33,789 nt of DNA, taken from NCBI GenBank assembly GCA_003151775.1, contig PLYK01000137.1, forward strand, positions 1 through 33,789. The letters are read 5' to 3'. The notes under the pieces were generated by a model. That model was given only the letters and a program-made list of their open reading frames with translations. It made no database searches and had not been told where the DNA came from. The position numbers and the translations under genes are program-made. Positions 1 to 33,789 of this stretch are shown in pieces (within the stretch, counting starts at the first letter, position 1; every line of letters begins with the position of its first letter). Origin of the DNA: Geobacter sp. Its GTDB lineage: Bacteria; Desulfobacterota; Desulfuromonadia; Geobacterales; Pseudopelobacteraceae.

Positions 1-189
1 CTGGGCATTGAAGCCGAAGAGGCCGGAAGAATCATCGCTCAGCGGCAGAAGCAGCGGGACAACTTCATCCGCGACTTCCTGGACCGGGATGCCCACGACC
101 TGAGCTTTTACCACCTGGTGTTCAACAACGACAAAAACGACGTTGAAGCCGTCGCCCGCACCATTGCGGAGTATGTGAAGGCCCCATAA
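1..189 (+). CDS. C-terminal fragment of a cytidylate kinase-like family protein (5' truncated by window edge)
   Basis: Frame 1 is open from base 1: LGIEAEEAGRIIAQRQKQRDNFIRDFLDRDAHDLSFYHLVFNNDKNDVEAVARTIAEYVKAP*; resembles the C-terminus of cytidylate kinase-like (AAA_26) proteins. Confidence 0.6.
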   Translation: MGIEAEEAGRIIAQRQKQRDNFIRDFLDRDAHDLSFYHLVFNNDKNDVEAVARTIAEYVKAP

Positions 190-214
190 CCGCAATGTTC
201 GGGCAAAAGACAGG

Positions 215-868
215 TCATGAAGCGGTGGAAGATTCCGGCAGGGGACGGAGAAAGACCACATAGGCGCCGCCTCCGCCCAGCTCCCGCGGGGCCGGTGCAA
301 ATTCAAGCACCATCCCGCGTCCGGCGTCCCGCAGCCAGGAGGCAATTGCCTGTTGAAGCACCGGTTCACCCGGTGAATTGATCCCCTTTCCGGTGATGAC
401 CAGGGCGGCCTTCTGCCCCTTGCGGCGCGCCGTATCCAGAAAGCGGGGGAGCGCCGCCAGCGCCTCTTCCCTCGTCAGCCCGTGCAGATCGAGCTGATGG
501 GAAACTGCAATGATGCCACGCTTCACCTGGCGCAGGCGATTACCCGACAGCGGCTTCAATTCGTCGTCATCGGGAACTGAATCGGCGAATTTCGTTTCCA
601 GTTTTAAACGGCCGAGCTCCTGCAGAAACAGCTCCGCGGATTCCTGGTCGAAGCCTGTGGACGGCAGGGAGGAAGATCGAGCCGGCTCACGGAGAGCAGT
701 GCTTGCCTTTTTGACCTTTTCTGCACGCAACACCTTGACATCAGCCATAGCCCGCAGGAAGAGGTCACTCCCCTCCTCGACCGGCTCGACTTCACGGGCG
801 GGCGGCCCCGGTACGGCATCCGGCTCCTTCCGGGAGATGTCCATCTCTTTCAAGGTCTTTTTACCCAT
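215..868 (-). CDS. Smr (MutS2 C-terminal-like) domain protein
   Basis: LDLHGLTREEALAALPRFLDTARRKGQKAALVITGKGINSPGEPVLQQAIASWL is a typical Smr domain; stop/start overlap with upstream OmpA gene. Confidence 0.85.
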   Translation of the reverse strand: MGKKTLKEMDISRKEPDAVPGPPAREVEPVEEGSDLFLRAMADVKVLRAEKVKKASTALREPARSSSLPSTGFDQESAELFLQELGRLKLETKFADSVPDDDELKPLSGNRLRQVKRGIIAVSHQLDLHGLTREEALAALPRFLDTARRKGQKAALVITGKGINSPGEPVLQQAIASWLRDAGRGMVLEFAPAPRELGGGGAYVVFLRPLPESSTAS

Positions 869-1752
869 CAGTCCTTGGCCACCAGGGTGATTTCAATACG
901 GCGGTTCTTGGCGCGCCCCTCCTTTGTGGCATTGTCGGCCACCGGCTTGAACTCGGAAAAGGCCGCTGCGGAGAGGTTGGCCGGATCGAGCCCCTGCTGT
1001 TGCAGGAATTTGGCAACATTGATGGCACGGGCTGCCGAAAGCTCCCAGTTCGAAGGGAACTGGGCCGACTTGATTGGCACGTTGTCGGTGTGCCCCTCGA
1101 TACGGATCGATTTATCCTTGACCTCTTTCAGGGTCGGGACCATCTTGAGCAGAATGGCGATTCCGTCCGGCTTGACGTCCGCCTTGCCGGAATCGAACAG
1201 GATAGCGGCCTCCATGTTGACGGTCAATTTTCCCTTCAATTCCGAGATGGTCACCTGCCCTTGGGCGATCTCGCTCTTCATGTTTTCCAACAGATGTTCG
1301 TAGGTGCCGCTGACCTCCTTGACCTTCTCTTCCTTGGCCTTCTGGAGAGTGGCTATCTCATCGCCGAGCTTCCTGTTCTCCTCTTGCAGATCGGCTGCCT
1401 TCTGGCGCAAATCGCTGATATTCTTGGAGAGGGTATCGGATTTGGCTTTGAGCACCTGTTCCAGTTCACTCTTATCCTTGGTGAGCGCCTGATTTTCCTT
1501 GGCCAGCCCTGCCGCCTCGGCCTTCAGCTTGTCAAACTCGGCCTTAAGCAAGCTATTATCGGCAGAGAGCTTCCCGTACTGCTGTTTCAGGCCGCCAAGC
1601 TCGCCCGACAGGCCTTTGGCCTCATCCTCCTTCAACTGGTACTTGCCTTGGGAAACACAGCCGTTCAAAGCCAGGGCCATCAGGCCCGCCAACACCAGAT
1701 AAATGGTTCGTCTCACCACACTCGGCCTCCTTTTTGATTTTGTCTTTGGCAC
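868..1752 (-). CDS. OmpA-family lipoprotein with long periplasmic coiled coil
   Basis: Lipobox-like LMALALNGC, long heptad-rich region, C-terminal OmpA motif IRIEGHTDNVPI...NWELSAARAINVAKFL...NRRIEITL. Confidence 0.9.
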   Translation of the reverse strand: MPKTKSKRRPSVVRRTIYLVLAGLMALALNGCVSQGKYQLKEDEAKGLSGELGGLKQQYGKLSADNSLLKAEFDKLKAEAAGLAKENQALTKDKSELEQVLKAKSDTLSKNISDLRQKAADLQEENRKLGDEIATLQKAKEEKVKEVSGTYEHLLENMKSEIAQGQVTISELKGKLTVNMEAAILFDSGKADVKPDGIAILLKMVPTLKEVKDKSIRIEGHTDNVPIKSAQFPSNWELSAARAINVAKFLQQQGLDPANLSAAAFSEFKPVADNATKEGRAKNRRIEITLVAKD

Positions 1753-2138
1753 TACCGGCTGGCGGTCTTTCTGCTGAGAGAGATCAAGATCATGTCCAAC
1801 ACCGTTTTCTGCCGCGCCTCGAACTTGTTGAGCACCGCCAGACAGGTGCCCATTGGGCAGAGCTCGTGAAGAAAGTCGGCATCCCGCCCGGAAATGATCA
1901 CCACCCGGTTTTTGTCCATCCCCGACCTGGTGGCAAACGAAAGCAATTTCAAGCCATCAATGGCAGGCATCTCCAAGTCGATCAGCAGCAGGTCATACCC
2001 GCCGGTCTTTATGGAGTTCAAGGCCGTTACCGGACTGTTGCAGATATCCACCTGTAACAGAGGGTAGGCGTTATGGATGTACCCGGCCAGGAACTCGGTA
2101 AAGGCCTGGTCGTCATCAATCAGTAATATTCTGCCCAT
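1752..2138 (-). CDS. Single-domain response regulator receiver protein
   Basis: ILLIDDDQAF... DLLLIDLEMPAIDGLKLL ... VVIISG; overlaps OmpA gene start. Confidence 0.85.
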   Translation of the reverse strand: MGRILLIDDDQAFTEFLAGYIHNAYPLLQVDICNSPVTALNSIKTGGYDLLLIDLEMPAIDGLKLLSFATRSGMDKNRVVIISGRDADFLHELCPMGTCLAVLNKFEARQKTVLDMILISLSRKTASR

Positions 2139-2204
2139 AGCTTCATAATATAGTCGATTTTACGGTACCCATGAAACAAAAAAAACAGGGGGTCTGCGGG
2201 AACG

Positions 2205-3167
2205 CTACTTGATGACGCGCGTGGCATTGCTCAAGACTGTGAAGGGGAGATTAATCCCCAACTCCTGGGCAGCGCGCATGTTGATGATCAGCTCGATACG
2301 GCGGGGGGAGATCAACGAAAGATGGTTCTGCTTGGCGCCTTCCAGAATACGGGTGGCTATGTCGGCAGCCAGGTGCCCCTGCTCTTCGGGATCGATTTCA
2401 AGCGACATGATCGCGCCCTTTTCGGCAGCGCCGGGCATGGTGGCAAGTACCGGGATGTTGCGGGTCTTGGTGCGGGCGATGATCTTGCTGAACTGCCGGG
2501 ACACCAAGCCGCTTTCCGTAGCAAAGACGACGTCGGAATGGTCGAGCAGGGAAGGAAGGGCCGCCTCCAGGGCAGCGGCAGAGGCAACGTTTGCCTCCGT
2601 CACGATCATATCGTAGTGAGGCGCAAATTTCTTGATATCATCAAGCTGCTTCTGCGATCCGGCCTCGCGGGAGTTGTAGACGACGCCGATCCGCCGGTAT
2701 GGCTTGATGTGCTCCCGGCTGTCCTTGAACGTCTTTATCAAGGTAATCAACGGCACCCGCGAACTGACACCGCACATACCCCGCTGCGGCCCGTCGGATA
2801 CGAAGACGTCAACGGACACAACCGGAATCCCGTCTGATTCCTTCATGGCCGTGAACGCAGCCGGCGCCCCGTAGGCCACGATCAAATCCGGGCGGTAGGC
2901 ATTGAACTTTCTGATCGTATTGGACCAGGAGAGCGGATCGGGATTCGGAACCTGCAAAATGATCTCAACATTGGCCGAGGTATAACCCAAAGCGGCCAGG
3001 GACTTGATAAAGGCCTGGTGCGCCTCTCGGTAGCGCGGCTGGTCGCAGCTCATGACGGCGGCGATGACCTTGCCTGCGGCATGGCAATCCGGATGCCGGC
3101 AGCACGCCAGGAAAAGGATCATCAGCACTATGGAGAGAATTCGTTGGCGCATACCATCCACTACCAC
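2205..3167 (-). CDS. ABC transporter substrate-binding protein of the PF04392 type
   Basis: Signal peptide and Rossmann-like fold: FIKSLAALGYTSANVEI..., RPDLIVAYGAPAAFTAMK, RRIGVVYNSREAGS, RRIELIINMRAAQELGINLPFTVLSNATRVIK. Confidence 0.8.
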   Translation of the reverse strand: MVVDGMRQRILSIVLMILFLACCRHPDCHAAGKVIAAVMSCDQPRYREAHQAFIKSLAALGYTSANVEIILQVPNPDPLSWSNTIRKFNAYRPDLIVAYGAPAAFTAMKESDGIPVVSVDVFVSDGPQRGMCGVSSRVPLITLIKTFKDSREHIKPYRRIGVVYNSREAGSQKQLDDIKKFAPHYDMIVTEANVASAAALEAALPSLLDHSDVVFATESGLVSRQFSKIIARTKTRNIPVLATMPGAAEKGAIMSLEIDPEEQGHLAADIATRILEGAKQNHLSLISPRRIELIINMRAAQELGINLPFTVLSNATRVIK

Positions 3168-5254
3168 CGCGAAGTTAACGATAGCATAGTCGTATGGACC
3201 GAGCCGTCGAAGAGCGCATTACCGGAGTTGTAATTTCGGAAACAGTAGTCCATTGAGCAGCCGGCATGTTTGCTAAAGCGCCAATCGGCACGGGCCGTCA
3301 CGCCCGTTTCGACAGCATCCAGCCGGGTAAGGTTGGTGATGCCGGTGGTATCGAAACTTCCCGTCGCGCCCGCTAGGGTAAACGCCTGGACAGGCACGTC
3401 AAACCGGGACCCTGAACGCACCTGCTGGAATCCGAGGGAGATGTCCAGCGGCTCGGCAACGGCATAGGCAATATCGATGCCGTAGACGTGCGCGCTAGAG
3501 CGGTAGTTGGTCGCCGCGAGCGGCATCGGATCGCTGATGATATTGGCAAACAATACCGATTGGTCCGTCACCGTTTCCAGGTATGAATAGTTGGCGGTGA
3601 TGGTCAGGCGCTCCACTGGGCTGAACCACAAGCTCCCATTGGCCGAGTACATGCGGTTTTCTCGCGGCAGGGTGTAGCCGTCAACAGGCGCCGGGACAAC
3701 CGTGGCGTCACTGCTTAGGCTCTGCTCATAGGTGGTTATGAAGCTTGCCGTAGTCCCCCACGCGCCGTTTTTGATGTATGTTACAAACAGTTCGCCCTTG
3801 TGGCTTTCCGATGCCGAGGTCTTCCATTCCGGGTTATCGGTTGTGCAATAGGTGTAGGCGGCGTTCACCCTGAAACCGGGGAACGGCCTCCAGGAGGCAT
3901 TCGCCAGGACTCTGTGGGTCTGACTGTATTCGCTGTGGAGTGCCGCCGGGTCGCCGGGCGTGAGGTCACTGTCGGGCACATTGTCACGGGACAAAAGGAC
4001 GGCTCGGTATTCCAGGCGGTAGGTCACTTGCTGGTTAGGCCGGAACGTGCCGGAAAGGGAAAGGGTATCCTTGACCGTGTCGATACCGGGCTGCACCAGC
4101 AAAAGACCCGGCGTGGCAGTGTAGACGCCGGGAAGCGGGGTCACGGCGGGTATCCGGGAAAAGGCATACGAGACGGTTGGGGGCGATTCCAGCTCGGTCT
4201 GCAGGCGCCGGTATTTAAGGGCGAAAGACAGTTCCTTGAACGGGGTGTACGTCAGGTCTCCCGCCACCGAATGCAGCGTTTGCTCCGGTTTGGAGGAGGG
4301 ACGCGCATCCCCCCGGCCGGCGTCGTTTTCCCTCTTGGTAAGGACATAGGCGGCCGTCCCCACCAGGCCGCCGCTCATGTCGGAGTAAAGCCTGACCGTA
4401 TGGGACGTTACCCGGCTGTCGGAGACGACGTTGGTCGCCTGGTTGCCTGGAGTGATCGCTCCGCCGCCGGTTACGACGAAAGGATAGCGGATATCCGGGG
4501 CCTGGTTTGAAAAATCGCGGATACGGAATCCATAGGCGATGTCGAAGAATCCCAGATGGGCGTCGGCGCCGACGCTTCCCTCCCGCGTGACTTGGTCAAC
4601 CTGCCGGTTGAGGGAGACGATCCTGTTCTGCGGGTCGCCAAAGTTGTAGTCGCCAAAACGGAGCTGGTCGGTTCCCCGGCGGCTCAGTTCCCAGTACCCA
4701 AGGTTGATGTGGATGGGATTGTTGCCCAGCTTGATGCGGTTCTCCACCTGGGTAATGCCGGTGCGAACGCCGTAGCCGTCCGCGGGGGCGGGCGATTGCG
4801 TCGTTGCGTATTGGCCGGTGGATGACTGGGGAAGCTGTTCCGTGAGCAGGTTGTGCCAGAGGGCCTCGCTTTCCAGGTGCAGACGATAGTATCCGCCATA
4901 GTCGAAAAAAAGATTGGCTTTATAATCGTCCTCGTGGAGCATGAGGGCTTCTCCCGACAACTTGATGCTGGAGTCGAGCGTACCGGCGGAGAGCCCCCCC
5001 GTTACGCCGGATTTCAGGCGCGCGTAGGGCGCAGCGGCAGCGGTTGCACCGTCAGGCGTGATAAACCGGTATCCTGCCTGGGCATACGCAAAACGATAGG
5101 CTTCGACTTCCTGTTCCGTCTGCGCTTCATGCCTTTCTACACCGGCATCCGGGATGACGCCGTCGGCGGCAAGGGCCGGCGCCTCCATGGACATCAGGCC
5201 CAAGCAGACAACCAGGGGCACAAACAGCATTCTTTGGCGAGAGCGGCTCGGCAT
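3161..5254 (-). CDS. MtrB/PioB-like outer-membrane beta-barrel protein (putative decaheme-associated porin)
   Basis: 697 aa, signal peptide, alternating beta-strand pattern, C-terminal aromatic (LTSRW); immediately downstream of the decaheme cytochrome gene. Confidence 0.75.
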   Translation of the reverse strand: MPSRSRQRMLFVPLVVCLGLMSMEAPALAADGVIPDAGVERHEAQTEQEVEAYRFAYAQAGYRFITPDGATAAAAPYARLKSGVTGGLSAGTLDSSIKLSGEALMLHEDDYKANLFFDYGGYYRLHLESEALWHNLLTEQLPQSSTGQYATTQSPAPADGYGVRTGITQVENRIKLGNNPIHINLGYWELSRRGTDQLRFGDYNFGDPQNRIVSLNRQVDQVTREGSVGADAHLGFFDIAYGFRIRDFSNQAPDIRYPFVVTGGGAITPGNQATNVVSDSRVTSHTVRLYSDMSGGLVGTAAYVLTKRENDAGRGDARPSSKPEQTLHSVAGDLTYTPFKELSFALKYRRLQTELESPPTVSYAFSRIPAVTPLPGVYTATPGLLLVQPGIDTVKDTLSLSGTFRPNQQVTYRLEYRAVLLSRDNVPDSDLTPGDPAALHSEYSQTHRVLANASWRPFPGFRVNAAYTYCTTDNPEWKTSASESHKGELFVTYIKNGAWGTTASFITTYEQSLSSDATVVPAPVDGYTLPRENRMYSANGSLWFSPVERLTITANYSYLETVTDQSVLFANIISDPMPLAATNYRSSAHVYGIDIAYAVAEPLDISLGFQQVRSGSRFDVPVQAFTLAGATGSFDTTGITNLTRLDAVETGVTARADWRFSKHAGCSMDYCFRNYNSGNALFDGSVHTTMLSLTSRW

Positions 5255-5257
5255 GGC

Positions 5258-6301
5258 TTACTTCCTCAACGTCCCGTACCCGCCATTGTCGGGGGTATCG
5301 GAGCCGTGGATAGCGGAATGACAGTCGGTGCACCGGTTGGAAAAGAGCGACTTTATGGATGCGTCGCCGCTTATTGTACTGCGGTGCCCCGGATTGTGGC
5401 ACTGAATGCAGAGAAACGGCATGGCCGCCGAGAGCAGCCTTCGATTGACCGAACCGTGCGGCATGTGGCAGTTGGTGCAGGTTTCTGTGACGTCGCCGTG
5501 CTCGTAGACGAAAGGCCCGCTTTTCTCCATGTGGCAGCGGGTGCAGAGGTCGCGGAGCGTGCTCCCTCTCAACTGCTTGGGCTGGCTTGAACCGTGGGGG
5601 TCATGGCAGTCGAAACAGTCCATCTTCTTTTCCCGCACCGGGTGATGGGCAAACAGGCTGAATTGGGCCTTGACGTCGGGATGGCAGCCGTAGCAGAGTA
5701 CAGCCATTTTATCGCGGCTGACCTTCTGCTGCGGCCCTTCGTGCAACGTGTGGCAGGTGAAGCAGCTCAAGTCGTTAAGGGCGTGGGTACTGGAATGCCA
5801 GTAGGCCAGGGCAGGGGTCGAGGCCGCGGAGTGGCACTTCAGGCAGATCAACGACTGGGCCTGGGGCGGGAGATTCTTCAGGTCGAGCAGCGTGGAGACG
5901 TCACATTTGTCGCCCTTTTCGCCATAAAGTCTTTTTGTTTCCTCGATGTTGGCGATTGCCAGGCTTCCCGGCCCATGGCAGGACTCGCAGTTGACCAGCG
6001 GCAAGCCGGTTTCAGGCTTGATCTGTTCGCCGTGCACGCTCCGCTTGAAGTCGCTGGTGATCCTGTCATGCTTGTGGCACTTGGCGACACAGTTATCCGT
6101 CCCCACGTAGTCGGCATCCAGGCGGCCGACAATCATCTTTTCATACTCGGCAACCGGCAGAAGCGGATGCGACTGCTTGATCCCGGCGCATCCGGCGAGA
6201 AGCACCGCCACGACGATCATTGCGGCCCATATACTACCCGGAAGCACAATGGCTCTGCCACAGCGTTTATTCATCACAATCTCCTTCAGAACTCCGGGCA
6301 A
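5258..6301 (-). CDS. DmsE/MtrA-like multiheme c-type cytochrome (nine CXXCH plus one CX3CH)
   Basis: Sites read directly: CVAKCH, CESCH, CLKCH, CFTCH, CYGCH, CFDCH, CTRCH, CTNCH, CIQCH, CTDCH; N-terminal signal/lipobox-like VVAVLLAGC. Confidence 0.9.
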   Translation of the reverse strand: MPGVLKEIVMNKRCGRAIVLPGSIWAAMIVVAVLLAGCAGIKQSHPLLPVAEYEKMIVGRLDADYVGTDNCVAKCHKHDRITSDFKRSVHGEQIKPETGLPLVNCESCHGPGSLAIANIEETKRLYGEKGDKCDVSTLLDLKNLPPQAQSLICLKCHSAASTPALAYWHSSTHALNDLSCFTCHTLHEGPQQKVSRDKMAVLCYGCHPDVKAQFSLFAHHPVREKKMDCFDCHDPHGSSQPKQLRGSTLRDLCTRCHMEKSGPFVYEHGDVTETCTNCHMPHGSVNRRLLSAAMPFLCIQCHNPGHRSTISGDASIKSLFSNRCTDCHSAIHGSDTPDNGGYGTLRK

Positions 6302-6304
6302 CCA

Positions 6305-7060
6305 TCAGCCTCCCTGGATACCCTTGGTGGTGGTACGAATGAAGCGCTGCACGACCGGGTTGCTGCTGTTCCGTATCTGGTCCGGCATGCCGGTCTCAAT
6401 GATCTCCCCCTGGTGCATCATGGCAATGCGGTCGGACAGGAACAGAGCAAAATTCAGATCATGGGTGACGATGATCGTCGTATTGCCGGTCCTTTTTTTC
6501 AGGGAGAGGATCGTTTCCGCCAGCTCGTCGGTGGTCACCGGGTCCAACTCGGCGGTCGGCTCATCGTAAAGGACCAGGTCCGGCTCCATCGCCAGGGAAC
6601 GGGCTATGGCGACCCGCTTCCGCATGCCGCCCGACAGCTCCGAGGTCCGCAACCCTTCACGCCCTTCCAGCCCCACAATGGCCAGCTTTTCGGCGATGAT
6701 CCCGCAAATGCGGGCCTCGGGATATTTGCGATGCTCCCGCAGCCAGAGCCCCACGTTCTCGGCGACGGTCAACGAGTTGAACAGGGCCGACGATTGAAAC
6801 ACCATGCTGCTACACAACGATTGTGGCAGCGGCCTGCCATTATGGAACACCGGTTGGCCGTTAAAGTAGATCTGACCGCTATCGGGCGTTTCCAGGCGGA
6901 TGATGTGCCGCAACAGGATGCTCTTGCCGGTGCCGGAGGGACCGATGATCGAAAATGTTTCTCCCGGCGCGATGTCGAGGTCGATATCTTTCAGGACATG
7001 GTTGCTGCCAAAATACTTATTCAGTTTTTCAATTCGGACGGCGACACCGTGAACAGGCAT
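6305..7060 (-). CDS. ABC transporter ATP-binding protein, MlaF/Ttg2A-like
   Basis: Walker A GPSGTGKS, VFQSSALFNSLTVAENVGLWLREH, signature LSGGMRKRVAIARSLAMEPDLVLYDEPTAELDPV. Confidence 0.9.
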   Translation of the reverse strand: MPVHGVAVRIEKLNKYFGSNHVLKDIDLDIAPGETFSIIGPSGTGKSILLRHIIRLETPDSGQIYFNGQPVFHNGRPLPQSLCSSMVFQSSALFNSLTVAENVGLWLREHRKYPEARICGIIAEKLAIVGLEGREGLRTSELSGGMRKRVAIARSLAMEPDLVLYDEPTAELDPVTTDELAETILSLKKRTGNTTIIVTHDLNFALFLSDRIAMMHQGEIIETGMPDQIRNSSNPVVQRFIRTTTKGIQGG

Positions 7061-7081
7061 GGAGTACTCTCGGATAGAATT

Positions 7082-7096
7082 TGTATGCAGTATACA
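7082..7096. promoter_or_regulatory. Candidate dyad operator TGTATGCAGTATACA upstream of the ATPase/cytochrome/porin genes
   Basis: TGTAT-N5-ATACA inverted repeat located 22 bp before the start of the minus-strand ABC ATPase gene. Confidence 0.35.
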
Positions 7097-7107
7097 TGCC
7101 TACAAGT

Positions 7108-7347
7108 TCAGAACAGGCGCCTGGTTCTGTTGGTAAAATAGCGCCTATGCCGATAAACAAAGGCTGTCAGCAGTATAATGGCCACCAAGACCGACAGGTT
7201 ATTGAGCGCCAATCCGTGTGTATCAACCGGTTGGCCGACCGCATTTTCCAGCTCTCCCGCGGAAATGCACACCAGGTTGGTCAGTGATTTCACCACTTCA
7301 AAGGCGTTGTATCCCATCAGCAGGCGCCAGGTGTCGATTTCTTCCAT
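7108..7347 (-). CDS. Small single-TM hypothetical protein
   Basis: 79 aa ORF with hydrophobic segment LSVLVAIILLTAFVY and basic C-terminus; same strand as flanking genes. Confidence 0.5.
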   Translation of the reverse strand: MEEIDTWRLLMGYNAFEVVKSLTNLVCISAGELENAVGQPVDTHGLALNNLSVLVAIILLTAFVYRHRRYFTNRTRRLF

Positions 7348-7368
7348 GAGCGCCTCGGGGAACTGCCG

Positions 7369-7485
7369 CTATTTTGCCGCGTCGTGCTTATTGCTCCGCA
7401 GCATGTTGCTCAAGACAATGCAGACGAAGATGACGATCAGGATAAATCCTATGAAAATCCAATCGGCGGTGCTGAATCCGAACAT
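7369..7485 (-). CDS. 38-aa membrane microprotein
   Basis: My translation: MFGFSTADWIFIGFILIVIFVCIVLSNMLRSNKHDAAK*; its ATG overlaps the TAA of the upstream TPR gene (TAATG), consistent with translational coupling. Confidence 0.45.
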   Translation of the reverse strand: MFGFSTADWIFIGFILIVIFVCIVLSNMLRSNKHDAAK

Positions 7486-8393
7486 TACCGGCTCCTCCTG
7501 AAGGCTTCCGCCGCCTCGTTCAACATGCCCATCTCCTGGTAACAGGTCCCCAAAAGGTAATAGACCTCACCCATGGGGAACTGCTCGGCAAAGAAGGGGT
7601 CCGCCAGGACATCTTCAATAATGGCGGCGGCCTCATCGTTATGCCCGGCGTTGCGCTCCTCCAGCGCCACCGCGAGGGCTGTCAGATAATCCAGGGGCGG
7701 GACCAGTGGGAGCTTGCCGGCCAAGATCGCGGCGATGCGGGCATCAATCCGCGCCCGTTCGCCCACCGTCAACTCGGGCAGCGCCTCGGCCCAGACCCCG
7801 GCCGCCTGGTCGTAACGCCCCACAACGTACAGTGCTTCACCGTATTCATAGGCGACATGGCTGTCGGGCGAACCCAGCTCCAGGGCCTTCTTCAGATGCC
7901 TTTCCGCCCCGTACCAGCTCTCCACGGCCTGTTGCAGCGCGGCGAGGCGTGAACCCCTGTCGGCGAAGGTCCGGCCTATCTCCGCCTGCAGACCGGCGTT
8001 ATTAGGATCGAGCAGAGACAGAATCTTGAGATACGTGATCTTGCGATCCAGATAAGGGCTATCGACCTCTTTGGCATCCAGCATGATGATCTGTCCGCCC
8101 AGTTCGGAAACGATATGGGGATAGGCCTCCTTCAACACGGCGGCGTACTCGGCGGCATGGGCGCATTCGGGATCGAGGCGCAGCGCCTGGTAGATGCCGC
8201 GGCCCACCATGTCATAGTCGGGCGCCCCCTGCTGCATTGAAGCAATATCCTCATCCAGGAGCGGAATGGGAGGCTTGCCGTCCCAGGAAATGGCCACGCG
8301 GCCGTCGCGGCCGCTCAAGATATAACCGGCGGGTGGCGTAACGTAGCTGATGCCACCCAGCGGTGTGGGTGTCGAAACATCCGGGCTGTTCAT
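7485..8393 (-). CDS. TPR-repeat protein
   Basis: MNSPDVSTP... start preferred (ATGA overlap with upstream gene) over the longer ORF start at 8474; C-terminal TPR YYLLGTCYQEMGMLNEAAEAFRR. Confidence 0.7.
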   Translation of the reverse strand: MNSPDVSTPTPLGGISYVTPPAGYILSGRDGRVAISWDGKPPIPLLDEDIASMQQGAPDYDMVGRGIYQALRLDPECAHAAEYAAVLKEAYPHIVSELGGQIIMLDAKEVDSPYLDRKITYLKILSLLDPNNAGLQAEIGRTFADRGSRLAALQQAVESWYGAERHLKKALELGSPDSHVAYEYGEALYVVGRYDQAAGVWAEALPELTVGERARIDARIAAILAGKLPLVPPLDYLTALAVALEERNAGHNDEAAAIIEDVLADPFFAEQFPMGEVYYLLGTCYQEMGMLNEAAEAFRRSR

Positions 8394-9241
8394 CTGGTCT
8401 CCTGCTCCCTCACGGGAAAGGTATCTATGCCGGCATGCACGCCGATCATCTTGTAGATCTGCACCTCGTCCCACGGCTCGTCCAGAACGCCGTCGTGGAT
8501 GGCCCAGCTTCGCCCGCGCACGGTGCGCTCCTGACCTGGCATGCGGAAGGGGGTGGAACCGTCCAGCCGTGTATGATAACGGCCGCCCGGCAGAAATTCC
8601 CGGTCGATCTCCATCATCAGGCGCTTGCCGCGCAGGTAGTCGAAGCCGTACCTCTCATAGCGGATGGCGTTATCGTAGCTCAACGGTTCGGCCACGATCA
8701 TCTCCATCCCCAGGGCGTCGGTAAATCGCTCCAGGAGCGGGAAAAACTCGACGAACAGGCGCAATCCGTGACGGGTCTGGTTGGGAAACAGGCCATCCTG
8801 CATGGCGCGCAGTTCTTCGGGCAGGTTGCGCCCGCGGGAGGCAAACCAGTTCCTTCTGCCGTTTTCGTCCACGTCCACATCGTACCGGGGCGCAGCCGGA
8901 TCGCAGATGATGCAGAAGGAAAGCTCCATCTGGAGGTACTGGGTATCGGCCAGTTCGAGAAAGAAGACCGTATCGGCATCATCCGGCCGGGCGCGGACCT
9001 CGATACGCAGAAACGCAAGCCCGGAGGGCGCGATGATTCTGGTGAGGCGTTCCCCTGCCGCGTTATGGAGCCCATCGGCGGCCAGCCCCGCCAGTTGGCG
9101 CAGGCGCAGCGGCACGAGCGAAACGTACAGCGCCTCTTTTTCCCCGTCATCCAGCCGGTTGATGGCCATAAGAGATCGCAGCGGCCGGCCGGCTGCATCA
9201 AGCAACTGTCTATTTCCCGGAAGTCTTGCCATAGGTTCCAA
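8390..9241 (-). CDS. Conserved-looking hypothetical protein
   Basis: 283 aa ORF, coupled to the downstream TPR gene and overlapping the end of the upstream deacetylase gene; no family recognised. Confidence 0.65.
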   Translation of the reverse strand: MEPMARLPGNRQLLDAAGRPLRSLMAINRLDDGEKEALYVSLVPLRLRQLAGLAADGLHNAAGERLTRIIAPSGLAFLRIEVRARPDDADTVFFLELADTQYLQMELSFCIICDPAAPRYDVDVDENGRRNWFASRGRNLPEELRAMQDGLFPNQTRHGLRLFVEFFPLLERFTDALGMEMIVAEPLSYDNAIRYERYGFDYLRGKRLMMEIDREFLPGGRYHTRLDGSTPFRMPGQERTVRGRSWAIHDGVLDEPWDEVQIYKMIGVHAGIDTFPVREQETR

Positions 9242-10370
9242 CTATACCGGGAAAGATGGCCGACCTGATCCGCGCAATACTCTTTTCCACAGCATCGAGG
9301 GCCTGGTTGCGCTCATAATCCTCGGACCAGTGCATGGCATCCAGCAAGGCCCGGTGGGGGTAGCCCAGCGGCTCGATCTTTTTGACAAAGGCAGCCGGCA
9401 GGCGGGGGTTGAGTTCGACGCCGTTCATAACCGCCCAGGCGATGGTCCAGGCACGGGCCGTGTTCATCAGGTCGTATCCGCCGCCACCCAGCGCAATCCA
9501 GGGGATCTTGAGCGCCTTGAGCTTGCGCATGATATAGCCGTAGCTGTGGGTCGTAATCTCAAGCCTGGTCAGCGGGTCGGTGCGAAAGGAGTCGGCGCCG
9601 ATCTGGGTGACGATGACATCCGGATCATAGGCCGCTATGAGCGGATAAGCCACTTCATCGAAGGCCTTCATGTAGAGGGCGTCGTCGGTGTGGGCAATCA
9701 GCGGCACGTTAACCGAATAGCCCCGGCCCCTGCCATGACCTGTTTCGTTCTCAAAGCCGGTTCCGGGAAAGAAATAGATGCCGCTTTCGTGCAGCGAGAT
9801 GGTCAGGACCCGGTCGCTGTCATAGAAACCTTCCTGCACCCCGTCGCCGTGGTGGGCGTCGATATCCAGATAGACAACCCGACGTCCCCGCGCCACCAGC
9901 CATTTGATGGCAAGTACGGCATCGTTGACGTAGGAAAACCCCGAGGCCCTGGCCCGATGGGCATGGTGCCAGCCGCCGGCCAGGTTGAAGGCGACATCGA
10001 ACCCCTCCTCTTCCACCAGGCGGGCCGCCTCGAAGGTCGCCCCGGCTCCCAGTGCCGCGCAATCGTACAGCCCTTTGAAAACGGGACAGTCGGCATCGCC
10101 CAGGCCAAAACGGAAGTCGGCCCGGGGTTCGTCGGAGGTGCTGAACTCCTTGAGACGCGCCACATATTCAGGGGCATGAAAGCTCAGCACAAGTTCGTCG
10201 TCGATCTGGCGGCAGTCGCGGATCTCCATCCCCGGCAGCTTCAAAAGCCCGTAAGCCTCCATCAGGTCCAGCACGAGACGATAGCGTTGTAACTTGAACG
10301 GATGGTCATCTCCGTAGCTGAAATTTCCGAACAAGGGCGAATATATCAGGGCGGTGCGTCTGGCCGGCAC
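9210..10370 (-). CDS. Histone deacetylase/AcuC-like family protein
   Basis: VVYLDIDAHHGDGVQEGFYDSDRVLTISLHESGIYFFPGTG...; PDVIVTQIGADSFRTDPLTRLEIT; ALGGGGYDL. Confidence 0.92.
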   Translation of the reverse strand: MPARRTALIYSPLFGNFSYGDDHPFKLQRYRLVLDLMEAYGLLKLPGMEIRDCRQIDDELVLSFHAPEYVARLKEFSTSDEPRADFRFGLGDADCPVFKGLYDCAALGAGATFEAARLVEEEGFDVAFNLAGGWHHAHRARASGFSYVNDAVLAIKWLVARGRRVVYLDIDAHHGDGVQEGFYDSDRVLTISLHESGIYFFPGTGFENETGHGRGRGYSVNVPLIAHTDDALYMKAFDEVAYPLIAAYDPDVIVTQIGADSFRTDPLTRLEITTHSYGYIMRKLKALKIPWIALGGGGYDLMNTARAWTIAWAVMNGVELNPRLPAAFVKKIEPLGYPHRALLDAMHWSEDYERNQALDAVEKSIARIRSAIFPGIVGTYGKTSGK

Positions 10371-10505
10371 GGCGACTCCTCCACGTAAGACCCCGGCATA
10401 ATGCCTTATTTTTTGGCGTTCGTCTATGGGGAAAACCGTATGAATCCGGCTTGATTATCGTGAGAAGGCCCGGTATGCCACGTTGCCCGGAACCACGGCG
10501 GAAGG

Positions 10506-11363
10506 TCAGGTGAGCAGACGGGAGGTGAGGCGCTGAATGCATTGGGAGAGGTCAGGGTCGCTGATCATCTTCAGGGCCTTATGGACCGGCAGCACCGCAC
10601 GCTTCCGCCAATCCATCTCCGGCCATTTTTTCAGTACGGTCGTGACCTTCAGCGGATAGATATAGAGCGTCTTCTCCCCCTTGCGGCGGCAGAGCACGCG
10701 GAATCCGGGGAGACAACTCCCGATGGTCCCGGCCTCCTCCATGGCCTCCATGACGGCCACATCCTGCCGGGACATGTCCGGCTCCGGCTGCCCCTTGGGG
10801 ATGATCCAGCGGGTCTGGGCGGTGTTGGTCACGATCACGAGGTGCAGACTCCCCCCGCGAAACAGGAAGGGGAGCGCCCCGATCTGGTACTCCAGGGCCG
10901 GCCCTTCGGGAATCCCGTGGATGGCGAGGGAGATGTTCTTGTAGGCCTCCACCTCCGTGATCTCCTGCCCCAGATAGTCCGGCTTTTCGAAGCGTTCGCT
11001 TTCCTCGACCGAAGGAAACTCCACCTCGGCGACGAGCAGCGGTTCCAGGTCCCCCAGATAGCGGTCCACCTCCACCCGGCACGAACCGTGATCCACCAGC
11101 GAGCGGACCTTTTCCAGCCGCCGCCCCTCGGTGGACGGCCACAGCGCGTGAAACTGCCGGGGCGAGATCTCGACCTCGGTCTCCCGCCGCATGAGCCCGG
11201 CTCCCTCCTTGACGGTGAGAAAGTAATTGTCCCCGTACTGCCGGATGCGCACCTCCAGGTGCTCGTCGTGGGCCAGGTACCCCTGCAGGATCGGCGTCCC
11301 GCCCTGCATTCCGTCAGGCAGGGACTTCACCAGGAATTTCCGTTCGATCTCAAACATGGTCAT
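10506..11363 (-). CDS. CYTH (triphosphate tunnel metalloenzyme) - Nudix fusion protein
   Basis: N-terminal MFEIERKFLV (ExExK) CYTH signature, C-terminal WIIPKGQPEPDMSRQDVAVMEAMEEAG Nudix-like box; ATGA overlap with ParA stop supports the start at 11363. Confidence 0.85.
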   Translation of the reverse strand: MTMFEIERKFLVKSLPDGMQGGTPILQGYLAHDEHLEVRIRQYGDNYFLTVKEGAGLMRRETEVEISPRQFHALWPSTEGRRLEKVRSLVDHGSCRVEVDRYLGDLEPLLVAEVEFPSVEESERFEKPDYLGQEITEVEAYKNISLAIHGIPEGPALEYQIGALPFLFRGGSLHLVIVTNTAQTRWIIPKGQPEPDMSRQDVAVMEAMEEAGTIGSCLPGFRVLCRRKGEKTLYIYPLKVTTVLKKWPEMDWRKRAVLPVHKALKMISDPDLSQCIQRLTSRLLT

Positions 11364-12106
11364 GGACCCGCCAGGCAAAGGATCTCGTCGCACAGCGCGC
11401 GGTAGGCCATCGCCGCCGTGCTGGCGCGGGAATAGGCCAAAAGCGGCATCCTGTGCAAGCCCATCTTTTCCACGTCCGCGGAAAACGGGATCACTGTCTT
11501 CAGGAAACCCGGATACGCAGCCGGAAGGTCGTCCATGATCTCCCGGTGCATCCTGTTCCGCTTCTGGACCATGGAGAAAAACGGGCGGAGCATCCCGCCG
11601 GGAAGGTCCTCGTCCCGGAAGAAACCGGCCAGTTGCTCCAAGGTCCTCCGCGAAAGCACAGTCGGAATGACCGGCACCAGAATCGCATCCGATGCCCGGA
11701 ACACGTTTTCCGAGAGGAGCGTGATGTTCGGCGGGCAGTCCATGAGGATCACGTCGTAATCGGGCTTGAATTCTTCCAGCACCTTCCTGAGTTGCCTGCG
11801 GCGCTTGGCCATGCCGTCGAGCAGGATGTCGAAGTGCCGGTAGCCGAGATTGGAGGGGATGATGTCGAGCCCGGGAAAGTCGGACTCCCGGATGTTTCTG
11901 CGGAGCCCCTCCGCCAAGGAGCCCGCGTCGCGCATGCGGAACTTCTCAGCGTTGGCCACGCGGAAATAAAAGGTGGCAGCCCCCTGGGGGTCCAGGTCCA
12001 GGAGAAGGGTCCGGCGCCCGGCCTCGCGAAGCGCGAACGCCAGATTGACCGCAAGGGCCGTCTTCCCCACCCCGCCCTTGATGCTGTAAGAAGAGAGTAT
12101 TTTCAT
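11360..12106 (-). CDS. ParA/MinD/Soj-family ATPase
   Basis: Deviant Walker A MKILSSYSIKGGVGKTALAVNLA, Walker A' LLLDLDPQGAATF, DVILMDCPP; start at 12106 preferred over 12163. Confidence 0.9.
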   Translation of the reverse strand: MKILSSYSIKGGVGKTALAVNLAFALREAGRRTLLLDLDPQGAATFYFRVANAEKFRMRDAGSLAEGLRRNIRESDFPGLDIIPSNLGYRHFDILLDGMAKRRRQLRKVLEEFKPDYDVILMDCPPNITLLSENVFRASDAILVPVIPTVLSRRTLEQLAGFFRDEDLPGGMLRPFFSMVQKRNRMHREIMDDLPAAYPGFLKTVIPFSADVEKMGLHRMPLLAYSRASTAAMAYRALCDEILCLAGP

Positions 12107-12122
12107 TGTCGTTTTGACCTTT

Positions 12123-13679
12123 TCATTTACGTTGCGGGTGTGGAACCGGCAGCTTGAAGGCATGCTTGAAGGCTTGTGCCGTCGAGCCGCCGCAGAACCC
12201 TTCCAGCTCTTCGTCGATAAGGCTGCGCGCCTGTTGCTGCCGGCGGTAGAGGACGGCGACGAGCCCCCCCACCCCCAGGGCGACCCCGGACCCGGACCGT
12301 TTCCGCTCCCAATAGTTCATCAGGGATCTCTGCTGCACCAAGGCATCGTTGAACTCGCCAAGCCGGTTTTGCAGCCGGCGCAGCAACCTCAGCATCGCCG
12401 ATCCCTCTTCCTTGGGAATGAGTTCGGCGAAGAACTCCATGAGATAGCGCAATTTCTTGCATTCGATGCGGAGCCGGTGCACCGCCTCATCCGGCGTCTC
12501 GGCCCCGATCCCCGCAGCGATCCCGCGGATCTTCAGGTACCGTTTGTAGATGCGGCGGAAGACCAGCGGACCCACCTGGAGACCGGCAGCCGGCGAAGGC
12601 TCGTGGGGGGTCTCCCCGGAAAAATACTCCTCCACCTCCCGGAGATGCCGGCGGGTGGACGCTGCGCGCATCTTCGAGATTGCCCGCCGCACCTCCCGTT
12701 CCCGCTCCGCCGAAAAATCCTCGAACATCCCGAAAAGGGCCGGACGGAGTACCAAAGGCAGCAGCCCCAGATATTCCTCCCGCGCCAAGAGATACACATC
12801 CAGGTCGCGCAGCCGGTTGGTCTGCCGGGCGAGATCGACTAAGATCTTGCGCATGCGCCGGGTCTCCTCGGCCGGATATACGTCCTTCACCAGGCTCAGC
12901 AACGACCGCACCTTCCGCAGGCAGATCCGGTAATCGTGGAGGAATTCCGTATCGAAGTCGTTCACAATCCCCGGCACGTTGCGCTCGGCGATCTCCAGGA
13001 TCGCGAGCACGATCCGCCCGACGGCCTCGCGGGCCGGCGTATCGGTTTCCAGGGCAAAGACGGGCCGCAGGGTGTACCTCCGGGGCACGCGTCCGGCGTG
13101 CCGCAGCAACACCTCCACAGGGCCGTCCCCGGACGTCCGCGCGCCGCGCCGGACGAGGTGCTCCACCACCCGTGCGGCCTCTGCCTCGTAGCCTAAGAGC
13201 GGCATCACCCGGCAGGAATGGAACAGATCCCCATCCCCCCGCTTCCCCGGGGAAACAGAAGCCCATTCAAGCCGGCACACGATCTTCCCCGTCCCATTGC
13301 GCACATCGCACCGGCGCAGGCGAAAGATCCCCTCCGCCACCGGCGCGAGCCCTCTCAGCCCGAGCATCCCCTCCAGCCTTGACCGCATCGCCCCGGTCTC
13401 AAAGTCCCTCCAGAACCGCTGCCCGGTCCCGGCACGTTCCTCGCACAGCACCGCCCCCACCCAGCCCCCCTCGCGGGCGCACAGGCGATACACCCCGCCG
13501 GAGCTGTAAAGGACGTGCCCGCCGAACCACAGGCCCCACTCGAACGTATCCCAGAACGCCAGGGCCTGCGATTCCTGCGGGTGGATATCCACATCCCATT
13601 CCTCCCGCAGGCGCTCCGGCCCGAGCTCGCCGGGGAGCGTCAAACGAACAGATTCCTTGCCGTGCACCCCACCCCCCAC
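12123..13679 (-). CDS. CHAD domain protein with degenerate N-terminal CYTH-like region
   Basis: CHAD repeats: FLHDYRICLRKVRSLLSLVKDVYP and AVHRLRIECKKLRYLMEFFAELIPKEE...LQNRLGEFNDA; GTG start. Confidence 0.85.
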   Translation of the reverse strand: MGGGVHGKESVRLTLPGELGPERLREEWDVDIHPQESQALAFWDTFEWGLWFGGHVLYSSGGVYRLCAREGGWVGAVLCEERAGTGQRFWRDFETGAMRSRLEGMLGLRGLAPVAEGIFRLRRCDVRNGTGKIVCRLEWASVSPGKRGDGDLFHSCRVMPLLGYEAEAARVVEHLVRRGARTSGDGPVEVLLRHAGRVPRRYTLRPVFALETDTPAREAVGRIVLAILEIAERNVPGIVNDFDTEFLHDYRICLRKVRSLLSLVKDVYPAEETRRMRKILVDLARQTNRLRDLDVYLLAREEYLGLLPLVLRPALFGMFEDFSAEREREVRRAISKMRAASTRRHLREVEEYFSGETPHEPSPAAGLQVGPLVFRRIYKRYLKIRGIAAGIGAETPDEAVHRLRIECKKLRYLMEFFAELIPKEEGSAMLRLLRRLQNRLGEFNDALVQQRSLMNYWERKRSGSGVALGVGGLVAVLYRRQQQARSLIDEELEGFCGGSTAQAFKHAFKLPVPHPQRK

Positions 13680-13822
13680 GGTCCGACCCCTCGATAAACT
13701 GTTGCCCGCCTCAATCCCGATCCCATGCCTGCAATTTTACCGCAAAAACTGAGACGTGCCCAATGCATATCCTGTTTTTTTTATTTTGCACGCCCTGGAG
13801 ACAGAGACCGGTACGTTGAAAG

Positions 13823-14245
13823 TCAGGGCTTCTTGAGTGGCGCCTTGGCGCTCTCGGGCGGATTCTTGCCCAGCTTTTCCTCTACCGCCGACACGATGTA
13901 TTCATTCATACTGACGCCAGACTCGGCAGCCTCTTTTTTAACGGTCTTGCGCACCGATTTTTTCATGCTCACGAGGAACTTGGTCAGCTTGTCGTCCTTC
14001 GGGGCCTTTGGAACCTTTGGAGCCTTCGGTGCTTTCTCGGCTTTCGGAGCTTTCGCAGCCTTGGGGGCCTTCGGTTCGGCTACCTTCTTGTCGCTTTTTT
14101 CGGGCTTTGTTTTTTTTACCTTGGGCGCTGCCGCAGCCTCATCGGCCTTTTTGCTTTTTTTCTTTTTCTTCGCTGCGGCGCCCTTGTCCATTACGCGCTC
14201 TTCAGCAGGTTTCATTACTGCGGATTTCGGTTTTTCTTCTTTCAT
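13823..14245 (-). CDS. Lys/Ala/Pro-rich histone H1-like protein with C-terminal ribbon-helix-helix-like domain
   Basis: KAPKAAKAPKAEKAPKAPKVPKAPK low-complexity tract followed by KFLVSMKKSVRKTVKKEAAESGVSMNEYIVSAVEEKLGK; RBS AAAAGGAGAGGACC before ATG at 14245. Confidence 0.75.
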   Translation of the reverse strand: MKEEKPKSAVMKPAEERVMDKGAAAKKKKKSKKADEAAAAPKVKKTKPEKSDKKVAEPKAPKAAKAPKAEKAPKAPKVPKAPKDDKLTKFLVSMKKSVRKTVKKEAAESGVSMNEYIVSAVEEKLGKNPPESAKAPLKKP

Positions 14246-14367
14246 GGTCCTCTCCTTTTGATTGGTATTAGCTTTTGCATGGGTAACGCTTCGCCGTATA
14301 ATAACTATTATATGTATAATACTTATAATAGCAATAGAGCTTCTGATGGGGATGGCGGATTTCAGGC

Positions 14368-14408
14368 AAAAAAACAAGCCCCACAGAGCACATCTGTCTC
14401 GTGGGGCT
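14368..14408 (-). terminator. Rho-independent terminator downstream of the DUF2442 gene
   Basis: Minus-strand AGCCCCAC...GTGGGGCT stem followed by TTGTTTTTTTG. Confidence 0.75.
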
Positions 14409-14464
14409 GGTGAAAGGAACCTATAAGAGGAACCTATAACGGTCTGTCAGTTGGCGTATTAAAG

Positions 14465-14710
14465 CTATGCTGCGCAACGAATCGATGTATCAAGCAGCAT
14501 GGCCTCAATACTGAGGTGATAATCGATATCAGGCCATTCTATCCCCGTTTCTCGACAGATAAATTTAAAGTTACGCAGTTGCACCAAAGTGCATGTTTTG
14601 AGTTCGGGATACCAGTCAAGCGGCGTAGAGATAATCCGCCCGTCCGTTAGCTCAACATGCAGATAGCGCTCATCAAAAGAAACCTTTTTACCTTTTATTG
14701 AAGAACTCAT
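14465..14710 (-). CDS. DUF2442 domain protein
   Basis: KVSFDERYLHVELTDGRIISTPLDWYPELKTCTLVQLRNFKFICRETGIEWPDIDYHLSIEAML matches the DUF2442 pattern. Confidence 0.8.
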   Translation of the reverse strand: MSSSIKGKKVSFDERYLHVELTDGRIISTPLDWYPELKTCTLVQLRNFKFICRETGIEWPDIDYHLSIEAMLLDTSIRCAA

Positions 14711-14798
14711 GCCATTTCCTCATAAACTCCGCCTGATGCTCTGCGGCAATTTCCAAAACCCTTTTCAACTCTGATGACTTAAAGCATGGAGAAAGCCT
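14688..14798 (-). pseudogene. 5'-truncated DUF4160-like remnant overlapping the DUF2442 gene
   Basis: Minus-strand reading LSPCFKSSELKRVLEIAAEHQAEFMRKWHEFFNKR* resembles a DUF4160 C-terminus; preceded in frame by a stop, no plausible N-terminal half. Confidence 0.45.
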
Positions 14799-14901
14799 AT
14801 CGCATTCCTATCTTATATGCAACAAAAAGCCGGCAAAATGCCCGACTGAGCGGCATCGGCAAGGGGAAAGGCTTGATCGGTCACTCGTCACGGAGGGTTA
14901 A

Positions 14902-14940
14902 GGCAGACCTCCAAGGTCTCCAAACCCCGGAGGTCTTGCC
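14902..14940. repeat. Inverted repeat (stem-loop) in long intergenic region
   Basis: GGCAGACCTCC (14902-14912) ... GGAGGTCTTGCC (14929-14940). Confidence 0.6.
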
Positions 14941-15220
14941 GTTTGGGAAATCGATACTCTCAGGGCCTTCTGACAGGCTTTACAGTAGGCGCGTCAGCGA
15001 GTTTACAGGGGCAACGTGATATTATAATTGATACTAAGCCGAGAATAAATTGTATAATGTTCCGAGATTTTCTAAAATGTCACCTATTGAGAGTGTACAC
15101 AAAATGCGTAAAGCAATTGGCACAACCTTAGTGCCGAAAATCATCCAGCGGAAATGAATCTTAAGCAATTGTAAAATTATGGTATATGAAGTCAGTCGAC
15201 TGTCCATATAGGAGATACAC

Positions 15221-18200
15221 ATGGCGATCACCAAAGCCCTGAAGGACTTGACAATTTTCACCAAACTGTTCCTTGCCGTGGCAACGACTGGTGTGATTTT
15301 CAACGTATTGCTGTTCGTCGTAATCATGCCGATCGTCGAGAAGAAATTTATTGAAACGGAACAGCACATCCCCCAGTCCGCTGTAGGGAGCGTGGTTTCA
15401 ACCATTCAGTATTTTTATGGTCTCTACAAAAAAGGTGAGATGAACGAAGATGAGGCTAAGAAAAGAGCGCTCTCCATTATCAGGATAGCCCGCTACAAGG
15501 GGGACGAGTATTTCTGGATAAACGACCTCACCCCAAAAATGATCATGCATCCAATCAAGCCCGAGCTTGAAGGAATCGACCTGCGTGAGTACAGAGATCC
15601 CAAAGGGAAGAGGATTTTCGTTGATTCTACCAGGATCGCACGAGAGACGGGCGGCGGTTTCGTGGATTACATGTGGCCCATGCCTGGCCAGAGCAAGCCT
15701 GTCCCCAAAATATCATATGTCCAGTATTTCGAACCATGGGGTTGGGTTATTGGCAGCGGTATTTACCTCGACAAAGTCGCCAAAGAGATGCGCTTTCTTA
15801 TCTACCTCTGCGGTGCCTTTTCGACACTTGCCGGAGTATGCTCCATTATCTTCTGCTGGGCTATTACCTCGCTTATTCGTAAAAACGTGCACAAGGTCAA
15901 CCAGTTGGTCGGTTATTTTTATGAATTCTATCTGACATCTACCGATTTAATGGTAATCATTGATCCAAGCGGGGCCTTTATAAATACAAATCCTGCCTGC
16001 ACGGATATACTTGGGTATTCCGAGAAAGAGCTTCTTGCAAGGCCATTTAACGATTTTATTCATCCCGAAGACAAACAGATAATAGTCGATAAAATGGACA
16101 GACAACATCATGCCGGATCTCATTTTGTCTTCGAGAACCGTTGTATATGCAAGAATGGTTCTGTCAGATGGCTGGAATGGCATGCAGTTTACAATAAAGA
16201 TGAAGAGACCACCTATGCAATCGGTCGCGACATCACCGAACACAAACAGATTGCTGACATCCTCCACAAGAACGAAGAACGTCTTTCCCGCGCGCAATCG
16301 ATCGCCCATGTCGGTGACTGGGAGTTGGACCTTGCGTCCTACAAGGTTCATTGGTCAGACGAGCTTTACCGGATCTATGGTTATCACCCCAATGAAATTG
16401 CCCCGGACTACGGACTGGTACTCCGGCAAATGCATCCCAACAGCAAGGACGCATTTCAGAAGTCAGTAGACGAAGCGCTTAAAGAGGACCGGCATTTCGA
16501 AATGGATTACCAGTTCTTTAGGAAGGATGGCTCTGAGGCGTTTCTGCATACCATTGGCCAAGTGTTCCGTGATGCGGCCGGTTCCCCCATAAGGATGGCT
16601 GGTATCGTCCAGGATATCACCGAACGGATGAATGCTGAGTTTAAACTTCGCGAATCCGAGGAAAAGTTCAGGACCATCTTTGAGCAAGCTATCGACGGAA
16701 TTATGATTGCAGACGCAGAAACCCATATAAATATTGAAGCTAACAGCGCTATGTGCACCTTGCTCGGATATGCACCCGAGGAGTTTATAGGGCTTGGCAT
16801 TGAAAAGCTTCATCCACAAAGCGACATGCCTGCACTCCGTGACCTCTTTGAAAAACAATCGCGAGGTGAATTCTCTCTTGCGCAGAATGTTTCGATGTTG
16901 AGAAAGGACGGGACGGTTTTTTATGCAGACGTCAATGCCACCCGATTAACGTTGGGTGGCAAACAGTGCCTCGTCGGAATTTTCCGCGACATTACTGCCC
17001 GCAAACAGGCAGAGAGAGCATTAATGATACGTGAGAAGCAGCTTGCCGAGTCACAGCGTATGGCACACATAGGCAGTTGGGAACACAATCTTACAACCGG
17101 TGAGGTGGTCTGGTCCGAAGAGCTTTTCCGTATTCTCGGGCTTGATCCCTGCGTGGACCCGGCAGACATCAATGAATTCTTTAGAATGATACACCCCGAC
17201 GACCAGCCAGCCCTGAAAAAAGCCATCGAAGAAACTGTTGCGACCGGAAAACAGTTCAAAATAGACTACCGGTTCAATCTGCGAGATGGAGAAACCAAGG
17301 TATTGATTGCCCAGGCTGAGCTCAGACACGATGAGACCGGCATGCAGAATATCTTGTGTGGGACCGCGCAGGACATTACTGATCGCAAAGAGGCAGAGGA
17401 AAAGATTAAGCAGAGCGAGGCAAAATATCATAACCTCTTTGAATCATCGACCGACAGCCTCTTCTTGATCAACCTCAATGGTAAAATTATTGATGCGAAC
17501 ACCAGTGCATACGTGAGCTTGGGCTACTCGAAGGAAGAATTGCTAAGCCTGCCACTTGACAAACTGGACCACCCGGCATTTGCATCCCAAAATCCTGAAA
17601 GGTTCGCACAGATATGCGAACAAGGCGTTGCGGTTTTTGAATCAGCTCAACTGCGTAAGGATGGCACTATAAAGCCGGTGGAAGTCAATGCTCGACTGAT
17701 CGAGTACGAGGGAGCTACGGTTTTCTTTGGTGTTGTCAGGGATATTACTGAACGTAAGCAAGCTGAGGAGGAACGCCAGGAAAATCTTCTTTTTATCGAT
17801 ACATTGTTGAAGAATGCTCCCATCGGAATTCGTGTCTTTGATGGCGAGACCGGCAAATGTATTCTTGCCAACCAGACTTCTGCCGATATAGCCGGTGGTG
17901 ATATTGAATCTATGAGAAACCAAAGCTTCCTGGAACTTAACTCATGGCGCTCAAGTGGACTTTTAGATGTTGCTAAAGCGGTTATGGTGGATGGCTGTGC
18001 CCGAACTATTGAAACCAACATGGTAACTTCTTTTGGCAAGCATGTTTTCGCTGCTTATATTGTTTCAAAATTTGTTGTCGCAGAAAAACAACATCTCCTT
18101 ATTATTGGTCGTGACATTACTGCTGAAAAACAGTTGGAAGATAAAAACAGAAAAATCGAAGCCCAGATGCTACATGCTCAGAAGTTAGAAAGCCTCGGTG

Positions 18201-19309
18201 TACTGGCAGGAGGAATTGCTCATGATTTTAATAATATCCTCTTGGCAATTCTTGGTAACGCTGAACTTGCTATGCTTCGTCTTGTACCCGAATCTCCTGC
18301 CATCAGAAATCTCAAGCAGATTGAACTGGCCGCACAACGAGCTGCCGACCTTGCTCAACAGATGCTGGCTTATTCCGGTAAAGGGCAATTTGTGGTTGAA
18401 GGTCTTGATATCAATGTCTTGATCACGGAGATGAACCATATCCTGAAAGTATCTATTTCCAAAAAAGCAGTCATACGTTTAAACCTCGAAAAACAACTCC
18501 CATTATTCGAGGGTGACGCAACCCAGATTCGCCAAATTATCATGAATCTTGTCATAAATGCATCTGAGGCAATTGGTGAAAAAGACGGATTCATTACCAT
18601 AACCACTGGCTCACTAGATTACGATCATGCTTATTTGTCCAAGATTTGGTTGTACGATAAACTTAAAGAAGGGACCTACATCTACTTCGAAATTGCTGAC
18701 ACCGGATGTGGAATGGATCGGAAAACGTTAGATAAAATCTATGATCCATTCTTTACCACAAAGTTTACCGGACGTGGGCTTGGAATGGCTGCGGTGCTTG
18801 GAATCGTCAGAGGACATCATGGAGCAATCACGGTTGACAGTGAGCCGGGCATGGGAACAATCTTTAAGGTATTTCTCCCGGCGAAGCATGAAATTACCAG
18901 GACATCGATACAGCAACCTGCCCAAGCAAAACCCCCGAAGGGGGCGGGTACAGTCTTACTCGTAGACGATGAAGAAACAATCCTCAGTCTGGGGAGGGAG
19001 ATGCTCAAAGAGTTGGGATACACTGTTTTTACTGCGGAAAATGGAGCCGTTGCCGTGGAGATTTTCAAGAATCACAAAGAAGAAATCGCATGTGTTATTC
19101 TTGATCTTATCATGCCACGTCTTGATGGTAACCAGACTTTAAAAGAATTACAATATATTGATCCGCATGTTCAGGTTATCATGTCCAGCGGCTATAATGA
19201 GCTTGAGGTTGCTCTAAAATTTGCGGGGAGAGGCTTGGCTGATTTTATTCAAAAACCATACAAGTTAGTTGAGTTAGGCCAGAAACTTCAAAAAGCAATG
19301 CAGGTTTGA
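15221..19309 (+). CDS. Cache-domain, multi-PAS hybrid sensor histidine kinase/response regulator
   Basis: Cache signature DEYFWINDLTPKMIMHP...GWVIGSGIYLDKV; six PAS-like units; HisKA KLESLGVLAGGIAHDFNNIL; HATPase NLVINASEAI...GRGLGMAAVLGIVRGHHG; C-terminal REC LLVDDEE...LDLIMPRLDG. Confidence 0.93.
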   Translation: MAITKALKDLTIFTKLFLAVATTGVIFNVLLFVVIMPIVEKKFIETEQHIPQSAVGSVVSTIQYFYGLYKKGEMNEDEAKKRALSIIRIARYKGDEYFWINDLTPKMIMHPIKPELEGIDLREYRDPKGKRIFVDSTRIARETGGGFVDYMWPMPGQSKPVPKISYVQYFEPWGWVIGSGIYLDKVAKEMRFLIYLCGAFSTLAGVCSIIFCWAITSLIRKNVHKVNQLVGYFYEFYLTSTDLMVIIDPSGAFINTNPACTDILGYSEKELLARPFNDFIHPEDKQIIVDKMDRQHHAGSHFVFENRCICKNGSVRWLEWHAVYNKDEETTYAIGRDITEHKQIADILHKNEERLSRAQSIAHVGDWELDLASYKVHWSDELYRIYGYHPNEIAPDYGLVLRQMHPNSKDAFQKSVDEALKEDRHFEMDYQFFRKDGSEAFLHTIGQVFRDAAGSPIRMAGIVQDITERMNAEFKLRESEEKFRTIFEQAIDGIMIADAETHINIEANSAMCTLLGYAPEEFIGLGIEKLHPQSDMPALRDLFEKQSRGEFSLAQNVSMLRKDGTVFYADVNATRLTLGGKQCLVGIFRDITARKQAERALMIREKQLAESQRMAHIGSWEHNLTTGEVVWSEELFRILGLDPCVDPADINEFFRMIHPDDQPALKKAIEETVATGKQFKIDYRFNLRDGETKVLIAQAELRHDETGMQNILCGTAQDITDRKEAEEKIKQSEAKYHNLFESSTDSLFLINLNGKIIDANTSAYVSLGYSKEELLSLPLDKLDHPAFASQNPERFAQICEQGVAVFESAQLRKDGTIKPVEVNARLIEYEGATVFFGVVRDITERKQAEEERQENLLFIDTLLKNAPIGIRVFDGETGKCILANQTSADIAGGDIESMRNQSFLELNSWRSSGLLDVAKAVMVDGCARTIETNMVTSFGKHVFAAYIVSKFVVAEKQHLLIIGRDITAEKQLEDKNRKIEAQMLHAQKLESLGVLAGGIAHDFNNILLAILGNAELAMLRLVPESPAIRNLKQIELAAQRAADLAQQMLAYSGKGQFVVEGLDINVLITEMNHILKVSISKKAVIRLNLEKQLPLFEGDATQIRQIIMNLVINASEAIGEKDGFITITTGSLDYDHAYLSKIWLYDKLKEGTYIYFEIADTGCGMDRKTLDKIYDPFFTTKFTGRGLGMAAVLGIVRGHHGAITVDSEPGMGTIFKVFLPAKHEITRTSIQQPAQAKPPKGAGTVLLVDDEETILSLGREMLKELGYTVFTAENGAVAVEIFKNHKEEIACVILDLIMPRLDGNQTLKELQYIDPHVQVIMSSGYNELEVALKFAGRGLADFIQKPYKLVELGQKLQKAMQV

Positions 19310-19352
19310 GGTTATAATTACAATCTAAGGAGCGCCATTCGGAAATGAACCA

Positions 19353-19420
19353 CCCCGCAGCAAGCTACGGGGTATCACTTCAGTAATTGATTCTCTCATC
19401 GAAGCAAGCTTCGGGGAATT
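19353..19420. repeat. Two related short palindromic units GCAAGCTNCGGGG
   Basis: CCCCGCAGCAAGCTACGGGGTAT (from 19353) and GAAGCAAGCTTCGGGGAAT (from 19401). Confidence 0.5.
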
Positions 19421-19569
19421 GTACCCAGAGAGATTAAATTTCATACCTAAACCTATTTTACCGACTATTCTTTTGAAGAAAATCAGAGAACGGTGATGTC
19501 GTCCGGCTGCGGCTTTTGTCCATGGTTTTGCCCTGTCCCGCGCCGGCAGCGATGGCCGTCTGCCGATAT

Positions 19570-19635
19570 GTAGGGGCGCTGCTTGCCGCGCCCGCTTGCC
19601 GCGCCCTGATTGGGCGGAGCAAGCGCCGCCCCTAC
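19570..19635. repeat. Imperfect palindromic GC-rich intergenic repeat (REP-like)
   Basis: GTAGGGGCGctGCTTGCCGCGCCC ... GGGCGGAGCAAGCGCCGCCCCTAC. Confidence 0.65.
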
Positions 19636-19775
19636 CGTTCATATGTTTAATCACCGGTGCAATAAATAAGATAGCATCCATTCCGGCCTTGGCAACCGTC
19701 CCGGTGATTTCTGCCGCATAAAATGTAGTTGCCGTCAAAGCCTAGAACTTGTACCGTTGAGAATAGGAGTGTACC

Positions 19776-20666
19776 ATGTCCGATACTTTAATCCGCGCCC
19801 TGAGCGCCTCAGGGGGAATACGCGTGCTGACCTGCAGCGTCAGCGGTCTTGCCCGCGAAATATGCTTGCTGCAGCAGGCTTCGGCCACGGTAAGCGTGGC
19901 CCTGGGCCGCGGGCTGGCGGCCGGCGCATTGCTGGGGGCACTGCTCAAACCGGGCCAGAGAACGGCCCTCAAATTCGAGGGAAACGGCCCCATGTGCAAG
20001 ATGATCATCGAGGCGGAATGGGACGGCGCGGTGCGGGGATGCGTCGGAGATCCCACGGCCGAGTCCGAACCGAAAAACGGAAGATGGAATGTTCCGGGTT
20101 TGTTGGGGCATGCCGGCTTTCTCACGGTAACAAGGGACCTGGGTCTGGGAGGGGAGCCGTACCACGGCATGGTGCAACTGCGCACAAGTGAAATCGGCGC
20201 TGATCTGGCCTACTACCTGACCGACTCCGAACAGGTCCCGTCGGCTGTCGGCCTCAGCGCCTCACTGAATGAAGGAAGCGGCGTCTCGCTGTGCGGCGGT
20301 TTCCTGGTGCAGGCGCTCCCGAAGCCGGATACCGCCGAGATCGACGGCATGATGGCCCGGATTGCGGAAATGCCGCCGCTCTCCGCCCTTTTGCAGGAAG
20401 GTGGCGCCAAAGCAATTATGGACAGGCTTTTCGACGGCATGGTCTACAACCTGCTGGAGACGCGCGATGCGTTTTTTCGCTGCGGCTGCGGCAGGGAGAA
20501 GGTCGAGCGCGCCTTGCTGACGCTGGGGCCGTATGAAATCAACGACATGCGCGATAAAGAGCACGGAGCCGACGTAACCTGCGAGTTCTGCCGGCAGCGA
20601 TACCGTTTCGACGAGGCCGAACTGGAGGCGCTTGCAGCCCGGTCCCGTGCGTCGGCCGGGGCCTGA
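19776..20666 (+). CDS. hslO: Hsp33 family redox-regulated chaperone
   Basis: LLKPGQRTALKFEGNGPMCKMIIEAEWDGAVRGCVGDP; C-terminal zinc-cysteine motif CGCGREK...TCEFCRQRYRFDEAEL. Confidence 0.93.
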   Translation: MSDTLIRALSASGGIRVLTCSVSGLAREICLLQQASATVSVALGRGLAAGALLGALLKPGQRTALKFEGNGPMCKMIIEAEWDGAVRGCVGDPTAESEPKNGRWNVPGLLGHAGFLTVTRDLGLGGEPYHGMVQLRTSEIGADLAYYLTDSEQVPSAVGLSASLNEGSGVSLCGGFLVQALPKPDTAEIDGMMARIAEMPPLSALLQEGGAKAIMDRLFDGMVYNLLETRDAFFRCGCGREKVERALLTLGPYEINDMRDKEHGADVTCEFCRQRYRFDEAELEALAARSRASAGA

Positions 20667-20669
20667 TCC

Positions 20670-21425
20670 ATGCGGACCATCAAGCTGACGATCGAATACG
20701 ACGGCACCCACTATTCCGGCTGGCAGGTGCAGCCCAACGGTCTGGCCATACAGCAGGTCATCGAGGAGGCCCTGGAACGGCTGCTCGGGGAGCGGGTACG
20801 GTTGCGCTCGTCGGGACGGACCGACGCCGGCGTGCATGCCCGCGGCATGGCGGCGGCCTTTGCGACGCACCGTGACATACCGCTACGCGCATTTGTCGAG
20901 GGGACCAACCGGTTTCTGCCCGACGATATCGCCATCTTAGACGCCGGCGAGGTCCGGCCCGGTTTCAAGCCGATCGGCGATGCCCTGGCCAAACACTACC
21001 GCTACACCATCCGCATTTCCCAGGTGCGTTCGCCGTTGCACCGTTTTCATGCCTGGCATGTCAAGGAAAAGCTCGACCTGAACGCCATGGAGGAGGCCCT
21101 GGCGGCATTCGCGGGGCGACACGATTTCGCTGCGTTCCGGGCCTCCAATTGCGTATCCAAAACCACGGTGCGGCGGATCGATTCCGTTACCCAGAGCCGG
21201 GAGGACGGTTTCATCTTCATTGACGTCGTTGGGGAGGGGTTCCTGAAAAACATGATCAGGATCATGGTGGGTACCGTGGTCGATGTGGGAAAAGGGCGTT
21301 TTGCGCCGGACCATATCGCCTGGCTGCTGCAGAACCGGGATAGAAGAAAGGCCGGCGTTACGGCGCCGGCCTGTGGACTCTGCCTTATGAAGGTCTTTTA
21401 CCCGCATGATACGGGTAGTGAATAG
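20670..21425 (+). CDS. truA: tRNA pseudouridine(38-40) synthase
   Basis: LTIEYDGTHYSGWQVQPN, RSSGRTDAGVHARG, YRYTI, FLKNMIRIMVGTVVDVGKG. Confidence 0.95.
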   Translation: MRTIKLTIEYDGTHYSGWQVQPNGLAIQQVIEEALERLLGERVRLRSSGRTDAGVHARGMAAAFATHRDIPLRAFVEGTNRFLPDDIAILDAGEVRPGFKPIGDALAKHYRYTIRISQVRSPLHRFHAWHVKEKLDLNAMEEALAAFAGRHDFAAFRASNCVSKTTVRRIDSVTQSREDGFIFIDVVGEGFLKNMIRIMVGTVVDVGKGRFAPDHIAWLLQNRDRRKAGVTAPACGLCLMKVFYPHDTGSE

Positions 21426-21433
21426 GAACCTCT

Positions 21434-21952
21434 TTATTCAGCCAGCAGTTTTTTGACCAGTAACTCCATGGAATCGGCGATCTCGTCGGAAAATCCTCTG
21501 AACACCCCGGCAACATTGCCTTTCTTATCAATGACGAACATGACCGGAACCGAGCGGACGCCAAACGCGTCCGTAACCCTGTCTCCCGCCAGGGCGACGG
21601 GATAATTGATGTGATGTTCCGCGGCAAAAGATGTGACGACCCGTTCCCCGTCTTCATCGGCGCTCATGCCCAGTATTTGAAGTCCCTGTTTTCCATATTT
21701 CTGGTTCATCTTTACCAGGTGGGGTATGGACATCCGGCAGGGTTGGCACCAGGTCGCAAAGAAATCAACCACCAGCACGCGGCCTTGGTAGTTGTCCATG
21801 GATACCGGTTGCCCTGACGTGGTGACCACCTTGAATGCAGGAGCCGGCTGCCCTTGGCGGGGCAACGCCAGAAGCTTTGCCGGTAAAAGCGCCATGAGTC
21901 CTGCCAGGGCAAGACCCGCGACAAGCCGACGGGAAGATCTGATATGTTTCAT
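21434..21952 (-). CDS. TlpA/ResA-like thiol-disulfide oxidoreductase
   Basis: Signal peptide, VLVVDFFATWCQPCRMSIPHLVKM redox motif. Confidence 0.9.
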   Translation of the reverse strand: MKHIRSSRRLVAGLALAGLMALLPAKLLALPRQGQPAPAFKVVTTSGQPVSMDNYQGRVLVVDFFATWCQPCRMSIPHLVKMNQKYGKQGLQILGMSADEDGERVVTSFAAEHHINYPVALAGDRVTDAFGVRSVPVMFVIDKKGNVAGVFRGFSDEIADSMELLVKKLLAE

Positions 21953-21957
21953 GTAAC

Positions 21958-22287
21958 TTACAGCGCCTTGGCGATCAGGGCGTCCAGTTGCGACTTGGGG
22001 ACCGCCCCTACGACCTGGTCGATGACGGCTCCCCCCTTGAACAGGATGATGGTGGGGATGCCGCGCACGCCGTATTTGCCGGGCGTAGCCTGGTTCTCAT
22101 CAACATTGACCTTGCCGACCTTGACCTTGCCGGCATATTCGTCGGCAACGGTATCCACGAGCGGAGAGATAGCCTTGCAGGGAGCACACCATGTAGCCCA
22201 GAAATCAACGAGCACCGGGATATCGGATTGGATCACCTCATGATCGAAATTGGCATCGGTGAATACAACTATCTTTTCACTGGACAT
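21958..22287 (-). CDS. trxA: Thioredoxin (WCAPC active site)
   Basis: VLVDFWATWCAPCKAISPLVDTVADEYAGKVKVGKVNVDEN...IPTIILFKGG; start at MSSEK preferred because GGAG abuts the first ATG. Confidence 0.92.
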   Translation of the reverse strand: MSSEKIVVFTDANFDHEVIQSDIPVLVDFWATWCAPCKAISPLVDTVADEYAGKVKVGKVNVDENQATPGKYGVRGIPTIILFKGGAVIDQVVGAVPKSQLDALIAKAL

Positions 22288-22498
22288 AACAGGCATCTCC
22301 TTTTGACGAGTTTATATTTAAAAAATCATATACCAGACGGGGAAAAAATCAAGGATAAACTCAGCGGTTATCCCATTTCTTGAATTACGGGGCGAAAGGT
22401 TGTATCTTGTCAATTCTCCGACCAAAATCGACTGGCGCCCCCCGGCCATCCCGGCAACCGGATATGGCCGGCCAGGGCGTTTCCCGTAAAGAGAGCTC

Positions 22499-23092
22499 AT
22501 GCCATATCTTGCCTTGAACATAGACATGCGGAAACGGACCGCCCTGATCGTTGGGGGCGGCAAGGTTGCAGCCCGCAAGTTGCAGGCGCTGCGCGAGGCA
22601 GGGGCCGGCGTCCGGGTTGTTGCTCCTTTAGTTATGCCCGCGATACGCGAGCAGGAAGCGTCCGGAGCCGTGACGGTGCGGATCGGTTGCTATGAAACCG
22701 CTGACCTGGACGGTATTGCGCTGGCGGTGGCCGCTACGGATGACGCCGCAGTGAACCGCAGGGTCGCGGCAGAGGCCGGGCAAAAAGGCATCCTCGTGGC
22801 CGTTGCCGATCAGCCGGAGGCGGGAGACTGCCATTTCCCCGCGATCCTGCGGCGGGGGGGGCTGGAGATCGCCGTTTCGACGGGTGGACGCTGTCCGGCT
22901 CTCGCTGCCGAGGTGCGTGACGTCATCGCCGGCGTGATCGGGGACGATTACGCCGGACTTGTGGAAGAGCTGGCTTTTGAGCGAGAAAAGCTATTGACGG
23001 AAGGGAACGGCACCACATACAATAAGGAGCTTTTACGCTCGAAGGCGAGACGCCTTATCGCCGAGCTTTCAGAACGCAAGGACATTTCATGA
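22499..23092 (+). CDS. Precorrin-2 dehydrogenase/sirohydrochlorin ferrochelatase-type (siroheme synthase N-terminal domain)
   Basis: ALIVGGGKVAARKLQALREAGAGVRVVAP; VAATDDAAVNRRV; EIAVSTGGRCPALAAEVRD. Confidence 0.9.
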   Translation: MPYLALNIDMRKRTALIVGGGKVAARKLQALREAGAGVRVVAPLVMPAIREQEASGAVTVRIGCYETADLDGIALAVAATDDAAVNRRVAAEAGQKGILVAVADQPEAGDCHFPAILRRGGLEIAVSTGGRCPALAAEVRDVIAGVIGDDYAGLVEELAFEREKLLTEGNGTTYNKELLRSKARRLIAELSERKDIS

Positions 23093-23907
23093 GCCAGATC
23101 TTCTTCTATTGCACCCTGGTGCTGTACGGCTGCGCTACAGCGCTCTACCTTGGCTATCTGCTGCATACGACGCAGGGGATGGCGACCTGGGCAAGCCGGC
23201 TGGTCACTGCCGGTTTCGTGACCCATTCCCTCTCCACCATCCATCGCTACAATGCGGCCGGCTACCTGCCGATCACCAATATGCACGAGTCCCTCTCCTT
23301 CTTCAGCCTGGTCATTGTGGGGGCATTCATCCTGTTCGTGCGCAAGTACAAGATCGCCATCCTGGGCTCGTTCATCTTACCCCTGGCGCTTCTCATGATT
23401 ATCGCATCCAGTACGTTCCCGTCGGCCGTTCACGAGCTTAACCCGGCCCTCAAGAGCGGCTGGCTGTGGGTGCATACCACCATGGCCTTCGTCAGCTATG
23501 CGACCTTCACCATCGCTTTCGGCGCTGCCGTGATCTATCTGATCCAGCAGCATTTTCTCAAGAAAAAGAAATTCGGCGCCCTGTTCCAGAAGCTTCCATC
23601 CCTCGATACCCTGGACGACATCAACTATCGCTGCCTGACCATCGGTTTCCCGCTCCTGACGGTTGCCATCATCTCTGGCGCCATCTGGGCCGAAAAGGCC
23701 TGGGGCACGTACTGGAGCTGGGACCCCAAGGAGACGTGGTCACTGATCACCTGGTTCATCTATGCCGCCCTTCTGCATGGCCGCATGACTACCGGCTGGC
23801 GCGGAAAACGGGCCGCGCTGCTCTCCATCGCCGGATTTCTGGTCATGCTGTTTACCTTTATCGGGGTTAACATGTGGCTGCCCGGCCTCCATAGTTATAA
23901 TAAATAG
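23089..23907 (+). CDS. ccsA: Cytochrome c biogenesis protein CcsA/ResC family
   Basis: Multi-TM with WGTYWSWDPKETWSLITWFIYAALLHGR heme-handling motif; overlaps upstream gene (ATGA). Confidence 0.92.
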   Translation: MSQIFFYCTLVLYGCATALYLGYLLHTTQGMATWASRLVTAGFVTHSLSTIHRYNAAGYLPITNMHESLSFFSLVIVGAFILFVRKYKIAILGSFILPLALLMIIASSTFPSAVHELNPALKSGWLWVHTTMAFVSYATFTIAFGAAVIYLIQQHFLKKKKFGALFQKLPSLDTLDDINYRCLTIGFPLLTVAIISGAIWAEKAWGTYWSWDPKETWSLITWFIYAALLHGRMTTGWRGKRAALLSIAGFLVMLFTFIGVNMWLPGLHSYNK

Positions 23908-23963
23908 GATATTGAGGCTCATCGTTTCCGCAGTTATCACATGCTGTAAGGATTGCGTGCTGA

Positions 23964-25265
23964 ATGAATATTATCGTCGTTGGCCTCTCCCATAAGACCG
24001 CAACCGTTGAGATACGGGAAAAAGTGGCCTTTTCACCCAATCAGATCGAGAAACCGCTCCGTGAACTGGTCGCACTCGACGAGATCTTGGAAGGGGTGAT
24101 CGTCTCCACCTGCAACCGGGTCGAGATATACGCCACGACCCGCGACATCGCGGGCGGCATCGCCCGGGTCAAGCGCTTCATGGCCGAATACCATCATATC
24201 CCGTTTGAAACCCTCGAATCCCATCTCTACAGCTACCACTCCGAAGCCGCCATCCGCCACGTCTTCCGGGTTGCGTCAAGCCTGGACTCCATGGTCGTGG
24301 GAGAGCCCCAGATCCTGGGCCAGATAAAGACATCCTACGGTTATGCCGCGGAATACAAATCCTCCGGCATCATCCTGAACCGTTTCCTGCACAAGGCCTT
24401 TTCCGTTGCCAAACGGGTGCGCACCGAGACAAAAATCGCCTCTTCGGCCGTTTCCGTGGCCTTTGCCGCAGTGGAGCTGGCAAAAAAGATCCTCGGCAAT
24501 CTGTCCGACAAGACCGTGATGCTGATCGGCGCCGGCGAGATGTGCGAGCTGGCCGCCAAGCATTTCCTGAACAGCGGCGCCCGCGGCGTGATGGTGACCA
24601 ACCGCACCTTCGAGCGGGCCGAACGCCTGGCCGAAGAATTCGGCGGCGAGGCGGTGCGCTTCGAGGAACTCTTCCAGCATCTCCATCGGGCCGACATCGT
24701 CCTCTCCTCCACCGGCGCCCCCCATATCATCATCGGCCCCAAAGACGTGGAGGACGTGGTCAAGCGGCGCAAGTTCAAGCCTATGTTCTTCATCGACATC
24801 GCCGTGCCGAGGGACATCGACCCCAAGGTGGACGATCTGGAGAACGCCTATCTCTTTACGGTCGATAATCTGCAGGAGATCGTCCAGGCCAATCTGGCAC
24901 AGCGCAACCTGGAGGCTGAGAAGGCCGAAGAGATCATCAGCCGGGAGATCGGCCAGTTCTTCAAATGGCTCTCATCCCTGGAGGTCACGCCCACCATCGT
25001 TGCCCTGCGCAACCACTTCGACGAGATCCGCAAGGCGGAACTGGAAAAGACCCTGTCCAATTGGAAGGGTCTGCCCCCCGACGCCGAAAAACGCCTGGAA
25101 GCCCTGACCATGGCCATGATGAACAAACTGCTCCATACCCCCACCACGGTGTTGAAGAAGGCCGGCCAGGGGGGACGCGTCGATCTGTACGTGGATGGAT
25201 TGCGGCAACTTTTCGAGCTTGAAGCCGCTCCCGAAGAGGCTGAAGAGCTGGAACTCGAAGCGTGA
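23964..25265 (+). CDS. hemA: Glutamyl-tRNA reductase
   Basis: [57 protein letters not shown]. Confidence 0.97.
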
Positions 25266-25340
25266 GGCTGACGGAAAGATGTCGATTTTTGCAAGAACCT
25301 CATTGAATGTTTGAATTTTCCCGAGAAATGGAGATGGATT

Positions 25341-26291
25341 ATGCCCCCCAAACAGTTACGTATCGGCACCCGCGCCAGCCAGCTGGCCCTCTGGCAGGCC
25401 AACTGGGTCAAGTCCGAGCTGGAGAAGCGATACCCCGGCATGGAGGTCACCCTGACCAAGATCAAGACCATCGGCGACAAGATCCTTGACGTGCCCCTGG
25501 CCCAGGTCGGCGGCAAAGGGCTGTTCGTCAAGGAGATCGAAGAGGCCATGCTACGGGGTGAGATCGATATCGCCGTGCACAGCATGAAGGATGTTCCCAC
25601 CGACTTCCCGGAGGGGCTGGGGCTCTTCTGCATCACCGAGCGGGAAGACCCGCGCGACGCCGTCATCTCCCGCAACGTCAGGTTCAGCGATCTGCCACGG
25701 GGAGCCCGCATCGGCACCAGCGCCCTGCGCCGCCAGGCCCAGCTTTTGAAAGTGCGCCCCGACCTGCAGATGGTCATTATCCGCGGCAATGTGGAAACCC
25801 GCATCCGCAAGCTGGAAGACGAAAAACTGGATGCCGTCATCCTGGCCGCAGCCGGCTTGAAAAGGCTCGGCTTCACCGAAAAGGTCGCCGAGTACCTGGA
25901 CACGGAACTCTCCATCCCGGCCATCGGCCAGGGGGCGCTGGGGATCGAGTGCCGCCTGGACGATGCCGTGATCACGGAGACCATCGATTTCTTCAACCAT
26001 CCCGACACCAGCCATGCGGTGCGGGCCGAGCGCGCCCTGCTGAAACGCTGCGAGGGGGGGTGCCAAGTGCCCATCGCGGCCCACGGGACGGTCACTGGCG
26101 GCGCGTTGCGCCTGGTGGGCTTCATTGCCGCGGTTGACGGCCAGCGCTCCGTGCGGGGCGAGGTCAGCGGACCGGTCGGAGAATACGAGAAGCTGGGCAT
26201 CCAACTGGCGGACCGGCTTCTTGCCGAGGGGGGCAAGGCGATCCTTGAAGAGGTCTATGAGAGGGAGATAGCCGCCCCTTCGCATCCATGA
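25341..26291 (+). CDS. hemC: Hydroxymethylbilane synthase (porphobilinogen deaminase)
   Basis: LRIGTRASQLALWQANWV, LFVKEIEEAML, AVHSMKDVPT, GNVETRIRKLED, LLKRCEGGCQVPIAAHG; start placed at MPPKQLRIG with upstream GGAG. Confidence 0.97.
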   Translation: MPPKQLRIGTRASQLALWQANWVKSELEKRYPGMEVTLTKIKTIGDKILDVPLAQVGGKGLFVKEIEEAMLRGEIDIAVHSMKDVPTDFPEGLGLFCITEREDPRDAVISRNVRFSDLPRGARIGTSALRRQAQLLKVRPDLQMVIIRGNVETRIRKLEDEKLDAVILAAAGLKRLGFTEKVAEYLDTELSIPAIGQGALGIECRLDDAVITETIDFFNHPDTSHAVRAERALLKRCEGGCQVPIAAHGTVTGGALRLVGFIAAVDGQRSVRGEVSGPVGEYEKLGIQLADRLLAEGGKAILEEVYEREIAAPSHP

Positions 26292-27844
26292 ACAAGCCAT
26301 CGCGTCATACCGGCATGATTTACCTGGTCGGCGCCGGCCCCGGCGATCCGGGGCTGATCACTCTCAAGGGAATGGAGTGCCTGCAACGGGCCCAGGTGGT
26401 GATCTACGATTACCTGGCCAACGAACAACTCCTGGACCATGCGCCGGATGACGCGGAGTTGATCTACGCCGGCAAGATCGGCGGACGTCACAACCAGGAC
26501 CAGGAGGAGATCAACCGCCTGCTGGTGGAAATGGGGCGCGAGGGGAAGATCGTGGTCCGTCTCAAGGGAGGCGACCCCTTCGTGTTCGGGCGGGGCGGCG
26601 AGGAATGCGAGGCGCTGAGCGAGGCGGGGATACCCTTCCAGGTCGTGCCGGGGGTTACCGCCGCCGTAGGCGCGGCGGCCTACAGCGGCATCCCCCTGAC
26701 CCACCGGGATTTCACCGCCTCGGTGGCCTTTGTCACCGGCCAGGAGGGAAAGGACAAGGACGGGTCGGCCATTGACTGGGATCGCCTCTCCCTGGGTAAC
26801 GGCACGGTGGTCTTTTACATGGGGGTCACCACCCTGCGGCGGAACATGGAACGCTTGATGCGGCACGGCAGGAGCCCCCGGACGCCCGTGGCGCTGGTGC
26901 GCTGGGGAACGGTTCCGTCTCAACAGGTTTTGACCGGGACCCTGGCCGACATCGCCGACCGGGCCGAGGCCGCCGGCTTCAAGCCGCCGGCCGTGACCAT
27001 TGTCGGCGAGGTGGTTGGCCTGAGAGACAAGCTGGCGTGGTTCGACAATCGTCCGCTCTCCGGCCGCAAGATCCTGGTGACGCGTGCCGCCGACCAGGCC
27101 GGCGAATTTTCCGCAATGCTGGCCGGCCATGGGGCGATGGTCATCGAATGCCCCACCATAAGGCTGGTGGACCCGGAATCCTGGGAACCGCTGGATGCCG
27201 CCATCCGGGGCATGGGCGGCTATGACTGGCTGGTGCTGACCTCGGCCAATGCGGTGCGCCGTTTCTTTCAGCGCCTTGCTCTGCTGGGGCTGGATGCCAG
27301 GGCGATGGGAACCTGCCGGGTCTGCGCGGTGGGGCCAAAGACGGCCGAGGCGATACGCGCCTGCGGCATCCGTCCCGACCTCGTGCCCTCGGATTATAAG
27401 GCGGAAGGGGTGGTGGCGGAATTCGCGAAGCTGGACATGAACGGCGCCAGGGTGCTGTTCCCCCGCGCCGACAAGGCCCGCGAGGTCATCCCCTGCGAGC
27501 TGAAGCGCCTGGGCGCCCAGGTTGACAGCCCGGTGGCGTACCGTAACGTGATGCCGGACAGGCTGCCGCACGAAGCCCTCTTCGCCCTCGAAAAGCGCAC
27601 CGTCGATTGCATCACGTTTACCTCGTCATCCACCGTTCACAACCTGGCCCACATGTTGGGCAGCGACCTATTGGTGGACATGCTGAAGGGGGTTTTAGTG
27701 GCCAGTATCGGGGCAATTACCTCAAAGGCCTGCCGCGAACTGGGGCTCAAGGTTGACATCGAGCCGCCCCGTTCGACGCTGGAATGTCTCGCCGAAGAGA
27801 TAGAACGCCACTTCCATTCTCCCACCCCGCAGAACTCACCGTGA
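26288..27844 (+). CDS. cobA-hemD: Fused uroporphyrinogen-III C-methyltransferase / uroporphyrinogen-III synthase
   Basis: SUMT: MIYLVGAGPGDPGLITLKGMECLQRAQVVIYD, VRLKGGDPFVFGRGGEE; HemD: KILVTRAADQAGEFSAML...YDWLVLTSANAVRRFF...ITFTSSSTVHNL. Confidence 0.95.
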   Translation: MNKPSRHTGMIYLVGAGPGDPGLITLKGMECLQRAQVVIYDYLANEQLLDHAPDDAELIYAGKIGGRHNQDQEEINRLLVEMGREGKIVVRLKGGDPFVFGRGGEECEALSEAGIPFQVVPGVTAAVGAAAYSGIPLTHRDFTASVAFVTGQEGKDKDGSAIDWDRLSLGNGTVVFYMGVTTLRRNMERLMRHGRSPRTPVALVRWGTVPSQQVLTGTLADIADRAEAAGFKPPAVTIVGEVVGLRDKLAWFDNRPLSGRKILVTRAADQAGEFSAMLAGHGAMVIECPTIRLVDPESWEPLDAAIRGMGGYDWLVLTSANAVRRFFQRLALLGLDARAMGTCRVCAVGPKTAEAIRACGIRPDLVPSDYKAEGVVAEFAKLDMNGARVLFPRADKAREVIPCELKRLGAQVDSPVAYRNVMPDRLPHEALFALEKRTVDCITFTSSSTVHNLAHMLGSDLLVDMLKGVLVASIGAITSKACRELGLKVDIEPPRSTLECLAEEIERHFHSPTPQNSP

Positions 27845-27894
27845 CAAGACCGGAATCAATCGTAAAATCAGGATACTCATTATTTTCACAATCT

Positions 27895-27907
27895 ATTTGT
27901 AACAAAT
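27895..27907. promoter_or_regulatory. Palindrome ATTTGTAACAAAT upstream of the Spy/CpxP-like gene
   Basis: Perfect ATTTG-TAA-CAAAT dyad in a short AT-rich leader. Confidence 0.35.
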
Positions 27908-27974
27908 GTCACACCGGAACCGTCTTCTTTTTGTATGAGGTGAATCAACGCTTGAAAACAAAAGGAGAAACAGT

Positions 27975-28538
27975 ATGAAACAGTTGGCCAGATTGGCAGC
28001 AGTCATCGGTGCAATCGCTCTCTTGGGCACGGGTGCTTTCGCTATGGGGCCGGAGGGGGCTGAACATCCCGACCACCACGGGTGCGGGTGCGAACAGAAA
28101 CATGCCGGACATGGGGGGATGAGGCATGATTTCAAAAAGTTCCCATGGATTCTCAAGGAGAAGCTGGGATTGACCGGGAAACAGGCGGGCGAGATCTCCG
28201 ACATCATGGAAGCGGAACATGCAAAGGCGAAACCGCTTTTCGAGGCGATCCATAAGGAGCGCAAGACCTTGATGGATGTTTCGATGCATGGCAGCCAGGC
28301 TGCCATCAAGGATCAGGCGGGAAAACTTGCCAATGCGATAGCAGCGTTGGCGATCCACCATGCAGAGGTTCATAAGCGCATCGCAGCCGTCATGACAAAA
28401 GAGCAGGCTGAAAAGTTTGAGAAGATGGCCGAAGAATTCGGCAAGCATGGCAAGCCCACCTGCCATCATGAGAAAGAGCAACATGAGCACCATGAGATGT
28501 CCGAACATCATCATCATGGCGAAGAGAAGGACAAATGA
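27975..28538 (+). CDS. Spy/CpxP-like periplasmic protein with His-rich ends
   Basis: Signal peptide; HPDHHGCGCEQKHAGHGG, helical LKEKLGLTGKQAGEISDIMEAEHAKAKPLFEAIHKERK, tail HHEKEQHEHHEMSEHHHHGEEKDK. Confidence 0.75.
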   Translation: MKQLARLAAVIGAIALLGTGAFAMGPEGAEHPDHHGCGCEQKHAGHGGMRHDFKKFPWILKEKLGLTGKQAGEISDIMEAEHAKAKPLFEAIHKERKTLMDVSMHGSQAAIKDQAGKLANAIAALAIHHAEVHKRIAAVMTKEQAEKFEKMAEEFGKHGKPTCHHEKEQHEHHEMSEHHHHGEEKDK

Positions 28539-28662
28539 TACCGAGCTGCAATCAAAATGATGAGCAGGCGGCAAGGAGAAGGCAACGCAGGCGTAGTTAA
28601 ATACTACGTTGAGGAGCCGACGACGAAGCCAACGAACTCAGCGTTTGATTGCGACGTGGTAT
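28538..28662. repeat. MITE-like long imperfect palindrome
   Basis: Ends ATACCGAGCTGCAATCAAA / TTTGATTGCGACGTGGTAT are imperfect 19-bp inverted repeats; central GTAGT-TAAAT-ACTAC hairpin. Confidence 0.6.
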
Positions 28663-28703
28663 GATCGATCTGAAGGGTTAGGTTGGCAGGTTTCATGTAA
28701 GGA

Positions 28704-28746
28704 AAAAGAAAGGGCCGGGATATTTTGTCTCGGCCCTTTCTTTTTG
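28704..28746 (+). terminator. Rho-independent terminator (possibly bidirectional)
   Basis: AAAGAAAGGGCCGGGA tattttg TCTCGGCCCTTTCTTTTTG. Confidence 0.8.
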
Positions 28747-28753
28747 TTTCTTC

Positions 28754-28805
28754 AACGTATACTTGACACAGGGAAACTCTTTAACGTACACTCAAAACGT
28801 ACACT
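28754..28805 (+). promoter_or_regulatory. Promoter with three AACGTAYACT repeats upstream of the phd-like gene
   Basis: AACGTATACT (28754), AACGTACACT (28783), AACGTACACT (28796); -35-like TTGACA 28763-28768 and -10-like TACACT 28787-28792. Confidence 0.5.
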
Positions 28806-28819
28806 TAAGGAGGTTTTTC

Positions 28820-29059
28820 ATGCTTGAAGTTTCAGTCACCACATTTCGAAAGCACATTCCAGATTATCTTGGCAGGGTTCGTAAAGGTGAAGATATTTCA
28901 CTTACCTCGCGGGGCAAAGTCATTGCCCGACTTCTACCCCCCGCTGATGAACGCTTGAGTGCGCAGGAACAACTGGCGGCGCTTCGCGGCATCAGTCATA
29001 TCGGCGATGTCACCGCTCCCATTGATGTGGATTGGGAGGCCGACCGTGCTGATTCTTGA
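28820..29059 (+). CDS. Phd/YefM-family antitoxin
   Basis: MLEVSVTTFRKHIPDYLGRVRKGEDISLTSRGKVIARLLPP; RBS AAGGAGG. Confidence 0.88.
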   Translation: MLEVSVTTFRKHIPDYLGRVRKGEDISLTSRGKVIARLLPPADERLSAQEQLAALRGISHIGDVTAPIDVDWEADRADS

Positions 29060-29441
29060 CACCTGCGCCATTGTGTTTGACTCCCTTGATCCAGGTCGGC
29101 TCAGCAAGAAGGCCGCAGTTGCAATTGCACAAGCTGATGATGCCGGGGCGCTGGCGTGTTGCGATATTTCACTGTGGGAGATCGCAATGCTGATTTCGAA
29201 AGGGCGACTCGACCCTGGTGCTGATTCCCAAAAATACATCCAGCTTGTTTTGGCGGCGCGGGCAATCAAGGTATTGCCCATAACACCGGAGATAGCCGCC
29301 AGGAGTGCTCAACCGCAGTTTTGCCCTCATGGAGACCCCGCAGACAGGATAATAGCGGCAAGCGCTATCATCAATAGATCAAAATTGGTGACATCAGACC
29401 AAAAGCTGGGAGCAGTCGCCAGCCTGCACATAGTCTGGTAA
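29046..29441 (+). CDS. PIN-domain VapC-like toxin
   Basis: GTG start at 29046: VLILDTCAIVFDSL...CDISLWEIAMLISKGRL...DPADRIIAASAIINRSKLVTSDQKL; overlaps antitoxin by 14 nt. Confidence 0.88.
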   Translation: MLILDTCAIVFDSLDPGRLSKKAAVAIAQADDAGALACCDISLWEIAMLISKGRLDPGADSQKYIQLVLAARAIKVLPITPEIAARSAQPQFCPHGDPADRIIAASAIINRSKLVTSDQKLGAVASLHIVW

Positions 29442-29514
29442 CACATAAAAGAAGGGGTGATTGGCCCAGCCACAACATATTCAACAAGCGATTGACAGGA
29501 ATTTATCGTGCGGA

Positions 29515-29889
29515 TCAAACCACCACGGCCTGCAACTGAATCCTGTCTGCCATTGCCCGAACGAATTTCTGTCGTCCATGACCGGGAAGAGGAACTTCTT
29601 CAATATTGAGCAGACCGGCCGCAACGAGGATATCGACATCTTTTTTGACCGAGCTTCTGTCGCGATGCAGGCGTTGTGCGATGGCAGTAATAGAGGATGG
29701 ATCAGCCTTGGCGGCGCGGAACAGTTCGAGCCTGGCCGGAGTCATGACGGCGAACATATCCCCAGGGTCTTCAAAGGTAAGCGTGAATTCGGGTTTTGGA
29801 ACTTCGCCGAGATCGATTCCCCTTGCAATTTCGCGTACACGTGCGAAATATTCTTCGGTTGTTCCTGTCTTAACGGTTACATTGCGCAT
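29515..29889 (-). CDS. HTH transcriptional regulator, TumA/HVO_A0114-like putative antitoxin
   Basis: MRNVTVKTGTTEEYFARVREIARGIDLGEVPKPEFTLTFEDPGDMFAVMTPARLELFRAAKADPSSITAIAQRLHRDRSSVKKDVDILVAAGLL. Confidence 0.75.
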   Translation of the reverse strand: MRNVTVKTGTTEEYFARVREIARGIDLGEVPKPEFTLTFEDPGDMFAVMTPARLELFRAAKADPSSITAIAQRLHRDRSSVKKDVDILVAAGLLNIEEVPLPGHGRQKFVRAMADRIQLQAVVV

Positions 29890-30049
29890 TGTATTCCTCC
29901 AGCGCCACGGCCCATTCCCGTTCAAAGCGCTGTTCGATTTCCTCAAAGCCCGTGGTATCCACCGGCTCGACAAACCCTTTGAAATGTCGATGATGCCTGT
30001 GTTTGTTGTCATATCCAACAACCCGGCCATTGTCGCCACTGAAAATCAA
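29870..30049 (-). pseudogene. TumE-like (DUF6516-like) toxin C-terminal remnant
   Basis: My minus-strand reading: (TTG)IFSGDNGRVVGYDNKHRHHRHFKGFVEPVDTTGFEEIEQRFEREWAVALEEYNAQCNR*; stop overlaps the HTH gene start; in-frame stop just upstream and no ATG. Confidence 0.5.
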
Positions 30050-30099
30050 GTGATCGAATTAAAAGGGTCATGGCAAAAACCATAACCCCTCGGTTTATC

Positions 30100-30175
30100 T
30101 GGTGGAGCTGATCGGGATCGAACCGACGGCCTATGCGTTGCGAACGCATCGCTCTCCCAACTGAGCTACAGCCCC
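30100..30175 (-). tRNA. tRNA-Ala, anticodon CGC
   Basis: Minus strand GGGGCTGTAGCTCAGTTGGGAGAGCGATGCGTTCGCAACGCATAGGCCGTCGGTTCGATCCCGATCAGCTCCACCA: complete cloverleaf, 76 nt, encoded CCA, loop TTCGCAA. Confidence 0.96.
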
Positions 30176-30188
30176 AGATTATGTGATT

Positions 30189-31556
30189 CTAGTGTGCTTC
30201 CGCCTGCTGCAAGGTTACGGTGAACATTGCTCCATTGCCCTCGTTCCTCGCTTCGATACTGCCGCCATGATTCTGCAAGATGCGGTTGACGATGGCAAGC
30301 CCCAAGCCGGTGCCGTTCGGTTTGGTAGTGTAAAAGGGGTTGAAGATCTTCGGCAGCATGTCGGCCGGTATGCCGCCGCCCGAATCCTGTATGCTAACCA
30401 ATATGCATTTTTTGTCAAGGGATACTTTTCCGAGTGAAACGTGGAGCGAGCCTCCGTCAGGCATCGCTTCGCAGGCGTTCAGCATGAGGTTCAGGAAGAC
30501 CTGCTTGAGCTGATGCGCGTCGCCCAGGGTCGTCCAGGGGCCGCTTTCAAACGATCTGGCGAGCGTGATGCCATGATCCTCTAGGGTCGTGGCGCAGCTT
30601 GCAAAACAATCAATCAGGATCTCGCCCACGTCGCAGATGTTGCAGCAGATGGCCGGCTTGCGCGAGAATGCCAGGAGATCGGCCAGCATCTGCTCCAGCC
30701 GGCCGATCTCCTTCACGATGGTGTCGGCGTACTGATGTTCGCGGGAATCACTGGGGAGCCCCTTGACCAGACGCCCGGCAAAGCCGCCGATGGTGACGAG
30801 CGGGTTTTTTAGTTCATGGGCCAGGTTTGCCACCATCTCGCCGATGGCAGCCAGGCGCTTGCCATGGACGAGGCGTTCGCGGGCATCGCGCAGGCTGGCG
30901 TGGGCCTCTTCGACCCGGTTGTAGAGTATGGAGTTTTCAACCGCCATGCCGGCCTGATTGGCGATGAGCTGAAGAAAATGCAGGTCGTCGTGGTCGATCG
31001 CCTTGTTGGATGCGGGGTTATCCACGACTATGATCCCCAGGGCCTTGCCACGGGCAACGAGGGGGGCAACGGCAAAGGCGGTGACACCGAGACGATGGAT
31101 AAAATCACAGGCCTCGCAGACCTGGCAGCCGTCTTCGCCCGGTGCGTAGAGGCGGTGCTCGTGGATGACGCGCCGGATAATGGCGCAATCCACGCTGGCC
31201 TCGATGCGGGTGGAGCGGACGTGTTTCGAAAAGGCCGACTCCCGCTGGTGGTCAATGACATCATCATCGATATCCCAGCGGCTGCTGAGTGCGTCTTCTC
31301 CCTCCACCACCCTCAGCCCTCCGACGGTGTCCTGCGTAACGCCGAGCATGCCCAGCAACATGCCCGTTTTTTCGTTGCGCAAAAACAGCATGGCCCGCTC
31401 GAAGAGCATGGTACTGCCGGAGGTGAGGCCGGTGAGAATGAGATGGGTCAGCTTGTTGAGACGGATGGTGGACAACATGGTATTACTGAACTGGTAAAGG
31501 ATCGTCAGTTCATCCAGTTGCTTTGCGGCCTGTATGGGAGGGGTGCAGGCTTCCAT
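30189..31556 (-). CDS. GAF-domain sensor histidine kinase
   Basis: GAF-like region TILYQFSNTMLSTIRLNKLTHLILTGLT...; HisKA AAIGEMVANLAHELKNPLVTIGGFA; HATPase NLMLNACEAMPDGG, DSGGGIPADML, GTGLGLAIVNRI; start at 31556 preferred over 31703. Confidence 0.9.
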   Translation of the reverse strand: MEACTPPIQAAKQLDELTILYQFSNTMLSTIRLNKLTHLILTGLTSGSTMLFERAMLFLRNEKTGMLLGMLGVTQDTVGGLRVVEGEDALSSRWDIDDDVIDHQRESAFSKHVRSTRIEASVDCAIIRRVIHEHRLYAPGEDGCQVCEACDFIHRLGVTAFAVAPLVARGKALGIIVVDNPASNKAIDHDDLHFLQLIANQAGMAVENSILYNRVEEAHASLRDARERLVHGKRLAAIGEMVANLAHELKNPLVTIGGFAGRLVKGLPSDSREHQYADTIVKEIGRLEQMLADLLAFSRKPAICCNICDVGEILIDCFASCATTLEDHGITLARSFESGPWTTLGDAHQLKQVFLNLMLNACEAMPDGGSLHVSLGKVSLDKKCILVSIQDSGGGIPADMLPKIFNPFYTTKPNGTGLGLAIVNRILQNHGGSIEARNEGNGAMFTVTLQQAEAH

Positions 31557-31600
31557 GTCGACACCTGCCGCAGGGTATGCGGGGGGAATTGGTCGTATGC

Positions 31601-31957
31601 CTATTTGCGGCGTTCCTTCTCTTCTTCTTCCATTTTGCAGTTGATGCAGAGTGTCGTCACCGGCCGCGCCTTGAGGCGCGCTTCGCTGATCTCCTCGCCG
31701 CACTCCTCGCAGACGCCGAATTCGCCGGCATCGATGCGCTCCAGGGCATCCTTGATCTTATTGATCAGCCTACGCTCGCGGTCACGGATGCGCAGTTCGA
31801 AGTTGCGGTCCGATTCCTGGGTGGCGCGGTCGGTGGGATCAGGGAAGTTGGCTGCATCGGAGGTCATTTCCGTAACCGTCTTGTCCGCCTCGCCGAGCAG
31901 TGATTTCATCTCTTCGATCAGAACATTTCTGAAGAATTCAATTTTTTCCGCTTCCAT
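31601..31957 (-). CDS. dksA: DksA/TraR-family zinc-finger regulator
   Basis: ALERIDAGEFGVCEECGEEISEARLKARPVTTLCINCK; acidic coiled-coil N-terminus. Confidence 0.92.
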   Translation of the reverse strand: MEAEKIEFFRNVLIEEMKSLLGEADKTVTEMTSDAANFPDPTDRATQESDRNFELRIRDRERRLINKIKDALERIDAGEFGVCEECGEEISEARLKARPVTTLCINCKMEEEEKERRK

Positions 31958-32049
31958 GGCCTGCTCCTGAATTCAAATGTACAGATTTTATAGGTTGCAG
32001 TGGTGCAAGTCCAGAAAAAAATGGTCGCAGCCCGGACCTGCCGCTATCC

Positions 32050-32193
32050 TAGTTTCCATCCGGAAAGGAGGGATTTTTCGTCCAGGCAAGGAAATCGAGG
32101 GATTGCGCGGAGGCGTACACCGGTACGTCGCACAAGCAAGCCCGAAGATTGACGTCGCATGGGCGGAAAAGAACCCTTTCCGGACGGAAACTA
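32050..32193. repeat. MITE-like long imperfect palindrome abutting the radA 3' end
   Basis: TAGTTTCCATCCGGAAAGG (32050-32068) and CCTTTCCGGACGGAAACTA (32175-32193) are 19-bp inverted repeats with one mismatch; central CGTAC-ACCG-GTACG dyad. Confidence 0.75.
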
Positions 32194-33540
32194 TCCCAGG
32201 ACATGGTCCATGGCCTCCTCTACAGAAGAGACCCCTACCAGCTTGATCTTTCCTTTCTTGATCCTTTTCAGGTTTCCGGCCGGCAGGATGGCGGTCCCGA
32301 ATCCGAGTTTCTCCGCCTCGGCTATGCGCTGCTCCGGCTGTGTTACGGCCCGCACCTCTCCGGCCAGTCCCACTTCGCCAAGGACAACGGTCTGGGGGCC
32401 GATTACCTTGTCAAGGTGACTGGAAGCCACCGCCATGATCATGGCCAGGTCGGCTGCCGGTTCGTTGAGACGCACCCCCCCGGCGGCGTTAAGGAAGATA
32501 TCCTGCCCGCCCAGATGCAGCCCGACCTTTTTTTCCAAAACCGCCACCAACAGCGCCAGACGGTTATGATCCACCCCGATGGTGGTGCGGCGGGGGACGC
32601 CATAGGATGATTGGCTCACCAGGGCCTGGAGTTCCACCAACAACGGCCGGCTCCCCTCCAGCGAGGTCGTGACCACGGAGCCGGGGACCCCCAGAGGCCG
32701 CTCGGCTAGAAAGAGCTCCGACGGGTTGTCCACACAGCACAACCCCTCCTGTTTCATCTCGAACACTCCTATCTCGTTGGTGGAGCCGAAGCGGTTCTTG
32801 ACCGCCCGCAGGATGCGGAAGGGATGGCTGCCATCCCCCTCGAAGTACAGCACCGTATCGACCATGTGTTCAAGTACCCGCGGCCCGGCAATGGCGCCGT
32901 CCTTGGTGACATGCCCAACAAGAAAAGTCGGAATGTTGTGCCCCTTGGCCAGCAGCATCAACTTGCCGGCCGACTCCCTGACTTGGCTGACGCTGCCGGG
33001 GGCGGATTCCAGGGAGGATGTCCAGACCGTCTGGATGGAGTCCACCACCAGCGCCTGCGGCTTGATGGCCGCGGCATGGGCAATGATGGCCTCAAGCGAG
33101 TTTTCCGCCAGGACCAGGAGCCCCTTGTGGGAGACCCCCAGCCGTTCTCCCCGCAGGCGGGTCTGGGAGGCGGACTCCTCGCCGGACACATACAGCACCG
33201 GGCCGCCGCCGGCCGCCAGGCTGTGCATGGCCTGAAGCAGCAGGGTTGACTTGCCGATGCCGGGATCACCCCCGATCAGCACCAGGGAACCGGGGACGAT
33301 GCCGCCCCCCAGCACCCGGTCAAGCTCGGCAATGCCACAGCTTATGCGCGTCTCCGACTGGGCCGGCACATCGCAGATCGGCACCGGACGGGAGGCCCCG
33401 CCCGACGACAGGCCATGCGCGGGTTTGACGGCCGCCTCTTCGGCCATGCTGTTCCAGGCGCCGCAATCGGGGCATTTCCCCAGCCATTTCGGTGATTGCG
33501 AGCCGCATTTCTGGCAGGCAAAAACGGTTTTCTGTTTCAC
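32191..33540 (-). CDS. radA: DNA repair protein RadA
   Basis: Zinc finger CQKCGSQSPKWLGKCPDCGAW, Walker A GGDPGIGKST, RadA motif KNRFGSTNEIGVFEM, Lon-like C-terminus. Confidence 0.97.
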   Translation of the reverse strand: MKQKTVFACQKCGSQSPKWLGKCPDCGAWNSMAEEAAVKPAHGLSSGGASRPVPICDVPAQSETRISCGIAELDRVLGGGIVPGSLVLIGGDPGIGKSTLLLQAMHSLAAGGGPVLYVSGEESASQTRLRGERLGVSHKGLLVLAENSLEAIIAHAAAIKPQALVVDSIQTVWTSSLESAPGSVSQVRESAGKLMLLAKGHNIPTFLVGHVTKDGAIAGPRVLEHMVDTVLYFEGDGSHPFRILRAVKNRFGSTNEIGVFEMKQEGLCCVDNPSELFLAERPLGVPGSVVTTSLEGSRPLLVELQALVSQSSYGVPRRTTIGVDHNRLALLVAVLEKKVGLHLGGQDIFLNAAGGVRLNEPAADLAMIMAVASSHLDKVIGPQTVVLGEVGLAGEVRAVTQPEQRIAEAEKLGFGTAILPAGNLKRIKKGKIKLVGVSSVEEAMDHVLG

Positions 33541-33789
33541 GGATTATCCCTCGATGCTTGATATGATGGATGAGAAGGCGTCGCGGATTCAGGTTTGACA
33601 AAATCCCGCACTAATTTTTTTATTATTGCACATTACACCGGTATTTCACAAGGAACCGCACTAATATTGCTTGTCCGGAGGTGAATGGTTTGGTATAGTA
33701 ACGGACAAAACTAGTCAGGAATGCGGATGTGCGACAGCGCCGTCGTGGTTCACTGGGACTCGAAACTTACCGATATACCAAGTTTTGCG

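Follow-up and report, generated by a model that had tools for sequence, protein, structure and literature searches.

Organization of the CHAD-ParA locus

The window, by which we mean the whole 33,789-nucleotide stretch of DNA that was analyzed, comes from a 2.95-Mb assembly that is 84% complete. On its minus strand lie three closely spaced genes, which encode a CHAD protein, a ParA/MinD-type ATPase, and a CYTH-Nudix fusion protein. The CHAD gene (positions 12123 to 13679) encodes 518 amino acids if it is read from the first GTG, but alignment with relatives makes the GTG at 13667 the likelier start, which gives a protein of 514 amino acids. The ParA gene (11360 to 12106; 248 amino acids) begins with an ATG 16 bp after the CHAD stop codon, and the ATG of the CYTH-Nudix gene (10506 to 11363; 285 amino acids) overlaps the ParA stop codon by 4 bases (ATGA). 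These coordinates and spacings bear out the tight gene order described in an earlier note on this DNA. Two further features were absent from that note: a gene for a Lys-rich ribbon-helix-helix (RHH) protein directly upstream of the CHAD gene (13823 to 14245, minus strand; 140 amino acids) and a degenerate N-terminal domain in the CHAD protein itself. The histone-deacetylase-like gene downstream (9210 to 10370) was considered as part of the module and rejected, since the closest genome is the only other one in which it has stayed next to these genes. Multihaem-cytochrome and MtrB/PioB-type genes also neighbor the module and fit a metal-reducing lifestyle.

Domains of the CHAD protein

The CHAD protein matches PF05235 with an E value of 2.7e-44 (152 bits, with a cut-off of 25.6) and PDB entry 6qv7 with an E value of 2.1e-53. 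Its AF2 model is confident (pLDDT 91.3) and has two domains. The long CHAD domain occupies residues ~211 to 505, and in a Foldseek search the C-terminal 300 residues match the crystal structure of CtCHAD with polyphosphate (polyP) (6qva) with an E value of 7.8e-18 and a TM score, by target, of 0.93. According to the structure paper, the CtCHAD crystal (Chlorobium tepidum Q8KE09; PDB 6qv7 and 6qva) comprises residues 207 to 522 of a long protein, and mutating H253, R256, R260, R296, R418, and Y419 weakens polyP binding. All six of the residues named there are identical in the window protein (H248, R251, R255, R291, R411, and Y412, respectively), and they are conserved across our CHAD alignments. 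CtCHAD is a protein of the same long-CHAD type, with the same polyP-binding residues, and its Chlorobiaceae relatives adjoin ParA (locus L184); we found no discussion of a linkage to ParA in the available part of the structure paper. Binding has been demonstrated by others for this homologous C. tepidum protein, and the identity of the residues suggests that the CHAD domain of the window protein likewise binds the polyP granule.

Residues ~8 to 200 are modeled as a degenerate CYTH, or triphosphate-tunnel, fold, for which the Foldseek matches are the triphosphate-tunnel (CYTH) enzymes YgiF, thiamine triphosphatase, and TTM3. The order of the two folds is the same as in CYTH-CHAD proteins of the YgiF type. 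However, the CYTH domain of YgiF is an active polyphosphatase, while the N-terminal domain here lacks the catalytic ExExK motif, and no CYTH match is listed by Pfam for this domain among 25 members. We conclude that it is at most a non-catalytic relative of CYTH/TTM enzymes, and we refer to it as the pseudo-CYTH domain.

The ParA ATPase and the search for a ParB partner

The window ParA matches Pfam AAA_31 (E value of 2.3e-34), and the deviant Walker A motif (KGGVGKT), the Walker B motif, and the catalytic Asp are all present. K10, K15, T16, D37, D39, and D123 are invariant across 21 ParA members (alignment A2). Judged by its motifs, this ParA is catalytically canonical. Its closest solved relatives are Soj/ParA proteins, and its match to McdA is weaker; models of BcsQ score above the Pfam cut-off but far below the NCBIfam cut-off. 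No MinD-type C-terminal amphipathic membrane-targeting helix was found in alignment A2, in which the chain stops after the last conserved segment. Soj/ParA proteins have a DNA-binding Arg in their C-terminal region. The CHAD-linked family does not conserve the part of the protein in which chromosomal ParAs have their DNA-binding Arg/Lys residues (R183 and, mostly, K184 are kept), and nucleoid binding by the CHAD-linked ParA is therefore not assured.

The earlier note had seen no ParB or parS-like array and had named a ParB partner elsewhere as a finding that would speak against its reading. There is no ParB near CHAD-ParA. A search of the window for parS-like sites, with up to 3 mismatches allowed, gave none, and none was seen next to the chromosomal parA either. 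A single ParB_N domain was detected in the 84% complete assembly, and it adjoins a different ParA on contig C79, which leaves the window ParA without a recognizable ParB and, to the extent that an incomplete assembly can show it, favors the note's reading.

Conservation of CHAD-ParA adjacency

A set of 57 genomes (the window's own and relatives) contains nine further ParAs that are 78 to 96% identical to that of the window, and eight of these keep the CHAD-ParA-CYTH-Nudix order. Within the window's own genus the distribution of the module is patchy, with 3 of 6 genomes having it. Genome G021 has kept ParA and lost CHAD; in G241 ParA is carried by a different contig, and what remains of a ParA lies between CHAD and CYTH-Nudix. 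Among 277 genomes of the class, CHAD lies directly upstream on the same strand in 46 of the best 68 ParA matches (E values up to 1e-45) and in 46 of the 49 whose identity to the window ParA is 47% or higher; one of the three exceptions begins 186 bases from a contig end. A group of ParAs in the same family that are ~41% identical to that of the window (L012 to L018) is not adjacent to CHAD. Three of the five loci of this group that were read more widely have PPK1, PPX, and a short CHAD within 20 kb; we set these ParAs apart as a separate lineage. An apparent CHAD-ParA gene fusion in G244 (L063, a 703-codon frame) was rejected, as the join is a run of Ns that marks a scaffold gap.

A ParA profile scan covered 84,980 species genomes. 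CHAD is directly upstream in 58 of the best 80 loci, usually with a stop/start overlap, and in the other 22 the gene directly upstream is not a CHAD gene of the same strand; since only these best 80 were examined, the spread of the pair is at least as great as the figures given here. The record titles of the CHAD-ParA loci among these best matches represent about ten phyla. Lineages on the ParA tree are Pseudomonadota, Actinomycetota, Acidobacteriota, Chlorobiota, Calditrichota, Planctomycetota, Dormibacterota, and several of Desulfobacterota type, and further titles among the scan matches listed are those of Chloroflexi and Dadabacteria. Cultured isolates with the pair include Sedimenticola selenatireducens, Oceanospirillum sanctuarii, Desulfobacter latus, and Rhodothalassium salexigens. 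CHAD linkage is strongly clustered on the ParA tree (13 changes, compared with 32 in shuffles), the inner branches of which are often weakly supported. The earlier note had named a neighborhood peculiar to this strain as a finding that would refute its reading; instead, the adjacency extends across the class and about ten phyla, repeatedly within clusters of ppk1, ppx, CYTH, Nudix, or SixA genes.

The pseudo-CYTH domain is associated with ParA linkage

In the 277 class genomes, all 46 ParA-linked CHADs are long, compared with 5 of 104 unlinked CHADs, when an open frame of at least 448 codons is used as a proxy for the presence of the N-terminal domain. Fisher's test gives a P value of 2e-33 for this association, but the test takes no account of common descent, and the figure is therefore too strong. 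Of the five long unlinked CHADs, three are in clusters from which ParA has apparently been lost, another lies at the end of a contig, and the last is a SixA fusion. A profile of the N-terminal domain detects it in 101 of 106 ParA-linked CHADs, and three of the five that it misses are cut by a contig end. The domain is absent from the CHADs of orthologous ppk1 clusters that have no ParA (L104 to L106), while three CHADs (L096 to L098) retain it despite the loss of ParA.

Because every one of the 46 CHADs linked to ParA in the class has it (by length) and few of the others do, the N-terminal domain is the likeliest point of contact with ParA, and these patterns make the pseudo-CYTH domain the best candidate for the ParA-binding part of the CHAD protein. 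The role of adaptor that the earlier note gave to CHAD is kept, with the amendment that the adaptor is a two-domain protein, of which the N-terminal part tracks ParA.

PolyP-metabolism genes and DNA-binding proteins near the pair

PPK1, PPX, CYTH, Nudix, or SixA genes are found within 8 kb of 63 of 106 CHAD-ParA loci (a count in which one contig, L117/L150, enters twice). None of them is present within this distance at the remaining 43, some of which are on short contigs. One example is SixA-CYTH-ParA-CHAD-PPK1, accompanied by an HhH gene and a diverging PPX (L093), and further polyP-metabolism clusters with CHAD-ParA occur at L085, L116, and L079. In the window's own genome, two PPK1 genes are found, both on other contigs.

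The CYTH half of the CYTH-Nudix protein matches PF01928 with an E value of 5.2e-6 and NE1496/NeuTTM in the PDB (2fbl/3typ) with an E value of 5.6e-35. It keeps the ExExK motif (as EIERK) and is of the NeuTTM type by both motif and similarity; it resembles the inorganic triphosphatase of N. europaea (PMC3440374). The Nudix half scores 19.8 bits in Pfam, below the cut-off of 21.1; a PDB search, however, pairs it with human DIPP1 (E value of ~5e-8), and it is a putative Nudix hydrolase of DIPP/Ddp1-like sequence. Its Nudix box (consensus Gx5Ex7REUxEExGU) keeps the ExxEE metal ligands and has Met in place of Arg. Endopolyphosphatase activity is reported for DIPP/Ddp1 enzymes. Among the genomes examined, the fusion occurs only in the window's order, and elsewhere the two are separate genes or absent. 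The earlier note's description of CYTH-Nudix as a member of the operon is accurate for this window, but the fusion is not part of the conserved core. CHAD-ParA forms that core, and CYTH-Nudix is best read as an optional turnover enzyme.

The protein encoded at 13823 to 14245 is 29% Lys, with a net charge of +23 and KAPK-like repeats, and has a C-terminal RHH (Arc/HicB-like) domain with E values of 0.0012 for Arc and 0.0014 for HicB, both just below the Pfam cut-off. About half of the order's loci have a Lys-rich RHH gene upstream of CHAD. At 24 of the 106 CHAD-ParA pairs, a Lys-rich RHH or HhH gene lies no more than 8 kb away; RHH is upstream of CHAD in the window's order, while two other families of the class have RHH and HhH downstream of ParA. 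We regard the window protein as a candidate nucleoid-binding accessory.

A model for positioning of polyP granules

In support of the earlier note's interpretation, we consider it probable that the operon is an ATP-driven positioning system for polyP granules, a reading that we draw from genomes. The CHAD domain would bind the granule and serve as the cargo adaptor, and the inactive CYTH-like domain, to judge by its co-occurrence with ParA, would recruit ParA and stimulate its ATPase. What suggests contact between ParA and CHAD is the order of the genes and the co-occurrence of the domains. The nucleoid would be covered with ParA dimers in the ATP-bound state, and turnover of ATP close to a granule would cause that granule to move up the ParA gradient; both nucleoid binding and granule movement are predictions of the model. 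As a result, granules would keep their distance from one another and pass to both daughter cells, as carboxysomes do through McdAB. Several observations count against the model: the broken pairs of G021 and G241, the three CHADs that retain the N-terminal domain despite the loss of ParA, the 22 scan loci in which same-strand CHAD is not directly upstream, the unconserved C-terminal region of ParA, and the patchy distribution in the genus. In this lineage, CYTH-Nudix may trim short polyP or related phosphoanhydrides at the granule, and the upstream Lys-rich DNA-binding protein may act as an extra nucleoid tether, comparable to AlgP in Pseudomonas. With somewhat more reserve, we also favor the broader view that this is a widespread and hitherto unrecognized ATP-driven system for granule positioning and inheritance, present in about ten phyla, in which the pseudo-CYTH domain, an enzyme fold that has lost its catalytic activity, has become the activator of ParA and CHAD holds the granule.

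Other explanations of the same gene neighborhoods are possible. Instead of positioning finished granules, ParA could be an ATP switch or localizer for the polyP enzymes (PPK1, CYTH, Nudix, and PPX), one that places or switches a synthesis and turnover complex in the manner of the BcsQ-type ParA relatives found in cellulose-synthesis operons. This is consistent with the polyP enzymes that adjoin ParA-CHAD at many loci, with a few loci (L168 and L169) in which ParA is beside PPK1 and has no same-strand CHAD directly upstream, and with the BcsQ matches, although these are far below the NCBIfam cut-off. We consider it unlikely, however. The partner always present is CHAD, which binds polyP without being an enzyme, whereas any one of the enzymes may be missing, and 43 of the 106 loci, some of them on short contigs, lack all of these enzymes within that 8-kb distance.

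It is less likely again that ParA segregates DNA and that CHAD makes the segregation of a chromosome or plasmid responsive to polyP status, as in starvation arrest, with granules as the signal and not the cargo. The closest solved relatives of the window ParA are indeed the chromosomal Soj/ParA proteins, Lys-rich RHH/HhH genes are near 24 of 106 pairs, and small RHH proteins are the partners of ParA on some plasmids. Most loci, however, have no RHH or HhH gene, the genome has a separate ParA-ParB pair, the window has no parS-like site, and the neighbor of this family across many phyla is CHAD, not ParB. Mere co-transcription of the two genes for co-regulation of phosphate metabolism, with no physical ParA-CHAD machine, seems very improbable to us. 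Gene order alone never proves contact, and separation of the genes is tolerated in G021 and G241, but direct adjacency has been held over about ten phyla while the surrounding enzymes vary, and the N-terminal domain is tightly tied to ParA.

Comparison with known positioning systems

Granule positioning by CHAD and ParA would resemble McdA/McdB, in which a ParB-less ParA-type ATPase is likewise encoded near a cargo-bound adaptor and the nucleoid is the track, as we propose here, for a cargo that is not DNA. The adaptor differs, since CHAD plus pseudo-CYTH is unrelated in domain content to McdB, as does the cargo, a polyP granule, and the window ParA is closer in sequence to Soj/ParA than to McdA. 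It shares its ATPase superfamily and motifs with ParABS, but no parS-like site was found in the window and no ParB for it in the 84% complete assembly. With CHAD rather than McdB as its constant neighbor, only a weak match to McdA, no ParB or parS, and no MinD-type helix found, CHAD-ParA would be a form of ParA-type cargo positioning outside ParABS, MinD, and McdAB.

AlgP, which has a Lys-rich, histone-H1-like tail, spaces polyP granules in Pseudomonas aeruginosa (PMC9239181). The cargo is the same, and AlgP is Lys-rich, as is the RHH protein upstream of CHAD, but this parallel with the Lys-rich RHH/HhH neighbors is suggestive only. AlgP is a single tether without a known ATPase, while the window pairs a ParA ATPase with a putative granule-binding CHAD protein. 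AlgP shows that granule spacing is possible without a known ATPase, which counts against the model. A 2025 review of organelle positioning names only AlgP, and no ATPase, for polyP granules and poses their ATP dependence as an unknown (PMC13052382).

The gene pairing itself has been noted before. In reports of 2019 and 2024, a parA-CHAD-ppk neighborhood is described in Acidithiobacillus (PMC6416229, PMC10892726), and the order folD-ppk-parA-CHAD is conserved there (PMC10892726). The pairing is the same as in the window; however, in the available parts of these reports ParA is described as a chromosome/plasmid partition protein, parA-CHAD is considered within the genus only, and no granule positioning is proposed. 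We found no published claim of granule positioning by CHAD-ParA in the open-access literature, although an unseen report or preprint is possible.

PolyP granules are near-universal bacterial stores, for which AlgP is the only spacer named in the 2025 review (PMC13052382). If the model is correct, the ParA family gains another non-DNA cargo, the catalytically dead CYTH-like domain of CHAD proteins gains a role, and many bacteria space out and inherit their phosphate-storage granules by an energy-driven machine. Here, ParA is paired with a proven type of polyP-binding protein, in cultured isolates among others, and this makes the question of energy use directly testable.

The genome G021 (loci L006 and L078) is missing the CHAD and CYTH-Nudix genes and retains ParA and the Lys-rich ribbon-helix-helix (RHH) gene, with an apparent short CHAD-like 3' remnant immediately preceding parA. 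In a second genome, G241 (L077 and L109), a ParA remnant of 60 codons lies between CHAD and CYTH-Nudix, and an intact ParA is encoded on a separate contig, close to RHH, PhoU, and PPK1 genes. ParA of G241 thus appears to have been relocated. In Halomonas (L171 and L173), a CHAD gene on the opposite strand (324 to 346 aa) faces ParA. In Marinobacter (L169), PPK1 adjoins ParA and a Lys-rich RHH gene is also present.

A second ParA lineage (L099 to L101), with ~41% identity to the window ParA, has no directly adjacent CHAD gene; within 20 kb, PPK1 is found together with a short CHAD and with PPX or SixA, and this is possibly a second granule-related ParA. CHAD is absent from the neighborhood of a Bacteroidota clade of the window ParA family (L175, L191, L194, L196, L198, and L202), most members of which have directly downstream a gene for a ~243-aa protein, a candidate for a different cargo partner.

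At six loci (L080, L085, L093, L104, L105, and L108), PPX or a short CHAD is adjoined by a gene for a ~180-aa helix-hairpin-helix (HhH) and coiled-coil protein, which is reminiscent of PhaH, the HhH phasin of PHB granules. Apparent Nudix-SixA fusion genes (~290 to 355 aa) adjoin CYTH-ParA-CHAD at L115, L116, and L117.

Elsewhere in the window, a multihaem c-type cytochrome (5258-6301) and an adjoining MtrB/PioB-like porin (3161-5254) are a possible extracellular electron transfer pair.
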